Assembly (NCBI RefSeq): GCF_000826655.1
Contig: NZ_JXJO01000022.1
Location: forward strand, 62,001 to 126,000
DNA from: Psychroserpens damuponensis
GTDB lineage: Bacteria; Bacteroidota; Bacteroidia; Flavobacteriales; Flavobacteriaceae
Reading direction: 5' to 3'
Length of the DNA: 64,000 bases
A program made the translations under genes and the position numbers. Under the pieces are notes generated by a model. That model ran no database searches and was not told where the DNA came from. It saw only the letters and a program-made list of their open reading frames with translations. Numbering within the stretch: the stretch's first letter is position 1; each line of letters starts with the position of its first letter. Positions 1 through 64,000 of this stretch are shown here, piece after piece.

Positions 1-733
1 ATCTTGGATGTGCTTTAAGTAATCTTCCCGTTTGTGCAGAACCTGTAAAAGTGACTACATCTTGAGATTCTACGGTGTCTAGAATAGTTTTAACCGTTCC
101 GTTTATGATTTGCAAAGCGCCTTCTGGTAATATTCCAGAATCTATAATGGTTCTTGCAACGGCTTCTGCTAAATAAGATGACGAAGGTGCTGGTAAAACG
201 ACAGCAGGAACTCCAGCCATCCAGTTTACTGCGCATTTTTCTAACATTCCCCAAACTGGAAAGTTGAATGCATTAATATGTACTGCAACTCCTTTTTTAG
301 GCACCATAATATGATGTGCCATAAAGCGTCCGCCACGAGATAAATCGATAGCATCGCCTTCTACATGATACGGTTGATTAGGAAACAATTTTCGTAACGA
401 CGCATTTGCAAACAGGTTACCAAAACCACCTTCAATATCTATCCAACTATCTACTTTAGTAGCTCCTGTTCTGTAACTTAAATCGTAAAACGCATCTTTT
501 CTTTTGGTAAGATATAATGCTAATTTTTTAAGCATGTTTCCACGCTCTTGAAAAGTCATTTTACGAAGTACTTCTCCTCCTTTTGTTCGTCCGTAGTTTA
601 AAATTTCGGGAACGTCTAATCCTTCAATTGCAACGCTAGTGAATGCTTCACCTGTTACTGCATCTAAAATCGGTGTTCCTTCTTCTTTTCCTGTTGTCCA
701 AGAACCTTGAACGTAATGTTTTATCTTTTCCAT
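1..733 (-). CDS. paaZ: PaaZ, N-terminal part (cut by window edge)
   Basis: This is the 5' part of a gene that runs off the left edge; about 244 codons are visible. The translation starts MEKIKHYVQGSWTTG and continues with an aldehyde dehydrogenase fold, including HINAFNFPVWGM and the VTFTGSAQTG stretch before the edge. This matches PaaZ, in which an N-terminal dehydrogenase oxidises the ring-opened CoA semialdehyde and a C-terminal MaoC-type hydratase opens the oxepin-CoA ring. Only part of the dehydrogenase is visible, so the hydratase domain cannot be confirmed. It is the last visible gene of the phenylacetate cluster and follows pcaF after a gap of 348 bases filled with repeats. Confidence 0.88.
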   Translation of the reverse strand, partial: MEKIKHYVQGSWTTGKEEGTPILDAVTGEAFTSVAIEGLDVPEILNYGRTKGGEVLRKMTFQERGNMLKKLALYLTKRKDAFYDLSYRTGATKVDSWIDIEGGFGNLFANASLRKLFPNQPYHVEGDAIDLSRGGRFMAHHIMVPKKGVAVHINAFNFPVWGMLEKCAVNWMAGVPAVVLPAPSSSYLAEAVARTIIDSGILPEGALQIINGTVKTILDTVESQDVVTFTGSAQTGRLLKAHPR

Positions 734-786
734 CTTAATGCCCACGAAAGTGGGTATCTATTAAATTAGACTTCTATATTTTTTTT

Positions 787-872
787 GCGTTACCTAAAGG
801 TCGGGCTTTCGGCAGTCGCTTTTTTTGTGAAAAACAAAAAAGAGCTTCAACAAATGCCTCTATCCCTAACGC
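787..872 (-). repeat. Structured repeat, copy A
   Basis: Read on the minus strand the element starts GCGTTA and ends GGTAACGC, so its ends are inverted repeats. An internal T-rich / A-rich pair (TTTTTTGT and ACAAAAAA) can form a hairpin, followed by GCCGAAAGC and a GACC stretch. It belongs to the same family as the copies at 985, 5047, 8383 and 25161. Confidence 0.75.
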
Positions 873-984
873 ACTTACTTGCTATGTTCTTTCTTAGTCA
901 AAATTTATTTCCTTTTTACTAAGAGATTCCTGCCTACGCAAGAATGACAAAACTTTAATTAATCACTAATCTTAGCGGATTGCT

Positions 985-1072
985 GCGTTAGCGATTGAAC
1001 GGTTTGTTTGAGCTCCTTTTTGTTTTTCTAAAAAAGAGCGAGTAGTGAAAGCGCGACCCTTGTGGTAACGCC
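985..1072 (+). repeat. Structured repeat, copy B
   Basis: The element reads GCGTTAGCGATTGAACGG at its start and CGACCCTTGTGGTAACGC near its end. The internal hairpin pairs GCTC-TTTTT with AAAAA-GAGC around GTTTTTCT. It is followed by cccaaattatttta, which runs into the stop codon of pcaF; copy C has exactly the same junction with paaD. Confidence 0.8.
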
Positions 1073-1081
1073 CAAATTATT

Positions 1082-2293
1082 TTACATATCTACACGTTCA
1101 ATAACCGCTGCGTAGCCTTGTCCAACACCAATACACATGGTTACCAATGCATATTTTTTATTTTGTTCGTGTAATTCTAAAGCTGCCGAATACGCAACTC
1201 TGGCTCCAGTAACTCCAAGTGGATGACCAATAGCGATTGCGCCTCCGTTTGGGTTAATTCTTGGGTCGTTATCTGCCAATCCCCAAGCACGAATGCAAGC
1301 CAAAGATTGTGCGGCAAAGGCTTCGTTAAGCTCGATGATATCGATATCGTCCATGGTTAGACCAGCTTTTTCTAATGCTTTATTTGAGGCTTGCACTGGA
1401 CCAATACCCATAATTCTTGGCTCGACACCAACCACAGCAGAACTCACAATTCTTGCTATAGGTTTTAAATTATACTTTTTCACTGCATCTTCGGATGCGA
1501 TAATGGTTGCTGCTGCTCCATCGTTTAATCCAGAAGAATTTCCTGCGGTTACGCTTCCGCCTTCTTTTTTGAATGCTGCTCTTAGTTTTCCTAAAACTTC
1601 TAAGGATGAGCTTGGTTTTATAAACTCATCTTTTGAAAATTGGATAGGGTCTTTTTTACGTTGTGGAATTTCGACTGTTACAATTTCTTTTGCTAGTCGT
1701 CCGTTTTCTTGTGCTTTGGTTGCCTTTTGCTGACTCCAAAGTGCGAATTTATCTTGGTCTTCGCGAGAGATATTATATTTTTCGACTAGGTTTTCAGCAG
1801 TCATTCCCATGCCATCTGTTCCATACATTTCCTTCATTTTCGGATTAATAAAACGCCATCCGAAAGTAGAATCATACATTTTAGAATCGCCTCCAAAAGC
1901 GCTTGATGGTTTTGCCATAACGTATGGTCCACGCGTCATGTTCTCCACTCCACCAGAAATAAAAATATCTCCATCTCCTGCCTTTATAGCTCTATTTGCG
2001 TGAATGATTGCTGATAATCCTGAACTACACAATCTATTCACTGTTTCTCCAGGAACTGTAAATGGTAATCCTGCTAAAAGTGAAGACATACGCGCTACAT
2101 TACGGTTGTCTTCTCCTGCTTGATTGGCGCAACCCATAATAACATCGTCGTATGCTTCTTTTGGGATGTTTGGATTACGTTTTACAACTTCTGAGATTAC
2201 TAATGCTCCTAAATCATCTGTACGAACAGCAGATAATGTGCCTTTATAGTTTCCTATTGGTGTTCTAATTCCGTCTATTATGTATGCTTCCAT
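1082..2293 (-). CDS. pcaF: 3-oxoadipyl-CoA thiolase
   Basis: This thiolase (PcaF/PaaJ) splits 3-oxoadipyl-CoA and related intermediates to succinyl-CoA and acetyl-CoA, the last step of phenylacetate breakdown. The 403-residue protein has the acyl-accepting cysteine in VNRLCSSGLSAI, the histidine in GGAIAIGHPLGVTGAR and the second cysteine in CIGVGQGYA. I chose the ATG before EAYIIDG as start. A longer frame from an upstream TTG would add 19 residues rich in Ser and Ile, encoded by an ATTGAA repeat, and these do not fit the family. It lies between paaI and paaZ in the catabolic cluster. Confidence 0.93.
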   Translation of the reverse strand: MEAYIIDGIRTPIGNYKGTLSAVRTDDLGALVISEVVKRNPNIPKEAYDDVIMGCANQAGEDNRNVARMSSLLAGLPFTVPGETVNRLCSSGLSAIIHANRAIKAGDGDIFISGGVENMTRGPYVMAKPSSAFGGDSKMYDSTFGWRFINPKMKEMYGTDGMGMTAENLVEKYNISREDQDKFALWSQQKATKAQENGRLAKEIVTVEIPQRKKDPIQFSKDEFIKPSSSLEVLGKLRAAFKKEGGSVTAGNSSGLNDGAAATIIASEDAVKKYNLKPIARIVSSAVVGVEPRIMGIGPVQASNKALEKAGLTMDDIDIIELNEAFAAQSLACIRAWGLADNDPRINPNGGAIAIGHPLGVTGARVAYSAALELHEQNKKYALVTMCIGVGQGYAAVIERVDM

Positions 2294-2297
2294 ATTT

Positions 2298-2349
2298 AAA
2301 ATTGAAATTGAAATTGAAATTGAAGTCAAAAATTGAAACTTCTTTTTCA
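2298..2349. repeat. TTGAA-type simple repeat upstream of pcaF
   Basis: Consecutive ATTGAA hexamers lie immediately upstream of the pcaF start. The same type of tract is found in the gaps around paaC, paaB and paaA. Confidence 0.75.
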
Positions 2350-2402
2350 AATTAATATTTTATTTATTTAACGTTACTTAAAGGTTGGACTTACCTTTTT
2401 TA

Positions 2403-2431
2403 AACCTACAAGGTTTTTAAAACCTTGCAGG
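2403..2431. repeat. Short palindromic repeat
   Basis: The sequence reads ctacaaggttttt followed by aaaaccttgcagg and so forms a hairpin of about 11 bp. It lies between paaI and pcaF. It lacks a proper T-run, so I read it as a dispersed palindrome and not as a terminator. Confidence 0.5.
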
Positions 2432-2440
2432 ATAATTAGT

Positions 2441-2848
2441 TTATTCTTCCCACTCTTTTTGAGTTCTATATACAACGCCCTTAAAAAGCGCCACTAATTC
2501 TTCTCTTCTTTTGACTTCAATAATATTGAAGCCTAATTTATTTTTTACGTTTTCTATTACAGATTCTGCTGTAATATAATCGCCTTCTTCCAATGCTTCA
2601 ATATGATTAATGCTTGTTTCTATAGAAACCGCATATTTACCATGTGTGTTTGCTGCAAATCCGAATGCTGTATCTGCTAATGAATAACTGATTCCACCAT
2701 GCGCTTTGTTCATGCTGTTTAGCATTTCTTTTCTAATGGTCATTGCTACTTTACAGCGACCTATTTCGCATTCTAGAATTTCTATTCCTAGCCAAGTGCT
2801 GTACGCATCTTGGGATAGCATTTTATGTGGGATTTGGTCTGGTTTCAT
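2441..2848 (-). CDS. paaI: PaaI-type hydroxyphenylacetyl-CoA thioesterase
   Basis: This is a 135-residue hotdog-fold thioesterase. The segment NKAHGGISYSLADTAFGFAAN contains the HGG and the Asp that bind and hydrolyse the thioester in PaaI. PaaI releases CoA from dead-end hydroxyphenylacetyl-CoA species and so prevents CoA depletion during phenylacetate catabolism. The length is typical of the family. It lies between paaH and pcaF on the same strand, and the gap to paaH contains two dispersed palindromic repeats. Confidence 0.9.
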   Translation of the reverse strand: MKPDQIPHKMLSQDAYSTWLGIEILECEIGRCKVAMTIRKEMLNSMNKAHGGISYSLADTAFGFAANTHGKYAVSIETSINHIEALEEGDYITAESVIENVKNKLGFNIIEVKRREELVALFKGVVYRTQKEWEE

Positions 2849-2859
2849 ATTTTTAAGTT

Positions 2860-2926
2860 GTCATTGCGAGGACGAAGGACGTGGCAATCTCATCAAGAGA
2901 TTCTTCGCTTCGCTCTGAATGACAGT
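2860..2926. repeat. Pair of TGTCATT...GAATCTC dispersed repeats
   Basis: Two repeat units stand head to head in the paaH-paaI gap: tgtcattgcgaggacgaagg (from 2860) and gattcttcgcttcgctctga (from 2901). The second is nearly the same as the sequence inside paaH at 3213-3243 and the one at 8479-8508. Confidence 0.7.
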
Positions 2927-4099
2927 TTAATTAAAAAACATTTTATTTTCTCTGTTTAGTTTTCGTAATAACGGACTGCAACGGTATCTATCTTCGTGAT
3001 ATTCATTATATAATTCGTCTAACTTAGTTACACACCAATCGATACCTTTTTCGTTAGCCCAAGCTAATAAGCCTTTTGGGTAATTGACACCTTTAGTCAT
3101 GGCATTATCGATGTCTTCTGCGGATGCGATATTTAAAAATAGTGCGTCTGCTGCTTCGTTTATTAGCATGACTAAAACTCTGTTGAAAATTAATTGAGAC
3201 ACGTTGGCATCATGAGATTCTTCGCTATCGCTCTGAATGACACGCTTTCCATTTTCATTATAATCGTAATAACCTTTTCCTGATTTACGTCCTAAATATC
3301 CTGCTTCAGCAAAGCGTTTTTGTGTGAATGCTGGCTTATATCTTGGATCGAAATAAAAGGCAGTAAATACGGTTTCTGTTACAGTATAATTAACATCGTT
3401 ACCAATAAAATCCATCAACTCAAATGGTCCCATTCTGAAACCACCTAAACTTTTTAAACTGTAATCTATGGTTGCAAAATCTGCCAATCCTTCTTCATAT
3501 ATTCTTAATGCTTCGCCATAGAAAGGTCTTGCGACTCTGTTTACAATAAATCCTGGTGTGTCTTTAGCAACTGCTACTACTTTTTTCCAGTCTGAAATTG
3601 TTTGTATTGATTTCTCAAGAACTTTTTTTGAAGTTTGAATGGCTGGAATAACTTCCACCAATTTCATTAAAGGCGCAGGATTGAAAAAATGAATTCCGAC
3701 ACATCGCTCTGGTTTTTGTAATGACGCTGCAATGGAAGCAATCGATAAACTTGATGTGTTTGATGCGATGATACAATCGTCTGCAACATAAGTTTCTAAT
3801 TCTGAAAACACTTTTTGTTTGATTTCTAAATTTTCGATAATGGCTTCGATAGTTAGATTAGAATCTGCTAAACCTCTTAAACTATCTACATATTGAATAT
3901 TACCTTGGATTCTATTTTTTTCTTCAGTATCTATTCTTCCTTTTTCAATTAAACGATTTAATATTTTCTCCAAACTCGCTTTTGCTTTATCTAAAGCTGC
4001 TTGATTAGTATCGTATAATTTAACTGTGCAACCAGAAGTTGCTGCGACTTGAGCAATACCACTTCCCATGGTTCCTGAACCTATAATTCCTATGTTCAT
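2927..4099 (-). CDS. paaH: 3-hydroxyacyl-CoA dehydrogenase PaaH
   Basis: The NAD-dependent 3-hydroxyadipyl-CoA dehydrogenase has 390 residues. A Rossmann motif GSGTMGSGIAQVAATSG starts at residue 8, HFFNPAPLMKLVEV carries the catalytic His, and two C-terminal dimerisation domains follow. In the second of these, around residues 286-296, the sequence KRVIQSDSEESHD is encoded by a copy of the dispersed repeat also found at 2900 and 8479. The reading frame is kept and the following sequence (FNRVLVMLINEAADALF) is normal for the family. The gene is probably functional with an added acidic loop. It lies between paaG and paaI. Confidence 0.92.
   Translation of the reverse strand: MNIGIIGSGTMGSGIAQVAATSGCTVKLYDTNQAALDKAKASLEKILNRLIEKGRIDTEEKNRIQGNIQYVDSLRGLADSNLTIEAIIENLEIKQKVFSELETYVADDCIIASNTSSLSIASIAASLQKPERCVGIHFFNPAPLMKLVEVIPAIQTSKKVLEKSIQTISDWKKVVAVAKDTPGFIVNRVARPFYGEALRIYEEGLADFATIDYSLKSLGGFRMGPFELMDFIGNDVNYTVTETVFTAFYFDPRYKPAFTQKRFAEAGYLGRKSGKGYYDYNENGKRVIQSDSEESHDANVSQLIFNRVLVMLINEAADALFLNIASAEDIDNAMTKGVNYPKGLLAWANEKGIDWCVTKLDELYNEYHEDRYRCSPLLRKLNRENKMFFN
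3213..3243. repeat. Dispersed repeat inside the paaH reading frame
   Basis: The sequence differs from the intergenic repeat at 8479-8508 by one base over 30. On the coding strand it supplies the codons for VIQSDSEES in PaaH without breaking the frame. Confidence 0.8.
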
Positions 4100-4115
4100 A
4101 TATTTTTTTTTATGG

Positions 4116-4192
4116 ATTCCGCATCAAGTGCGGAATGACAAAACTGATTACTTATTTTGATGAGATCCCGAAACTAGTTCGGGACAAAGACA
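4116..4192. repeat. Palindromic repeats between paaG and paaH
   Basis: Two inverted repeats are seen: attccgcatcaagtgcggaat at about 4116-4136 and gatcccgaaactagttcggg at about 4164-4183. They lie in the 96-base gap upstream of paaG. Neither has a T-run for termination in the direction of the operon. Confidence 0.55.
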
Positions 4193-4195
4193 ATT

Positions 4196-4975
4196 TTAAT
4201 TGCCTTTGAAATTTGGTTTTCTTTTTTCAATAAATGCTGCAACGCCTTCTGCATAATCGTTTGTACTCGCTGCTTCTATCTGTAATTTAGACTCTAAAGC
4301 CAGTTGTTGTTCTAAAGTATTGGTTAATGACGCATTGAATGCTTCTTTAATTTTCCCGAGTGCTAACGTTGGCATGTTTGCTAATTTTAAAGCGAGCTTG
4401 TTTACGTCTTCTTCAAAATTTTCTAGTGGAATCATTTTATAAATCATTCCCATTTTTTCTGCGTCGCCTGCTCCAATCTTATCTCCTAACATAGCTAATG
4501 CTAAAGCTTTTTGGAAGCCGATTAATCTTGGTAAGAAATACGTTCCTGCACTATCGGGAACTAACCCTATTAAACTAAAAGCTTGTATAAAGCTTACTTT
4601 TTCGTGTGCTACAACAATATCACAAGCTAAGGCTATATTTGCTCCTGCTCCTGCTGCCACACCATTAACAGCTGCAATAATTGGTTTTTTTATAGCGCGT
4701 ATTCTTGTAATTATTGGATTGTAATGTTCCTCTAATATTTTTTTAAAACCAGGATTTAAGTCTGGATCTGTAACTTCTTTTAAGTCTTGTCCAGCGCAAA
4801 ATGCTTTTCCGTTTCCTGTAAGAACGATTGCTCTCACTTCTTCATTTGTTTCACAAGCATCTAGAGTATCGTGAAGCAAAAATGCCATTTCACGATTGAA
4901 ACTATTGAATACTTCTGGTCTGTTTAGCGTGATGTACGCTATTTTATTTTCTATTTTTAATAGAATTGAACTCAT
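4196..4975 (-). CDS. paaG: Epoxyphenylacetyl-CoA isomerase PaaG
   Basis: This 259-residue crotonase-fold enzyme should isomerise the ring-1,2-epoxide of phenylacetyl-CoA to the oxepin. The oxyanion-hole segments are KAFCAGQDLKEV and VNGVAAGAGANIALACDI. The acidic residue region reads LVPDSAGTYFLPRLIGF, close to LIPDCGGTWLLPR in the E. coli PaaG sequence as I remember it. The C-terminus (YAEGVAAFIEKRKPNF) is also PaaG-like. No second crotonase is visible, so a separate PaaF hydratase may be encoded elsewhere or this protein may serve both steps. Confidence 0.87.
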   Translation of the reverse strand: MSSILLKIENKIAYITLNRPEVFNSFNREMAFLLHDTLDACETNEEVRAIVLTGNGKAFCAGQDLKEVTDPDLNPGFKKILEEHYNPIITRIRAIKKPIIAAVNGVAAGAGANIALACDIVVAHEKVSFIQAFSLIGLVPDSAGTYFLPRLIGFQKALALAMLGDKIGAGDAEKMGMIYKMIPLENFEEDVNKLALKLANMPTLALGKIKEAFNASLTNTLEQQLALESKLQIEAASTNDYAEGVAAFIEKRKPNFKGN

Positions 4976-5046
4976 ATTTGTGTCATTTTAAAAACACACC
5001 TAAAGTCCCATCAAAGAGACAATTGTGCATTTAAATATTTGTTTTC

Positions 5047-5119
5047 GCGTTAAGGATTGAGGCTTTGTTGAAGCTCCTCGCAGAGAGCGACTGCCGAAAG
5101 CCTGACCCTTGGGTAACGC
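5047..5119 (+). repeat. Structured repeat, copy C (shorter)
   Basis: The copy starts GCGTTAAGGATTGAGG and ends CCTTGGGTAACGC. The internal hairpin is shortened to GCTC-ctcgcaga-GAGC. Downstream, caaattatttta runs into the paaD stop codon, as copy B does at pcaF. Confidence 0.78.
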
Positions 5120-5129
5120 CCAAATTATT

Positions 5130-5630
5130 TTACTTTAAACATTTAAAATAATCAAATGGTTCTTGGCAATCGTCACACTGAAATTGTGCTTTACATGCTG
5201 TAGAACCAAACTGACTTACTAATCTTGTATTTGTGGAACCACAATTAGTACATTTTACTAATCGTTTTCCGTTTAATAGCACGTCTTTATCTGCTTCTGC
5301 GGTTAAAGGTGCTGCTATACCATAATCTTCTAATGCTTTTCGTCCTCTTGGTGTAATCCAATCGGTTGTCCAAGCTGGTGCTAAAATCAGTTCGATTTCA
5401 GAATCATATCCTGCTATTTTTAAAGCAGCTTTTATATCGTCACCAATCACATCCATTGCTGGACAACCACTATAGGTTGGTGTAATTTGAACTTTGACAC
5501 TGTTATTTTCGATAACAGCAGAACGCACAACTCCCATATCCATTATTGATAATACTGGGATTTCGGGATCTGAAACCTTTTCTAAGATTGGAATTAATAT
5601 TGATTCTATGTTTTGCTCTGTTGTTGTCAT
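5130..5630 (-). CDS. paaD: Phenylacetyl-CoA epoxidase maturation subunit PaaD
   Basis: PaaD is needed for a functional PaaABCE epoxidase and is thought to help assemble its metal centre. The 166-residue protein has an N-terminal MIP18/DUF59 domain (DPEIPVLSIMDMGVV, TPTYSGCPAMDVIGDDI) and a C-terminal zinc-ribbon-like part with CTNCGS and CDDCQEPFDYFKC. Length and domain order are typical of PaaD. It lies downstream of paaC, separated by a gap holding an inverted TTGAA/TTCAA tract. Confidence 0.92.
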   Translation of the reverse strand: MTTTEQNIESILIPILEKVSDPEIPVLSIMDMGVVRSAVIENNSVKVQITPTYSGCPAMDVIGDDIKAALKIAGYDSEIELILAPAWTTDWITPRGRKALEDYGIAAPLTAEADKDVLLNGKRLVKCTNCGSTNTRLVSQFGSTACKAQFQCDDCQEPFDYFKCLK

Positions 5631-5633
5631 TTT

Positions 5634-5706
5634 TTGAAGTTGAAACTGAAACTGAATTTGAAGTGTTCCTCTTTCAAATTCAAATTCAAGTTCTATTTCA
5701 TTTTCT
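5634..5706. repeat. Inverted TTGAA/TTCAA tract between paaC and paaD
   Basis: The first half reads in TGAA units (tgaaactgaatttgaag) and the second in TCAA units (ctttcaaattcaaattcaag), so the gap can fold into one long hairpin. The same arrangement occurs between paaB and paaA and around the four-helix-bundle gene. Confidence 0.7.
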
Positions 5707-5714
5707 TTTATTTT

Positions 5715-6467
5715 CTACCATTCCATATTTGGATAGGTACGTTGCATGTATTGTAAATCACTTAATAAGTATCCTAAATGCTCTGTATGAATACCTTGTT
5801 TTCCTCCTTTTTGAAACCATTTTGATTCTGGTGTTTCTAAGGTTGCTTCGCTTAAAACTTCATCTACTTTTTTGTAATATGCCTCTTTTAGTTTTGTTAC
5901 ATCTACTCCAATACCTTCTAAAACCATAGCTTTATCTGCTTCGGTTTGATGAAAAAGCTCGTCGGTATACGTCCATAAACCATCTATTGCTTCCTGCATT
6001 TTTTCTTTACTTTCTGCTGTTCCATCTCCTAAACGCTTTAACCAATCGGTAGAAAAACGTTGATGATAACTTACTTCTTTGAGCGATTTTGTTGCAATTG
6101 CTGAAAGCGTTAAATCCTTACTTTTTTCTAATTCCGTTAAAAACAGAAAATGATACACATCAAATAAAAACTGACGCGCTATAGTATATGCAAAATTGGT
6201 ATTGGGTTGTTCTACCAATAATACGTTTACATATTCTCTTTCTTTGCGAAGCATTGCAATATCATCTTCCGTTCTCTTATCTCCAGCAATTTTTGCTGCA
6301 TATTGGTAATAGCTTCGTACTTGACCAAAAAAGTCTAGAGAAATATTAGTACAAGCAATATCTGTTTCTAAGCTTGGTCCATGACCTGTAAGCTCTCCTA
6401 GTCTTTGACCAAGGATTAGACTGTTGTCTGCGATGCCTAGGATGTATTTGTATAAGTTTTGTTTCAT
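5715..6467 (-). CDS. paaC: Phenylacetyl-CoA epoxidase structural subunit PaaC
   Basis: PaaC is the non-catalytic ferritin-like partner of PaaA in the di-iron epoxidase. The 250-residue protein starts MKQNLYKYILGIADN and has LGQRLGELTGHGPSLETDIACTNI, LRKEREYVNVLLVEQPN and, at the end, EHLGYLLSDLQYMQRTYPNMEW, all typical of PaaC. I rejected a 14-residue longer N-terminus (FQLRLQFQVQF) because it is encoded by the TTGAA repeat. In most paa clusters paaB and paaC are neighbours; here a four-helix-bundle gene lies between them. Confidence 0.93.
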   Translation of the reverse strand: MKQNLYKYILGIADNSLILGQRLGELTGHGPSLETDIACTNISLDFFGQVRSYYQYAAKIAGDKRTEDDIAMLRKEREYVNVLLVEQPNTNFAYTIARQFLFDVYHFLFLTELEKSKDLTLSAIATKSLKEVSYHQRFSTDWLKRLGDGTAESKEKMQEAIDGLWTYTDELFHQTEADKAMVLEGIGVDVTKLKEAYYKKVDEVLSEATLETPESKWFQKGGKQGIHTEHLGYLLSDLQYMQRTYPNMEW

Positions 6468-6469
6468 AT

Positions 6470-6518
6470 TAAATTGAACTTGAAATTGAAGTCGAAGTTG
6501 AAAACGCACTCGAAATCA
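6470..6518. repeat. TTGAA tract, left flank of four-helix-bundle gene
   Basis: The tract contains ttgaaattgaagtcgaagtt. The reverse complement of the right flank (6885-6915) contains cttgaagtcgaatttgaa, so the four-helix-bundle gene is flanked by inverted copies sharing ttgaagtcgaa. Confidence 0.7.
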
Positions 6519-6525
6519 AAAAAAT

Positions 6526-6876
6526 CTAATTAATGTTTTTTATTCTTGTGACCATGATTCTTATTAATTGGTCATTTTCGTCTTTTAAATTTGAAAGACT
6601 TTCTTCTGAAAACAATTGAGCCTTAGATTGAATATTCAAGTTTCTTTGACTCTCTCTCAATTCTTTTAAAGAAATTCTTAGTTTATTTATTTTATCCTTA
6701 CTTGTTCCTGCTACTAAAGCTTCTCCGTAATTTAAAGCGGAAGAACAGGAGGAACGAATAAGTTGTTTTGCTAAATAATCTCCAGCATAAGACAATGGTT
6801 TTTTATCGTACAAAATAATAATTGCTGCTGCAAAATCTTCTAGTCGCTCTGTTAAATCAAATTTATTTTCTTTCAT
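6526..6876 (-). CDS. Four-helix-bundle protein (S23/Avd-like) inserted in paa operon
   Basis: The 116-residue, all-helical protein resembles the family encoded by intervening sequences of bacterial 23S rRNA genes (S23) and related to Avd of diversity-generating retroelements. Family-like parts are the conserved KQLIRSSCSSALNYGEA in helix 2 and the LRISLKELRESQRNLNI segment. It has no known role in phenylacetate metabolism. It sits between paaB and paaC on the same strand, 39 and 58 bases from its neighbours, and is flanked by inverted TTGAA tracts. A second family member occurs at 46042. The biochemical function is unknown. Confidence 0.85.
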   Translation of the reverse strand: MKENKFDLTERLEDFAAAIIILYDKKPLSYAGDYLAKQLIRSSCSSALNYGEALVAGTSKDKINKLRISLKELRESQRNLNIQSKAQLFSEESLSNLKDENDQLIRIMVTRIKNIN

Positions 6877-6884
6877 TCTTCTTT

Positions 6885-6915
6885 TTCAAATTCAAATTCG
6901 ACTTCAAGTTCGACG
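6885..6915. repeat. TTCAA tract, right flank of four-helix-bundle gene
   Basis: The tract reads ttcaaattcaaattcgactt and is the inverted partner of the tract at 6470-6518. Confidence 0.7.
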
Positions 6916-7200
6916 TTACATGTGCTTCACTTCGTCTGGTAAATCGTAAAATGTTGGATGACGATATACTTTATCGTGAGCTGGCTCAAACATTTCGCCA
7001 TTATTTTCTGGATTGGATGCTGTGATATTTTTAGATTCTACAACCCAAATACTAACGCCTTCGCTTCGTCTTGTGTAGACATCGCGTGCATTTTCTAAAG
7101 CCATATCTTCGTCTGCTGCGTGTAAACTTCCGCAGTGCCTATGTTCTAATCCGTTTTTACTTCTTACGAAGACTTCCCATAAGGGCCAATTTTTACTCAT
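6916..7200 (-). CDS. paaB: Phenylacetyl-CoA epoxidase subunit PaaB
   Basis: PaaB bridges two PaaAC units in the epoxidase complex. The 94-residue protein shows the family signature WPLWEVFVRSKNGLEHRHCG near the N-terminus, then SLHAADEDMALENARDVYTRR and VWVVESKNI-like WVVESKNI. The length is normal. It follows paaA after a gap with inverted TTGAA/TTCAA tracts and precedes the four-helix-bundle gene. Confidence 0.94.
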   Translation of the reverse strand: MSKNWPLWEVFVRSKNGLEHRHCGSLHAADEDMALENARDVYTRRSEGVSIWVVESKNITASNPENNGEMFEPAHDKVYRHPTFYDLPDEVKHM

Positions 7201-7335
7201 TTGAAATGAATTTGAAGTTGAATTTGAAGTTGAAGTTGAAAGTCCAGCATCAAATTTTATTACTATTTTATATTTTGAAATTACATCTGAAATTGAAAGC
7301 TCTTCGATTTCATTTTCAAATTCAATTTCAAGTTT
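7201..7335. repeat. Inverted TTGAA/TTCAA tracts between paaA and paaB
   Basis: TTGAA units (tgaatttgaagttgaatttg, 7208-7240) face TTCAA units (ttttcaaattcaatttcaag, 7314-7333) across about 70 bases. The pair could form a long intercistronic hairpin in the mRNA. Confidence 0.7.
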
Positions 7336-8292
7336 TTATACTGCTTGTTTCTCTTTTCTTTCTTGTTTCTTCTTGGCATGTGCCATTGCTGCATCACGAA
7401 CCCATTCTCCATTATCCCAAGCATTTACTCTTGCTTTCATTCGTTCTTTATTCATTGGTCCGTGACCTTTGACCACTTGCCAGAATTCGTCCCAATTGAT
7501 TTCGCCAAAGTCATAACTTCCGCGTTCTTCATTCCATTTTAAATCTGGATCTGGAATGGTTAAACCAATTAATTCTGCTTGTGGAACGGTTTGGTCTATA
7601 AACTGCTGACGTAAATCGTCGTTAGACTTACGTTTTAGTTTCCATTTCATAGATTGTTCTGTATGAATTGACTCTGCATCTGTTGGACCTAACATCATTA
7701 AACTTGGCCACCACCAACGGTTTAAAGCATCTTGCGCCATTTCCTTTTGTTCTGGTGTACCATTTGCCAACTTTATCATGATTTCATAACCTTGACGTTG
7801 GTGGAAACTTTCTTCTTTACATACACGAATCATTGCTCTCGCATATGGTCCATAAGAGGTGTTACATAATGGCACTTGATTAATTATTGCTGCGCCATCA
7901 ACTAACCAACCTATGGCTCCCATATCTGCCCATGTGATTGTTGGATAGTTAAAAATAGAAGAATATTTTGCTTTGCCTGTATGTAATTGCTCATACATTT
8001 CTTCTCTAGAAATTCCTAAAGTTTCGGTTGCTGAGTATAGATATAAACCATGACCTGCTTCGTCTTGTACTTTTGCTAACAATGCCACTTTACGACGTAA
8101 GGATGGTGCACGAGTAATCCAGTTTCCTTCTGGAAGCATACCTACAATTTCGGAATGTGCGTGTTGCGACATTTGCCTAATATGCGTTTTACGGTATTTT
8201 TCTGGCATCCAATCTTTAGGTTCGATTTTCTCGTCTCTTGCGATACGTGCTTCGAATTGTTCTTCTAGGTTTTTTATTTGTTCTTCACTCAT
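7336..8292 (-). CDS. paaA: Phenylacetyl-CoA epoxidase catalytic subunit PaaA
   Basis: This is the catalytic subunit of the di-iron monooxygenase that forms the ring-1,2-epoxide of phenylacetyl-CoA. The 318-residue protein contains [33 protein letters not shown] (with the E-A-G-H iron-binding arrangement), [14 protein letters not shown] and [16 protein letters not shown]. These match the PaaA ferritin-like fold with Glu and ExxH ligands. The C-terminus is a Lys-rich tail. It lies downstream of paaE and upstream of paaB. Confidence 0.95.
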
Positions 8293-8542
8293 AATCTTAA
8301 GCTTTTAACTACTAGCTTTTGGCTTTTAGCTTGTTGAACTTCTTTTTTATTAGCTGTTGGCTGTTGGCCTTTTGCTGTTGGCGCGTTAAGGATTGCAACG
8401 ACATCCTTTTTTGTTTTTCTCAAAAAAGATATAGTGGAAAGCCTGACCCTTTTGGGTAACGCTAAAATTATTATTTAATGAGATTCTTCGCTATTGCTCT
8501 GAATGACATTTTTTATTTAAGATTCCTGCCTTCGCAGGAATT
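8293..8542. repeat. Repeat-filled gap between paaE and paaA
   Basis: The gap holds an AGCTTTTGGC / GCTGTTGGC low-complexity tract (about 8300-8380), copy D of the structured repeat (8383-8462), the TGAGATTC...GAATGACA repeat (8479-8508) and a cctgccttcgcagg palindrome near 8524-8537. No gene or clear terminator was seen. Confidence 0.65.
8383..8462 (+). repeat. Structured repeat, copy D
   Basis: The copy starts GCGTTAAGGATTGCAACG and ends TTTTGGGTAACGC. The internal hairpin pairs ATCctTTTTTTG with CAAAAAAGAT around tttttct; copy B has GCTC/GAGC at the same position, which is a compensated change. Confidence 0.8.
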
Positions 8543-9616
8543 TTACACGTCGAAATCGACGATTACTTTATCTGTTGTTGGTACTGCTTGACAGCTTAGC
8601 ACCAGGTTTTGCGCGACTTCTTTATCGTCTAGCGCGTAATTTATTTTCATTTCTACGCTTCCTTCTATGACTTCGCATTTGCAAGTGCTGCAAACGCCAC
8701 CTTTACAGGCGAATGGCAAATCTGCTCCTGCGCCTAAGGCTGCATCGAGAATATTATCGTACTCTTTAGTCATGGTGAAAGCAAATTCTTTTCCGCCATC
8801 GACTATGGTTACTTCTGTTCCTTCTACGTTTTGTTGTGCTAGACGCTCGGCTCTTTTAATATCTTCGTCTGACAATCCTGTTACGAATAGCTCGAAATGC
8901 ACAAGTTCTTTAGGTAAACCTGCGTTTATTAAATAGTCGCTTACGTAGTGTACCATTTTTTCTGGTCCGCAAAGGAAAACTTCGCTAGTATCTGGAATAT
9001 CGATAAAAGTCTTGGTTAAGACTTGCATTTTCTCATCGTCGAAACGTCCATTAAACAATTCAATATCACGACGTTCTTTGGTTAAGAAATAATAGATTTC
9101 TAGTCTGCCAAAGTATTTGTTTCGCAATTGCTCTAACGCTTCTTTAAAGATAATTGATTTTGCTGTTTTATTAACGTAAAACAATTTACATGTTGCGTTT
9201 GGCTCTGCCGATAAATGTGCTTTTAACATGGAAAGCACTGGCGTAATACCACTTCCTGCTGCAAAAAACAGATAGTTTTTTGAGGCTTCTGGTTGTACTT
9301 CTACACCAAATGTACCACTTGGCACCATAACTTCTAGCTCGTCTCCGGCTTTTAAATTCTCGTTGATGTGTGTTGAAAATTTTCCTCCAGAAATTAGCTT
9401 TACTGCTACTTGCCATTTGTTATCGTTTGGGCCTGAACAGAGTGAATATGAACGACGAACATCTTCGCCATTAATATCTGCCTTTAATGTTAAATGCTGA
9501 CCTTGACGGAATTTAAATTCTTGTTTAAGCTCGTTTGGTACTGCGAAAGAAACCAGCGAAGTATCGTCGGTTTCTTTATATATATCTTGTATTTTTAGTT
9601 TATAGAATTGCGCCAT
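8543..9616 (-). CDS. paaE: Phenylacetyl-CoA epoxidase reductase PaaE
   Basis: PaaE passes electrons from NADPH to the PaaA di-iron centre. The 357-residue protein has a FAD domain with RRSYSLCSGPND, a nucleotide-binding part with FAAGSGITPVLSML and EVFLCGPEKMV, and a C-terminal plant-type 2Fe-2S ferredoxin domain with CKGGVCSTCKCEVIEG and a distal LSCQAVP cysteine. Length and domain order match PaaE. It is the first catabolic gene after the TetR gene, and the 68-base gap between them holds a promoter-like element and a palindrome, so the operon probably starts here. Confidence 0.94.
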   Translation of the reverse strand: MAQFYKLKIQDIYKETDDTSLVSFAVPNELKQEFKFRQGQHLTLKADINGEDVRRSYSLCSGPNDNKWQVAVKLISGGKFSTHINENLKAGDELEVMVPSGTFGVEVQPEASKNYLFFAAGSGITPVLSMLKAHLSAEPNATCKLFYVNKTAKSIIFKEALEQLRNKYFGRLEIYYFLTKERRDIELFNGRFDDEKMQVLTKTFIDIPDTSEVFLCGPEKMVHYVSDYLINAGLPKELVHFELFVTGLSDEDIKRAERLAQQNVEGTEVTIVDGGKEFAFTMTKEYDNILDAALGAGADLPFACKGGVCSTCKCEVIEGSVEMKINYALDDKEVAQNLVLSCQAVPTTDKVIVDFDV

Positions 9617-9634
9617 TATTATTTCTTAATCCTT

Positions 9635-9654
9635 AAACTAACACTTGTTAGTTT
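9635..9654. promoter_or_regulatory. Probable PaaR/TetR operator palindrome
   Basis: AAACTAAC-actt-GTTAGTTT is a perfect palindrome with 8-bp arms, lying 18 bases before the paaE start and just downstream of a TAnnTTTG element. Size and position fit a TetR-family operator that blocks the paaE promoter. The only TetR gene in the window is immediately upstream. Confidence 0.7.
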
Positions 9655-9660
9655 GTGTTA

Positions 9661-9668
9661 CAAAGCTA
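9661..9668 (-). promoter_or_regulatory. Candidate -7 element of the paa operon promoter
   Basis: On the minus strand this reads TAGCTTTG, a perfect match to the Bacteroidota -7 consensus TAnnTTTG. No TTG was found at exactly 19 bases upstream. Transcription would start close to the palindrome at 9635-9654. Confidence 0.5.
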
Positions 9669-9684
9669 CAAAATTATTTCAAAA

Positions 9685-10254
9685 CTATTTGTTAATTCCT
9701 TGTATAAGCACTACACTCAGGTTATTTGCTAGCTCATCAATATTTAAATCTTCTTTTTTAGGAATCCAAAGATATAGAGAACGTAAAGTAGAAAGCATGG
9801 TAAACATTATAATTTGCGGATTTACATTTTTAATTTCTGAAGCATCCATACCTTCATTTAAAATTTTAAGAAAATAAGACTCGTAATCCTTTCGTAATTT
9901 TAAATAGTATTCTAATTGATCTTCTAAATGCATCCAATCATTATTTAAGGATGCCATGTGGTAGGTGTTTTTCGTGGTCAAGCTCACATGAAGCTCAATA
10001 ATATTACTCAGTTTTTCTAAGCTGTTATTTTTAGAGTTATAGATAATCTTGATACTTTCTGTAAAATCTTCGGCAAGAGAGATTATTATTTCTTTTAAGA
10101 TTTCTTGTTTAGAATTGATATGATTGTAAAGACTCGCTGCTTTTATTCCCATTGCTGTGGCTAAATCTCGCATAGTTACCGCACTAAAGCCTTTTTCTTT
10201 AAATAGTTTTGCTGCGACTCTAATGATTTCCTCTTTGCGTGTTTCTGGTTTCAA
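9685..10254 (-). CDS. TetR-family regulator, probable phenylacetate repressor
   Basis: The 189-residue protein has an N-terminal helix-turn-helix (RKEEIIRVAAKLFKEKGF, then TMRDLATAMGIKAASLYNHI) and a variable C-terminal ligand domain. Its place directly upstream of paaE, with a palindromic site between them, suggests that it is the PaaR-like repressor of this operon, probably released by phenylacetyl-CoA. That ligand is an inference from other PaaR proteins. The start is a TTG codon; no ATG fits the HTH start. It is divergent from the rhodanese gene at 10302. Confidence 0.85.
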   Translation of the reverse strand: MKPETRKEEIIRVAAKLFKEKGFSAVTMRDLATAMGIKAASLYNHINSKQEILKEIIISLAEDFTESIKIIYNSKNNSLEKLSNIIELHVSLTTKNTYHMASLNNDWMHLEDQLEYYLKLRKDYESYFLKILNEGMDASEIKNVNPQIIMFTMLSTLRSLYLWIPKKEDLNIDELANNLSVVLIQGINK

Positions 10255-10301
10255 GTAGACTAGTTTTATTATTATTCGTAAATTTAATGAAAAAAGAAAT
10301 T

Positions 10302-10607
10302 ATGGGATTTTTAGATTTTATTTTTGGCGCTAAAAAACGCCAGGTTGAAACGTATTTAAATAATGGTGCAGTAATTTTAGATGTGAGGTCACAACGAGAG
10401 TGGGATTCAGGACATATAGAAAATGCAATTCACATTCCAATTGATGATTTAATTAATCGTGTTGATGAAATTAAAAGCCTTAATAAACCTGTAATTGCAT
10501 GTTGCGCTAGTGGTGTTAGGTCTGCTAAGGCTGCAAAGTTTTTGAACTTAAATAATATTGAAGCTACAAATGGTGGTGGATGGGTAAATTTAAAGAAGCA
10601 ACTATAA
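10302..10607 (+). CDS. Single-domain rhodanese-like sulfurtransferase
   Basis: The 101-residue protein has the rhodanese fold with the active-site loop CCASGVRSAK and the motif LDVRSQREWDSGHI. Such small rhodaneses move sulfane sulfur between thiols. It resembles the second rhodanese at 47662, including the C-terminal NGGGW (there NGGSW). I chose the ATG before GFLDFIFG, preceded by an A-rich stretch; an ATG 15 bases upstream is possible. Its end overlaps the convergent DUF4230 gene by 6 bases. Confidence 0.85.
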   Translation: MGFLDFIFGAKKRQVETYLNNGAVILDVRSQREWDSGHIENAIHIPIDDLINRVDEIKSLNKPVIACCASGVRSAKAAKFLNLNNIEATNGGGWVNLKKQL

Positions 10608-11216
10608 CTTCATATCTTGAAAGGCTTCGGGTGACTCTATACGGTTTTCATTATATTCTAGCGTCCAACCCATTGTATTGGTAAGTATAAACAACTTAGC
10701 CAGCTCGCTTATAAGTCTATTTTGCGCATTAGATTTTAAATCTGATACTTCAATTTTTTTCATTAGTGACTTATTCACCGTTTTTTTTATTTCATTATAA
10801 TCTTTGGCTTCAAACTGATTTAAAAAATCGGCTTGTATGTCATAATATTCAAAATCGGGATTAATTTTTATCTCTTCTTTAGGAATATTTTTAATGCGTA
10901 AGGTTTTGGTGAGTTCGTCAACCTCATAATCTATTAAGCTTAAATCGTAACCTATAGTTACATCTGCATTAACAATAACAATTGCTCTTTTTTTAGCATC
11001 TATTAAATTACCAAAAACAGCTTTTGAGTTTTTATAAGTGAAGACTTCGCTAAAATGCCCTTCAGTCACAACAAGTTTACCAACATTTTTTATTTGTTCT
11101 TGTATGAGTGCTGTATTTTCTTGAAGCGTAATTTTATCTTCTTTAATATCTTCACAGTATTTAAAAGTAAAGAGTACAATTAATGTAACAATGACACCAA
11201 AAAGAATTTTTCTCAT
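10602..11216 (-). CDS. DUF4230 domain protein
   Basis: The 204-residue protein has an N-terminal hydrophobic anchor (KILFGVIVTLIVLFTFKYC) followed by a soluble domain whose pattern (VTEGHFSEVFTYKN, KKRAIVIVNADVTIGYDLS, LRIKNIPKEEI) is that of DUF4230 proteins. It is probably anchored in the membrane facing the periplasm. The function is not known. It is a single gene with a candidate promoter 28 bases upstream of its start. Confidence 0.75.
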   Translation of the reverse strand: MRKILFGVIVTLIVLFTFKYCEDIKEDKITLQENTALIQEQIKNVGKLVVTEGHFSEVFTYKNSKAVFGNLIDAKKRAIVIVNADVTIGYDLSLIDYEVDELTKTLRIKNIPKEEIKINPDFEYYDIQADFLNQFEAKDYNEIKKTVNKSLMKKIEVSDLKSNAQNRLISELAKLFILTNTMGWTLEYNENRIESPEAFQDMKL

Positions 11217-11243
11217 AGGCTAAAATAACGAAAAAGTTATGTG

Positions 11244-11251
11244 CAAACGTA
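11244..11251 (-). promoter_or_regulatory. Candidate -7 element upstream of DUF4230 gene
   Basis: On the minus strand the site reads TACGTTTG, matching TAnnTTTG, 28 bases before the start codon. No clear TTG lies at the usual distance upstream, so this is tentative. Confidence 0.4.
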
Positions 11252-11401
11252 TAGTATTGGTGACTATTTAACATAAAAAAACATTAGTTTTCTTCGACAT
11301 ATGAAGCCTAACTAACGTTTTCTATTGAATTGACAGCAATACAAATGTAAAGGGATTATTTTCTAGATAGGTTACCTAAATATTAACCAATCATTAAATC
11401 A

Positions 11402-11737
11402 CTATTTCTGTTCAAGCTCTAATTTTTCGGCGAAGTAATCACAGAAATCTTTCATTGTGGCTGTCATCTTTTCATCTTGAGTTGCTCTATGAAAGGTATT
11501 GCTCATTTCAACAAGTGTTTGATGAAAAAACTGTTTCATTTCGTCAACTGGCATATCTTTTGTCCACAAATCTATACGAAGTGTTTCTTTTGCTTTTGCA
11601 TCCCAAACGGCTAGCATCATTGCTTTTGCTTCTTCGTTTGAAATGCCGCCATCTTTTGCTGTCCAATGTAATTTTTCTGGAACTTTGTTTTCATCAAGTT
11701 CTACATTAAGCTCTATTTTTGAAGTATGGTTTGCCAT
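11402..11737 (-). CDS. gldC: Gliding motility protein GldC
   Basis: The 111-residue soluble protein matches GldC throughout, for example KIELNVELDENKVPEKLHW and TLRIDLWTKDMPVDEMKQFF. GldC is required for or improves gliding in Flavobacterium. Its start overlaps the stop of gldB (TAATG), so the two are translated as a coupled pair. The exact biochemical role is unknown. Confidence 0.93.
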   Translation of the reverse strand: MANHTSKIELNVELDENKVPEKLHWTAKDGGISNEEAKAMMLAVWDAKAKETLRIDLWTKDMPVDEMKQFFHQTLVEMSNTFHRATQDEKMTATMKDFCDYFAEKLELEQK

Positions 11738-12696
11738 TATTTAGCTGGTTTATAATTTGATTTATTAAAAATTTCTATGGGTTCGGTTTGTAGCATTTCT
11801 TGAAGCGTTACATCATTATTTCTCATGTATGCTTTCACAATTTGCCAACCTATATATTGTCCTAATCGTCCTGGAGTTTTACTATCTAGTTCTAATTGGA
11901 ATTTAGAAAAAGGTGCATCTGCAATAAATCGTGATACTAAAGAACTATTAGTACTGTAAAGCATTTCGTTTTCTACAAATTCAGTCCACACCATGGCTTC
12001 GTTATTATTAGCAAACTCCAATTGCTGTTGTGTATAGCCAATTTTTTCAGCATCTGTTTTAAACGGAATGACTTTATCTTTAAAATACAGCTCTTTTCCG
12101 AAGAAAATCATCTCATCTAAAAACGTCTTTTTTTGAGATTGAAACATCTGTTTTTGCGCATATTCTTTAGCAAGATCAACAACCAATTGTGAGGGCTTGA
12201 GATTTTGAGCTATATATCTAGGGAAACTACCATAAAACTTGTGATTTTCACCTAAATAATTATCTACTGCCAAAAGCGCAATCGAATCTGTTACTACCAA
12301 TTTTTCTCTATAGTGCACATAATTTGTAAAAACAATAATACGTGGCGTTTTGAATGTTTTATCGTAATATTTTAAATGCTGAAATAGGCTTTTGATTTCA
12401 TTTGTTTCTGTTTTAAAATCACCAAACTTCGCTTTGGTAGCATTATTAAGTTCTATTTGAAAAGAATCTTTCATTTGCTCTACAAAAACGGAATCTGGAA
12501 TTCTTGAAGAAAAGAAAAAAGGAAAAGTTGTTTTCAAGTTCCCAAGATCTGATGGTTTTGCTTCTGCGAAAGCCAGGTCAAAACGCTCTACAGTAACATT
12601 TATGTCAATTTTTGCAATTTCTTCTTCTAAAGCATCTTCATTATCACAGCTAAAAAAAGCAATAAATATTAGAATTAATAATAGTATTTTTTTCAT
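11737..12696 (-). CDS. gldB: Gliding motility lipoprotein GldB
   Basis: The 319-residue lipoprotein has a signal peptide ending in FIAFFSCDNED, where the Cys is the lipidation site. The body fits GldB (IDINVTVERFDLAFAEA near the N-terminus, GRLGQYIGWQIVKAYMRNN near the C-terminus). GldB is essential for gliding in Flavobacterium and belongs to the machinery tied to T9SS. It forms a two-gene unit with gldC, and nadE is divergent upstream. Confidence 0.93.
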   Translation of the reverse strand: MKKILLLILIFIAFFSCDNEDALEEEIAKIDINVTVERFDLAFAEAKPSDLGNLKTTFPFFFSSRIPDSVFVEQMKDSFQIELNNATKAKFGDFKTETNEIKSLFQHLKYYDKTFKTPRIIVFTNYVHYREKLVVTDSIALLAVDNYLGENHKFYGSFPRYIAQNLKPSQLVVDLAKEYAQKQMFQSQKKTFLDEMIFFGKELYFKDKVIPFKTDAEKIGYTQQQLEFANNNEAMVWTEFVENEMLYSTNSSLVSRFIADAPFSKFQLELDSKTPGRLGQYIGWQIVKAYMRNNDVTLQEMLQTEPIEIFNKSNYKPAK

Positions 12697-12996
12697 GTAT
12701 TAGGCTTTCAAAAACGTACTAAAACGTATTTACAATTTCAATATCTAGAGCAAATGTGTTTTACTAACGTGATTTTTGAACTTATCTTATTAATGGTTGA
12801 CAAAGGTACTATTCTTTTAAATGAACTCTTTTAAATTTTTAAAATTGCTAAAAAAAAGTTGATTTCAACATTAAATTGACCAGTTAACTCTACACAACAA
12901 CACTTTGTGTATTAAAAAAGTTTTTATTTAAATTCAAAAGCCCTAATTTTCGCTTGAATATAAAAACTGAATTCAGTTTAAAAAAATCTCATCATA
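12697..12996. other. Divergent gldB-nadE intergenic region
   Basis: The gap must hold both promoters. On the minus strand TACCTTTG (12801-12808) matches the Bacteroidota -7 consensus and could serve gldB. I see no gene and no structured RNA. Confidence 0.4.
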
Positions 12997-13785
12997 ATGC
13001 AGACGGAAAAAGTTATTGACCATATCGTAAATTGGCTTAAAGATTATGCTACAAAGGCAGGTGTAAATGGATTTGTTATTGGTATTTCTGGAGGTATCGA
13101 CTCTGCTGTGACTTCAACATTATGTGCAAAAACAGGATTAGACCTGCTATGCATAGAAATGCCTATACACCAAGCGGAAAGCCATGTTACTCGTGCTCAA
13201 GAACACATTGCACAACTTAAAGAACGTTTTTCTAATGTTAAAGACTCTAGAATTGATTTAACGCCAGTTTTTGAAGAATTTAAAACCGAAGTACCTTTAG
13301 ATGGTAAACAAACCACTGTAGATATGGCACTGGCTAATACTCGAGCGCGACTTAGAATGACGACTTTGTATTATCATGCCGGACTTCTCGGACTTTTAGT
13401 TGCAGGCACAGGAAATAAGGTTGAGGATTTTGGTGTAGGTTTTTACACTAAATATGGCGATGGAGGAGTTGATTTAAGTCCGATTGCGGATTTAATGAAA
13501 TCTGAAGTATATGATATAGGAAACTTTTTAAATGTACCTGAATCAATTATGAACGCTGCACCAAGTGATGGATTATTTGGAGATGCTCGAAGTGATGAAG
13601 ATCAAATTGGCGCCACATATCCAGAATTAGAGTGGGCAATGCGCATGAAAGACGCAGGAAAAACGGTTAACGATTTTGAGGGTCGTGAAAAGGAGGCTTT
13701 TCAAATATTTATGAGATACAATCGCTCTAACACGCACAAAATGATACCAATACCAATTTGCGAAATCCCTAAAAATTTAAAATAA
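12997..13785 (+). CDS. nadE: NAD synthetase NadE
   Basis: The enzyme amidates nicotinic acid adenine dinucleotide to NAD with ATP. The 262-residue protein has the ATP pyrophosphatase P-loop GISGGIDSAVTSTL, then ARLRMTTLYYHAG and VAGTGNKVEDFGVGFYTKYGDGG. It has no N-terminal glutaminase domain, so it is the short, ammonia-dependent form. It is divergent from gldB and is followed by the response regulator gene. Confidence 0.95.
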   Translation: MQTEKVIDHIVNWLKDYATKAGVNGFVIGISGGIDSAVTSTLCAKTGLDLLCIEMPIHQAESHVTRAQEHIAQLKERFSNVKDSRIDLTPVFEEFKTEVPLDGKQTTVDMALANTRARLRMTTLYYHAGLLGLLVAGTGNKVEDFGVGFYTKYGDGGVDLSPIADLMKSEVYDIGNFLNVPESIMNAAPSDGLFGDARSDEDQIGATYPELEWAMRMKDAGKTVNDFEGREKEAFQIFMRYNRSNTHKMIPIPICEIPKNLK

Positions 13786-13831
13786 TCACTGATAATTTCA
13801 TTAAATCACATAGGTATATTGAAATTTTTCG

Positions 13832-13839
13832 TAGCTTTG
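13832..13839 (+). promoter_or_regulatory. Candidate -7 element upstream of response regulator
   Basis: TAGCTTTG matches TAnnTTTG and lies about 82 bases before the start codon at 13921. The TTG nearby is too close for the usual spacing, so this remains tentative. Confidence 0.4.
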
Positions 13840-13920
13840 TTAAGCAAATCTCCACACTCCTAAATTTATTTGTTATAAGTTTTGGTGCTCTATACTAATT
13901 AAACCAATTAAATATGTATT

Positions 13921-14550
13921 ATGATTAAGGTATTAGTTGTTGACAACCATCCTATCGTAACTACTGGCTTTGAATTATTGTTCAAAAACCATGGAGATAT
14001 TCATGTAATTGGAACCGTGGGCAGTGGTGTTGAGATTTTTGAATTTGTACGAAATAATGATGTTGATGTTATTGTTTCTGAGATTGAACTTCCTGAACTT
14101 AATGGAATTACCGCTCTAAGAGCTATAAAAAAAGAACATAATAATATTAATATCATTATGTTTAGCTATCATCCTGAAGAAATATATGCTATAAGTTCGA
14201 TAAAGGCAGGAGCTTCTGGTTATGTCTCTAAATTTGAATCGACAGATGTTATTACGTTAGCCATTAATACGGCTCACAAAGGTGACATTTATTTGAGCGA
14301 AAAGATGTCTAAGCATTTAAAATATAATGACACTAAACAATCTAAAAGTAGAATTTATAAGCGATTGTCAACTCGTGAAGTTGAAGTATTAAAATTATTA
14401 TCTTCTGGTAAAAAAAATAAAGAAATAGCTCAAGAACTTAACATTAATGAAAAAACAGTAAGCACTTATAAAGCGCGGCTTTTCAAAAAATTAAATGTAA
14501 CTAACCTTATCGATTTAGTAAACCAAGGTAAGCATATGGATTTAACTTAA
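13921..14550 (+). CDS. NarL/LuxR-type response regulator with Glu in place of phospho-Asp
   Basis: The 209-residue protein has a receiver domain (residues 1 to about 120) and a LuxR-type HTH (LSTREVEVLKLLSSGKKNKE, INEKTVSTYKARLFKKL). In the receiver the usual phosphate-accepting Asp is replaced: VDVIVSEIELPELNG has Glu54 where NarL-type proteins have D. The acidic pair near the start is DN, not DD (D8, N9). Ser82 and Lys104 are at the normal switch positions. It may therefore be constitutively active or controlled by something other than phosphorylation. No histidine kinase is adjacent. It converges with dnaG and overlaps it by 4 bases. Confidence 0.88.
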   Translation: MIKVLVVDNHPIVTTGFELLFKNHGDIHVIGTVGSGVEIFEFVRNNDVDVIVSEIELPELNGITALRAIKKEHNNINIIMFSYHPEEIYAISSIKAGASGYVSKFESTDVITLAINTAHKGDIYLSEKMSKHLKYNDTKQSKSRIYKRLSTREVEVLKLLSSGKKNKEIAQELNINEKTVSTYKARLFKKLNVTNLIDLVNQGKHMDLT

Positions 14551-16520
14551 ATTTTACCGCCAACTACCTTACCTAGCTTTCTAGAAAGTAACATTTTTAG
14601 ACCTAAATAATCTTTTACATCTTCTAGAATACTTCTAGCATTTGCATCTTCTCGCAAAGTATCATTTTGATATTCTGACACTTTTTTATCTATTAAATAA
14701 CATCGTAACGTTAAGATGGTTTGTGTTACCAACTGCCCAATAGAATGTTGTTTTTCCTTCGGAATAATATTATTACGCTCCCAATCATGCAACGAGTAAC
14801 GTTCATCATTCATGAGTATTGTTGTGACATCACTAGCCAAGTCTTGATCTAACCTATTAACAAAATTTCGTGTAGAGAATTCTGGTTCTTGATGCAATGT
14901 ATCTATTATAGAATAGTACAAAGTCTTAAAGTTAGGGTTTGTAAATTGCATCTCATCTTCTTGCAAATCCAAATATATTTTTTCAAATACTTTAGCATTA
15001 TGAATTACAGGTTCTAATTGTAGTTCACCATCATCAGATTCTTTTAAAACCAAATCTTCAAAGTCCTCAATTTCTGTTCCGTAGAGCAACAAAATTTCAA
15101 TGATTTTACGTTCTAATTCATATTGTAGATCAATTTTTTTTGCCTTAGGCTCAGCCTTTACTACCTGAAAAGCGTTTTGTTTTTGCTCATTCTTATAGTT
15201 TTTATTAGCCTCTTGAACACCTTTTTTATTAATTTGAGCTAGTGTTGTAAATAAAACATCTTCACTAATATCCATAATACGAGAACATTCTTGAATATAA
15301 ATTTCCTTTTTAATTTGATCAGGAATTTTAGAGATACTATTTACAATTTCTCGTATGGTTTCTGCTTTTTTTATAGGATCATTGTCAGCTTCTTTTACTA
15401 ATAAGGACGCTTTAAATTGAATAAAATCTTTAGAATTCTCATTGAGATAGTCTGTTAACTCTTCGAGTGTATTTTGTTTGGCAAAACTATCTGGATCTTC
15501 ACCTTCTGGAAAGCTACAAACTTTTACATTCATACCTTGCTCAAGAATTAAATCTATACCACGTATAGACGCTCTAATTCCTGCCGCATCACCATCAAAA
15601 AGTACCGTAATATTATTTGTTAAACGATTAATAAGTCGAATTTGCTCTGGTGTTAATGCTGTACCAGATGATGCCACTGTGTTTTTAATTCCGGTTTGAT
15701 GAAATTGTATGACATCTGTATACCCTTCAACCAGATAACAATTATCTTCTTTAGCTATAGATTGCTTTGCATGAAAAATTCCGTAGAGAATTTTACTTTT
15801 ATGATACACTTCACTCTCTGGCGAGTTCATGTATTTGGCTGCTTTTTTATCTATTTTTAAAATTCGACCTCCAAATCCTAAAATACGTCCGCTCATGCTA
15901 TGAATAGGAAACATGACACGACCTTTAAAGCGATCAAACTTTTTGTCTGGCTTCACAATGGTTAAACCTGTTTTGTTTAGAAACTCAAGTTTATAACCTT
16001 GCTTTATAGCCTCATCTGTAAATCCTTGCCATTCATCTAGTGAATACCCTAAATTAAATTGTTTAATAGTTTCGTTTGTAAAACCACGTTCTTTAAAATA
16101 GCTTAAGCCAATGGCCTGACCTTGATCGGTTTTAAACATAATACGTTCAAAGTAATCTTTTGCAAACTCATTAACCAAATATAGGCTTTCACGCTCATTA
16201 GCATTTTGCTTTTGCTCATCTGTTTGCTCTGTTTCTTCTATTTCAATATTATACTTCTTGGCAAGATATTTAATGGCTTCGGGATACGTAAAATGTTCGT
16301 GCTCCATTAAAAAAGTGACAGCATTACCACCTTTTCCGCTAGAAAAATCTTTCCAAATTTGCTTAACAGGTGACACCATAAAACTTGGTGAGCGTTCATC
16401 ACTAAACGGACTTAATCCTTTAAAGTTACTTCCCGATTTTTTTAATTGTACAAAGTCGCCAATTACCTCCTCTACGCGAGCGGTTTCAAATACTTGTTCA
16501 ATGGAGGATTTTGATATCAT
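14547..16520 (-). CDS. dnaG: DNA primase DnaG with degenerate zinc site
   Basis: DnaG makes RNA primers at the replication fork. The 657-residue protein has an N-terminal zinc-binding-type domain, a TOPRIM core (YLVEGYTDVIQFHQTG, VLFDGDAAGIRA) and a C-terminal DnaB-interaction region. In the first domain the usual ligands CPFH and CxxC are replaced: LSPFSDERSPSF has Ser37 and Ser40, and WKDFSSGKGG has Asp58 and Ser61. All four zinc ligands are therefore missing although the fold motifs around them are kept. My recollection is that this is common in the Bacteroidota. A bidirectional terminator separates it from the upstream gene. Confidence 0.95.
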   Translation of the reverse strand: MISKSSIEQVFETARVEEVIGDFVQLKKSGSNFKGLSPFSDERSPSFMVSPVKQIWKDFSSGKGGNAVTFLMEHEHFTYPEAIKYLAKKYNIEIEETEQTDEQKQNANERESLYLVNEFAKDYFERIMFKTDQGQAIGLSYFKERGFTNETIKQFNLGYSLDEWQGFTDEAIKQGYKLEFLNKTGLTIVKPDKKFDRFKGRVMFPIHSMSGRILGFGGRILKIDKKAAKYMNSPESEVYHKSKILYGIFHAKQSIAKEDNCYLVEGYTDVIQFHQTGIKNTVASSGTALTPEQIRLINRLTNNITVLFDGDAAGIRASIRGIDLILEQGMNVKVCSFPEGEDPDSFAKQNTLEELTDYLNENSKDFIQFKASLLVKEADNDPIKKAETIREIVNSISKIPDQIKKEIYIQECSRIMDISEDVLFTTLAQINKKGVQEANKNYKNEQKQNAFQVVKAEPKAKKIDLQYELERKIIEILLLYGTEIEDFEDLVLKESDDGELQLEPVIHNAKVFEKIYLDLQEDEMQFTNPNFKTLYYSIIDTLHQEPEFSTRNFVNRLDQDLASDVTTILMNDERYSLHDWERNNIIPKEKQHSIGQLVTQTILTLRCYLIDKKVSEYQNDTLREDANARSILEDVKDYLGLKMLLSRKLGKVVGGKI

Positions 16521-16608
16521 AACATTTCCTACGAAAGCAGGAATCTATTTAAGATTTAACATTCATTTGATGCGATTCGCACTTACGTGGGAACGAAATG
16601 TAAAAGTA

Positions 16609-16649
16609 AAAAAAAAGCTTCATTACTTAAGTAAATGAAGCTTTTTATT
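16609..16649. terminator. Intrinsic terminator upstream of dnaG
   Basis: AAGCTTCATT and AATGAAGCTT form a 10-bp stem flanked by an A-run on one side and a T-run on the other. It ends transcription of the beta-barrel gene group before dnaG. Confidence 0.85.
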
Positions 16650-16664
16650 GGTTAATTAACTCGA

Positions 16665-17738
16665 CTAATCTAAATCAAATCGCAATCCGATTGATAAGTT
16701 ATGTTGATCAAATGTTTGGTCTTCAAACATTGGGCTTAAGTCATATTTTGCATAAACACCTAACCCTCCATAACCTACATAAGCACTCACACCATATACA
16801 AATGGTGACGCATTATAATTACGTCTAATTTTTTGTTTTACACGATCTCCATTTTCCTCATATCTTAATTTTTGTTGTGTACCAATATTAAAACCTGCAA
16901 AGCCACCAATACCAACTTTAAAATGATTTTCTGTGCTATATCTAAAATAGTTTTTACGTTCTACTTTTTTTGAAGGTCCAAATTCAAAATGTAACGGAAA
17001 CACGAGATTTGTAATTCTAAATTCAGACTCTTTTAAATCACTTGGAAACGACTCTAAAGTGGTTACATTTCCGTCTTGAACAAAATAACGGTCATTTTTT
17101 GGAGTTAATTTATTCCATTGAAAAGATAATCCATACTTTAATCGTACTGCATTAGACTCTTTAAACAACCTTGTTTTCCAGGCAATACCTAGCTCAACAA
17201 ATCCAGATCCTGCAAAAGAATACTCGTCTCCAATATCTTGACCTTCACCTATAGCATTATTAAAACCTGCTGCAAAAACGAGGTCGCTCGTTGTGCGTTT
17301 GTCATACACTACAGGTCTATTTCCTGAGGTTATTTTAAGTCCAGAGAAATTAAGATTAAAAGTCGCAGTTTCTGTGCCATCGTTATAGCCATAATCATTA
17401 CGCTCTAGTAATTCAATTTTATTATCTACAATGGCCAGGCGGTTTTCAATGTTCAAAGCACGTTTTTTTGCAGCTTCTTTTTTTAGTTTTTGAGCTTCGG
17501 CTTCGGTGATTTCTCCAGATTCTTGTCTTTTATTTATATTTTCAACTTCTTTTTTTAAGAACTCGCGCTCTTCGGTTTCTATGGTTTTTTTAAGCTCAAT
17601 AAGCCGATCTATTTGCAAGCCGTTTTCCTTGTAATCAATGCCTACTTTTGTTGAGTCTTGTTGTGTTTCTTGTGCGTTTACTTTGTTAACAATTAAGCAT
17701 AGGAGTAGCAGCACTACTGTTTTTGTGATAGTGTTCAT
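16665..17738 (-). CDS. Outer membrane beta-barrel protein with coiled-coil N-terminus
   Basis: The 357-residue protein has a signal peptide (TVVLLLLCLIVNKVNAQ), a Lys/Glu-rich coiled coil at about residues 45-110 (EEREFLKKEVENINKRQ), and a C-terminal part with alternating aromatic beta strands ending in HNLSIGLRFDLD, as in outer membrane barrels. I do not recognise a named family. It follows the anti-sigma-like and ECF sigma genes by 26 bases and is probably co-transcribed, so it may be a target or sensor of that system. Confidence 0.7.
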   Translation of the reverse strand: MNTITKTVVLLLLCLIVNKVNAQETQQDSTKVGIDYKENGLQIDRLIELKKTIETEEREFLKKEVENINKRQESGEITEAEAQKLKKEAAKKRALNIENRLAIVDNKIELLERNDYGYNDGTETATFNLNFSGLKITSGNRPVVYDKRTTSDLVFAAGFNNAIGEGQDIGDEYSFAGSGFVELGIAWKTRLFKESNAVRLKYGLSFQWNKLTPKNDRYFVQDGNVTTLESFPSDLKESEFRITNLVFPLHFEFGPSKKVERKNYFRYSTENHFKVGIGGFAGFNIGTQQKLRYEENGDRVKQKIRRNYNASPFVYGVSAYVGYGGLGVYAKYDLSPMFEDQTFDQHNLSIGLRFDLD

Positions 17739-17764
17739 AATGTTTGTTTTAAATTGATGATTAT

Positions 17765-18598
17765 TTAATTATTGCGCTCAGCCACTGCAGTTTTGACTGA
17801 TTCAAAACCTGATTTTAAGCCTTCAAATACTCGGGTTCTAAACGATTGTTCCAGGTCATCTTCAACGTCTTGAAGTAATGCATCTGCATCTACCGTTCTT
17901 GTGGTTTCATTGTATATTCGGTCTCTTAAAATATCTCGTTCTGCCTGTTTTAATAGGTTTTCAATTTCGGCATCTGTAACTGTTCCATTTTTAAGTTCTA
18001 ACGTTTTAATTTGGTTGATTACCTCGTCTACCTTTACTTCTTCAAAAGTTAATGCACTGGCAGATGATTTCTCTTTTTGAGTGTTAACCGAATTTAAAGC
18101 AGCAACAGCATGTTTAGTATCCTTAACAATAGTAAGCGGCTCTTCAATTAGTGGTTGGTTGTTATGCTTGACTTTTTTATGAATTGATTGCTTAGAAGCC
18201 GTTGCTAACTTAGGTTCGTTTTTGATTGATGATTTAATGTCTTTTTTATTGTTTTCTTGAGTGTTTTTCTCTTCGGAAATATTAGCGACCACTTCCTTTT
18301 CAACTGTTGAATTTTGAGTAGCTTCTAACGCTACATTATTTTGAATCTCTTTGGTATTTGTTTCGACTATAGTTGGTTCTCCAAGTTGATTTTCCGAAGC
18401 ATTAAATAGTACAGACGTCACAAACAAAACACCTATAACACTTGCAGCTATACCTATATAAAATATGAGGCTTTTTTTATTTCTTTTGTTGTGAGTATTA
18501 AGATCTGCCGACAATGTATCCCATGCATCAATTGATGGTTGTATGGTTCTTTTCTCTAACTTTTCTTTTATATTTTCTTCAAACTTAATTGGTGCCAT
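17765..18598 (-). CDS. Probable anti-sigma-like membrane protein
   Basis: The 277-residue protein has a short cytoplasmic N-terminus (IQPSIDAWDTLSADLN), one membrane segment (SLIFYIGIAASVIGVLFVTS, residues about 43-63) and a long charged periplasmic tail with coiled-coil character. Its start overlaps the end of the ECF sigma gene by 14 bases. This arrangement is common for sigma/anti-sigma pairs in Bacteroidota. No canonical zinc anti-sigma motif is visible, so the role is inferred from topology and position. Confidence 0.7.
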   Translation of the reverse strand: MAPIKFEENIKEKLEKRTIQPSIDAWDTLSADLNTHNKRNKKSLIFYIGIAASVIGVLFVTSVLFNASENQLGEPTIVETNTKEIQNNVALEATQNSTVEKEVVANISEEKNTQENNKKDIKSSIKNEPKLATASKQSIHKKVKHNNQPLIEEPLTIVKDTKHAVAALNSVNTQKEKSSASALTFEEVKVDEVINQIKTLELKNGTVTDAEIENLLKQAERDILRDRIYNETTRTVDADALLQDVEDDLEQSFRTRVFEGLKSGFESVKTAVAERNN

Positions 18599-19151
18599 AA
18601 CTTGTTGTATTTATGTCCTTAATTTTTTTCTGAAGCATTTGTCGTGCTTTAAATAATTGTGATTTTGAAGTCCCTAAAGAAATATTCAATATCTCTGCAA
18701 TTTCTTGATGTTTGTAGCCTTCAATTGCATACATAACAAATACCATTTTATATCCTTCTGGAAGTTTATCAATGATGTGTTGAATTTGAGCCACCTCAAT
18801 TTGTGAATCGACATTATTATAATGCACTTGATGAATGATTTCATCTTCAACCGAAAATTCTACATGCTTTTCTTGTCTTAAAAAAGAAATAGATTCTCTC
18901 ACCATGATACGTCTCAACCAACCTTCAAAACTACCATTGTTTTTAAAACTTTTAAGGTTGGTAAACGCTTTAAAAAAACCTTTTAACATCACAGACTCTG
19001 CGTTTTGCATGTCTTTTATATAATAGCGACAAACACTAAGCATTTTTGGCGCATGAACTTCATACAATGTATGTTGCGCATCACGCTTACCTTTTGCTGC
19101 TCGTTTAATGAGCGTCGTATTATTTTTATGATGTAATTGAATTACTTTCAA
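18585..19151 (-). CDS. ECF-type RNA polymerase sigma factor
   Basis: The 188-residue sigma-70 family protein has region 2 (AQHTLYEVHAPKMLSVCRYY, then LKGFFKAFTNLKSFKNNGSF and GWLRRIMVRESISFLR) and region 4 (LPEGYKMVFVMYAIEGYKHQ, EIAEILNISLGTSKSQLFKA). Start is TTG; the next ATG would remove most of region 2. It heads a three-gene group with the membrane protein and beta-barrel gene downstream. Confidence 0.9.
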   Translation of the reverse strand: MKVIQLHHKNNTTLIKRAAKGKRDAQHTLYEVHAPKMLSVCRYYIKDMQNAESVMLKGFFKAFTNLKSFKNNGSFEGWLRRIMVRESISFLRQEKHVEFSVEDEIIHQVHYNNVDSQIEVAQIQHIIDKLPEGYKMVFVMYAIEGYKHQEIAEILNISLGTSKSQLFKARQMLQKKIKDINTTSYGTN

Positions 19152-19257
19152 AATAACTTTAGTTTGGTCTTCTATTTATAAAGACGCAATAGTTACACAA
19201 ATGGTTGCCTGAAGTTTAAATGAATTTACAACCCATTGAAAATAAGACGTGTATAAT

Positions 19258-20235
19258 TTATTTTTTTCTGTCAATCACGTAATTTACCATTAATTCCAAT
19301 GCGGTTTTGTATTGAGAATCTGGATACGTGTTTAAAATTTGCAATGCCTCTGCTTGAAATGCTTTCATTTTAGAGATCGCATAATCGAGTCCGTTATGAT
19401 CTTTAACAAAAGCAATAACTTCTTTAACTCGCTTTTTATCTTTATTATGATTTTTAATGGAATTAATGAGCCATGACTTTTCTTTTTTTGAGCAGTTATT
19501 AAGCACATGAATTAATGGCAAGGTCATTTTTTGTTCTTTAATATCAATACCTGTAGGTTTACCGATAGCCTCATCTCCATAATCAAATAAATCATCTTTT
19601 ATTTGAAAAGCCATACCAATAAGTTCTCCAAATTTACGCATGGATTCTACGTCATCAGAATTTGGTTTTACCGAAGCAGCTCCTAAGCTACAACATGCCG
19701 CAATGAGTGTTGCTGTTTTTTGTCTTATGATTTCGTAATAAACGTCTTCTGTAATATCTAGTTGTCTTGCTTTTTCAATTTGCAGTAATTCTCCTTCGCT
19801 CATTTCTCGAACCGCTACAGAGATAATTTTTAATAAATCAAAATCATTATTATCTATAGATAGTAACAAACCTTTAGATAATAAAAAATCACCAATGAGG
19901 ACTGCTATTTTATTTTTCCAAAGGGCATTAACAGAGAAAAACCCTCTACGACGATTACTATCATCAACTACATCATCATGTACTAAGGTTGCTGTATGTA
20001 TCAACTCAATAACCGATGCTCCTCTATAAGTACGTTCACTAACCTGACCATTATCTACCATTTTAGCAACAAGAAACACAAACATTGGTCGCATTTGCTT
20101 ACCCTTTCGGTTAACAATATAATGTGTAATACGGTTTAATAATGCAACTTTACTAGACATAGAGAGGAGAAACTTCTGTTCGAAGAGTTCCATCTCGTAG
20201 GCAATAGGTTGTTTTATTTGTTCGGTAATTTTCAA
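19258..20235 (-). CDS. Long-chain polyprenyl diphosphate synthase
   Basis: The trans-prenyltransferase makes the side chain of menaquinone. The 325-residue protein has the first Asp-rich motif in TLVHDDVVDDSNRRRG and the second in AFQIKDDLFDYGDEAIGKPTG. The chain length cannot be read directly. The start used is a TTG codon; a downstream ATG at residue 15 (MELFEQKF) is an alternative. It lies downstream of the phosphatase-sulfotransferase gene with a gap of 50 bases. Confidence 0.9.
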   Translation of the reverse strand: MKITEQIKQPIAYEMELFEQKFLLSMSSKVALLNRITHYIVNRKGKQMRPMFVFLVAKMVDNGQVSERTYRGASVIELIHTATLVHDDVVDDSNRRRGFFSVNALWKNKIAVLIGDFLLSKGLLLSIDNNDFDLLKIISVAVREMSEGELLQIEKARQLDITEDVYYEIIRQKTATLIAACCSLGAASVKPNSDDVESMRKFGELIGMAFQIKDDLFDYGDEAIGKPTGIDIKEQKMTLPLIHVLNNCSKKEKSWLINSIKNHNKDKKRVKEVIAFVKDHNGLDYAISKMKAFQAEALQILNTYPDSQYKTALELMVNYVIDRKK

Positions 20236-20285
20236 ATTGAGCGTTTAATTCTTTGCAAAAATAAGCTATTGGATTTGTATGATAG

Positions 20286-22895
20286 CTACAATTTATTTCT
20301 ATATAATGATTTATCTACACATTTTAACATCTCATCTTTATTCATATCAACACCAACAAATGAAGTTACTTTATCAACTACAGTTTTAGAATCATTAATC
20401 ACATCTTTATAATCAACATAAATAAGTTCTACACTTGGTTCCTTATCTTTCCAAACATCAACCTGATGGAGGTGTTTTTTATAGGTTTCAAAAAGCCTTG
20501 TTGGTAGTGTTTCTGGATCTTTACCTATCATTTTTTGTTGCGACTTTACGATTTCGTTTAAATCTCTACTCATAAAAATCACTTTATAGCGGTACTTAGG
20601 GTCTAAAAATTTTAGTAAAGGTGCAACGACTTTAACTGATTTGTTTTGTGCTAAATCTAGCCATTTGTTATCCTTATGTATAGACATCACAGGATCGTAC
20701 TCAAAATATCCTTTTGGATTTGATGCATCTGCTTTTCGATTGGCATCAGTTAACACCTCAACACCTCCTTTATTTAGCATTTGCATCATTACAGATGTAC
20801 CAGATCTTGGTAATCCTGAAACGATAACTATTTGATCCTTTCGATATTTATAAACTGCTTTATCTTTTAAATTGGTTTTATTAACCAGTTTATCATCAAT
20901 ATTTTCAATTGCTTTTTCTGCTTTCACATGTTTAACCGGCTTTAAACTATTAGCTGTTTCATAAGCAATTTTAGCATTTTCTAAATCGCCTAATTTTTCT
21001 AAAGCTTCACCTAAAGTGTAATGTGCTTCGGGATAATACTTAACCAGCTCAATAGATATTAAAGCATGTTCTGCAGCATTTTCATAATCTTTTAAATGTA
21101 TAAGAGTAGCAGCCAATGCCTGATGAAATTTAGCTCTATCAACTTCAAAATTGAGGGCATTTTCAAAAGCTTCTTTAGCCTTTTCAAATTGGAATAATTG
21201 CATATGAATTTTTCCTATTTGATACCACACTTCTGCATTAGGTTTATTGTTTTTAGCTGCTTGTAATACTTTAAGTGCCTGATGGATTTTTCCTTTAGCG
21301 ACCAAAATTTTTGCTTCAGAAAAATAGGTATTGATATCAAATCGTTTATCTAATCTTCGTAGTTGACTTAAATAATGTTCGGCATTTTCTATTTCGTTTT
21401 GCGCAATACTTATTGACAATAAATCCATATAGTATGGAATGATATCAACAACCGAATCTCCCTCTTTATAGCCTTGCTTCTCTAATTCTTCTTTTTTCTC
21501 ACCTTCAAAATCACTTTTTTGGTATTTTGGATAAGTATCATTTATGAGTTCAAGAAGGATTTTCTTCGCTTTTTCAAAATCTTTTTTCCCTAGATATACG
21601 CGACCTAAATTATGTTTTAAGTCACATTTGGTCTTTAAAATTGCGATTCCTATATCCTCATCAGGCTTATCAATATATCCTAGATCAATCAATTGTTGCA
21701 AAGCTTCTTGTTCGTTCAATTGATCTGTTTCAACGACCTCTTTATGTTGTCCAAAATCGCCTTCTAAAGTTTCCCAACTATCAATGTATTTAGGTTTAGT
21801 TGGCTCTTTAAATATATCTAATGCTACTTTTCCATCCATGTCCTTACCAATTGGCAAGTCAAACATATGAAGTAAGGTTGGTGCCACATCTATTAAGCTA
21901 AGCCCAAACACTTTTTCGTTTTGTTTAATATTTGGCCCAGCAGCTACGAAGATTCCAAATTGGCGATGTTCTAGAGCAGGAGCAGCTGGATATTTAGGCA
22001 TTTTTAAAATGCGCTTATATCCCGATTCGTATCCATGGTCAGACATCACAATTACTGTTGTATCATCATCAATCAAACTCATGGTGCGTTCCAACATCAT
22101 ATCTTGTATCTTGTAAGCGCTCACTACAGCTTGATTATAAATCTCAAACAAATGTTGCGGCACTGCATTAAGTTTTGGTGGATGAAACTTCATGAAGGCA
22201 TGGCAAAAATGATCAATGAGATCATAATACACTGCTGTAAAATCCCATTTGGTAGTTCGAATCAAATTTGTAGCCGCAGCATGAACAGAAGTATTCTCTG
22301 CTAAAATTCTAGCAAAAGTACGAAGCCCTTTATCATTTTCCTGATCAATCTCTGCTGCTTTAGGAATACAGGGCAAAATATGAGCTTTAGTAATCTCGTA
22401 GGGAAACATTCTCAAGTCCTCAAGCTCTTGTGTTAATGACTCTGGATGTATTGTCCCTTTTAACATTGGGTTTTTTTTATCAGGATCTGCTTTCACTTTT
22501 TGAAACTTATCTGTAACCACTACACCGTTTATTGGTTCGGCCGGAAAGCTTGGCCACCAACCAATCAAGTTGCTTTTAAAACCTTGGTTGTGAAGAATAT
22601 TCCAAATTGCTTTCACCTTTCTTGAATTGGCAGTTACAGGTCGAACACCTTTCATATCTGGCATGAGCTCTATAAAACCTAAAACACCATGTTTGTCTGG
22701 TGTTTTTCCGGTAGCGACTGATGACCATAACATTGGCGAATATGGAGGGTTCATGGTGCTCATATTTCCATACACACCTCTACTTATCAATTTTTTTAAT
22801 GCTGGCATTTCACCTTTTGAAATCAAAGGCCAAATAATTTCCCAATCAGCTGCATCCCAACCAATTAACAGTGTTTTGTTTTTTTTATTTGACAT
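20286..22895 (-). CDS. Alkaline phosphatase-superfamily / TPR / sulfotransferase fusion
   Basis: The 869-residue protein has three parts. Residues 1 to about 370 are a type I phosphodiesterase/nucleotide pyrophosphatase fold: LLIGWDAADWEII, NPPYSPMLWSSVATGKTPDK (probable nucleophile Ser53), YDLIDHFCHAF and VIVMSDHGYESG, with metal-binding Asp and His. About 415-680 are TPR helices (AVWYQIGKIHMQLFQFEKAK). From about 685 to the end is a sulfotransferase with the PAPS-binding loop VSGLPRSGTSVMM and later FMSRDLNEIVKSQQK. No signal peptide is seen, so it is likely cytoplasmic. The substrate is unknown. It overlaps a tiny upstream gene by 11 bases. Confidence 0.88.
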   Translation of the reverse strand: MSNKKNKTLLIGWDAADWEIIWPLISKGEMPALKKLISRGVYGNMSTMNPPYSPMLWSSVATGKTPDKHGVLGFIELMPDMKGVRPVTANSRKVKAIWNILHNQGFKSNLIGWWPSFPAEPINGVVVTDKFQKVKADPDKKNPMLKGTIHPESLTQELEDLRMFPYEITKAHILPCIPKAAEIDQENDKGLRTFARILAENTSVHAAATNLIRTTKWDFTAVYYDLIDHFCHAFMKFHPPKLNAVPQHLFEIYNQAVVSAYKIQDMMLERTMSLIDDDTTVIVMSDHGYESGYKRILKMPKYPAAPALEHRQFGIFVAAGPNIKQNEKVFGLSLIDVAPTLLHMFDLPIGKDMDGKVALDIFKEPTKPKYIDSWETLEGDFGQHKEVVETDQLNEQEALQQLIDLGYIDKPDEDIGIAILKTKCDLKHNLGRVYLGKKDFEKAKKILLELINDTYPKYQKSDFEGEKKEELEKQGYKEGDSVVDIIPYYMDLLSISIAQNEIENAEHYLSQLRRLDKRFDINTYFSEAKILVAKGKIHQALKVLQAAKNNKPNAEVWYQIGKIHMQLFQFEKAKEAFENALNFEVDRAKFHQALAATLIHLKDYENAAEHALISIELVKYYPEAHYTLGEALEKLGDLENAKIAYETANSLKPVKHVKAEKAIENIDDKLVNKTNLKDKAVYKYRKDQIVIVSGLPRSGTSVMMQMLNKGGVEVLTDANRKADASNPKGYFEYDPVMSIHKDNKWLDLAQNKSVKVVAPLLKFLDPKYRYKVIFMSRDLNEIVKSQQKMIGKDPETLPTRLFETYKKHLHQVDVWKDKEPSVELIYVDYKDVINDSKTVVDKVTSFVGVDMNKDEMLKCVDKSLYRNKL

Positions 22896-23043
22896 GATTA
22901 TCGATCTTATTGATATTATTGTTGTTCTTCACTTCTCGCCAAGCTCTTAAACCAATATCTCCATAAGCTAATAAACCTAAGGACCCTTCGATCGTAATAG
23001 TATAAGATTGATTATTTGTTAAAATTTTATTTTTATTCGTCAT
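22885..23043 (-). CDS. Small conserved-looking protein coupled to the phosphatase fusion
   Basis: This 52-residue protein starts MTNKNKILTNNQSYTI and contains TIEGSLGLLAYGDIGLRAWR. Its stop lies 11 bases inside the start of the fusion gene, so translation is likely coupled. A longer frame from upstream gives a Cys-rich N-terminus without support. I do not recognise a family. The tight overlap suggests a partner or regulator of the large protein. Confidence 0.6.
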   Translation of the reverse strand: MTNKNKILTNNQSYTITIEGSLGLLAYGDIGLRAWREVKNNNNINKIDNHVK

Positions 23044-23155
23044 TTTAAGAAGTGTAATTTGTTTTACAAAGCAATAATTAATAACTTGTTGCACGTTTCC
23101 TTTTTCAGGATGTGATGTAAAACAACAAAACATATTAATCAAAACCTAGTATATT

Positions 23156-23983
23156 ATGAAAAAAACTACTTTAAAACATTCTAATAATTTAAGTAAAAGA
23201 TTGGCTCAATATGGGGTTCTTTCATTAGCAATTGCTGGTGTTTCAGAAGCTAATGGTCAAATTCAATATACTGATGTAGATCCTGACTTTGTTGGTACGC
23301 TTCAAAGCTCTTTTGATGTGGATTTTAATGGTGATACGATTGTTGATGCAGTCATTGAACAAACAAGTTTTTCTAGTTCTGGTGGTGGCAACATACAACT
23401 TATGAGAGCAATAGCTCCCGTAGGCAATGGTATTGCAGCGAACATTGTAGGAAACTACACCTATGGTGTTAATGTCCCTTATGGATCTGCAATAGGTTCT
23501 ACAACAACAGTTGCATCTTTTGGAGATATGTGCCAAGCAGGCGGATACACCAACAGTGGTTTTTGCGGCACAACAGCTGATTCATATGTAGGCGTAGCTT
23601 TTGATATTAGTGGAAGTACTCATTATGGTTGGGTAAGACTTGAAATGGGCTCTAGTAGTTCAAACTTCACCGTTAAGGATTTTGCTTATGAGCAAACGGC
23701 TGATGCATCAATAAATGCTGGTGATGGTCTTTTAAGTGTTGATGAATTTGCAAACAACACGTTTACTCACTCTTACAACAAAGACACGAATAACTTAACA
23801 TTGAACTCGTCATTACCATTAAGCAGTATTGAAGTGTTTAATATTCTTGGACAACGCGTGATCAATCAATCTTTATCTCAGAGTAATGAAGTTATTGGAA
23901 TGTCTAATTTACAAGATGGTATGTACATAGCAAAAGTATCTGTTAAAGGACAGACACAAACCATAAAGATTATAAAACAATAA
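23156..23983 (+). CDS. Secreted protein with T9SS type A sorting domain
   Basis: The 275-residue protein has a signal peptide (RLAQYGVLSLAIAGVSEANG), a beta-rich middle with GDTIVDAVIEQ and THYGWVRLEM, and a C-terminal sorting domain (IEVFNILGQRVINQSL, LQDGMYIAKVSVKGQTQTIK). The last is typical for cargo of the type 9 secretion system, which is exported and usually anchored at the cell surface. The function of the middle part is unknown. It is divergent from the small gene at 22885 and is ended by a bidirectional terminator. Confidence 0.85.
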   Translation: MKKTTLKHSNNLSKRLAQYGVLSLAIAGVSEANGQIQYTDVDPDFVGTLQSSFDVDFNGDTIVDAVIEQTSFSSSGGGNIQLMRAIAPVGNGIAANIVGNYTYGVNVPYGSAIGSTTTVASFGDMCQAGGYTNSGFCGTTADSYVGVAFDISGSTHYGWVRLEMGSSSSNFTVKDFAYEQTADASINAGDGLLSVDEFANNTFTHSYNKDTNNLTLNSSLPLSSIEVFNILGQRVINQSLSQSNEVIGMSNLQDGMYIAKVSVKGQTQTIKIIKQ

Positions 23984-24000
23984 TTAAAATATACTTAAAA

Positions 24001-24050
24001 AAAAGCGACCATACTTTGATTACGTACAGTAACAAATGGTCGCTTTTTTT
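24001..24050. terminator. Bidirectional terminator between T9SS protein and rlmN
   Basis: AAAAGCGACCAT (24001-24012) pairs with ATGGTCGC (24036-24043), followed by seven T. It serves both convergent genes and abuts the rlmN stop codon. Confidence 0.9.
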
Positions 24051-25089
24051 ATGTTTTATTTGCTAATTGCCCACAAGCTGCATCAATATCTTTACCTCGC
24101 GATCGTCTTACCGTTACAGTTATATTATGTTTCTCTAGCATAGACACATACATATCAATGGCTTTTGAACTTGCTTGCTGAAATTCGCCATCATCAATTG
24201 GGTTATATTCTATTAAATTTACTTTGCTTGGTGCAAATTTGCAAAATTGTATTAAGGCTTCCACATCGTTTTTAGTATCATTAATACCATCCCAAACAAC
24301 GTACTCATAGGTAATTCTATTTTTAGTTTTCTCATACCAATACACCAAAGCTTCTCTTAAATGGGCTAAAGGGAATGTGGCATTAAATGGCATTATGGAA
24401 GTTCTAATCTCATCTATTGCAGAATGTAAAGAGACTGCGAGTTTAAACTTCACCTCATCATCTGCCATTTTTTTTATCATTTTTGGCACTCCTGATGTTG
24501 ACACAACAATTCGTTTTGGCGACATTGCCAGACCTTCTGGTGATGTAATTTTATCTATGGCTTTGAGCACGTTATTGTAATTCATGAGTGGTTCTCCCAT
24601 ACCCATAAACACGATATTACTTAATGGTCTATTGTGATATAATCGACTTTCATTATCAATGGCAACGACTTGATCATAAATCTCATCTGGATTTAGGTTA
24701 CGCATACGTTTTAACCTTGCTGTGGCACAAAATCTACAGTCTAAACTACATCCTACTTGACTGGATACGCAAGCTGTTGTTCTATTTTTAGCAGGAATTA
24801 AAACGGACTCTACAATTAAACCATCGTGGAGTCGCACAGCATTTTTAATAGTGCCATCACTACTTTTTTGCATTTGATCTACTTTGATATGATTGATAAC
24901 AAAGTTTTGCTCTAACATATTTCTTGTTTCTAAAGAGATGTTAGTCATATCTTCGAACGTATGGGCACTTTTACTCCACAACCACTCATAAACCTGGTTA
25001 CCACGAAATGCTTTGTCGCCTTCTTTAACAAAAAATGCTCTTAATTGTTCTTTTGTTAATGCTCGTATGTCTTTCTTTTTAATATCCAT
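24049..25089 (-). CDS. rlmN: 23S rRNA (adenine-C2)-methyltransferase RlmN
   Basis: This radical SAM enzyme methylates A2503 of 23S rRNA and A37 of some tRNAs. The 346-residue protein has the cluster motif CSLDCRFC, GMGEPLMNYNNVLKAI, and the C-terminal catalytic cysteine in DIDAACGQL. The ATG before DIKKKDIRALTKEQ was chosen; a TTG 39 bases upstream would add residues not typical of the family. It stands alone between a terminator and a structured repeat. Confidence 0.95.
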   Translation of the reverse strand: MDIKKKDIRALTKEQLRAFFVKEGDKAFRGNQVYEWLWSKSAHTFEDMTNISLETRNMLEQNFVINHIKVDQMQKSSDGTIKNAVRLHDGLIVESVLIPAKNRTTACVSSQVGCSLDCRFCATARLKRMRNLNPDEIYDQVVAIDNESRLYHNRPLSNIVFMGMGEPLMNYNNVLKAIDKITSPEGLAMSPKRIVVSTSGVPKMIKKMADDEVKFKLAVSLHSAIDEIRTSIMPFNATFPLAHLREALVYWYEKTKNRITYEYVVWDGINDTKNDVEALIQFCKFAPSKVNLIEYNPIDDGEFQQASSKAIDMYVSMLEKHNITVTVRRSRGKDIDAACGQLANKT

Positions 25090-25160
25090 AAGTTTTGCAA
25101 AGGTAATGAAAGGGTGATTGTTAATCAATTTTACCTCATGATTTTAAAATTTCTGAGGTT

Positions 25161-25247
25161 GCATTAGTGATTGAAGTGGCATCCTTTTGTAGCTTTTTTT
25201 TAGCTACAAAAGATATAACGGAAAGCACGACCCTTTAGGGTAATGCC
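25161..25247 (+). repeat. Structured repeat, copy E (with changed ends)
   Basis: The copy starts GCATTAGTGATTGAAGTGG and ends CTTTAGGGTAATGC. Compared with the other copies (GCGTTA...TAACGC) both ends have changed so that pairing is kept. The internal hairpin is a perfect 11-bp stem, CTTTTGTAGCT and AGCTACAAAAG. It lies between rlmN and queA. Confidence 0.8.
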
Positions 25248-25258
25248 CAAAACAAAAA

Positions 25259-25286
25259 AAAGCCTTATTGTGACATAAGGCTTCCA
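25259..25286 (-). terminator. Intrinsic terminator of queA
   Basis: Read on the minus strand, AAGCCTTAT-gtcaca-ATAAGGCTT is followed by a T-run. It lies 22 bases after the queA stop codon. Confidence 0.88.
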
Positions 25287-25307
25287 TTTCTATTTTTTAA
25301 TGCTGTG

Positions 25308-26357
25308 TTATATTATCAACATGGCGTCACCATAGGTGTAAAAACGGTACTTTTCTTTAACCGCTTGTTCGTATGCTTCTTTCATGAAATCATGACCTGC
25401 AAATGCTGAAACCATCATTAATAGTGTAGATTTTGGCGTATGAAAATTAGTAATCATACTGTTTGCTATACTGAAATCGTAAGGTGGAAAAATAAATTTA
25501 TTTGTCCATCCTGTAAACTCATTTAATGTTCCGCTAGACGATACGCAACTTTCTACAGCACGCATTGCAGTTGTACCTACAGCACAAATACGTCTTTTTT
25601 CGGCAATACCTTTATTAATAATATCGGTTGCTGGTTTAGTGACATAAATTTCTTCACTATCCATTTTATGCTTAGATAAATCTTCTACTTCAACTGGGTT
25701 AAACGTACCTAAACCAACATGAAGTGTTACTTCTGGTAATTCAACTCCTTTTATTTCTAAACGTTTTAGTAAATGCTTAGAAAAGTGTAATCCTGCTGTT
25801 GGAGCTGCTACTGCACCTTCATTTTTAGCAAATATAGTTTGGTAACGCTCTGCATCTTCTGGCTCTACGTCTCTTTGAATATATTTTGGAAGTGGTGTTT
25901 GACCGAGTTCGGTTAATTTTCTTCTAAATTCATGGTAAGACCCATCATATAAAAAACGTAATGTTCTACCTCTTGATGTTGTATTATCAATAACCTCTGC
26001 CACTAATGTTTCATCATCACCAAAGTATAATTTGTTACCAATTCTAATTTTACGTGCTGGATCAACTAAAACATCCCAAAGACGTTGCTCTTCATTTAAT
26101 TCTCTTAATAAGAATACTTCAATTCTTGCACCAGTTTTTTCTTTGTTACCAAATAAACGTGCAGGAAACACTTTGGTGTTATTTAAAATCATCACATCAT
26201 CTTCTTCAAAATAATCGATAACATCTTTAAATAGTTTGTGCTCGATAGTTTGATTTTTTCTATCCAAAACCATTAGTCTAGACTCATCTCTATGCTCTGA
26301 AGGATGCTCTGCTAATAATTCATCTGGAAGGTCAAAATTGAAGTGTGATAATTTCAT
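25308..26357 (-). CDS. queA: tRNA preQ1 ribosyltransferase-isomerase QueA
   Basis: QueA transfers ribose from S-adenosylmethionine to preQ1 in tRNA during queuosine synthesis. The 349-residue protein matches the family: [71 protein letters not shown]. The length is normal. It follows aroA on the same strand after a 120-base gap and ends at a strong terminator. Confidence 0.96.
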
Positions 26358-26477
26358 AAGTGATTTTTTATTTATTTTTTATGCTGAAAGCGGTTTATAC
26401 ATTATAACATTGCTTTCGTTTTTACAAGTCGCAAATATACAATCTCAACATAGGCCTTGTCAAGTAAAACGCAGTAT

Positions 26478-27704
26478 TTATTTAGAAATTTTAAAACCTA
26501 GTGTTTTTAAGTCGTCCCAAAATGTAGGATATGATTTTGAAACCACCATATAATCTTCAATAAACAGATCGGTTTTTAGAGCTAATGGTGCAAAAGCCAT
26601 AGCCATTCTATGGTCATTATATGTAGCTATAGCAACGTTTTTGATAAGCTTTGGTGTTTTATTAACTGTTAATGTATCTCCTGTTATATCAATTTGACCT
26701 CCAAGTTTTTGAAGTTCATTTTGAAGCGCAACTAATCTATCTGTTTCTTTAATTTTAAGTGTATGTAAACCCGTAAGATGACACTTTATACCCAAAGCTA
26801 AACAAGTTACTGCAATTGTTTGTGCAATATCTGGCGAATTATTAAGCTGAAATTCTACGGAATCAGTTAATGAATCTTCGGTTTTTTGTATTACCATAGA
26901 CTCATTTTGAAACACTGTTTCTACTCCAAATGATTTATAAATTTCTGCTAAAACAGAATCACCTTGTAATGATTTCTCTTTATATGATGATAATTTAACT
27001 TCTGTACCTACAGCACTTAATGCCACAATGCTATAAAAATAAGATGCCGATGACCAATCTGACTCCACTGTAAGCTTATTTGTTTTAAGCGCATCCTGTT
27101 TTGTACTTACAGTGATCACTTGACCTTTAAACGTTGTTTGAATACCTACCTGATTTAACAAATCTAGCGTCATATTGATATATGGAACAGATGTTATTTT
27201 ACCATCAAGGGTTAATTCTAATCCGTTTTCTAAACGAGATGCTATTAACAATAATGCTGAAATGTACTGGCTACTCACATTAGCATTTAAAGTCACCTTA
27301 TGCTTGGAAAGTGTTTTCCCTTTTATATTAATTGGTGGACAACCGTGTGACTCTTTATAAGTAATCTCTGCTCCTAATTGGTTTAAAGCCTCTACCAAAA
27401 TCTCTATAGGTCGTTCTTTCATACGGCTAGAACCTGTTAGCACCACATCTCGACCTGCTTTACTTGCAAAATACGCTGTTAAAAAACGCATTGCAGTACC
27501 TGCATGATGTATATCTATTATAGGCGCTTTGGAGGCTAAAGCCCTTTGCATGACTTTAGAATCATCTGAATTAGACACATTCTCGACCTCTAGTTCTGGA
27601 TATAAAGCCTGAAGTAACAACAATCTATTAGATTCACTTTTAGAACCCGTAATTGTAATGTTTGATAGTTTTTGTATTGTAGATTTGTGAAGTTGTATGG
27701 TCAT
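26478..27704 (-). CDS. aroA: 3-phosphoshikimate 1-carboxyvinyltransferase
   Basis: EPSP synthase performs the sixth step of the shikimate pathway. The 408-residue protein has GSKSESNRLLLLQAL, the AGTAMRFLTAYFA segment, and the conserved IKETDRLVALQNEL. The usual NAGT reads HAGT here. The start is the ATG before TIQLHK; a TTG 12 bases upstream was rejected. It is preceded by the MazG-like gene and followed by queA, and is separate from the aromatic operon at 34644. Confidence 0.94.
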   Translation of the reverse strand: MTIQLHKSTIQKLSNITITGSKSESNRLLLLQALYPELEVENVSNSDDSKVMQRALASKAPIIDIHHAGTAMRFLTAYFASKAGRDVVLTGSSRMKERPIEILVEALNQLGAEITYKESHGCPPINIKGKTLSKHKVTLNANVSSQYISALLLIASRLENGLELTLDGKITSVPYINMTLDLLNQVGIQTTFKGQVITVSTKQDALKTNKLTVESDWSSASYFYSIVALSAVGTEVKLSSYKEKSLQGDSVLAEIYKSFGVETVFQNESMVIQKTEDSLTDSVEFQLNNSPDIAQTIAVTCLALGIKCHLTGLHTLKIKETDRLVALQNELQKLGGQIDITGDTLTVNKTPKLIKNVAIATYNDHRMAMAFAPLALKTDLFIEDYMVVSKSYPTFWDDLKTLGFKISK

Positions 27705-27754
27705 AACTAGTGACAACCACGTTTTGAAATGTTAATCATTCAAAAACGTAAGTT

Positions 27755-28081
27755 TTATTTTAATTTATCATTATTGTGATGCCTATCGTGATCTCTTTTA
27801 GTTTTTAAATCTAATTTTTTATCAAAGGTACTTTGCAAATCAATACCTGTTTGGTTTGCTAAACACAAAATTACAAAAACCACATCTGCTAGCTCTTCTC
27901 CTAAGTCTTTATTTTTATCACTTTCTTTTTCGCTTTGCTCACCATAGCGTCTGGCAATTATTCTAGCGACTTCTCCAACTTCTTCAGTAAGTTGTGCCAT
28001 ATTAGTAAGTTCGTTAAAGTAACGTACACCATGTTCTTTAATCCAAGTGTCAACTTCTAATTGTGCGTTTTTAATATCCAT
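27755..28081 (-). CDS. MazG-like nucleotide pyrophosphohydrolase
   Basis: The 108-residue protein has the all-alpha NTP pyrophosphohydrolase motif: QLTEEVGEVARIIARR with EExxE, and GEELADVVFVILCLA with ExxD. Such enzymes hydrolyse (often damaged) nucleoside triphosphates with magnesium. The His/Asp-rich tail (RDHDRHHNNDK) is charged. It begins one base before the end of the DUF3857 gene region and precedes aroA. Confidence 0.88.
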   Translation of the reverse strand: MDIKNAQLEVDTWIKEHGVRYFNELTNMAQLTEEVGEVARIIARRYGEQSEKESDKNKDLGEELADVVFVILCLANQTGIDLQSTFDKKLDLKTKRDHDRHHNNDKLK

Positions 28082-28082
28082 T

Positions 28083-30092
28083 TTAAATCTTTTTAAGTAC
28101 TATTTTTTCTGTTTGTTTCTCAAGGGCTTGAGCAAAAAACTCCTTAAAGAACGCATAATTTTCAGAAAGTATAAAAGAAGAATTAATATTTAACTCTACA
28201 TTGACTTGTAAAAAGCGTCCGTTTTGATTTATCATATATTTAAATTCTCCTGTTTTATTAGAAAAATCTAACGCTTTATTTTCTGGTAATGTGTCTACAT
28301 CATAACCTTCTGGAAGCATAATATAAATCATATATTTATCAGACATTGGGTACATAAGATCAATAGGTAAAGTACGTTCATCTTGTTTAAACGGATTTTC
28401 TTGTGAACTTAAAAAGAGTAATGGCGAAAAATATAAATTATCACCAATCTGTTCAATGGCATTGTCCATTGTGTATTCATAGGTTATTTTAATAGGCTCC
28501 AATAAATTATCTTCACCTTCAACTTTTAAATTAGAAATTAATAAATCGGCTTTATCTTTTTCGATAGCTTTTATATAAGTTTCTGGGCTAACATCACCAT
28601 ACTTATCTCTATAGCGTTTTGCCACGTAATCAAACTTTTGAGACCTCACTTTTCCTTCCGCAGATAAATCAGGATTTATTTTAATATTTAAACCTATTAT
28701 ATCTTTTGATAATGAACGAGGTGCTAAATCTATCCATGAAGAACTACCGTTTTCTCTAATTACACGACCTTGCCAATTTAAATCTTTTACAGGTAATGTA
28801 TTAAATGTTGCATTTTTATCTGTGGCATCTAACAACGACATGATGTCTTGATTTTCGATAAAGCAAATCACATAATTAAAGCCTTTACGAGTTGGAAATA
28901 ATGGTATTCCATTGCTTTTTGTACTAATTAATACAGGGTTTGCATTTATCCCAGCATACCTTAGCATAGACACCAGCATCAAATTTATATCGCCTACATT
29001 ACCTACACCTTCTTTATATGCTTTTCTTACACCAGCTTCTGTAGAATAGCCATTATAACCATTCCATTTTACTTTTCGTTTTACATAATTATAAATCATA
29101 AATGCCTTTTGAGCATCACTATCTAAATCACTAATTAATGCATTAATATCATCTTCATAGTAACCCGATTTTTTTAATTGAGTTCCAAAACCATCAGACT
29201 CATAAATTGTTTTGGTTACGTTATCCCATGTATTTGCTAAATTTTTATAGGGTTCATCAGGATATTTAACTGCTGTTAATTCTAGTTCTAGCTTGGCTTG
29301 ATAATTACTCAAATTATCTATAAATGGTTCATCTTTTAAAGCAGGAATATCCACTTCATTAGACTTGTATACATTATCAACAAAATCTAGATTAGATTGA
29401 CTAAACTCTGTTTTATTTACAGAAAAAGTACCAGATCTAGATTTACTTCTAATCACTGTAACTCTATTATCTTTAGACGACTCAAATTTTGGCAGGTAAC
29501 TCGCTTTAGGGTTTAAGAGTTTATTATAAATAAAATACTCTGGTGTGCTTATTTTTGTTTCTAAAACATTAATAGGAATAGTATATTGAAGTTCCAAATC
29601 ATCAATGGCTAAAAAAGGAGATGAAATCATATATGAGAATTCCACAATACATCCTGCTTTTATATTTGGCATTGTAAAAGACGTAATATCCCAATATTTA
29701 TTAGCTTCCTCTTCAAAAATACCATCTTTTTTAAGCTTATCATCTGTTACTTTACCATTAACTAAATTATAAGTATAGGCTTTTAAATTATTTATTTGTT
29801 CTTTACTAGAACTACCAGTGTAGGTTTTTACTCGCTTTGTTGCCCAATCAAACCCATCTTTATTATATATTTTTATACGTTCGTGTATGGTTCTATTTTG
29901 AATAAACCCTTCTCCTTGTCGGTATACAAATCGCACACTTTCTCTTTTAAATAAAACGGCTGCATTTGCTGATGCATCTTTAGGATGTACGCTCTCTGCT
30001 AATTCTTCTTTTGAAACTTTACCAAATTTAAAATTTTGAGCCTGTACATTAAAGGACATAAAAAGTAAAAATACTGCAATAATAATTCTCAT
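28083..30092 (-). CDS. DUF3857 protein with inactive transglutaminase-like domain
   Basis: The 669-residue protein has a signal peptide (IIAVFLLFMSFNVQAQ), a DUF3857 domain and a transglutaminase-like domain. In the latter the catalytic Cys is missing: GNVGDINLMLVSMLRYAG has Ile where the paralogue at 30096 has ADCKGL, and the His is Tyr (FNYVICFI). The Asp in LLDATDKN remains. I believe such inactive members are common in Bacteroidota. It is placed in the periplasm or envelope; no function is known. It lies 3 bases after its paralogue. Confidence 0.8.
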   Translation of the reverse strand: MRIIIAVFLLFMSFNVQAQNFKFGKVSKEELAESVHPKDASANAAVLFKRESVRFVYRQGEGFIQNRTIHERIKIYNKDGFDWATKRVKTYTGSSSKEQINNLKAYTYNLVNGKVTDDKLKKDGIFEEEANKYWDITSFTMPNIKAGCIVEFSYMISSPFLAIDDLELQYTIPINVLETKISTPEYFIYNKLLNPKASYLPKFESSKDNRVTVIRSKSRSGTFSVNKTEFSQSNLDFVDNVYKSNEVDIPALKDEPFIDNLSNYQAKLELELTAVKYPDEPYKNLANTWDNVTKTIYESDGFGTQLKKSGYYEDDINALISDLDSDAQKAFMIYNYVKRKVKWNGYNGYSTEAGVRKAYKEGVGNVGDINLMLVSMLRYAGINANPVLISTKSNGIPLFPTRKGFNYVICFIENQDIMSLLDATDKNATFNTLPVKDLNWQGRVIRENGSSSWIDLAPRSLSKDIIGLNIKINPDLSAEGKVRSQKFDYVAKRYRDKYGDVSPETYIKAIEKDKADLLISNLKVEGEDNLLEPIKITYEYTMDNAIEQIGDNLYFSPLLFLSSQENPFKQDERTLPIDLMYPMSDKYMIYIMLPEGYDVDTLPENKALDFSNKTGEFKYMINQNGRFLQVNVELNINSSFILSENYAFFKEFFAQALEKQTEKIVLKKI

Positions 30093-30095
30093 AGT

Positions 30096-32000
30096 TTAGG
30101 TTTTAGAAATCAATACAATTTTAGACTCATCATGTTTTACCATAGTAGACATAAAGGTTCTAAAATCGTCATACGCTTCTTTTGGATAGAAGCCTTTATT
30201 TAAAATTTGTGTTCGCTTGTACACTAATTTAGTGTCAGATAATTTTTTAATGGTAAATGAATAGCTTCCAAATTTATTAGTAATCTCAACTGCATTTGGC
30301 ATCGCTTCAATATGAAAATTTGAATCTATGGTGATCACAAATTCATCAACATTTTTATAACCTCTATCGATTTCAAAATCTAGAGTTCGTTTTTTATAGC
30401 GCGTAGGTATTCGGGTTACTTTATTAAAAACATTAGGCTGAAACAATAAACGTTTACCACTTTTTGTAGCAAAACTAGCGGCTTTAACCTTTACATTTTC
30501 AGTAAAAACAACAGCATCTTTATCATTTATGAATTGTATATTTTCTACGGAAATGTTATTAATATAGTCCCAATAATCTTTAATATACAATTCTTGCTCT
30601 CGTAAAGGCTTAGTTTGAATACCTTCATGTATTGCATATTGAAAACCATGAGTTTTAATTGTTACATCTGCGGCAATTGATCCATCGTTTACAATCGCTA
30701 TAGTTGCATTGGTGGTTTTTAAATTATCGTTTGTTTCATATACTGTAGTGTGAATTATTTTACCACCTTCTGGAGTAATTAAAAGCGCATCTCTATCATC
30801 AGTAAAACCAGCTATAAAACCAAACGGATTGGTTTGACTTGTACACTCTAACCAAATATCTTTAGTCTCATTAGGAATACAAATTACAGCATGATTACCC
30901 TCTGTAGCTGAGAACTCTGTATCAAAACTTGTAATATCTCGACCTCCATAAATCACAGCATAATGTGATACGACACCAACCTCATCTAATAGTGCTTTTG
31001 TATAATTAGATAAGCCTTTGCAGTCTGCATAACCCAAACGCTCTACATCATCTGCCAACATTGGTTTCCAACCTCCAATACCAACTTGCACACTAATGTA
31101 GCGTGTTTTCTCTTGCATATAGTTATAGACAATTTTAGCTTTCTCGGCATCTGTACTGGCGTGTGCTGTTAAGTTTTTAACTTCTTCTTTTATATGCTCT
31201 GGAATAATTTCTGTACCCATTAAAAGTTCATCATGCATCCATTTCCCAAAATCTTCCCAGTTATTATTTAAACCTATAACGCCTTCCATTTCAAAATTTA
31301 TTAATGCTGCTCTTACTTTTGGCGCATAGCTTTCAAATGACGGACTAAACGCTTCTGGTTTTATAGATTTTATGTTTTTAGCGGTATAATGAAAATCATT
31401 ATGTTTTTCAATTGGAAAATCGTCTAGATTGATCGCTTTTATTTTAACTTGAGTCTTTGAGTTATTAACGATTTTATATTCTGAATTCTCTGTACTTACA
31501 TAAAAACCACTTATAGGTCTCCAAGATGGTACGAATGCTGTGGTTTTAAAATCTACTTCTACCTCATAAACTATAGTATAAGGATAACTTGTTGGTGTAT
31601 AATTGAGGTATTTCACACGATTATCATCATAAAGCGTTCCTCCACTTACTGCACTTACATCTTCAAAATCTTTTGCTTTAAATTTCTTTATTTCTTTACC
31701 ATTGCTATCATAAATTCGGGCCTCTAACGATTTAATTTTTCTGTTATCATCATAACCTGCAACTGCACCTTGATCTGAAATTCCATTTTCATTATAAACG
31801 GTTACGATCCGTTTATTTCTATATATAAAATTATTGTATGCTTTAACCTCTATGAGTGTATGATCGTACCGAACTACTGCATTAGCTTTAACTCTTAATT
31901 GTAAAGGTACTGTTGATGATTTAAGGAGTGCTTCGTCTTGAGCATGGAGATTAAAAACACAGCATAGCATGAACACTATAATGTATGGTTTTATAGGCAT
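30096..32000 (-). CDS. DUF3857 protein with transglutaminase-like domain
   Basis: This 634-residue envelope protein has a signal peptide (YIIVFMLCCVFNLHAQ), DUF3857 and a transglutaminase-like domain with an intact-looking catalytic Cys (YADCKGLSNYTKALL) and His (GNHAVICIPN). Beta-rich segments follow. It lies directly upstream of the inactive paralogue and the two may work together. The substrate is unknown. Confidence 0.82.
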   Translation of the reverse strand: MPIKPYIIVFMLCCVFNLHAQDEALLKSSTVPLQLRVKANAVVRYDHTLIEVKAYNNFIYRNKRIVTVYNENGISDQGAVAGYDDNRKIKSLEARIYDSNGKEIKKFKAKDFEDVSAVSGGTLYDDNRVKYLNYTPTSYPYTIVYEVEVDFKTTAFVPSWRPISGFYVSTENSEYKIVNNSKTQVKIKAINLDDFPIEKHNDFHYTAKNIKSIKPEAFSPSFESYAPKVRAALINFEMEGVIGLNNNWEDFGKWMHDELLMGTEIIPEHIKEEVKNLTAHASTDAEKAKIVYNYMQEKTRYISVQVGIGGWKPMLADDVERLGYADCKGLSNYTKALLDEVGVVSHYAVIYGGRDITSFDTEFSATEGNHAVICIPNETKDIWLECTSQTNPFGFIAGFTDDRDALLITPEGGKIIHTTVYETNDNLKTTNATIAIVNDGSIAADVTIKTHGFQYAIHEGIQTKPLREQELYIKDYWDYINNISVENIQFINDKDAVVFTENVKVKAASFATKSGKRLLFQPNVFNKVTRIPTRYKKRTLDFEIDRGYKNVDEFVITIDSNFHIEAMPNAVEITNKFGSYSFTIKKLSDTKLVYKRTQILNKGFYPKEAYDDFRTFMSTMVKHDESKIVLISKT

Positions 32001-32086
32001 TTGAAAGCGATTTAGTTAAGTTGGTTATCAAATATAGTATTTTTACTCTATAGCTTACTATAAAAACCTCAAAACATGATAATTAA

Positions 32087-32608
32087 TTAGACGTCAGATT
32101 TTTTTGACATAAAATAGTGTAGTAATAAAATGATTATGCATGGCATAGCGATGTACTGAATCTCACTCATAATAACTCTAATTCCCCATTCTGAAAAGAA
32201 CTTCTCAACGCCAATTGGTGATACTTTAATCCCTCTAAAAGGGAAGAAATATCGTGAGTTATCAAATGGTATAAAAAACCCAACGCCTTTTCCTCCACTT
32301 GTCATGGCATCTAATATACCATGAGATATGGTTGATAAAAATAATACAACAGCAACTACTAGTTTTCTAGAATTTCCGAAGAAAAAAGTAAGTAATGTCG
32401 TCCAAATTACGGCAAACACAATAGAATGTGAAAAACCGCGATGCCCAAAAGGATCTAAATAATCGATACCCAAGGCAAAGCCAATAACATCTAAATCTGG
32501 CAGCATTGAAGACCCAATAGCCAGAAAAACTAATAATTTACTAGACTTAGCATCTACAACTTTAGTTAATGTGTAAGCTACCAAACCATGACTAAAAATT
32601 GAAGCCAT
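32087..32608 (-). CDS. YdjM-type membrane metal-dependent hydrolase
   Basis: The 173-residue membrane protein shows the family pattern of the YdjM/LexA-binding inner-membrane group: SHGLVAYTLTKV near the start, SMLPDLDVIG, FGHRGFSHSIVF and SHGILDAMTSGG, with conserved His and Asp residues and about four membrane segments. Its start overlaps the stop of dtd (TAATG). Substrate is unknown. Confidence 0.85.
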   Translation of the reverse strand: MASIFSHGLVAYTLTKVVDAKSSKLLVFLAIGSSMLPDLDVIGFALGIDYLDPFGHRGFSHSIVFAVIWTTLLTFFFGNSRKLVVAVVLFLSTISHGILDAMTSGGKGVGFFIPFDNSRYFFPFRGIKVSPIGVEKFFSEWGIRVIMSEIQYIAMPCIIILLLHYFMSKKSDV

Positions 32609-33060
32609 TACTTTTTATCTTTAGTATCTATAATTATAGTAACAGGACCATCGTTGAGTAATTCTACTTTCATATCTGCTCCAAATTGACCTGTTTGCAC
32701 TGTTTTACCTAAATCATTTTCTAGCTGTTTAACGAATGTTTTATATAGCGGAATGGCAACATCTGGTTTGGCTGCTAGTAGATAACTAGGGCGATTTCCT
32801 TTTTTTGTGCTTGCTTGAAGTGTAAACTGGCTTACAACAATGGCATCCCCTTGGTTTTGAAGTAATGAGGTGTTCATCACACCATCGTCATCTGAAAATA
32901 TACGAAGATTAGAAATTTTGTTAGACAACCATTTAATGTCTTCTTGTGTATCTTCATTAACAATCCCAAGAAGTACTAGCAATCCAGAATTGATTTGAGC
33001 TACTTTTTCTCCTTCAATAGTAACTGATGCTTTTGTGACACGCTGAATGACTGCTTTCAA
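32608..33060 (-). CDS. dtd: D-aminoacyl-tRNA deacylase
   Basis: Dtd removes D-amino acids from mischarged tRNA. The 150-residue protein begins MKAVIQRVTKASVTIEG and has VVSQFTLQASTKKGNRPSY and the C-terminal NDGPVTIIIDT, where the G-P pair forms the substrate-selective site. It lies downstream of rsgA and overlaps the next gene. Confidence 0.96.
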   Translation of the reverse strand: MKAVIQRVTKASVTIEGEKVAQINSGLLVLLGIVNEDTQEDIKWLSNKISNLRIFSDDDGVMNTSLLQNQGDAIVVSQFTLQASTKKGNRPSYLLAAKPDVAIPLYKTFVKQLENDLGKTVQTGQFGADMKVELLNDGPVTIIIDTKDKK

Positions 33061-33123
33061 AATAGTTTAAAATTTAATAGTTAAAGTGACTTAAAATTAA
33101 AGACTACACACTGGAAGATTATG

Positions 33124-34074
33124 TTATTTCTCTTCCCAATTATCGGTTCGATAATGTTCATCTTCGCCTTCTAAAATTTGCAGATAACTACGATATCTCG
33201 AGTAAGATATTTCATCATTATCTAAGGCGGTTTTTACTGCACATTTAGGTTCTTCGGTATGCAAACAGTTATTGAATTTGCAGTCTTGTTTAAGTTCAAA
33301 AAATTCAGGAAAATAATCTGCAACTTCCTCTTTGTCCATATCTACAATACCAAAGCCTTTAATACCAGGTGTATCAATGATTTTTGCATCAAAGCTTAAA
33401 TCAAACATTTCGGCAAATGTCGTTGTATGTTGTCCTTGACTATGCTGAGACGAAATGGCTTTAGTTTTTAGATCTAAACCAGGCTCTATGGCATTTACTA
33501 ATGTTGATTTTCCAACGCCAGAGTGCCCTGCGAACATGCTCACCTTGTTTGTCATTAAAGCTTTTACTTTATCTACATTTTTTCCTGTTTCCGCAGAGAT
33601 ACCAATACAATCATACCCAATTTTTCTATAGACGTGAGCTAAATAACGCACTTCATCTAAAGTCTCTTCACTATAGGTATCTACTTTATTAAATAGTAGT
33701 ATGGTTTTGACTTGATAGGCTTCGGCAGTGACCAAAAAACGATCTATAAAACTTGTAAATGTTGGAGGATTATCAATGGTTACAAGTAAAAATACTTGAT
33801 CTACATTGGAGGCTATGATATGGGTTTGTTTTGATAAGTTAACCGATTTACGAACAATATAATTGGTACGTTCATGAATATTGTGAATAACACCTGTTTC
33901 ATTATCATTATTGGTTTCAATTTCAAAATCTACATGATCTCCTACTGCAATTGGGTTAGTGCTTTTAATTCCTTTTAATCTAAATTTACCTTTAATTCTG
34001 CATTGGTAAGTTTTACCTAATTCGGTTTTAACTGTGTACCAGCTTCCTGTAGATTTGTAAACGAGTCCTGTCAT
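33124..34074 (-). CDS. rsgA: Ribosome small-subunit GTPase RsgA
   Basis: RsgA is a circularly permuted GTPase for 30S maturation. The 316-residue protein has an OB fold at the start, the G4 motif FNKVDTY before the P-loop (AGHSGVGKSTLVNAI), DTPGIKGFG, and a C-terminal zinc knuckle (CKFNNCLHTEEPKC). The start is the ATG before TGLVYKSTG. A divergent small secreted protein gene begins 81 bases upstream. Confidence 0.95.
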   Translation of the reverse strand: MTGLVYKSTGSWYTVKTELGKTYQCRIKGKFRLKGIKSTNPIAVGDHVDFEIETNNDNETGVIHNIHERTNYIVRKSVNLSKQTHIIASNVDQVFLLVTIDNPPTFTSFIDRFLVTAEAYQVKTILLFNKVDTYSEETLDEVRYLAHVYRKIGYDCIGISAETGKNVDKVKALMTNKVSMFAGHSGVGKSTLVNAIEPGLDLKTKAISSQHSQGQHTTTFAEMFDLSFDAKIIDTPGIKGFGIVDMDKEEVADYFPEFFELKQDCKFNNCLHTEEPKCAVKTALDNDEISYSRYRSYLQILEGEDEHYRTDNWEEK

Positions 34075-34154
34075 TGAAAAAATATTTAACAAAATAACGA
34101 TTTTAATTTTTATGATATCTTAAATTGCTAACTTAAATTTTAAAATATAACAAC

Positions 34155-34607
34155 ATGAAAAAATTAGTACTCTTATTTGCCGTAGTTTTTTTAACACTTA
34201 CTGATGCCTTTGCTCAAGTAGAATATAAAATCATTACAAGTGTAGAATCTATTGTGCCAAATGGTTTGGGACGCTCAAGGCTTATTTCTGCTTCAGACGA
34301 GCGTGATTATAAAGAATTCACCTCTGTTAGAAGTGAGGATAAAAAAGAAGATAAACGAAATAAATCAGACAGAAGTGAGATAAGAGTTAAGAATTTTGAA
34401 GAGACTAAACTTTTAAATTTTTTCAATTTAGGAGGAATACGTTTTCAAAACATTGCTGCTAATGACGCTGTTATTACTTCAAAAGTAAACACAATGATTC
34501 AAGAAGGTTGGGAATTAGCCTTTGTGACTAGTGCTGTAGAAAGCGCAGGCAAAGGTGACAACAATGGTATTTTTATAACCCGATTTATTTTTAAAAGAAC
34601 TAAATAA
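34155..34607 (+). CDS. Secreted hypothetical protein
   Basis: The 150-residue protein has a clear signal peptide (KKLVLLFAVVFLTLTDAFAQ), a very charged middle (SEDKKEDKRNKSDRSE) and a globular end (NTMIQEGWELAFVTSAVES). I recognise no named family with confidence. It is a single gene between divergent rsgA and a bidirectional terminator. Confidence 0.7.
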   Translation: MKKLVLLFAVVFLTLTDAFAQVEYKIITSVESIVPNGLGRSRLISASDERDYKEFTSVRSEDKKEDKRNKSDRSEIRVKNFEETKLLNFFNLGGIRFQNIAANDAVITSKVNTMIQEGWELAFVTSAVESAGKGDNNGIFITRFIFKRTK

Positions 34608-34611
34608 ACTA

Positions 34612-34642
34612 AAAAAAAGACCATCAATTGATGGTCTTTTTT
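34612..34642. terminator. Bidirectional terminator before aromatic operon end
   Basis: AAAGACCATCAATTGATGGTC forms a self-complementary stem flanked by A-run and T-run. It ends both the secreted protein gene and the aromatic operon. Confidence 0.9.
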
Positions 34643-34643
34643 T

Positions 34644-35726
34644 TTATCCGTTTATAATCTTCTCTTGATGATTAATAGATTCTTGGTGAATAGCCTTAAA
34701 CATGCGTAAAATAAACTCTTCACTTAGTCCTTTTTCATCACCATCTAAAACCATTTTACCTAAGATCTCGTTCCAACGTTTGCTTTGTAAAACAGCAACA
34801 TTTTTTTGTTTTTTAAGACTCCCAATACCATCGGCAACTTTCATTCGTTTTCCTAATAACTCTATAAGTTGGCTATCTACAACATCTATTTGAGCTCTTA
34901 AATTATTAAGCTCTGAGTTATACTCGGCTTCAGGATCAGATTCTTTTCTAATTTTTAAATCTTCCATAATGTTAACCAAAGTTTTAGGAGTAACTTGTTG
35001 TGCAGCATCACTCCATGCATTATCTGGATCAAAATGAGTTTCTATCATTAAACCATCAAAATTTAGATCTAATGCAGTTTGTGATACATCAAAAATCATA
35101 TCTCTTTTTCCAGTTATATGTGATGGGTCATTAATTAATGGTAGGTCTGGAAATCTATTTTGAAACTCAATAGCTAATTGCCATTCTGGAATGTTTCTAT
35201 ACTTCGTTTTCTCATAGGTTGAAAATCCTCTATGAATTGCACCTAGATTTTTAACTCCTGCACTATATAATCTTTCTATACCACCTAACCACAAGGCTAA
35301 ATCTGGATTGACTGGATTTTTAACTAAAACTACCTTATCTGTTCCCTTAAGAGCATCTGCAATTTCTTGCATAATGAAAGGGCTTACCGTAGATCGTGCA
35401 CCAATCCATAATAAATCTACATCATGTTCTAAAGCTAATTCTACGTGGTTTCTATTAGCAACTTCAGTACAGGTTTTCATACCTGTTTCTTCTTTTACTT
35501 TTTGCAACCATTTTAAACCTAGAGCACCAACACCTTCAAAATTTCCTGGACGTGTTCTCGGCTTCCAAATACCAGCTCTGTAATAGTTAACATCAGTATC
35601 TTTTAGCTCGTGTGCTATTTTTAATACTTGCTCTTCAGTTTCTGCACTGCATGGTCCTGCGATAACTAATGGGTGATTTAACCCTAATTTATCTAACCAT
35701 GTTCTCATTTCTTTTTTGTTTTCCAT
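34644..35726 (-). CDS. Bifunctional DAHP synthase / chorismate mutase
   Basis: The enzyme joins the first step of the shikimate pathway with the branch step to prephenate. The 360-residue protein has an N-terminal DAHP synthase domain of the KDSA-related type (PLVIAGPCSAETEEQVLKIA, YRAGIWKPRTRPGNFEGVG, LINDPSHITGKRDM) and a C-terminal AroQ-type chorismate mutase (LRAQIDVVDSQLIELLGKRM). The ATG before ENKKEMRTW was chosen. It is the last gene of the aromatic operon. Confidence 0.93.
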   Translation of the reverse strand: MENKKEMRTWLDKLGLNHPLVIAGPCSAETEEQVLKIAHELKDTDVNYYRAGIWKPRTRPGNFEGVGALGLKWLQKVKEETGMKTCTEVANRNHVELALEHDVDLLWIGARSTVSPFIMQEIADALKGTDKVVLVKNPVNPDLALWLGGIERLYSAGVKNLGAIHRGFSTYEKTKYRNIPEWQLAIEFQNRFPDLPLINDPSHITGKRDMIFDVSQTALDLNFDGLMIETHFDPDNAWSDAAQQVTPKTLVNIMEDLKIRKESDPEAEYNSELNNLRAQIDVVDSQLIELLGKRMKVADGIGSLKKQKNVAVLQSKRWNEILGKMVLDGDEKGLSEEFILRMFKAIHQESINHQEKIING

Positions 35727-35832
35727 AATACTTTTTTTATCCTTCCGAATTTTAATTCTCATCAAAATCCACCTTCCCCAAAAAAAGGGAAGGAATTATT
35801 AGTCTCCTCTTTTTACTTATTTTGTTTTACAC

Positions 35833-36684
35833 TTAAATCAATCCTTTTAATATGTCTTTGATGTGGTTTGTATTTTCCATTTCGGTATAAATGGCATTAA
35901 AATCATCGGCTTCCATCAAAGCTTTAAATTGCTTGAGATTGGTTATATATTCATCTAAAGTTTCAATCACATTATCTCTATTTTGCTTAAAAATTGGTGT
36001 CCACATGGCTGGTGAACTTTTTGCTAAGCGCACAGTACTCTCAAAGCCACTTCCAGCCATATCAAAAATATCGCGCTCATTTTTCTCTTTTTCAATTACG
36101 GTTTTACCCAACATAAACGAGCTAATATGTGACAAATGAGACACATAAGCGATATGCTTGTCATGAGCTTCAGGATTCATATATCGAATACGCATTCCTA
36201 AGTCTGTAAAAAGCTTCAAAGCTTTCTCTTGAAGTTTAAAAGTTGTTTTTTCTACCTCACAAATGATATTCGTTTTTTTTTCAAACAAATGAGCTATTGC
36301 TGCTTTTGGACCAGAAAACTCTGTTCCTGCAATGGGATGTGTTGCTAAAAAATTACGACGCTTTTTATGATTTTCTACCGACTTACAAACCGGTAATTTC
36401 GTAGATCCTACATCTATCACTAGTGTTTGGTCTCCAATCTTATCTAAAACTTTAGGCAGCTCAACAATGGCTTTATCTACAGGAATAGAAAGGATGACTA
36501 CATCTGCCTGTTGCAAATCATCATACGTTGCTTTGGCATCAATTAAATTCAAATTTAAAGCCTCATCTAAGTGTTTGTCGTTAGAATCTATCCCAAAAAT
36601 TTTAGCATTTGTGTATTTAGACTTGATGTCTATTGCTAAACTTCCTCCAATTAATCCAATGCCTATGATGTGTATGTTATTCAT
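35833..36684 (-). CDS. tyrA: Prephenate dehydrogenase
   Basis: TyrA oxidises and decarboxylates prephenate to 4-hydroxyphenylpyruvate for tyrosine. The 283-residue protein has the Rossmann motif IGIGLIGGSLAIDIK, VDVGSTKLPVC, THPIAGTEFSGPKAA and the catalytic His segment AYVSHLSHISSFML. No ACT domain is present. It lies between the aminotransferase and the DAHP synthase. Confidence 0.94.
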   Translation of the reverse strand: MNNIHIIGIGLIGGSLAIDIKSKYTNAKIFGIDSNDKHLDEALNLNLIDAKATYDDLQQADVVILSIPVDKAIVELPKVLDKIGDQTLVIDVGSTKLPVCKSVENHKKRRNFLATHPIAGTEFSGPKAAIAHLFEKKTNIICEVEKTTFKLQEKALKLFTDLGMRIRYMNPEAHDKHIAYVSHLSHISSFMLGKTVIEKEKNERDIFDMAGSGFESTVRLAKSSPAMWTPIFKQNRDNVIETLDEYITNLKQFKALMEADDFNAIYTEMENTNHIKDILKGLI

Positions 36685-36772
36685 GTTTATATTCCGTTTC
36701 TACGGAAATTTTATAATTCATTCATTTCTATTCTTCCCAACCACTTACGGTCTATCAAAAAAAAGATAGTTT

Positions 36773-37918
36773 TTATGTTAATCTCTCCAATGCTTCCTCT
36801 AATTCATCAATAGATGCACAAAGCGAAAACCGTATATAGCCAATTCCATTACTACCAAAAATGGTTCCTGGAGTGATAAAAATTGATTTTTCTTTTAGTA
36901 TTAAATCGATATAATCTTCTGCTTTAATATGTTCAGGCAACTTAGCCCAAACAAACAATCCTGAGGCTCCTTTATTGTAGGTGCACTTAAGTGCATCTGC
37001 AATTTTCCATACAATTTTACGACGCTGTTCATACACGCTATTTAAACTCGAAAACCACATGTCTGAACATTTTAATGCTTCAATTGCTCCTTTTTGGAGG
37101 CCTAAAAACATTCCAGAATCCATATTACTTTTTACACGTAATACTGCATCTATATATTCATGCTTACCTAGCAACATACCTACTCTCCAACCTGCCATAT
37201 TAAAAGTTTTACTTATAGAGTTTAGCTCTAAACATACATCTTTGGCATTTTTATATTTTAATATACTTCTAGGGAAGCGATTAAGAATAAAACTATAGGG
37301 ATTGTCATTAACAATTAGAATATTATGACGTTTTCCAAATTTAATTAAGTCTTCAAATAATTTAACCGAGCCTTTTTCTCCAGTAGGCATATGTGGATAA
37401 TTCACCCACATAATTTTCACATTTTCAACGCCTCTTTTTTCTAGAGCTATCAAATCTGGACACCAATTAGACGCTTGCGTTAAATCATAAAAAACAGGAA
37501 CGGCTCCTACCAAATTGGTAACCGATTTATAAGTTGGATAGCCAGGATTAGGGATTAAAACTTCATCTCCTGGATTTAAAAATGCCATAGAAATGTGTAA
37601 AATCCCTTCCTTACTTCCCGTTAATGGAAGCACTTCTGTATGCGCACTAAGGTTGACATCAAAATGAGATTTATAAAAATTGGCAATAGCTTCTCTCAAC
37701 TCAGGTATCCCTTGATAACTTTGATATTTATGTACTGTTTCGTCTTCAAAAGTCTCAACTAGTGCATTTAGCACAGCTTCTGGAGGATGCAAATCTGGAC
37801 TTCCAATACCTAAATTGATAATGGGCTTACCTTGAGATTTAAGCAATCGCACTTCTCTTAACTTTTTTGAAAAGTAGTATTCTTCTACATTTTGTAAACG
37901 GTTGGCAACCTTAATCAT
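36773..37918 (-). CDS. Class I aminotransferase (aromatic operon)
   Basis: The 381-residue PLP enzyme has NPGYPTYKSVTNLVGA, VNDNPYSFI and the PLP-lysine segment NSISKTFNMAGWRVGM. Its place between pheA and tyrA suggests that it forms phenylalanine and tyrosine from their oxo acids. Its start overlaps the pheA stop by ATGA. The substrate is not proven. Confidence 0.9.
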   Translation of the reverse strand: MIKVANRLQNVEEYYFSKKLREVRLLKSQGKPIINLGIGSPDLHPPEAVLNALVETFEDETVHKYQSYQGIPELREAIANFYKSHFDVNLSAHTEVLPLTGSKEGILHISMAFLNPGDEVLIPNPGYPTYKSVTNLVGAVPVFYDLTQASNWCPDLIALEKRGVENVKIMWVNYPHMPTGEKGSVKLFEDLIKFGKRHNILIVNDNPYSFILNRFPRSILKYKNAKDVCLELNSISKTFNMAGWRVGMLLGKHEYIDAVLRVKSNMDSGMFLGLQKGAIEALKCSDMWFSSLNSVYEQRRKIVWKIADALKCTYNKGASGLFVWAKLPEHIKAEDYIDLILKEKSIFITPGTIFGSNGIGYIRFSLCASIDELEEALERLT

Positions 37919-38742
37919 AGTCTTGCGTTTTTATATTCTCCCAAAACCTTAAAGTCTTGTGCCATAATTTTCATTATGGATTTAGCTTTATCATAGTCTT
38001 TAAACGACTCAAAAGTCACATCTACAAAAAAGGCATATTTCCAAGGTGTTTCAATTTTAGGAAGAGATTGAATCTTTGTTAAATTTAACTTACAATCACT
38101 TAATACGTTTAAAATAGTCGCTAAACTTCCTCTTTTATGGTCTAATTCAAATTTTATTGATGCTTTATTGATTTCATGTACTGGTATTTCAGCATTTTTA
38201 GTTTTTACAATAAAGAAACGTGTTTCATTGTGTTTGATGGTTTGAATGCTTTCTGAAATGATATCTAGCTCAAACAATTGGGCAGCTAAACGCGATGCAA
38301 TAGCTGCAACATTTTTTGTTTGATTTTCCTGAATCCTCTGGGCTACTTGAGCAGTATCAATATCTTCAATTAATTTAATATGAGGATAGTGTTTAAAAAA
38401 CGATTTACATTGTAATAATGCCATAGGATGAGAATATACTTCTTTAATATCATCTATAGTTTGGTTTGGCAATGCCATTAAATGGTGTTGAATATCTAGA
38501 TAATGTTCTCCTACAATATGTAAATTATGAGTATCAATCAATGCATAATTTGGAATTATAGAACCTGCTATAGAATTCTCAATAGCCATTATAGCTGCAT
38601 CACAATTACGGTTTAAAATACTTTCAATTACAGCATCAAATGTCATACATTCATCTACCAACACACGCTCATCAAAATATTGCTGTGACACAATGTGATG
38701 AAATGATCCTTTAACTCCTTGTATGGCTACTGATTTTATCAA
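37915..38742 (-). CDS. pheA: Prephenate dehydratase
   Basis: PheA converts prephenate to phenylpyruvate. The 275-residue protein has SVAIQGVKGSFHHIV, AIMAIENSIAGSIIPNY and a C-terminal ACT regulatory domain (IKFELDHKRGSLATILNVL, LPKIETPWKYAFFVDV) for feedback by phenylalanine. The start is uncertain: no ATG fits, and I chose the TTG before IKSVAIQG with an A-rich stretch before it. A TTG 45 bases further up is the other option. Transcription is probably controlled by the leader at 38893 and the terminator at 38840. Confidence 0.92.
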   Translation of the reverse strand: MIKSVAIQGVKGSFHHIVSQQYFDERVLVDECMTFDAVIESILNRNCDAAIMAIENSIAGSIIPNYALIDTHNLHIVGEHYLDIQHHLMALPNQTIDDIKEVYSHPMALLQCKSFFKHYPHIKLIEDIDTAQVAQRIQENQTKNVAAIASRLAAQLFELDIISESIQTIKHNETRFFIVKTKNAEIPVHEINKASIKFELDHKRGSLATILNVLSDCKLNLTKIQSLPKIETPWKYAFFVDVTFESFKDYDKAKSIMKIMAQDFKVLGEYKNARL

Positions 38743-38839
38743 TTTTTTCTTTTTAATTATGACATCCCAAAACCTATTTAGGACCAATTCAATGTATTAT
38801 TTCAATATGATTATTAAGTACTTACCAAAATATTAAATC

Positions 38840-38870
38840 AAAAAAAAAGTCTCGATTTTCATCGAGACTC
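38840..38870 (-). terminator. Attenuator terminator of the aromatic operon
   Basis: On the minus strand AGTCTCGAT-gaaa-ATCGAGACT (38848-38869) is followed by nine T. It lies between the leader peptide and pheA in the direction of transcription, so it can only be a premature terminator. The part GTCTCG can instead pair with CGAGGC inside the leader (38906-38911), giving an antiterminator. Confidence 0.88.
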
Positions 38871-38892
38871 ATATTATATTTATTACTATAAA

Positions 38893-38970
38893 TTATACAT
38901 ACAATGCCTCGTTCTTTTCGCTAAAAAAGAAATAAAACCAGTTAAAATATGTATGATTTGATGTATTCAT
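38893..38970 (-). CDS. Aromatic-rich leader peptide of the pheA operon
   Basis: The 25-codon ORF starts MNTSNHT and then reads YFNWFYFFF before SEKNEALYV and a stop. Eight of nine successive codons (residues 8-16) are Phe, Tyr or Trp. It lies upstream of an intrinsic terminator and of pheA, the first gene of a Phe/Tyr operon. This is the layout of ribosome-mediated attenuation: with scarce aromatic aminoacyl-tRNA the ribosome stalls at residues 8-16, leaves CGAGGC (38906-38911) free and stops terminator formation; a ribosome that reaches the stop codon covers it. Confidence 0.88.
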   Translation of the reverse strand: MNTSNHTYFNWFYFFFSEKNEALYV

Positions 38971-39095
38971 GTCGTTATTATGATGCTAATGTACTTATAT
39001 TTTTAATAAATCAAAATTGTTAGACAATTTTTTTAGGTTTTACATTTCAGAATTAAAGATTTCACAATTTAAACTAAGGCATTAGCAATTATTAC

Positions 39096-39103
39096 TATTT
39101 TTG
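39096..39103 (+). promoter_or_regulatory. Candidate -7 element of gldA
   Basis: TATTTTTG matches TAnnTTTG 18 bases before the gldA start. This would give a very short leader. No TTG at the usual distance was seen. Confidence 0.35.
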
Positions 39104-39120
39104 AATAAATAAATTGATTT

Positions 39121-40014
39121 ATGTCTATCGAAGTTGAAAACATTTCTAAAGTTTATGGCGAGCAAAAAGCGCTAAACAATATTTCATTTTCAGTAAATAC
39201 AGGAGAAATTGTTGGATTTTTGGGACCTAATGGTGCAGGAAAATCTACGTTAATGAAAATTTTAACCACCTACATTAATGCTACAGAAGGTATTGCTAAG
39301 GTTAGTGGTTTTCAAGTTGAAACTCATAAACAAGACGTACAAAAAAGTGTTGGTTATTTGCCTGAGCATAACCCATTATATCTAGAAATGTATGTTAAAG
39401 AATACCTTACTTTTAATGCAGGTATTTATAAAACGTCAAAAACTAGAATCGATGATGTTATTGAACTTACGGGTTTAACACCAGAGTCTCACAAAAAAAT
39501 TGGTGAGTTATCTAAAGGTTATAGACAACGTGTAGGTTTGGCTAATGCGTTGCTTCATGACCCTTCGGTTTTAATTTTAGATGAACCTACTACAGGTTTA
39601 GATCCTAATCAATTAGTAGATATTAGACATTTAATTAAAAATATTGGCAAAGATAAAACAGTGTTTTTATCAACCCATATTATGCAAGAAGTTGAGGCTA
39701 TTTGTGACCGTGTGATTATTATTAATAAAGGGGAAATTGTTGCAGATAAAAAACTTAAAGATTTACGAGACGAGAAAGAACAAACGGTAGTTGTAGAGTT
39801 TGATTATCGTGTTGAAGATGCTTTTTTACTGAAACTTCCTAACGCCAAAACCGTTAAAAACACACACGATTTTATTTATGAAATCACATTCTCTACAGGA
39901 GAAGATATGCGTTCTCATGTGTTTGATTTTGCACATGATAATGAATTAAAGATTCTTCAGTTGAATCAAAAAAATGCAAGTTTAGAGAGTTTGTTTAGGG
40001 AGTTGACGAGTTAG
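39121..40014 (+). CDS. gldA: Gliding motility ABC transporter ATPase GldA
   Basis: The 297-residue ABC ATPase has the Walker A GPNGAGKSTLMKIL, the Q-loop region GYLPEHNPLY, signature LSKGYRQRVGL, Walker B LILDEPTTGLDPNQ and the switch His in FLSTHIMQEVEAI. The C-terminal part is typical of GldA, the ATPase that works with GldF and GldG. No gldF or gldG is adjacent, which is usual. It is divergent from the aromatic operon. Confidence 0.9.
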   Translation: MSIEVENISKVYGEQKALNNISFSVNTGEIVGFLGPNGAGKSTLMKILTTYINATEGIAKVSGFQVETHKQDVQKSVGYLPEHNPLYLEMYVKEYLTFNAGIYKTSKTRIDDVIELTGLTPESHKKIGELSKGYRQRVGLANALLHDPSVLILDEPTTGLDPNQLVDIRHLIKNIGKDKTVFLSTHIMQEVEAICDRVIIINKGEIVADKKLKDLRDEKEQTVVVEFDYRVEDAFLLKLPNAKTVKNTHDFIYEITFSTGEDMRSHVFDFAHDNELKILQLNQKNASLESLFRELTS

Positions 40015-40090
40015 TTTTAAGTGATCAATCTATAAAGTTCTATGTGCTGTAAAACTATGTAAAAGGTTTAAACTTAAGATTTCCGAAGTA

Positions 40091-40843
40091 TTAATCCTCA
40101 AAAATAAGTTGTCCTGTATAAAACTGCTCAACATCAATGATTGGAGGTGTATGGACTAGAATAACATCACCTGTACTTCTAATTTCTCCGGTTATAGATT
40201 GCTGTGCATTTATAATCATATCATTACTACTACGCTGAAAAATAGTAACGTTTTGAGCCATGAGGTCTCGACCTTCAAAACGTGCGTCACCAGAATAATA
40301 TTCGAGTTTTAAATTGTTAACTTCTCCATCAACAACTACATTTGAAAGATTATTAACAACAACTCTCAAAAAGTTAGCATCGACTTCTAGGTCGAAATTT
40401 CCATCTGTAGAGAAAGCATCTTCGTCGTTAGAATCTTCTGAAATCAATGTTAAATTATCAAAATTTAAAACCCCTAGACTACTTACGGTTCGTCCTGATC
40501 CATTTCTAATTTCGCTAAGATTAGGCGTCGTTACAAAAACTTTAGTAAGTGCATAATCGCGAGTTAAATTGCATCCATTATTATTGTACAATTCGAGGCG
40601 ACCATTGACGACTTTCACCTCAATATCATTCATTAAATATTCACCTGTTTGCACCATAACATTTTGAGTTTCTCCTGCTGTAATAATTAATTCAATTCTA
40701 GGATAAGCAGTTATTTGGGTAAATACATCAACTTCAAATTCTCTTTCAATGAGGTCTCCTGCGTTTTGAAAACAGTCTGGCACATGCTCGCCATTACACG
40801 ACAACAACACCATTGTAAATATGACACCTATTAATTTTCTCAT
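40091..40843 (-). CDS. Head-GIN (DUF2807) lipoprotein
   Basis: The 250-residue protein has a lipoprotein signal (IFTMVLLSCNGEH) and a beta-helix-like domain of the DUF2807/head-GIN type (VFTQITAYPRIELIITAG, LSEIRNGSGRTVSSLG, LKLEYYSGDARFEGRDL). Its start overlaps the stop of the upstream gene by ATGA, so they are coupled. Role in the envelope unknown. Confidence 0.83.
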   Translation of the reverse strand: MRKLIGVIFTMVLLSCNGEHVPDCFQNAGDLIEREFEVDVFTQITAYPRIELIITAGETQNVMVQTGEYLMNDIEVKVVNGRLELYNNNGCNLTRDYALTKVFVTTPNLSEIRNGSGRTVSSLGVLNFDNLTLISEDSNDEDAFSTDGNFDLEVDANFLRVVVNNLSNVVVDGEVNNLKLEYYSGDARFEGRDLMAQNVTIFQRSSNDMIINAQQSITGEIRSTGDVILVHTPPIIDVEQFYTGQLIFED

Positions 40844-41937
40844 AATCTTACACCTATTCCAAATTCTACAGCTTCTGCTTTCGCACCATGTGATTTTAGT
40901 GTTATGGCTCCAAAGATTTTATCACCAAAATAACGTTTTAACCCAATTCTATTATAAACTTGTCCTTCAAAATCGTAAGGATAATAGACATAATAACCTA
41001 ATTGTGTTACAAATGACATTTTATTTATAAATAACTCATGACCTACAAAAACACCTACTCGTTTCCAATCTTCGTCACCTTTAACATTAAGTTCTGGAAA
41101 TGCAACCGCATAAAAATGAATCAATTCTTCTAAAAATTTAGAAAAGAAAACATCTGTTCCTAATTGAATAGCACTTTTTCTATTGATGCGTTTGTCTGCA
41201 TATGCCGAAATAATATAGAAAGGATACTGACCAACATCAATAATATCACTTTCATTAACACCACTTCTAAATGCGAAATTAAATGCAATGGGTTCTTTAT
41301 ATTTTTTTTCTTCGGAAGTTGGTATATACTCAGGTTCTTTATCTGAATTAAACATATAGTTTGCTCCAACATTAAATGCAAAGGTGTTTGTAGATGTGTT
41401 TGGCGCTCTAAAATTGGCATTAGAATAGTGAATAACCGAAATACCTGCCTGCAAACCAAAGCCTTTTATGATATTCTCTTTTTTATAATTCAACATTAAA
41501 TACGTAGAACTCAGCAAATCTGACCCATAGGCATTGTTTCTAAAGTTGGTGTTTTTATCGTAAGGATTGGTAGTATAAGCCATACCTTGACCAATTCTAA
41601 AGTTAAGATTTCGGTTTAGGAAATAAAAATTGTAATGAGCGTATAAGCTATAATTTTCTCCTAAATACGTGTTTTTCATATCTTGATAAATGAATGAAAA
41701 ACCCCAATCTGGATAATTAAATCTACTTTCCCAGTCTTTAAATCCGTAGGTTTTTTTATTGTAGCTTAAAATTAATCCGCTAGGATGACCTGTAATTAAA
41801 TGAGAAATATCTGGATTGTGTTCTAAAATTGTTCCGTAGAAAACATCGGTATCTAAAGTAAAAAGATTAGGATCTTCCTCTTGTGCAAATGCAGTTACAC
41901 AAAACAGACAAAACATGTAGGCTAAAAAACGATTCAT
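40840..41937 (-). CDS. PagL-like acyloxyacyl hydrolase family outer membrane protein
   Basis: The 365-residue protein has a signal peptide (YMFCLFCVTAFAQ) and an outer membrane barrel. The segment VIHYSNANFRAPNTSTNTF has the His-x-Ser-Asn arrangement of PagL-type lipid A 3-O-deacylases, and RIGQGMAYTTNPYD precedes it. It probably trims acyl chains of lipid A, but this is inferred from family features. It is co-translated with the DUF2807 lipoprotein downstream. Confidence 0.78.
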   Translation of the reverse strand: MNRFLAYMFCLFCVTAFAQEEDPNLFTLDTDVFYGTILEHNPDISHLITGHPSGLILSYNKKTYGFKDWESRFNYPDWGFSFIYQDMKNTYLGENYSLYAHYNFYFLNRNLNFRIGQGMAYTTNPYDKNTNFRNNAYGSDLLSSTYLMLNYKKENIIKGFGLQAGISVIHYSNANFRAPNTSTNTFAFNVGANYMFNSDKEPEYIPTSEEKKYKEPIAFNFAFRSGVNESDIIDVGQYPFYIISAYADKRINRKSAIQLGTDVFFSKFLEELIHFYAVAFPELNVKGDEDWKRVGVFVGHELFINKMSFVTQLGYYVYYPYDFEGQVYNRIGLKRYFGDKIFGAITLKSHGAKAEAVEFGIGVRL

Positions 41938-42180
41938 AAATTTAGTTAGTGCGTAAATGTATGTATTACCAATTACAACTTAAAATCTATACGCAAAAAT
42001 CAAATATTTAGTTTTAACTGCAATAGCCTAATTTGCAATATGTGTTTTTCTAAAGTACAAAACGATACTTGTGTATCGTCATCATCGAGATTGGAAGTAC
42101 AATTATTACAATGATATAGAACTACAACAACGTTTAATAACATTTTTTGAGACTACAGTACCGCTACATTTAAGCTAAAA

Positions 42181-43137
42181 TTAAAACAACTTTGAAGCAA
42201 TCGCCTCAATATTATCACTTTTTCCCATAGAATAATAATGTAACACAGGAGCACCTGCATCTAATAGCTCTTTAGATTGTTGTATGGCCCATTCAATCCC
42301 AACTTGTCTTACTTTAGCATTATTGTCACATTTTTCTATTTCATCTATTAAGATTTCTGGTAAATCAATTTTAAAAACCTGTGGTAGTAATTGCAAATGA
42401 CGTTTTACGGCTATTGGTTTAATACCAGGAATTATAGGCACATGAATTCCAGAATCTTTTGCGGCTTTTACAAATTCAAAATATTTGGCATTATCAAAAA
42501 ACATTTGAGTAACCACATAATCTGCGCCAGCTTCTACTTTTTCTTTCAGACGTTTTAAATCTGTTTGTAAAGAAGGGGCTTCAATATGTTTTTCTGGATA
42601 GCCAGCTACACCAATACAAAAATCTGATTTATGATCTGCCTCTAGAACATCATGCAAATATTTACCACAGTTTAGATTTTGTATTTGACCCACTAATTGG
42701 CTAGCATATTGGTGACCACCATTTGTAGCTTCAAAATACTTTTGATGGCTCATCGCATCACCTCGCAAAGCCATTACATTATCAATACCTAAATAATGGC
42801 AATCTACTAAGAGGTATTCTGTTTCCTCTTTAGAAAAACCTCCACACAATACATGAGGAACTGTATCAACATCATATTTATGCTTAATTGCTGCGCAAAT
42901 ACCAACCGTACCAGGACGCATTCTTGTAATTTTTCTATCTAACAAACCATTACCTTTATCAATATACACATATTGTTCTCTTGATGTTGTTACATCAATA
43001 AATGGTGGTTTAAATTCCATTAAGGGATCGATATTATTATACAATTCTTGAATGTTATTTCCTTTTTTTGGTGGAATCATTTCAAAAGAAAACAACGTTT
43101 TTCCATTCGCATTTTTTATATGATCTGTTACTTTCAT
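42181..43137 (-). CDS. metF: Methylenetetrahydrofolate reductase
   Basis: MetF makes 5-methyltetrahydrofolate, the methyl donor of MetH. The 318-residue TIM barrel has FSFEMIPPKKGNNIQE with the catalytic Glu, DVTTSREQYVYI, NVMALRGDAM and GADYVVTQMFFD. It lies at the end of the riboswitch-controlled metH group and begins 4 bases after a small ORF. Confidence 0.95.
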   Translation of the reverse strand: MKVTDHIKNANGKTLFSFEMIPPKKGNNIQELYNNIDPLMEFKPPFIDVTTSREQYVYIDKGNGLLDRKITRMRPGTVGICAAIKHKYDVDTVPHVLCGGFSKEETEYLLVDCHYLGIDNVMALRGDAMSHQKYFEATNGGHQYASQLVGQIQNLNCGKYLHDVLEADHKSDFCIGVAGYPEKHIEAPSLQTDLKRLKEKVEAGADYVVTQMFFDNAKYFEFVKAAKDSGIHVPIIPGIKPIAVKRHLQLLPQVFKIDLPEILIDEIEKCDNNAKVRQVGIEWAIQQSKELLDAGAPVLHYYSMGKSDNIEAIASKLF

Positions 43138-43141
43138 AGTA

Positions 43142-43234
43142 TCATGTTGATACGAAATAAGCTGCTAATAAAGACACTGTTGTTAACAGGAATAAATGAA
43201 AAGCAAACCTTATTTCTTCTTTATATTTTTTCAT
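43142..43234 (-). CDS. Candidate 30-residue membrane peptide upstream of metF
   Basis: The ORF starts ATGAAAAAATATAAAG and encodes MKKYKEEIRF followed by one membrane segment, AFHLFLLTTVSLLAAYFVST. A charged start and one hydrophobic helix suggest a real small membrane protein. It lies between metH and metF and its stop is 4 bases from the metF start, so translation may be coupled. No family is recognised. Confidence 0.5.
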   Translation of the reverse strand: MKKYKEEIRFAFHLFLLTTVSLLAAYFVST

Positions 43235-43309
43235 AATCTTGGTTTTAAAATATAGCGCAAGATTACTATTTAACTGTGTATTATTTATGTTGTCTATTCT
43301 AAGAAATTG

Positions 43310-46042
43310 TTAAGTTTCTGCTAAGTTAGGATTTAGCCATTTTCTAGCTTCATCTTCACTAATACGCCTACGTTTTGCATAATCTTTTAGTTGATCTTCG
43401 GAAATTTTACCGAGTCCAAAATACTTGGCTTCTGTTTGTCCAAAATAATAACCACTCACACTAGCTGCTGGCCACATGGCCAAACTATCTGTTAGTATTA
43501 CACCTATATTTTTTTCAACATTAAGTAATTTCCAAATAGTTTTCTTTTCTAAATGATCTGGACATGCAGGATAACCAGGAGCAGGACGAATGCCTTTATA
43601 ACTTTCTTTAATTAAATCGTCGTTTGTTAAGTTTTCTTCGGAAGCATAGCCCCAAAACTTTGTGCGCACTTCTTTGTGCAAGTATTCAGCAAAGGCTTCT
43701 GCCAAACGATCTGCCAGCGCTTTAATCATGATAGCATTATAATCATCATGATTCGTTTCAAATTGTTTTGCTAAAGCTGCGGTACCAAAACCTGTAGACA
43801 CACAAAAAGCTCCCATATAATCTCGCACTCCAGATTGTTTTGGTGCTACAAAATCTGATAACGCCAAATTTGGAACGCCTTCTCTTTTACTTAATTGTTG
43901 ACGAAGGGTTAAAAAAGTAACTCTTTTATCTTCAATGTGATCTCTCGATTCTGCTTGAGGTGATAGTACAATCTCAATATCATCGTCATTAATTGTATTA
44001 GCAGGAAACAAGCCGAAAACAGCTTTTGCTTTTAATAATTTCTCATCAAATATACGTTTGAGTAACTCCTGCGCATCTTTAAATAATTCTTGAGCTTGTG
44101 TACCAACAACCTCATCTGTTAAAATATCTGGATATTTCCCATGAAGGTCCCAACTTCTAAAAAACGGACTCCAATCAATAAAAGGCTCTAATGCTGTAAT
44201 GTTAAAATCATCTATAATTTGGATGCCTAGTTTTTTGGGTTTTACAATTTCCGAAGTACTCCAATCTATTTTAAATTTATTTTTTCGTGCATCATCAATA
44301 GAGATGTAATCTTTTTGTTTGCCTCGTTTTAAAAATTGTGTTCTAAATTTATCGTACTCTTCACGTATTTGCGCTTTGTAAATTTTATTGTTTTTTTGCA
44401 GCAAATTACCAACGACGGTGACTGCTCGTGAGGCATCATTGATATGCACCACAGTGTTATTATATTTTGGTGCAATTTTCACAGACGTGTGCGCACGAGA
44501 AGTAGTTGCTCCACCAATAATTAATGGAATGTTTAGATTTTTCTTTTCCATTTCTTGAGAGACATAAACCATTTCATCGAGTGATGGTGTAATCAAACCG
44601 CTTAAACCAATTACATCTACATTTTCTTTAATAGCAGTTTCAATAATTTTTTCTGGAGGCACCATAACTCCTAAATCTATAATTTCGTAGTTGTTACAAC
44701 CTAGTACAACACTCACTATATTTTTACCAATATCATGCACATCACCTTTTACGGTTGCCATTAAGATTTTACCTGAAAATTCTTGTTTACCGTGTTTTCC
44801 TGCTTCAATAAATGGTTGCAGATAAGCCACTGCTTTTTTCATAACGCGAGCAGATTTTACCACTTGCGGTAAAAACATTTTTCCGCTACCAAAAAGGTCG
44901 CCAACAACATTCATTCCAGTCATTAAATTATCTTCAATGACTTCTATGGGTTTTGTTGCAGCTAACCTTGCTTCTTCAACGTCTTCTATTATAAATTTAT
45001 CTATTCCTTTAACTAAACTATGAGTTATTCTATTTTGCAATGCTTCATTTCGCCATTCTAAAACCTTGGTAGCATCTTCTTTTTTGTCTCCTTTAACTGT
45101 CTCTGCGAAATCTAATAAACGCTGGGTTGCATCGTCTCTCCTGTTAAATAAAACATCTTCGACGTGCTGCAATAAATCTTTAGGGATTTCATCATAAACT
45201 TCCAACATGGTTGGGTTTACGATTCCTAAATTCATGCCATGTTGTATAGCGTGATATAAAAATGAAGCGTTGATAGCTTCCCGTACGGTATTATTTCCGC
45301 GGAAAGAAAAAGAGACATTACTCACACCTCCAGATACATTTGCATGCGGTAAATTTTCGCGAATCCATTTTGTGGCATTAAAAAAATCTAAGGCATTTAA
45401 ACGATGCTCATCCATACCTGTGGCTACAGGGAAAATATTAGGATCAAAAATGATGTCTTGAGCTGGGAAGTGAATCTCATGAACTAGAATATCATACGAA
45501 CGTTTACAAATTTCTATGCGTCGCTGATAAGTATCTGCCTGACCTTTTTCATCAAAAGCCATCACAATCACTGCAGCTCCATAGCGTTTTACGAGTTTTG
45601 CTTGGCGTTTAAACTCTTGTTCACCTTCTTTTAAACTAATAGAATTAACCACACATTTACCTTGTGCAACTTGTAATCCAGCTTCAATAATATCCCATTT
45701 TGAGCTATCAATCATCAACGGAATACGCGCAATATCTGGCTCAGATGCAATTAAGTTTAAAAACTTCACCATGGCATATTTACCATCGAGCATGCCTTCA
45801 TCCATATTGACATCTAGAATTTGAGCACCACCTTCTACTTGATCTCTGGCAACACTCAAGGCTTCATCAAACTTTTCTTCTTTTATTAATCTTAAAAATT
45901 TTCTAGATCCTGTTACATTAGTTCGCTCTCCAACGTTAATAAAGTTACTTTCTGGAGTTACTACTAACGGTTCTAATCCTGATAATGTTAGATACTTTTG
46001 GTGTTTGGTTTTTGGTATATTGGGTTTAGTTTCACTCATCAT
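43310..46042 (-). CDS. metH: Methionine synthase MetH, C-terminal part
   Basis: The 910-residue protein carries the folate-binding domain ([18 protein letters not shown]), the cap and cobalamin-binding domain ([17 protein letters not shown], with DxHxxG) and the SAM-binding reactivation domain ([31 protein letters not shown]). The homocysteine-binding domain is absent and is supplied by the gene at 46434. In E. coli all modules are in one chain; the split form is usual in Bacteroidota as far as I know. Its start overlaps the stop of the four-helix-bundle gene (TAATG). Confidence 0.95.
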
Positions 46043-46401
46043 TAATTTTTGTTTTTGTAATAATTAATGAATCCGTTAAGCAATTTTTTGCATGATGTTA
46101 TATCTTCAAATATTATTTCGAATTGCGATTGGGTTATATAATTTAAATCTAAAGAAAGGAAAAGTTGAGTTTCCAATTCAAAAAGAGAACCTCTGGATAT
46201 ATGCAAGAAATGAATTGTATCTTTATTTGTTTGTCTTCCAATTCCTTCTGCAATATTAGAAGGAACAGAAATCACACATCTATTGATTTGACTCGTTAAA
46301 GCATATAATTCGGAATTCGGAAAATCACTTGTTAATTGATATACTGATTTCACTAATTTTCTTGAATACTTCCAAACTTCTAACTCTGTATAATTCTTCA
46401 T
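46042..46401 (-). CDS. Four-helix-bundle protein (S23/Avd-like) between the metH halves
   Basis: The 119-residue protein matches the S23 family: [38 protein letters not shown] and the [10 protein letters not shown] segment of helix 3. The start is the ATG before KNYTELEVW; a TTG 12 bases upstream was rejected. It sits between the two methionine synthase genes, 32 bases after the first and overlapping the second by one base (TAATG), so it is translated with them. This is the second such gene placed inside a metabolic operon in the window. Its function is unknown. Confidence 0.9.
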
Positions 46402-46433
46402 GCTAAATTTCAATTTTTTCTATCAACCAAATA

Positions 46434-47432
46434 CTAAACACCAACAACCAATCGTGGCTTATAATTTTGAGCAACATCTGCAATGGCTTTAATGTGCTCA
46501 GGATTTGTGCCACAGCAACCACCAATAATATTGATTAAATCATCTTTTAGATACGCTTCAATTAGAGTTTGCATTTCTTTTGGTGATTGGTCATATTCCC
46601 CAAAAGCATTTGGTAAACCTGCATTTGGATGTGCAGAGGTATGAAACTCGGTTTCATGAGACAAACGCTGTAAATACGGTTTGAGTTGTTCTGCTCCAAG
46701 TGCACAATTAAACCCAACACTTAATAATGGTATATGAGAAATTGAGGTTAGAAAGGCCTCAACAGTTTGACCAGATAATGTTCTTCCTGAAGCATCTGTT
46801 ATAGTGCCAGACACCATAATGGGAATATCAATTTGACGTTCTTCTTTCACTTCTTCAATAGCAAATAATGCTGCTTTGGCATTGAGCGTATCAAAAATGG
46901 TTTCTACTAAAAGCACATCAACACCTCCATCAATTAGCGCTTCTACTTGTTGTTTATACGCTATTCGTAACTCCTCAAAAGTGATGGCTCTATATTCTGG
47001 TTTATTAACATTTGGCGACATACTCGCCGTTTTATTGGTTGGACCAATACTACCTGCTACAAATCGAGGTTTTTTAGGATTTCTATTAGTAAATTCTGTA
47101 GCCACATATTTGGCAATTTTAGCAGATTCGTAATTTAATTCGTAAACCAAATCTTCCATATCATAATCTGCCATAGCTATTGTTGTGCCAGAAAATGTGT
47201 TTGTTTCTATAATATCTGCTCCAGCTTCAAAATAGAGTTTATGAATATCAGCAATGGCTTGCGGTTGTGTTAAGGATAATAGGTCGTTATTTCCTTTTAA
47301 TGATGTTGGGTAGTTTTTAAAACGTTCTCCTCTAAAGTTTTCTTCGGAAAAATTATAACGTTGCAACATGGTTCCCATGGCACCATCGAGTACTAAAATT
47401 CTGTTTTGTAAGGCTTCTAAAATATCTGACAT
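46434..47432 (-). CDS. Methionine synthase, homocysteine-binding part
   Basis: The 332-residue protein is the N-terminal module of MetH on its own: LDGAMGTMLQRYNF, ETNTFSGTTIAMADY, GFNCALGAEQLKPYL and the zinc-binding Cys pair in GGCCGTNPEHI. It activates homocysteine for methyl transfer. It is the first gene after the SAM-I riboswitch at 47491. Confidence 0.94.
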   Translation of the reverse strand: MSDILEALQNRILVLDGAMGTMLQRYNFSEENFRGERFKNYPTSLKGNNDLLSLTQPQAIADIHKLYFEAGADIIETNTFSGTTIAMADYDMEDLVYELNYESAKIAKYVATEFTNRNPKKPRFVAGSIGPTNKTASMSPNVNKPEYRAITFEELRIAYKQQVEALIDGGVDVLLVETIFDTLNAKAALFAIEEVKEERQIDIPIMVSGTITDASGRTLSGQTVEAFLTSISHIPLLSVGFNCALGAEQLKPYLQRLSHETEFHTSAHPNAGLPNAFGEYDQSPKEMQTLIEAYLKDDLINIIGGCCGTNPEHIKAIADVAQNYKPRLVVGV

Positions 47433-47490
47433 TTTATACTGTTTTATAAAAATGTCATCACGAAAGTAAAGTAGAATTTACTTGTGTATT

Positions 47491-47595
47491 GTTTATCTGT
47501 CCAAAAAATAATTTTTGGTAGAATTTAGCACCTTCTTTAAGATAAAGGGTTGCTAAGGCTTCAATGGGTCTATTCCCTCTGCCTTTCATGATAAC
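47491..47595 (-). ncRNA. SAM-I (S-box) riboswitch upstream of metH
   Basis: On the minus strand the aptamer starts GTTATCATGAAAGGCAGAGG, then has AGACCCATTGAAGCC, TTAGCAACC, GAAGGTGCTAAATTC and a P4 stem CCAAAAA/TTTTTGG, and closes with GATAA pairing to the first bases. These are the conserved S-box elements in order. It lies about 60 bases before the start of the first metH gene. No intrinsic terminator follows, so control may act on translation. Confidence 0.92.
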
Positions 47596-47661
47596 ATCAA
47601 TAATAATATGAACGATAACGTAAATTAACGCATTAAATTTATAATAAAAAAATATTATTTA

Positions 47662-47955
47662 TTAAATATAATATTCTACATTTTGCCATGAACCTCCATT
47701 TATTGCATCAACATCTTCGTTAAGCAGTAAATCTTTAGCGTGTTCACTTCTTACACCACTTCTACAACAGGTGATAATTGGTTTTTGCAATGCTTTTAAT
47801 TGGTCTATTTCGTATTCTAACTGATCTAAAACAATATGAACCGCATTTTTAACATGACCTTGATTATATTCTACTTCGGTTCTAACATCCAATACAATAG
47901 CGCCTTTATCAAGGTAAGCTTTAATATTTCCAAATTCAGGGTTTTGATTACTCAT
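47662..47955 (-). CDS. Single-domain rhodanese
   Basis: The 97-residue protein has LDVRTEVEYNQGHVKNAVHI and the active loop TCCRSGVRSEHAK. It is the last gene of the sulfate assimilation operon, so it may handle sulfane sulfur produced there. It is related to the rhodanese at 10302. Confidence 0.9.
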   Translation of the reverse strand: MSNQNPEFGNIKAYLDKGAIVLDVRTEVEYNQGHVKNAVHIVLDQLEYEIDQLKALQKPIITCCRSGVRSEHAKDLLLNEDVDAINGGSWQNVEYYI

Positions 47956-47974
47956 ATTTAAATACTTATTATAA

Positions 47975-49024
47975 TTAAACGATAGCTTTTACTACTGCTT
48001 TTTCGGCTTCTTTTCGTGTGCCATCAAATCCATTTATTCCACTAACGGTTGTATATTTTAAAACATACTTTTTTCCTGGATTTAATATTTTATAAGCAGA
48101 TTGGCACATCAACGTTGCTTCATGAAAACCACAAAGAATAAGTTTTAATTTCCCTTCGTAGGTATTTACATCTCCAATTGCGAAAATGCCTGGAATATTA
48201 GTTTGATAATCTAAGGTATTCACTTTAATAGCATTTTTTTCAATGTCTAAACCCCAATTTCCTATTGGACCTAATTTAGGTGATAACCCAAATAACGGAA
48301 TGAAAAAATCGGTTTCTAAATACAACTCCTCTTCACCTTTTTTAACCGTGATTGCTTCTACATGATGATCTCCATGAATGCCAGTAACCTCAGCAGGTGT
48401 TATCAAATTAATTTTATTTAATAATTTTAATTCTTGTACTTTTTCTACGGAATCTAAAGCGCCTCTAAACTCATTTCTTCTATGGATTAAGGTGACTTCT
48501 GAAGCGATGTCTGCTAAAAAAATACTCCAATCTAAAGCAGAATCTCCTCCTCCAGAAATGACGACGCGTTTATCTCGATATACCTCTGGGTTTTTAATAA
48601 AATAGGCGACTCCTTTATCTTCATAATTTGCAATGTTTTCTATAAGCGGTTTTCTTGGTTCAAAACTCCCTAAACCTCCTGCAATTGCAACTATTGGCGC
48701 TTGGTGTTTGGTGCCTTTATTTGTGGTTACAATAAAACTCCCATCATCTTGTTTTTCTATCGTATCAGCGCGTTCACCTAAGGTAAAACCTGGTTGAAAT
48801 TGCTTACCTTGATCTAATAGGTTTTTAGTTAAATCACCAGCTAAAATTTCTGGCAAACCTGGTATATCGTAAATTGGTTTTTTGGGGTATAACTCTGAGC
48901 ATTGTCCACCAGGTTGTGGTAACGCATCAATTAAATGACATCTTAATTTTAATAAACCTGCTTCAAAAACTGTAAATAAACCTGTTGGTCCTGCTCCAAT
49001 AATTAATATATCTGTTTGTATCAT
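47975..49024 (-). CDS. TrxR-like ferredoxin-NADP reductase
   Basis: The 349-residue flavoprotein has the FAD motif IIGAGPTGLFTVFEAG, QPGGQCSELYP (no CxxC redox pair as in thioredoxin reductase), the NADPH motif VVISGGGDSALDW and FAIGDVNTYEGKLKLI. It fits the thioredoxin-reductase-like ferredoxin reductases. Its position after the siroheme genes suggests that it supplies electrons to sulfite reductase. Confidence 0.9.
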   Translation of the reverse strand: MIQTDILIIGAGPTGLFTVFEAGLLKLRCHLIDALPQPGGQCSELYPKKPIYDIPGLPEILAGDLTKNLLDQGKQFQPGFTLGERADTIEKQDDGSFIVTTNKGTKHQAPIVAIAGGLGSFEPRKPLIENIANYEDKGVAYFIKNPEVYRDKRVVISGGGDSALDWSIFLADIASEVTLIHRRNEFRGALDSVEKVQELKLLNKINLITPAEVTGIHGDHHVEAITVKKGEEELYLETDFFIPLFGLSPKLGPIGNWGLDIEKNAIKVNTLDYQTNIPGIFAIGDVNTYEGKLKLILCGFHEATLMCQSAYKILNPGKKYVLKYTTVSGINGFDGTRKEAEKAVVKAIV

Positions 49025-49025
49025 T

Positions 49026-49601
49026 TTACTTTTGTATTAGATTTTCGGTAATTTTATTTAGGGCAGTAACTTTATCTTCAAAATCGCCTTTTAATGTTTT
49101 TCTATAAACGTTTAAGTTTTTCACCATTTGATTGATATCCTCTGGTATGACAGACTCAAAAAACTGTCGTAATCGTTTTGCTGTAGTTGGTGATTTCCCG
49201 TTTGTTGAAATGGCTATTTTAACATGGCCTTTAGTGACAATTCCGCCTAAATAAAAATCGCACAAGTCTGGAGTATCTGCAACATTAACTAATAAATGTC
49301 TTCGTTTTGCGTCATTGTAAACTTGATGGTTTACGCTTAATTTATCGGTTGCCACGATCACCAAATCCTTATCACATAAAAATGATTCTTGATACGCCAT
49401 ATTGTACATTTTTATATCAAATGTTTGTGCTAACGCTTTTACATCTTCTCTAAAAAAAGGCGCAACCATAGTTACATTAGCAGTTGGACTAGACTTTAAT
49501 AAAAATGTTAATTTCTCTAAAGCTACATTTCCGCCACCAACGATTAGCACTTGTAATTCGTGCATTTTTAAGAAAATTGGATATAAATTGTTTCTTTCCA
49601 T
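49026..49601 (-). CDS. Precorrin-2 dehydrogenase / siroheme synthase
   Basis: The 191-residue protein oxidises precorrin-2 and may insert iron, like the N-terminal half of CysG or Met8. The NAD motif VLIVGGGNVALEKLTFLL is near the start, VNVADTPDLCDFYLGGI and AISTNGKSPTTAKRLRQFF follow. It lies 1 base from the FNR gene and 11 from cobA. Confidence 0.92.
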   Translation of the reverse strand: MERNNLYPIFLKMHELQVLIVGGGNVALEKLTFLLKSSPTANVTMVAPFFREDVKALAQTFDIKMYNMAYQESFLCDKDLVIVATDKLSVNHQVYNDAKRRHLLVNVADTPDLCDFYLGGIVTKGHVKIAISTNGKSPTTAKRLRQFFESVIPEDINQMVKNLNVYRKTLKGDFEDKVTALNKITENLIQK

Positions 49602-49612
49602 AGTTGGTGTAT

Positions 49613-50377
49613 TTAAACGTATTGCGTTATGACTTCTTGCTTGATTGAGTTTAGTGCTACACGTTGGTTTACAACTTCACCAATAACAATAATTGCTGGT
49701 GATGAGAGTTGTTTTTTAGTAACAATAGATGTTATGGTTGATATAGACCCTATACCAACTTGTTCTCGATGTGTGGTACCATTTTGAATTATCGCAATAG
49801 CTGTGTCACTTTTATTTTCCGAAGAAAAAATTTGAACAATTTCATCTAGTTTACCCATTCCCATAAGAATGACTACGGTTGCCGACGATTGCGCAGCCAA
49901 TGCAATATCTTTAGAAATTTGATGAGATTTTGTTGTTCCTGTGATGACCCAAAAACTTTCTGAAGCACCACGTTTTGTCAATGGAATACCTTGATATGCT
50001 GGCACTGCAATTGACGATGAAATCCCTGGTACTACGTAGGTTTCTATATTGAACTTTTTGGCGTAATCGATCTCTTCTGCTCCTCTTCCGAAGACAAAAG
50101 AATCACCTCCTTTTAACCTCACAACGTGACCATGAGATGTTGCTCTATTCACAATAAGTTCATTAATTTGATCTTGTTGATATGCATAACAACCTTTACG
50201 TTTCCCTACAAAGATGAGTTCTGCTTCTGGCTGAGCATATTCTAATAGAGATGTATTTATAAGTGCATCATACAAAATTACATTTGCCGACTCAATAGCT
50301 TTAATTCCTTTTAAAGTAATTAATTCTTCATCTCCTGGTCCTGCGCCAACTACTGTTAATTTTGCTATGGGTTTCAT
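49613..50377 (-). CDS. cobA: Uroporphyrinogen-III C-methyltransferase
   Basis: The 254-residue enzyme adds two methyl groups to uroporphyrinogen III to give precorrin-2. It has VVGAGPGDEELITLKGIKAI, VRLKGGDSFVFGRGAEE, VVPGISSSIAVPAYQGIPLT and VILMGMGKLDEI. With the next gene it makes siroheme for sulfite reductase encoded just upstream. Confidence 0.94.
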   Translation of the reverse strand: MKPIAKLTVVGAGPGDEELITLKGIKAIESANVILYDALINTSLLEYAQPEAELIFVGKRKGCYAYQQDQINELIVNRATSHGHVVRLKGGDSFVFGRGAEEIDYAKKFNIETYVVPGISSSIAVPAYQGIPLTKRGASESFWVITGTTKSHQISKDIALAAQSSATVVILMGMGKLDEIVQIFSSENKSDTAIAIIQNGTTHREQVGIGSISTITSIVTKKQLSSPAIIVIGEVVNQRVALNSIKQEVITQYV

Positions 50378-50393
50378 GGCTTTATCTTTTTAA

Positions 50394-52478
50394 TTATTGA
50401 AGGTCTTTTGCTCTTAAACCTCTTACTATGGTTAAAAATTCTTCAGCGTTTTTGATGTAAGCTTTTGCAAATTTTTTGGTTGGAGCATGCACTTTTATTT
50501 GGTATACTAAATCTGAAAATGAAACTGCCAAATTTAACTTTTGAGTATCTACAATACGCTCATCAAATTGCTTAATGATGCCTGCTTGCGTGTTTGTTTT
50601 CACATCTAATGATAGTAAAATTGCTTTAGCAGAATTGACCATAGAACTGTAAGCAAAATAAATAGCGCTTGAGTAAACTTGGTTTGAAAAAGCAATTGTT
50701 GCTGCTTCAATTTTCTCTTCACTTTCTAGAAATAAAGTTGCTATTAGATCAATGACAACACCTGCACATTCTCCAACACCAATGGCTTTCACATAAGCCT
50801 CATCACTTCCCCAATCTATAAAATCATTTTGCGTTAAATTGTCGCTATTTGATAAGTCTGTTAAGAGTTCATAAAAATACTTTTCGCCTTTTTGAGCGTA
50901 ATAATCTTCAAATTTTAGATTGGTTGCATAGGTCTCAAAATCATCTAAAATTCTACGTAGTGCTTCTGGTCCTCGTTTGCTAGGTATTTTAACCACTTTA
51001 TCTGCAAAAACACCTGATCCATTTCCTTTATTTCCGCCACCTAACAATACTTGAAGTGCTGGTGCGATTAGCTTGTCTTTTGTTCGAATGGTCATACCTT
51101 GAAAACCAATATTTGCCATATTATGTTGACCACACGCATTCATACAGCCACTAATTTTTATGACTAAATCTTCATTTTTTAAGTATTGCGGATACTCTTG
51201 TTTTATAACGCGTTCTAGCTCCTCTGCAATTCCTGTGCTACTAGAAATCCCAAGATTACAGGTATCTGTTCCTGGACAAGCTGTAATATCTATTGCTTTA
51301 TTATAGCCAAGCTCTGTGAAGCCTAATTTTTTTAATTCGGTATAAAAAAGAGGTAATAAATCTTCTTTTACAAACGGAATTAAGATGTTCTGCCTAAGAC
51401 TCAATCTAATTTCTCCTGCAGCATATTGTTCTACTAAATTTGCTAATAACCTTGCTTTGTCGGTGTAAAAATCGCCCAACAACACTTTAATTCCAATAGC
51501 TACAAAACCTTTTTGTTTTTGAGGAATGATGTTGGTAGATTTCCATAATTCAAAATCAATAGCATTATCAATATCAATTTTTGGTGTTTCTACGGAAACA
51601 GGAATAGACACAGGATAATTGCTAGAATCAATCTCTACCGTTTTAAATTCTATGGCCTGTTGCTCGTATTCTACCAATGTTTTGAAAGCCTCCAAACCAA
51701 TATTTTTAATTAAAAATTTCATTCGGGCTTTGGCTCTACTTTTACGTTCACCATGACGATCAAAAATTCTCAAAACACCTTCCATAACTGGAATGATTTT
51801 ATTAGTAGGTAAAAAGTCATAAAGTAAATCTGCATGTCTAGGCTGAGACCCTAATCCGCCACCTAATAGCACTTTAAAACCGCGTTCTCCATTTTGGATT
51901 TTAGCGATAAAACCCAAATCGTGGATGTATGACAAACCCGTGTCTTCATTAGAAGCTGAGAATGACACTTTAAACTTACGTCCCATTTCTTGACAAATTG
52001 GGTTACGTAAAAAGAAACGAAATAGCGCATCTGCATAAGGTGAGACATCAAAAGGCTCATTAACATCAATGCCTGCAGTTTCACTTGCGGTAACATTTCT
52101 TACGGTGTTACCACAAGCTTCACGTAGTGTTACGTTATCGCGTTCTAACTCTTCCCAAAGTTGAGGCGTACGATCTAAATCTACGTAATGAATTTGAATA
52201 TCCTGCCTTGTTGTGATGTGTAAACGTCCTCGTGAATACTCATCAGAGACGTCTGCAATTCTACGTAATTGGTTGCTTAGCACTTTTCCGTAGGGCAATT
52301 TAATACGAATCATCTGCACGCCTTGTTGACGTTGTCCATAAACACCTCTAGCGAGACGAAGGCTTCTAAATTTCTCTTCATCAATTTTGCCATCATGAAA
52401 CAATGCAATTTTATTTGCTAATTCTATGATGTCTTGCTCAACAACAGGATTTTCTATTTCGGTTCTAAAACTTTGCAT
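50394..52478 (-). CDS. Sulfite/nitrite reductase with C-terminal HEPN-like domain
   Basis: The 694-residue protein has two ferredoxin-like and two siroheme-binding repeats. The cluster ligands are in TACPGTDTCNLGISS and ISGCMNACGQHNMANIGF. RMKFLIKN and GGGLGSQPRHADLL are family-like. From about residue 580 an extra helical domain (IAFSNQVYSSAIYFAYSSMV) resembles HEPN; the RNase motif RxxxxH is not seen, so it is probably structural. The neighbouring cysH makes it a sulfite reductase. The ATG before QSFRTEIENP was chosen; it overlaps the cysH end only if a GTG start further up is used. Confidence 0.9.
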   Translation of the reverse strand: MQSFRTEIENPVVEQDIIELANKIALFHDGKIDEEKFRSLRLARGVYGQRQQGVQMIRIKLPYGKVLSNQLRRIADVSDEYSRGRLHITTRQDIQIHYVDLDRTPQLWEELERDNVTLREACGNTVRNVTASETAGIDVNEPFDVSPYADALFRFFLRNPICQEMGRKFKVSFSASNEDTGLSYIHDLGFIAKIQNGERGFKVLLGGGLGSQPRHADLLYDFLPTNKIIPVMEGVLRIFDRHGERKSRAKARMKFLIKNIGLEAFKTLVEYEQQAIEFKTVEIDSSNYPVSIPVSVETPKIDIDNAIDFELWKSTNIIPQKQKGFVAIGIKVLLGDFYTDKARLLANLVEQYAAGEIRLSLRQNILIPFVKEDLLPLFYTELKKLGFTELGYNKAIDITACPGTDTCNLGISSSTGIAEELERVIKQEYPQYLKNEDLVIKISGCMNACGQHNMANIGFQGMTIRTKDKLIAPALQVLLGGGNKGNGSGVFADKVVKIPSKRGPEALRRILDDFETYATNLKFEDYYAQKGEKYFYELLTDLSNSDNLTQNDFIDWGSDEAYVKAIGVGECAGVVIDLIATLFLESEEKIEAATIAFSNQVYSSAIYFAYSSMVNSAKAILLSLDVKTNTQAGIIKQFDERIVDTQKLNLAVSFSDLVYQIKVHAPTKKFAKAYIKNAEEFLTIVRGLRAKDLQ

Positions 52479-52489
52479 ACTTTTTTTAT

Positions 52490-53110
52490 TTATTGCAAAT
52501 GGATACCACACTCTCTATTTTGCAAGGCTTTTATTGGATCAAAATAGTCAAAGTTTTTAGGGAGATCATGCGTATTTAAATACTTATCTAAATCGTCATC
52601 TGTCCAATAATAAAACGGACTAATTTTTAAAATCCCATCCTTACTATAGCTTAAAATATCTTTCTTATTTCTAAGTTCTGTTTGGCGAATTCTAATGTTA
52701 GTAAACCAAATCTCAGGATTGTGCTCTTGTAATGCTCTTCTAAAAGGTTCTAGTTTTACTACTTCAGAGAATTCAGCATGATTATCGTCTTCAATACTTG
52801 GTAAACCAATAGTTGCGTCTATCTCTGCTTTACTTTTAAGAGATTGGTATTTATTGATATTTAGATTGTAATTTTTAATTAAATCCTCAGCATGTTTATA
52901 CGTACTTGGTTGATTGTAGAGCGTATCACACCAAATCACATTGATGTCTTTATCATGTTTAGCCATCGTACTTAATAAAATGGCAGAATACTTGCCAAAA
53001 CTTGTGGTTACGATTCTTTTCTCTGATAAGGTTAAAGCCCACTCAATAATTTCATTTGGTGATTTATATTTAAGTTCCTTATTTAATTGCTCAATATCTA
53101 TATCTATCAT
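52490..53110 (-). CDS. cysH: Phosphoadenylyl/adenylyl sulfate reductase
   Basis: CysH reduces activated sulfate to sulfite. The 206-residue protein has RIVTTSFGKYSAILLSTMA, TNIRIRQTELRNK, ISPFYYWTDDDLDKYL and a C-terminal ECGIHLQ with the catalytic Cys. The cysteine pairs that bind an iron-sulfur cluster in APS reductases were not found, which suggests the PAPS type, though the protein is short. It follows the DUF2061 gene. Confidence 0.88.
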   Translation of the reverse strand: MIDIDIEQLNKELKYKSPNEIIEWALTLSEKRIVTTSFGKYSAILLSTMAKHDKDINVIWCDTLYNQPSTYKHAEDLIKNYNLNINKYQSLKSKAEIDATIGLPSIEDDNHAEFSEVVKLEPFRRALQEHNPEIWFTNIRIRQTELRNKKDILSYSKDGILKISPFYYWTDDDLDKYLNTHDLPKNFDYFDPIKALQNRECGIHLQ

Positions 53111-53119
53111 CTTCCCGTT

Positions 53120-53284
53120 TTATTTTGTTCTAGTAATGAAATAGGTAATAACTATTGTTACTAAGGCACCTAAAACTCTCCAGCTGATGGTTTTCACCAG
53201 TATTTTCTTTATTTTATCTCCAATTGCTTCATATGTTTGTTCTTCTACAGAGGCAACTTTACTTCTATTTAAAATTGTATTCAT
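53120..53284 (-). CDS. DUF2061 small membrane protein
   Basis: This 54-residue protein begins MNTILNRSKVASVEEQ and contains KTISWRVLGALVTIVITYFI, matching the DUF2061 pattern (Lys, Trp-Arg, Gly, Thr, hydrophobic helix). It is short and easily missed. It lies 9 bases upstream of cysH and is the first gene after the promoter and palindrome at 53311-53346. The family is often found near sulfate assimilation genes; the function is unknown. Confidence 0.85.
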   Translation of the reverse strand: MNTILNRSKVASVEEQTYEAIGDKIKKILVKTISWRVLGALVTIVITYFITRTK

Positions 53285-53310
53285 AAAATATATTTAATTA
53301 TTTTTCTAAT

Positions 53311-53322
53311 ACCCTATCGGGT
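53311..53322. promoter_or_regulatory. Candidate Rrf2 operator upstream of DUF2061-cysH
   Basis: ACCC-tatc-GGGT is a 12-bp palindrome within ctaataccctatcgggttag. It lies just downstream of the probable transcription start. CC-N4-GG cores occur in sites of CymR-type Rrf2 regulators, and an Rrf2 gene lies immediately upstream. The link is an inference. Confidence 0.5.
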
Positions 53323-53338
53323 TAGTAGGATAATAATG

Positions 53339-53346
53339 CAAACCTA
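53339..53346 (-). promoter_or_regulatory. Candidate -7 element of the cysteine operon
   Basis: On the minus strand it reads TAGGTTTG, matching TAnnTTTG, 55 bases before the DUF2061 start. The -33 element is not clear. Confidence 0.5.
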
Positions 53347-53410
53347 AAGCATAATACTGTAATATTAATAGTTAATTTGATAAAAATAATTTGAATTTAT
53401 TGCGAATGTG

Positions 53411-53821
53411 TTAATTCGCTAATTCAGCTAACGTAGTGTTTCTAAATATCTTAAGAGAATTATCTCGAATTTGAATCATTAATTTATGAACTGCACAAGT
53501 CCCTTCGTCAGGACAATCATCACATTTTTCATAATAATTTAAACTAACGCATGGCACCATCGCTATTGGACCTTCAAGAATTCTCATTACTGTAGTCATT
53601 GGAACATCTTTAGGGTTTTTAATTAAATAATAACCACCACCAATGCCTTTTTTAGACCCTAAAATGCCATTCTTTTTAAGGGTTAACAAAATACTTTCTA
53701 AAAATTTCACTGATATATTTTCGCTTTTTGAAATCGTGGCAATTGAGACCGGATTTTTACTATCCTGTCTCGCCAAATAAGTGAGCGCTTTAATACCGTA
53801 TTTTGTTTTCTTTGATAACAT
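53411..53821 (-). CDS. Rrf2-family regulator
   Basis: The 136-residue protein has the Rrf2 HTH (MLSKKTKYGIKALTYLARQ, SVKFLESILLTLKKNGI, GIGGGYYLIKNP) and a Cys-rich part PCVSLNYYEKCDDCPDEGTC. The cysteines may bind an Fe-S cluster, as in IscR. Its place between the methionine and cysteine operons suggests that it senses sulfur or cysteine status. Start is the ATG before LSKKTKYG. It is 26 bases after metZ. Confidence 0.88.
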   Translation of the reverse strand: MLSKKTKYGIKALTYLARQDSKNPVSIATISKSENISVKFLESILLTLKKNGILGSKKGIGGGYYLIKNPKDVPMTTVMRILEGPIAMVPCVSLNYYEKCDDCPDEGTCAVHKLMIQIRDNSLKIFRNTTLAELAN

Positions 53822-53847
53822 CAACACAAAGATACTTTTTTATACTA

Positions 53848-55014
53848 TCAATTTAAAGCCTGATCTAAATCGTTAATAATATCCTCTACGTTTTCTAATC
53901 CAACAGAAATCCGAACCAATCCTCCTGTTATACCTACTTCTAACCTATTTTCTTCGGAAAGTTTAGCATGAGTTGTTGATGCTGGATGTGTAACAATAGT
54001 TCTAGTATCTCCTAAATTTGCAGACAACGAACATAATTTTATGGCATTTAAAAATTCACGTCCAGATTTAACACCTCCTTTAACTTCAAAAGCCACTACA
54101 TTACCGCCTAATTTCATTTGTTTTTTTGCAATCTCATATTGAGGATGTGATTTTAAAAAAGGGTATTTAACCGTTTTAATTCCTGAATGTTTTTCTAAGA
54201 ACTCAGCCACCTTTAAGGCATTGTCACAATGTTTATCTACGCGTACAGCTATGGTTTCTAAACTTTTAGATAATACCCAAGCATTAAATGGTGATAATGC
54301 AGGACCTGTATTTCTTGAAAACAGATAAATCTCTCTAATTAAATCAGCTTTACCAACAGTTACTCCTCCTAAAACTCGTCCTTGACCATCTATTAATTTT
54401 GTTGCCGAATGAATGACCAAATCTGCACCAAACTTAATTGGATTTTGTAAATAAGGTGTTGCAAAACAATTATCAATAACCAATAAAATATTATGCTGTT
54501 TAGCAATTTGACCTAAACGCTCTAAATCTATAATATCTACTGCTGGGTTTGTTGGACTTTCGGCATATAAAATTTTGGTATTTGACTGAATTAAAGCTTC
54601 AATTGAATCTAGATTATTAACATCAAAATAACTGGTTTCAATATTCCATTTTGGTAAAAACTTTGTGAATAATCCATGAGTTGATCCAAAAATACTACGT
54701 GCAGAAACAATATGATCTCCAGCATTTAATAATGCCGCAAATGTTGAAAATACAGCAGACATACCAGTTGCAAATGCGTATCCAGCTTCAGCGCCTTCCA
54801 TTTTACAAATTTTCTCTACAAACTCAGAGGTATTAGGATTTGTAAAACGACTGTAAATATTGCGTTGTTTTTCTTCGGAAAATGACGCTCTCATATCTTC
54901 GGCATCTTCAAAAACAAAGCTCGATGTTAAGTACAAAGGTGTGGAATGTTCTAAAAACTGAGAACGTTCTGTTTGAGTCCTAATCGCCTCTGTTTCAAAA
55001 TTTTTACTGCTCAT
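53848..55014 (-). CDS. O-succinyl/acetylhomoserine sulfhydrylase-like PLP enzyme
   Basis: The 388-residue Cys/Met-metabolism PLP enzyme has YSRFTNPNTSEFVEKI, the SPTNPAVDIIDL segment and PLP lysine in HSATKLIDGQGRVLGG. It resembles MetZ more than cystathionine lyases. With MetY at 56134 there are two related enzymes in one operon, possibly for sulfide and cysteine respectively. The substrate cannot be told from the sequence. Confidence 0.87.
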   Translation of the reverse strand: MSSKNFETEAIRTQTERSQFLEHSTPLYLTSSFVFEDAEDMRASFSEEKQRNIYSRFTNPNTSEFVEKICKMEGAEAGYAFATGMSAVFSTFAALLNAGDHIVSARSIFGSTHGLFTKFLPKWNIETSYFDVNNLDSIEALIQSNTKILYAESPTNPAVDIIDLERLGQIAKQHNILLVIDNCFATPYLQNPIKFGADLVIHSATKLIDGQGRVLGGVTVGKADLIREIYLFSRNTGPALSPFNAWVLSKSLETIAVRVDKHCDNALKVAEFLEKHSGIKTVKYPFLKSHPQYEIAKKQMKLGGNVVAFEVKGGVKSGREFLNAIKLCSLSANLGDTRTIVTHPASTTHAKLSEENRLEVGITGGLVRISVGLENVEDIINDLDQALN

Positions 55015-55043
55015 AATTTTGTATTAAAAATAATTATCATTCC

Positions 55044-56066
55044 TTATGAACGCTTAGCCAAACTACTTCCAACCTTCTCACCATTTTTAAAGGGCTTACT
55101 AGGTTTGAAAATTGGTTTTAAGATCTTTTTCAATTGCTCAAATTCTATCAAAAATGCATCATGACCATGAATTGATTTAATTTCCGAAATACTCACATTG
55201 CTACTTATGAGTTTAAGATCAACATAAGTGTCCCAATTTTCTTCAGATTTAAAAAACAAATCACTTGGAATAGTTACAATATGAATATTAGACCGTATAG
55301 CTCCAACAACCTCATTAAATGAGGTTCTATTTTTTGTGATATCTATAGTTTTTAAAATTTGGTTCATCAATTTATAAGCCGAAACATGAAATCGTTTATT
55401 TAAGGCTTTACCATGATAATCTAACCAACTCTCTACATTAAAGCGTGCTTTAGACACTTGGGTTCTTTGAAACTTATTAGTAAGAGACTCTGGTGTTCGA
55501 TACAAGGTCATGGCATGCATTCTAGCATCTGCCAATGGTGCAGTAGAATGATTTAATATGGCATCTTGAATATGACAATTAGCAATAAGCCAATCTGTAG
55601 ATTTCCAATCTGTAGCCACAGGAATTAAGTGGTCAATTAATTGTGGTTTTAAAGCTGCAAGTTCCCAAGCAATTCCGCCACCTACAGATCCTCCAATAAC
55701 GGCAAAGAGCGAATTAATATCCAAAGCTTCCAATCCCAATGCAAAAATTTCGGCAATGGTTCTGGCCGTAAAATCTTTATAATTATCAATGAGATGCGCT
55801 TCATTAGCATCAAATCCATTTCCGGGAATATTAAAAGCCAAAACTGAAAACCTATTGGTATCAACACATTTGTTTTCACCTATCAAATCATTCCACCAAC
55901 CCTCATTTCCGCAGACATTAGAATTCCCAGTTAACGCATGATTTACCAAAACAATAGGTGCTTCATGTAATGGTTTTCCAAACAGCTGATAGGATAATTC
56001 AAAATTTTGAGTCTTGCCTGAAGCAAGCTCAAAATTTGAAATTGATATATATTTTAATGACGACAT
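55044..56066 (-). CDS. metX: Homoserine O-acetyltransferase MetX-like
   Basis: The 340-residue alpha/beta hydrolase-fold enzyme has LVNHALTGNSNVCGNEGWW, the nucleophile Ser in VIGGSVGGGIAWELA and the C-terminal His in SIHGHDAFLIEFEQL. It activates homoserine for direct sulfhydrylation by MetY. It lies between metY and the MetZ-like gene. Whether the donor is acetyl- or succinyl-CoA cannot be seen. Confidence 0.9.
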   Translation of the reverse strand: MSSLKYISISNFELASGKTQNFELSYQLFGKPLHEAPIVLVNHALTGNSNVCGNEGWWNDLIGENKCVDTNRFSVLAFNIPGNGFDANEAHLIDNYKDFTARTIAEIFALGLEALDINSLFAVIGGSVGGGIAWELAALKPQLIDHLIPVATDWKSTDWLIANCHIQDAILNHSTAPLADARMHAMTLYRTPESLTNKFQRTQVSKARFNVESWLDYHGKALNKRFHVSAYKLMNQILKTIDITKNRTSFNEVVGAIRSNIHIVTIPSDLFFKSEENWDTYVDLKLISSNVSISEIKSIHGHDAFLIEFEQLKKILKPIFKPSKPFKNGEKVGSSLAKRS

Positions 56067-56133
56067 GTTTAAATTTTAATAATTGGATACCACTTAAACA
56101 AAACAATTTTGATGGATATCAACTAATAATACA

Positions 56134-57426
56134 TTAGGCTAAAACAGTATTTTTCACCACTTCAAAAGCGGCTTTCAAATCTGATTTTAAATCTTCGATA
56201 TTTTCAATACCAACAGATAAACGGATTAAATCTTTAGTTACTCCTGTTGTTTCTTGAGCCTCATCACTTAATTGCTGATGCGTAGTACTTGCAGGATGAA
56301 TGATTAAAGATTTTGTATCACCAATGTTAGCAAGTAGTGAAAATAGTTGTGTTGTATCTGCTATTTTTTTTGCAGACTCATAACCTCCTTCTACTCCAAA
56401 AGTAACGATACCACTTTGTCCGTTAGGTAAATATGTATTGGCTAATTCTTTATACTTGCTAGTTTCTAATCCTGGATAATTAACCCAATTCACTTCTGGC
56501 TGTTGTTGCAACCATGTTGCCAACTCAAGTGCGTTTTCACTATGTTTTTTAATACGTAACTCTAAGGTTTCTAAGCCTTGAATAATTTGAAAGGCATTAA
56601 ACGGACTCAAAGCGCCTCCATAATCACGTAGACCTTCAATTCTAATTTTTGCTATAAAAGCTGCAGGTCCAATAACCTCACTATATACCAAACCATGATA
56701 TCCAGCAGAAGGCTCGGTGAATTCTGGGAATTTTCCATTGGTCCAATCAAACGTACCTGCATCAACTATGATGCCTCCTAATGAGGTTCCATTTCCATTG
56801 ATATACTTTGTCAACGAATGAATGACGATATTTGCACCATATTCAATTGGATTTAATAGATAAGGTGTTGCTACAGTATTATCAACAATAAAAGGTACTT
56901 TGTGTGCTTTTGCTTGTTTAGAAATAGCTTCAATATCTAGAACATCTAATTTTGGATTCCCTAGAGATTCTACAAAAATGGCTCTTGTATTTTCTTGAGC
57001 TGCTTTATTAAAATTTTCTGGATCTGATGGATCTACAAACGTCGTTGTAATGCCATGTCTTGGCAAGGTTACGCTCAATAAATTGTAGGTTCCTCCATAC
57101 AAACTATTAGAAGCCACGATGTGATCTCCTGCTCTTAACAACGTTAATAGTGTTGTAGAAATTGCTGCAGTACCAGATGCTGTTGCTACAGCAGCAATAC
57201 CACCTTCTAATGCAGCAATACGTTGCTCTAATATGTCATTGGTAGGATTATTTAAACGCGTGTAAATAAATCCTGGAACAGATAAATTAAATCGTCCTGC
57301 AGCATCATCTGAATCGTCAAATACATAGGCTGTAGATTGATAAATAGGTACTGCTCTAGTGCCTCCAGTTTTTGTTGTGTCGTGTCCTGCGTGCAACGCT
57401 TTTGTTGCAAATTTTTGTGTACTCAT
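56134..57426 (-). CDS. metY: O-acetylhomoserine sulfhydrylase MetY
   Basis: The 430-residue PLP enzyme makes homocysteine from O-acetylhomoserine and sulfide. It has ATKALHAGHDTTKTGGTRAV, YTRLNNPTNDILEQRIAALE, PLP-lysine segment HSLTKYINGNGTSLGG and the MetY-type insertion around the 430-residue length. It is the first gene after the second SAM-I riboswitch. Confidence 0.93.
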   Translation of the reverse strand: MSTQKFATKALHAGHDTTKTGGTRAVPIYQSTAYVFDDSDDAAGRFNLSVPGFIYTRLNNPTNDILEQRIAALEGGIAAVATASGTAAISTTLLTLLRAGDHIVASNSLYGGTYNLLSVTLPRHGITTTFVDPSDPENFNKAAQENTRAIFVESLGNPKLDVLDIEAISKQAKAHKVPFIVDNTVATPYLLNPIEYGANIVIHSLTKYINGNGTSLGGIIVDAGTFDWTNGKFPEFTEPSAGYHGLVYSEVIGPAAFIAKIRIEGLRDYGGALSPFNAFQIIQGLETLELRIKKHSENALELATWLQQQPEVNWVNYPGLETSKYKELANTYLPNGQSGIVTFGVEGGYESAKKIADTTQLFSLLANIGDTKSLIIHPASTTHQQLSDEAQETTGVTKDLIRLSVGIENIEDLKSDLKAAFEVVKNTVLA

Positions 57427-57546
57427 TTTTCTAAGTTTTTGAGTTAATTAAAGATTAAACCAAAAGCCAAATAAGCCTCGAAAGGCATACCTAATAGAAA
57501 AATGTTATGAAGAAATCGCTAATTACAGATGAGCAATTAGTTTTTA

Positions 57547-57666
57547 GTTATCTATCCAAATTTGCAAAAAATGACTTGCACCTTCAAGTAGAATTTAGCA
57601 CCTTCATAGTAAATCTATGGGTTGCTAAGGCTTCAACGAGTCTATCTCTCCACCTTTCTTGATAAC
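57547..57666 (-). ncRNA. SAM-I (S-box) riboswitch upstream of metY
   Basis: On the minus strand the aptamer begins GTTATCAAGAAAGGTGGAGA, continues with GACTCGTTGAAGCC, TTAGCAACCC and GAAGGTGCTAAATTC, has a P4 stem TGCAA/TTGCA, and ends GATAAC, which pairs perfectly with the first six bases. It lies 120 bases before metY. No clear terminator follows. Confidence 0.92.
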
Positions 57667-57934
57667 ATTTCAGTAAGTGTTTGAACTTTGTGAGTACAAA
57701 TATTGCAAAATTTAAATTGGACGACCAAACGAAACGGAATATTTTTCTAAAATATTAACTTAATATCTGTTAAACAGAAAAATATTCGGCTATTATTAGC
57801 TTTAACTGTATTTACTTCGGAAATATTAAAAACACAATTGTATTCTCTTTTTAGATAAGAATAGTATTGCTCGAGTAATAGTTGTTCTTTCAAATTTGAC
57901 GTTTAAATTCTATTTACTAAAACGTTTTATAAAA
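57667..57934. other. Gap upstream of the metY riboswitch
   Basis: With the riboswitch this makes a 508-base gap without protein genes. On the minus strand near 57695 AATATTTG follows a TTG by about 21 bases, a weak promoter match for the riboswitch transcript. I see nothing else. Confidence 0.35.
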
Positions 57935-59398
57935 TTATTCTTTCATAATTCTATGAACAGTTGTACGATCACTAATCTCGACAAAAACAATATATATTCC
58001 TGTATTCAATTTAGACATATCTACTTTTTCACTCGACATATTTGGTTCAGAACTTATTACTCTCTTTCCTAAAAGATCAAATACTTTTACTTGGGTTATA
58101 GGACTAACAGATTTTAATAATAAAATATCACTCGTTGGATTAGGAAATAAAGTGAACTCATTGAGCATATTTTCTTGAGTTGATAACGTTTTAGGTTCTA
58201 AAAGAATATCAAACAACCCTGTATTCTCAGTTGTATTTTCACTCCATACCTGTATATAGTAATCCGTATTTGCAGTAACCGAAATATCTAATAAAGAACC
58301 TGAGCCACATGCACTATTTATTGTACTCAAATTATCACAGGATCCACTCCATAGTTGTAGATTGTAACCATTAGAGACATTAACATCTACAATTGTAAAT
58401 TCTTCAGAATTAAATGTAAACCATACATCTGCTCTATCAATATCATTACAAGAAGGTGTCTGTGAAGATTCCGAAGAAAATTCATTATTCCCTTCTAAAG
58501 ATTCGTCAAAATTTAAATTTAAAGCTTCAGCACATTCCCTATTACTTGCTAGAATGCCACAAGAGATTGCTACTTCTTCTATACTATTACAACCAGTATC
58601 ATTATTTTCAATGATTACCTCAGAACTTAATCCGTTACAACATTGATAAACTTGATTCACTCTATGACAAAGTGCCTCAACATTGCAAACTGATAGATTA
58701 AAATTATTCATTACGCGAATAAAAGGTATTGTGGTTGTATAATTATCCAATGCAGAGATATCAATTAACAAAGGATTATCTATAATTGTAATACTCTCTA
58801 AAAAATTAAAATCTATGGCTCCAAAACTTTGCAAATTATCATTTTCCCGTACTATAAAATTATCTCTACAAAATATATTGTCTCCAATACCATTTAAATC
58901 TACTAGAGAGTTGTTGTTTCTAATTATATAACTGTCTAAGTTAGCATTGATTCCCTGTAAACCATTAAGACTAACTAACAAGGGGTTATTTCTAATTTCA
59001 AAAGCTCCTGAAAACATGTCTAGACTCGACATATTAGAAAATGCACTAATATCCGTTAATGAGTTATTATCCATTATACCTAAACCACCTATACCTCCAA
59101 AATTAAATTCTAAAACATTATCTAGACCTGCAAGGTTTGTTAGTAAAAGATTATTTTTGATTAATAATGGACTACTCAAAACTGTAATTACTGATAAAGG
59201 TGTTAAATCAATAATATCTCCACCTTCTATTGTCATACCAGCAGTTACTTGTGTACAATTAGGATAATTTATAATAAAAGCATCTACATCTCCTTGAGAG
59301 TTTAAAATTATTGGTACATCAGGACATTGACCAAAACCAAACATAGGCATAATTACTAGGGTCAGGTTAAAAACTAAGGTGTAAAGTGTTTTTTTCAA
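57935..59398 (-). CDS. Secreted T9SS substrate with L-domain-like repeats
   Basis: The 487-residue protein has a signal peptide (LYTLVFNLTLVIMPMFGFGQ), about seven repeats of the kind NNPLLVSLNGLQGI / NNSLVDLNGIGDN (receptor L-domain-like) in residues 60-240, a beta domain with RADVWFTFNSEEF, and a type A T9SS C-terminal domain (FTLFPNPTSDILLLKS, VKVFDLLGKRVISSE, NTGIYIVFVEI). It is likely exported to the surface. The start is TTG; the signal peptide would be lost with the next ATG. The role is unknown. Confidence 0.85.
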   Translation of the reverse strand: MKKTLYTLVFNLTLVIMPMFGFGQCPDVPIILNSQGDVDAFIINYPNCTQVTAGMTIEGGDIIDLTPLSVITVLSSPLLIKNNLLLTNLAGLDNVLEFNFGGIGGLGIMDNNSLTDISAFSNMSSLDMFSGAFEIRNNPLLVSLNGLQGINANLDSYIIRNNNSLVDLNGIGDNIFCRDNFIVRENDNLQSFGAIDFNFLESITIIDNPLLIDISALDNYTTTIPFIRVMNNFNLSVCNVEALCHRVNQVYQCCNGLSSEVIIENNDTGCNSIEEVAISCGILASNRECAEALNLNFDESLEGNNEFSSESSQTPSCNDIDRADVWFTFNSEEFTIVDVNVSNGYNLQLWSGSCDNLSTINSACGSGSLLDISVTANTDYYIQVWSENTTENTGLFDILLEPKTLSTQENMLNEFTLFPNPTSDILLLKSVSPITQVKVFDLLGKRVISSEPNMSSEKVDMSKLNTGIYIVFVEISDRTTVHRIMKE

Positions 59399-59537
59399 AA
59401 TTGCGCAGGCTTAATTGGTAAACAACTATTAGACTGCAAGTTAGCTGTTTTTACTTAGAATAACACTAAAGATAAATTTAAAAGTTTGACTTAAATAGTA
59501 GAAATTTAATGTTCTTCTAGGGTTTTCGTTAAAAGAC

Positions 59538-59568
59538 TTTGTTAGTTTCTATTAACTGTTTACATTTG
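59538..59568 (+). promoter_or_regulatory. Promoter of metK
   Basis: TTG (59539-59541) is followed after exactly 19 bases by TACATTTG (59561-59568), matching the Bacteroidota housekeeping promoter in both elements. Transcription would start near 59574, directly before the SAM-II-like aptamer. Confidence 0.8.
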
Positions 59569-59581
59569 CACTTTCAAATAC

Positions 59582-59634
59582 AGAGGAAAAATTTGTTCTG
59601 ATTGCAACCTCATTAAAAAAATGCTAAAGCAGTT
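59582..59634 (+). ncRNA. SAM-II-like riboswitch upstream of metK
   Basis: The segment has GAGG pairing with CCTC (59583-59586, 59608-59611), the loop ATTTGTTCTGATTGCAA and downstream ATTAAAAAAATGCTAAAG, which resemble the SAM-II conserved UUUG, AUUGCA and GCUAAA elements. CTG (59598-59600) can pair with CAG (59630-59632) to form the pseudoknot. It lies right after the promoter and before metK. The first stem is short and 70 bases separate it from the start, so I am not certain. Confidence 0.62.
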
Positions 59635-59703
59635 AGTTATACACTTCTCTAGCGACCAAGCAATCTCAAATTATTTTTCAGAATTATAAAATTTAAGAGA
59701 TTT

Positions 59704-60957
59704 ATGTCATATTTATTTACTTCGGAAAGTGTTTCTGAAGGCCATCCAGACAAAGTAGCAGATCAAATTAGTGACGCATTAATTGATCATTTTTTAGCGT
59801 TTGATAGCGAATCGAAAGTGGCTTGCGAAACCCTAGTGACTACAGGTCAAGTGGTTTTAGCAGGAGAAGTAAGATCTAACACGTATTTAGACGTACAAAA
59901 GATTGCTCGTGATACGATAAACAAGATTGGCTACACAAAAAGCGAGTACATGTTTGACGGAAATTCATGTGGTGTATTTTCTGCAATACATGAACAATCT
60001 GACGATATCAATCGTGGTGTAGATCGTGCTACAAAAGAAGAGCAAGGTGCAGGAGATCAAGGAATGATGTTTGGTTACGCAACTAGCGAAACCGAAAACT
60101 ACATGCCTTTAGCATTAGATTTATCTCACAGAATATTAAAAGAACTTGCAGCATTAAGACGCGAAAATAAAGAGATTACCTATTTACGTCCAGACTCAAA
60201 AAGTCAGGTAACTATTGAATATAGTGATGATAACACACCTCAGCGAATTGATGCTATTGTAGTGTCAACACAGCATGATGATTTTGGTGATGACGACACC
60301 ATGCTTGCTAAAATTAGAAAAGATATTGTAGATATTTTAATCCCAAGAGTGGTCGCTAAATTACCTGAGCATATTCAAGTATTGTTTAACGATCAAATCA
60401 CTTATCACATCAATCCAACAGGGAAATTCGTCATTGGAGGACCTCATGGAGACACAGGATTAACAGGACGAAAAATTATTGTGGACACCTATGGTGGAAA
60501 AGGTGGTCATGGTGGAGGCGCTTTCTCAGGAAAAGATCCTAGTAAAGTAGATAGAAGTGCTGCTTATGCAACAAGACATATTGCAAAAAATATGGTTGCT
60601 GCAGGTATTTGTGATGAAATATTAGTACAAGTGAGTTATGCAATTGGTGTTGTAGAACCTACATCTATTTACGTAGACACATATGGTACTTGCCCATTTA
60701 ATATTACAGATGGTGAGATTGCATCAAAAATCAAAGGTATTTTTGATATGCGTCCAGCTGCTATTGAAAGTCGTTTAAAATTACGTCAGCCAATGTATAG
60801 CGAAACTGCTGCATATGGTCATATGGGAAGACAACCGGAAACAGTAAGCAAAACATTTTCTCAACCAAATGGTGATGATTTAACGCTTGATGTTGAATTA
60901 TTTACATGGGAGAAGTTGGATTATGTGGATAAAGTGAAAAGTGCTTTTGATTTGTAA
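59704..60957 (+). CDS. metK: S-adenosylmethionine synthetase
   Basis: MetK makes S-adenosylmethionine from methionine and ATP. The 417-residue protein has [52 protein letters not shown] and [19 protein letters not shown]. Length is typical of Bacteroidota. It has its own promoter and a SAM-II-like leader and is followed by a strong terminator. Confidence 0.97.
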
Positions 60958-60980
60958 AGCATATTTATAATAAGATTACG

Positions 60981-61018
60981 AAAACCTCTGAATTAAAATT
61001 CAGAGGTTTTTTGTTTTA
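60981..61018 (+). terminator. Intrinsic terminator of metK
   Basis: AACCTCTGAATT pairs with AATTCAGAGGTT, followed by TTTT-G-TTTT. Nearly the same 37 bases occur at 63512-63548. Confidence 0.9.
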
Positions 61019-61044
61019 TAGATTACTTAAATTAGTATTTAAAT

Positions 61045-61102
61045 GTCTGGTTGAGCGCAGTCGAAACCTACATAAATAGTTCTCGACTGCGCTCGAACAG
61101 AC
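61045..61102. repeat. Palindromic GAGCGCAGTCGA repeat
   Basis: GTCTGGTTGAGCGCAGTCGA and TCGACTGCGCTCGAACAGAC form a long imperfect hairpin. It is more GC-rich than its surroundings and resembles dispersed palindromes of flavobacterial genomes. It lies between metK and the lipoprotein gene. Confidence 0.7.
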
Positions 61103-61228
61103 CATACCACTATATACAAAGTTCAAAACTTTAACATTTTTTCTCGTCAATCTACGTAGAACTACGTATTGATTTCCCCATAATTAAAAACCACTTTTGT
61201 TTTAACTAAATTATAAAACCTAAAATTC

Positions 61229-62866
61229 ATGAAACAAAAAATGAAACACCATCTTAGAATTGCTATTCTGCTTCTAGGAACTCTAACTTGCTTTACAAGT
61301 TGTCAAAAAGATGACTTTAAAGACCCTGTTGAAGAAACTGGAGAATCGAGAGTGAAACGAATTTCTTTATCAGACTTTAATAATAAAGTTGGCAATAGTA
61401 AAGATTATAAAGAATTAAGTCGTCTGTTTGACGTCAATAAGCTAAAATCCAAAAATGCACAAGGTAGATTGGTAGAATCAGACTCTGCTACGATTGCTAC
61501 TGATGAGATTTTAATGATTGAGCGTGAGGATAAGATCTTTTATACGTTTACTATTAAAACTACTACCACTAATGAAACTGGATCTTTTTACAATTTACTT
61601 GTTGTAACAAGTTTAACTGGAGATATAGATAATACTAAAATATTTGAATACACACCATCTGAAACTTGGTTACAGGATAAAACACAACCATTTAGTGGGT
61701 TTATGAAACTTCATGAAAATGATATTTTTAATGATGACTACATGAACAATTCATTTTTATCAAGAGGTTCTGGTGAATGCCTAATTGGTGTAGGTGGACA
61801 TTGGGAATGTGAAGACGGTTTCCCTGATGCACCTGGCACATGTAACGCTAATAGCTATTCTTGGGTTGTAACTGGTACTTATGGACCATGTCCACCAGAA
61901 TTGACACAAGAAGAAGACGATAATGGTGTAGCAGTTGGACCTGGATCGTCAGGAAATGGAGGAGGAGGAAGCGGATCAGGTTCAAATAATAATTCAGATG
62001 ATGACGATTGTGTACCAAGTATAGACAACCCTTGCGATGATGATGAAACTGTTGTAATACCTCCACGAGATCAGGATGAAAACACTACTCATGAAAAAAA
62101 TTGTGAGGAACTTAATAAACTGACTTCACCTCCAGGTTATAACCAACCTAATCCTTTTATAGATGATAATCATCCTGGTAATACTGATGGTTTAAATACA
62201 AATCCACGACTTGCAATTGTAAATGCAGATCAATCCTTAAATAATGACGTAGAAACTGGCTTTAGTTTAAGAAATGATGGGATCTTTGTACAAACTGGTC
62301 CTTATGCAAAATATATGCCTGCCAATAATCAAACTCATGGTGTAGATTTTCATTCGTACCAAAATCAATATGGTACCGTTCACACTCACCCATCTAATAG
62401 TAGCTTAAGAAAATGGATACCTATGTTTTCTGTAGATGATATATACTCCGTTCTCCAAATACGAAATCTATATACTTCTAGTCCCTTTCTTAATAGTCTT
62501 AATCCAAATGGTGATTCGTTATTTGTTTCTGTATTTATTGCTGAACAAAATGGCAATGCAAAAACCTATGCTCTTAAAATTGATGATATCACCAAATTTC
62601 AGAGTCTAATGACTATAAAAAATAATAAGAGAAAGTGGAAAAAGCTTAAAAAAGAACTATTAGACAAATATATAGATGAAGCTAACGATCATCTAGGCAC
62701 AGAGCTGCAATATCAAAGAGTACTCTTAGAATTCATTCAAGAGAATGATTTAGGCGTATCTTTGTACAAAATGGAGCAAACAAATCAAGGAACTCCTCAA
62801 GTACAAGAAACATGGAAAAAGCTAAAATTAGGACTCGAAGATACTATTATTGATTCACAATGTTAA
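61229..62866 (+). CDS. Lipoprotein with JAMM/DUF4329-like C-terminal domain
   Basis: The 545-residue protein has a lipoprotein signal (LLLGTLTCFTSCQKDD), an N-terminal domain of unknown type, a low-complexity linker (SSGNGGGGSGSGSNNNSDDD) at about residues 231-260 and a C-terminal domain with YGTVHTHPSNSS and then MFSVDDI. His385, His387, Ser401 and Asp404 follow the HxH...SxxD order of JAMM metalloproteases and DUF4329 proteins. Surface location is likely. Activity and target are unknown. The next gene starts 19 bases downstream. Confidence 0.65.
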   Translation: MKQKMKHHLRIAILLLGTLTCFTSCQKDDFKDPVEETGESRVKRISLSDFNNKVGNSKDYKELSRLFDVNKLKSKNAQGRLVESDSATIATDEILMIEREDKIFYTFTIKTTTTNETGSFYNLLVVTSLTGDIDNTKIFEYTPSETWLQDKTQPFSGFMKLHENDIFNDDYMNNSFLSRGSGECLIGVGGHWECEDGFPDAPGTCNANSYSWVVTGTYGPCPPELTQEEDDNGVAVGPGSSGNGGGGSGSGSNNNSDDDDCVPSIDNPCDDDETVVIPPRDQDENTTHEKNCEELNKLTSPPGYNQPNPFIDDNHPGNTDGLNTNPRLAIVNADQSLNNDVETGFSLRNDGIFVQTGPYAKYMPANNQTHGVDFHSYQNQYGTVHTHPSNSSLRKWIPMFSVDDIYSVLQIRNLYTSSPFLNSLNPNGDSLFVSVFIAEQNGNAKTYALKIDDITKFQSLMTIKNNKRKWKKLKKELLDKYIDEANDHLGTELQYQRVLLEFIQENDLGVSLYKMEQTNQGTPQVQETWKKLKLGLEDTIIDSQC

Positions 62867-62885
62867 CCTACAAAATAATGTAATT

Positions 62886-63488
62886 ATGAAAAACTTATTT
62901 TTTACAATATCAATATTACTTTTAGCTTTATCATGTAAAGCACAAGGCCCAATAGTTGCCTTAGACACTTACGAACACAACATATTAGATGGTTCTTATG
63001 TTAAAGATCTCAATAGCGAGTTGAACAATTTTGTTGGCACATGGATATTTACTGATGGTACAACATCATTTACTTTAGTTTTACAAAAACAAATACAAAC
63101 CTTTAACGGTGATTATTATGAAGATTATATGATTGGGGAATACTCATACACTACAAATGGACTAACAATTGTTAATACTATCCCTTTGCTAAATAATGCA
63201 CAACTCAACTTGCAAAGAAATATTGGAGGTAGATATATTGTTAAAGGTCCAGACCATAATTGTACTGATTGTTTACCTAATGAAAGGCGAATTGATTTAT
63301 ACTTTTCAGACCCTAATCGAGAATATTTATCCTCAGGAATAGTTCTACGATATTTAGTCAACGAAACCAATCCAGAAAAAATTACTGCGACTATATACGT
63401 TGTTGGAAATGTAATGCTCCCTTATGAAAGTGCTTCATCTTCACCTAGTGTCCCTTACGGTACGTATTTAATGGAGAAGCAGAACTAA
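62886..63488 (+). CDS. DUF6705-like secreted protein
   Basis: The 200-residue protein has a signal peptide (LFFTISILLLALSCKAQGP) and a beta-rich domain with FVGTWIFTDGTTSFTLVLQK and RRIDLYFSDPNREYLSSG, as in proteins annotated DUF6705 in marine Flavobacteriia. The Cys in ALSCKAQ might be lipidated but the lipobox is poor. Start is the ATG before KNLFFT. It forms a pair with the lipoprotein upstream. Confidence 0.7.
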   Translation: MKNLFFTISILLLALSCKAQGPIVALDTYEHNILDGSYVKDLNSELNNFVGTWIFTDGTTSFTLVLQKQIQTFNGDYYEDYMIGEYSYTTNGLTIVNTIPLLNNAQLNLQRNIGGRYIVKGPDHNCTDCLPNERRIDLYFSDPNREYLSSGIVLRYLVNETNPEKITATIYVVGNVMLPYESASSSPSVPYGTYLMEKQN

Positions 63489-63511
63489 GTCTAGTTTTTG
63501 ATATTAATCAA

Positions 63512-63548
63512 TAACCTCTGAATTTTAATTCAGAGGTTTTTTGTTTTA
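63512..63548 (+). terminator. Intrinsic terminator after the DUF6705-like gene
   Basis: AACCTCTGAATT and AATTCAGAGGTT form the stem, followed by TTTT-G-TTTT. It differs from the metK terminator by about three bases over 37. Confidence 0.9.
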
Positions 63549-63582
63549 AAGAGAGTCCTTATATTGTTTAAAAATCTAAGCC

Positions 63583-64000
63583 ATGAAATTCAAAACCCTA
63601 GAAACTTCAGAATATAAAAATCTATACTTTCATAGAACCGAAGATTGGGATTGGCTTACCAGTGATATGATTAGAGTTATTGATAGCAAAAGTCCGCGAG
63701 TTATAACCATGGATCCTTGGCCTCAAAAAATATTTTTAGAAGCCCTAGGTCAATTAACAGTTGAAGATTATGTACACGCTGTTACCAAAGAGTACCCAAA
63801 AGGCAATGTACCAAAAGAGTTAGATGACACTATATTAGAAATGCTAGTAGACCTTGTTTATGGCGATAAAATTATAGCGTTTTCTGAGGTCCCCATAACA
63901 TTAGATGAGGCACTTTTAAACCCTATGACTCAAGAAGGCGACATTGCTGTTAAAGGCATTTGGAAAGGCACTTATCAATACTCAATTCCAGATGAATTTA
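63583..64000 (+). CDS. Unknown protein, cut by window edge
   Basis: The visible 139 codons start MKFKTLETSEYKNLYFHRTE and run off the right edge. TMDPWPQKIFLEALGQLTVE and DDTILEMLVDLVYGDKIIAF are seen; no signal peptide or known motif is visible. I do not recognise the family. It begins a new unit after the terminator at 63512. Confidence 0.7.
   Translation, partial: MKFKTLETSEYKNLYFHRTEDWDWLTSDMIRVIDSKSPRVITMDPWPQKIFLEALGQLTVEDYVHAVTKEYPKGNVPKELDDTILEMLVDLVYGDKIIAFSEVPITLDEALLNPMTQEGDIAVKGIWKGTYQYSIPDEF

Follow-up and report, generated by a model that had tools for sequence, protein, structure and literature searches.

A leader peptide rich in aromatic residues and a predicted ribosome-mediated attenuator upstream of pheA in Psychroserpens damuponensis and other Flavobacteriaceae

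The pheA operon in the stretch of Psychroserpens damuponensis DNA analysed here (64,000 nucleotides of contig NZ_JXJO01000022.1, hereafter the window) is most probably preceded by a ribosome-mediated transcription attenuator, a reading to which we give a probability of about 0.93. An earlier note on this DNA had claimed a leader-peptide attenuator for the operon, and this interpretation gains support from the spread of the leader among relatives, from the alternative helices and from the joint change of their segments. The leader ORF, three predicted alternative helices, their conservation and joint change, a promoter motif and the content of the operon can all be read from the sequences. The mechanism itself is classical, and the system represents a well-supported case of it that is more extensive than the earlier note thought and that possibly has a three-amino-acid input.

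Results

The leader ORF comprises 25 codons from ATG to TAA (38893..38970, minus strand; read from the sequence) and encodes the peptide MNTSNHTYFNWFYFFFSEKNEALYV. Its codons 8-16 form the aromatic run YFNWFYFFF (38923..38949, minus strand), with F, Y or W at 8 of 10 residues. This 25-codon ORF upstream of pheA had been described before, and its position on the minus strand (38970-38893) proved to be right. When the 451 nt upstream of 38769 were shuffled 2000 times with dinucleotide content preserved, an equally aromatic-rich ORF arose in 3 cases. The leader RNA folds with a z-score of -3.1 against its own shuffles, of which 1 in 200 was as good.

Downstream of the ORF follows the terminator hairpin 3:4 (38847..38870, minus strand; GAGTCTCGAT-GAAA-ATCGAGACTT) with its U tract (38840..38848, minus strand; nine T after the last C). 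The 9-bp hairpin with nine U of the earlier description is therefore present at 38870-38840, its stem having 10 pairs if the outer G-U is counted and 9 without it. The CGAGGC core of segment 2 (38906..38911, minus strand), which forms the 5' side of the antiterminator base, starts at the 12th base after the last Phe codon of the run and pairs with GTCTCG (38911-38906 with 38868-38863) over 6 bp including one G-U, exactly as had been claimed. The further claim that this makes a simple antiterminator holds for the 6-bp pairing and fails for its extent, since in the modelled fold CGAGGC:GTCTCG is the base of a whole antiterminator hairpin 2:3 of approximately 20 bp (38863..38911, minus strand). 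The third helix, 1:2, is a putative protector that joins segment 1 (TCATACATA; 38948..38956, minus strand) as 5' arm to a 3' arm (TATGTATAA; 38893..38901, minus strand) that contains the leader stop codon. The neighbour upstream of the leader is a divergent ABC-transporter-like gene (39121-40014, plus strand; named by eye from its sequence), which leaves the hairpin without a nearby gene to terminate except the leader. In the window approximately 100 nt (38743-38839) lie between the T run and pheA, and in many close relatives the T run of the terminator ends directly ahead of the pheA match.

A predicted promoter of the Bacteroidota sigma-A type precedes the ORF. It consists of a -33 element TTTG (39012..39015, minus strand), an 18-nt spacer and a -7 element TACATTAG of the type TAnnTTTG (38986..38993, minus strand) that ends 15 nt ahead of the ORF. 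Of 125 loci, 110 have a pair of TTTG-like and TAnnTTnG elements ahead of the leader, against 4.1 expected from mononucleotide shuffles. The TAnnTTTG box has been placed at -12 to -5 (PMC9723704). Judged from the promoter motif only, transcription would start at about 38981 and thus upstream of the ORF, as the attenuation model needs. A sigma-70 scan was uninformative for this phylum.

The operon starts with pheA (37915..38742, minus strand), which encodes a prephenate dehydratase (PF00800, 2.2e-55; the ACT domain is below cut-off). Its start is probably the TTG at 38742, from which LIKSVAIQ is read near the point where the matches of close homologues begin. Next come a class I/II aminotransferase gene (36773..37918, minus strand; PF00155), tyrA for prephenate dehydrogenase (35833..36684, minus strand; PF02153 and PF20463, with NF006307 above cut-off) and a gene for a DAHP synthase-chorismate mutase fusion (PF00793 and PF01817). 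The last gene is given here as the listed ORF (34644..35765, minus strand), of which the ATG at 35726 looks the likelier start. A terminator-like palindrome with T runs on both strands lies at the operon end (34611..34644). All 80 of the named loci compared share the gene order pheA-aminotransferase-tyrA-DAHP synthase. Among named loci, those closest by PheA belong to an uncultured Psychroserpens and to Arcticiflavibacter luteus.

The assembly of the window (3.95 Mb, 99.5% complete) has two genes with a PF00793 match, namely KdsA (NF003543 and TIGR01362 above cut-off) and the operon enzyme, and no class II DAHP synthase was detected in it. Exactly two PF00793 genes are also present in 73 of 78 genomes of the family; the other five have one (G141) or three (G148, G168, G133 and G096), and a class II DAHP synthase was found in none of the 78. 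The assignment of the approximately 200-bit PF00793 match to KdsA was checked in the own genome and is inferred from score and length elsewhere. Among the matches listed, inspection by eye places the DAHP synthase of approximately 130 bits on the pheA contig, at a distance of at most about 4 kb, in 71 of 72 genomes; the exception (G133, locus L201) is also without a leader. In this exceptional locus, pheA and the DAHP synthase gene lie on separate contigs. Very probably, then, the sole detected DAHP synthase is under the pheA leader. Because the operon holds the only detected DAHP synthase, the aromatic pathway, including that to Trp, depends on this operon.

The alignment of relatives that the earlier note had proposed revealed that the leader is widespread. 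Of 103 loci identified through PheA (two overlapping locus sets that share some genomes), 101 have it ahead of pheA, and the two misses (L031 and L059) have 138 and 49 nt of upstream contig. In a wider, non-random sample of 110 loci of the family (109 genera by our reading), of which 80 were taken one per genus from the better-scoring among the PheA matches listed and 30 from more divergent genera, the leader was found within the last 450 nt in 107 loci and in 108 if L110 is counted. Other families of the class, sampled by 20 loci chosen among matches within the same class, possess it in 17 cases (for example MPASVFFYYGYYYFFFTKKRGPVCQS). Its presence in nearly all sampled loci of the family and in most of those from other families suggests that attenuation is a standard and old device in this group.

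A terminator was found for 221 of 225 leaders. Six loci lack a leader within 450 nt (L110, L193, L201, L214, L215 and L217). In L193 and L201 the terminator scan detects none, and the terminator candidates in L214, L215 and L217 score only 6.4-7.7, the other loci having a median score of 17.6 and a minimum of 5.7. L110 had to be rejected as a case of leader loss, since its leader and terminator both sit farther upstream than 450 nt, behind a 110-bp tandem repeat of 3.8 copies (255-671 of the locus) that separates the pheA terminator from pheA. Five of the six loci are thus without a comparable terminator and the sixth has both elements, so that the constellation which the earlier note held to speak against attenuation, a terminator conserved without an aromatic ORF, was not encountered. 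As far as these loci show, leader and terminator are gained or lost jointly. L193 and L201 are the two loci of the family in which both elements are missing; L193 belongs to a genome of approximately 1.6 Mb and has 379 nt of contig upstream. The tests on 122 loci described below omit nine of 131, namely all six loci listed above and another three (L181, L198 and L229) in which no terminator was detected.

Coding constraint on the leader ORF was seen in an alignment, A1, of 58 out of 126 reference sequences, chosen for similar length and for the GTCTCG arm, which does not include every locus of this arm type. Within the ORF, each of the 41 gap runs spans 3 or 6 nt, compared with 225 of 333 gap runs between stop codon and terminator that are not multiples of 3; these runs are not independent events, since related rows share gaps. 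Variation in codons 12-16 amounts to 0.007, 0.053 and 0.097 at positions 1, 2 and 3, respectively. Both the frame-keeping gaps and the variation at third positions favour a translated ORF. Members of the main clade have a conserved leader peptide; between groups the peptide differs, with the aromatic run retained. Where the ORF stops early, as in L007 and L057, similar bases still come after the stop, which suggests that they are retained as RNA.

All three predicted helices are well preserved in A1, with 99.2% of cells paired in the 3:4 terminator, 99.4% in the 2:3 base CGAGGC:GTCTCG and 90.4% in the 1:2 helix, which joins codons 5-8 to the end of the ORF. Of the 9 pairs of the 1:2 helix, 8 are present in the window and approximately 5 in some relatives (L114 and L137). 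In the main clade, covered by the 58 rows of A1, nine cells of this helix are changed on both sides, compared with 2.9 in shuffles, and none of 500 shuffles reaches nine. These double changes fall on two of its pairs, which is not unusual, since 295 of 500 shuffles reach that number. No double-change cells were seen for 2:3 or 3:4 in A1, and the shuffles were not exceeded. Segment 3 is nearly invariant in the main clade; most of the variation in segments 2 and 4 consists of A/G or C/T steps, which preserve G-U pairing with segment 3. Such a near-invariance is expected of a strand with two partners and accounts for the missing double changes in 2:3 and 3:4. With respect to stem changes, for which the earlier note had suggested a test, there are hence some two-sided changes in helix 1:2, and segments 2, 3 and 4 change together between groups.

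This joint change becomes visible in the comparison of distant loci. Antiterminator, terminator 5' arm and terminator 3' arm read CGAGGC, GAGTCTCGAT and ATCGAGACTT in the window, GAGGCTTT, AAAGCCTCGA and TCGAGGCTTT in L176, and CCGGGTT, AAACCCGGAA and TTCCGGGTTT in L204. There are 51 distinct core sequences among the loci, and when one locus per core type is taken, foreign terminator arms reach the score of the own arms in 434 of 2550 swaps. Read in this way, the antiterminator and terminator segments change jointly between groups. The antiterminator is matched by at most 10 of 200 shuffles in 108 of 122 loci; it is weak in the other 14, where more than 10 of 200 shuffles reach it, and in L163 it consists of merely 3 contiguous bp. 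It starts 2-19 nt (7-19 nt in 121 of 122 loci) past the final aromatic codon in the ten-residue stretch that is richest in aromatic residues, and some loci have one further Phe codon beyond this stretch. The energy of the 2:3 hairpin has a median z-score of -3.98 against shuffles and lies below -2 in 117 of 122 loci, and that of the 3:4 hairpin lies below -2 in all 122; both sets of scores are partly circular, because the hairpins were selected for pairing.

For the modelling of ribosome positions we assumed that the RNA becomes free 15 nt beyond the first base of the codon in the A site. The footprint of a ribosome at a stop codon has been given as 12 nt downstream (PMC4833913). For RNA that ends after segment 3 and carries a ribosome at its first aromatic codon, the modelled probability of the antiterminator core has a median of 0.99. 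In the window, the 2:3 helix is predicted to extend to approximately 20 bp if the ribosome is stalled in the run and segment 4 has not been made yet; once the ribosome has reached the final Phe codon of the run, its assumed footprint extends to the first base of segment 2, and the remainder folds as antiterminator. The leader stop codon lies at most 18 nt past the antiterminator start in 110 of 122 loci, 16 nt being commonest, and at this distance a finishing ribosome would overlap segment 2. In 10 of these 110 loci it lies ahead of segment 2, and in the other 12 of the 122 it lies 19-30 nt past the start of this segment. The probability of 0 that the model returns with a ribosome at the stop codon is a consequence of the assumed masking. 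When segment 4 is present and the ribosome stands at F12, the lowest-energy modelled fold has the terminator and not the antiterminator. Since the terminator is lower in energy once segment 4 exists, the model needs 2:3 to form first. In the modelled RNA without a ribosome, the antiterminator core reaches a probability of at least 0.5 in 88 of 122 loci, which means that the untranslated state is not clearly "off".

Discussion

Based on these observations we propose the following mechanism, in which stalling, termination and the response to starvation are inferred from the sequences. Transcription would begin approximately 11 nt ahead of the leader ORF. Given an ample supply of charged tRNA for Phe and Tyr, and perhaps for Trp, the ribosome would reach the leader stop and cover segment 2 (CGAGGC...), segment 3 (GTCTCG...) would then pair with segment 4, and RNA polymerase would halt in the U tract approximately 100 nt ahead of pheA. 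Under a shortage of charged aromatic tRNA, the ribosome would stall in YFNWFYFFF, where it covers segment 1 and leaves segment 2 free. The 1:2 helix would thereby be blocked, the long 2:3 antiterminator could form before segment 4 is made, and the polymerase would continue into the genes for PheA, the aminotransferase, TyrA and the DAHP synthase/chorismate mutase.

Three other explanations of the leader region were weighed against ribosome-mediated attenuation. Phe/Tyr-rich ORFs arise from AT-rich DNA, and the peptide is conserved inside the main clade, so the hairpin might be an ordinary terminator and the ORF a chance ORF or a gene for a small protein. We consider this very unlikely. The shuffles, the three-base gaps and the co-changing segments speak against an ordinary terminator next to a chance ORF, and so does the retention of the downstream bases in L007 and L057, where the ORF stops early. 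An ordinary terminator would moreover find no same-strand gene immediately upstream to end, and between groups the peptide changes while its aromatic run stays. A layout of terminator and antiterminator is also common to riboswitch and T-box classes, and one could think of such an element binding a metabolite or a tRNA, with the ORF being secondary. This appears extremely unlikely, since the groups resemble each other less in sequence than in their aromatic run and complementarity. Furthermore, no match to Rfam at gathering score lies in the leader region, no family found at that score anywhere in the window explains the pheA leader element, and a permissive Rfam scan of 38700-39120 gave seven sub-threshold matches, none of them to a riboswitch or T-box. 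Finally, the terminated RNA of approximately 140 nt or the peptide might act in trans besides its action in cis, as has been reported for the trp leader peptide peTrpL of Sinorhizobium (PMC7298713). The prediction of a discrete short RNA and the conservation of the peptide in the main clade would fit such a role, but nothing points to a target and between groups little beyond the aromatic content is kept, and we therefore give an additional activity in trans a small chance.

A different question, within the preferred reading of a ribosome-mediated attenuator, is which amino acids it senses. There is about an even chance that the attenuator responds to Phe and Tyr only and that its Trp codon is incidental. 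Trp is absent from 32 of 107 leaders of the family and from 12 of 17 leaders of other families, the remaining 5 of the latter having one Trp codon each. In the range of loci L058-L103 (minus L059 and L077), which are mostly from Flavobacterium, it is absent in 33 of 44, and these absences occur though the number of DAHP synthases hardly varies. The Trp column of A1 changes to Phe in 7 of the 58 rows, to a gap in 7 and to Gly in 1, and a leader has at most one Trp next to about 5 Phe and 4 Tyr. Against an incidental Trp codon stands its retention in 23 of 23 loci of the genus of the window and in 43 of 58 rows of A1. Exactly one Trp is found in 75 of 107 leaders of the family and two in none, that is, 0.70 per leader of approximately 24 residues. 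In proteins, Trp usually accounts for approximately 1% of the residues, a share that is exceeded here. The supply of Trp also depends on the operon, as its DAHP synthase is the sole one detected. Whether Trp in the leader goes with DAHP synthase number was considered as well, and the comparison turned out to be uninformative, since 73 of 78 genomes have exactly two PF00793 genes.

Taken together, the single Trp codon and the only detected DAHP synthase raise the question whether a shortage of Trp opens a Phe/Tyr operon for the sake of chorismate. A tentative and more far-reaching version of the attenuator would be that one leader peptide integrates Phe, Tyr and Trp, that it is the main transcriptional control of shikimate entry, and that it is ancestral to the Flavobacteriaceae, with a Phe/Tyr-only form ancestral to much of the class. 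It would then do the work that is shared by TyrR-type repressors and attenuators in enterobacteria. The role as main control follows, in this three-amino-acid version, from the fact that the guarded operon holds the only DAHP synthase of the genome. We regard the combination of all these parts as possible and somewhat doubtful.

The enterobacterial Phe leader likewise lies upstream of pheA and has a leader ORF with Phe codons and a terminator/antiterminator. Its Rfam family (RF01859, Phe_leader) scores 16.9 bits here, against a gathering threshold of 55. In contrast to the enterobacterial leader, that of the window mixes in Tyr and Trp codons, and its operon also holds the aminotransferase, tyrA and DAHP synthase genes. 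More generally, the classical attenuators of Proteobacteria (trp, his, phe, thr and ilv) have 1:2, 2:3 and 3:4 helices, codons matched to the product and a terminator with a U tract. The element described here shares this helix anatomy in a different phylum, the sequences having been compared through Rfam only. Attenuators were reportedly predicted in Bacteroidetes/Chlorobi by Vitreschak et al. in 2004 and by Lopatovskaya et al. in 2010. Short ORFs resembling leader peptides have been described in 5' UTRs of B. thetaiotaomicron (PMC7366714), and phenylalanine operons elsewhere are known to be under attenuators (PMC1262725); words beginning with "Bacteroid" or "Flavobact" are absent from the main text of PMC2965389.

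A structured and conserved 5' element upstream of pheA is already on record for F. psychrophilum (PMC9723704). This element, which precedes the same gene in the same family as that of the window, was described as conserved in other Flavobacteriaceae and as having no Rfam hit, and the same article mentions leader-peptide attenuation upstream of amino-acid operons. The account of this element in PMC9723704 gives no leader peptide, codons, alternative helices or spread beyond the family, and the supplements (Table S7 and Appendix D9) may contain some of these. For an element that is only flagged as structured and conserved in that account, the present model specifies the ORF, the helices, the promoter and the stop position. 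Among titles and openings of abstracts, in which subscription literature is mostly uncovered, we found no other paper on a Phe/Tyr/Trp leader for pheA in the phylum.

The own genome holds two further leaders that resemble the pheA leader in having a short ORF with a matching codon run, a hairpin and a T run. The strongest trpE match of the assembly (430.8 bits over the full length, below the model cut-off of 517.7) is preceded, at locus L236, by MNTNLNHTWWWNSRNENVVN, which has a WWW run and is followed by a hairpin (AAGGCTTGTC...GACAAGCCTT) and a T run as seen by eye. Unlike the pheA leader, this trpE leader shows no aromatic mixture. Upstream of hisG, which scores above cut-off, locus L239 has MNFISLHHHFHVIAQAR with an HHHFH run, again followed by a hairpin and a T run by eye. 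These are likely to be a trp and a his attenuator, respectively. With pheA included, all three operons examined in this genome have leader codons that match the product. The other two matches to the trpE model (L237 and L238) have no leader with a Trp run upstream.

A search of the own genome with the covariance model R1 returned the pheA element with 138 bits and eight weak matches of at most 37.5 bits. None of the four weak matches examined (L241-L244) has an aromatic ORF; L241, L242 and L244 have, by eye, a hairpin sequence with T's. Another weak match, L246, corresponds to the pheA terminator read on the other strand.

The window also contains RNA elements of other families. Three SAM riboswitches of two classes (SAM-I twice and SAM-II once) lie within about 12 kb, at 47490-47597 (minus strand), 57545-57668 (minus strand) and 59577-59637 (plus strand), and two matches to the Flavo-1 RNA are found at 8369-8452 and 25159-25236, both on the plus strand.
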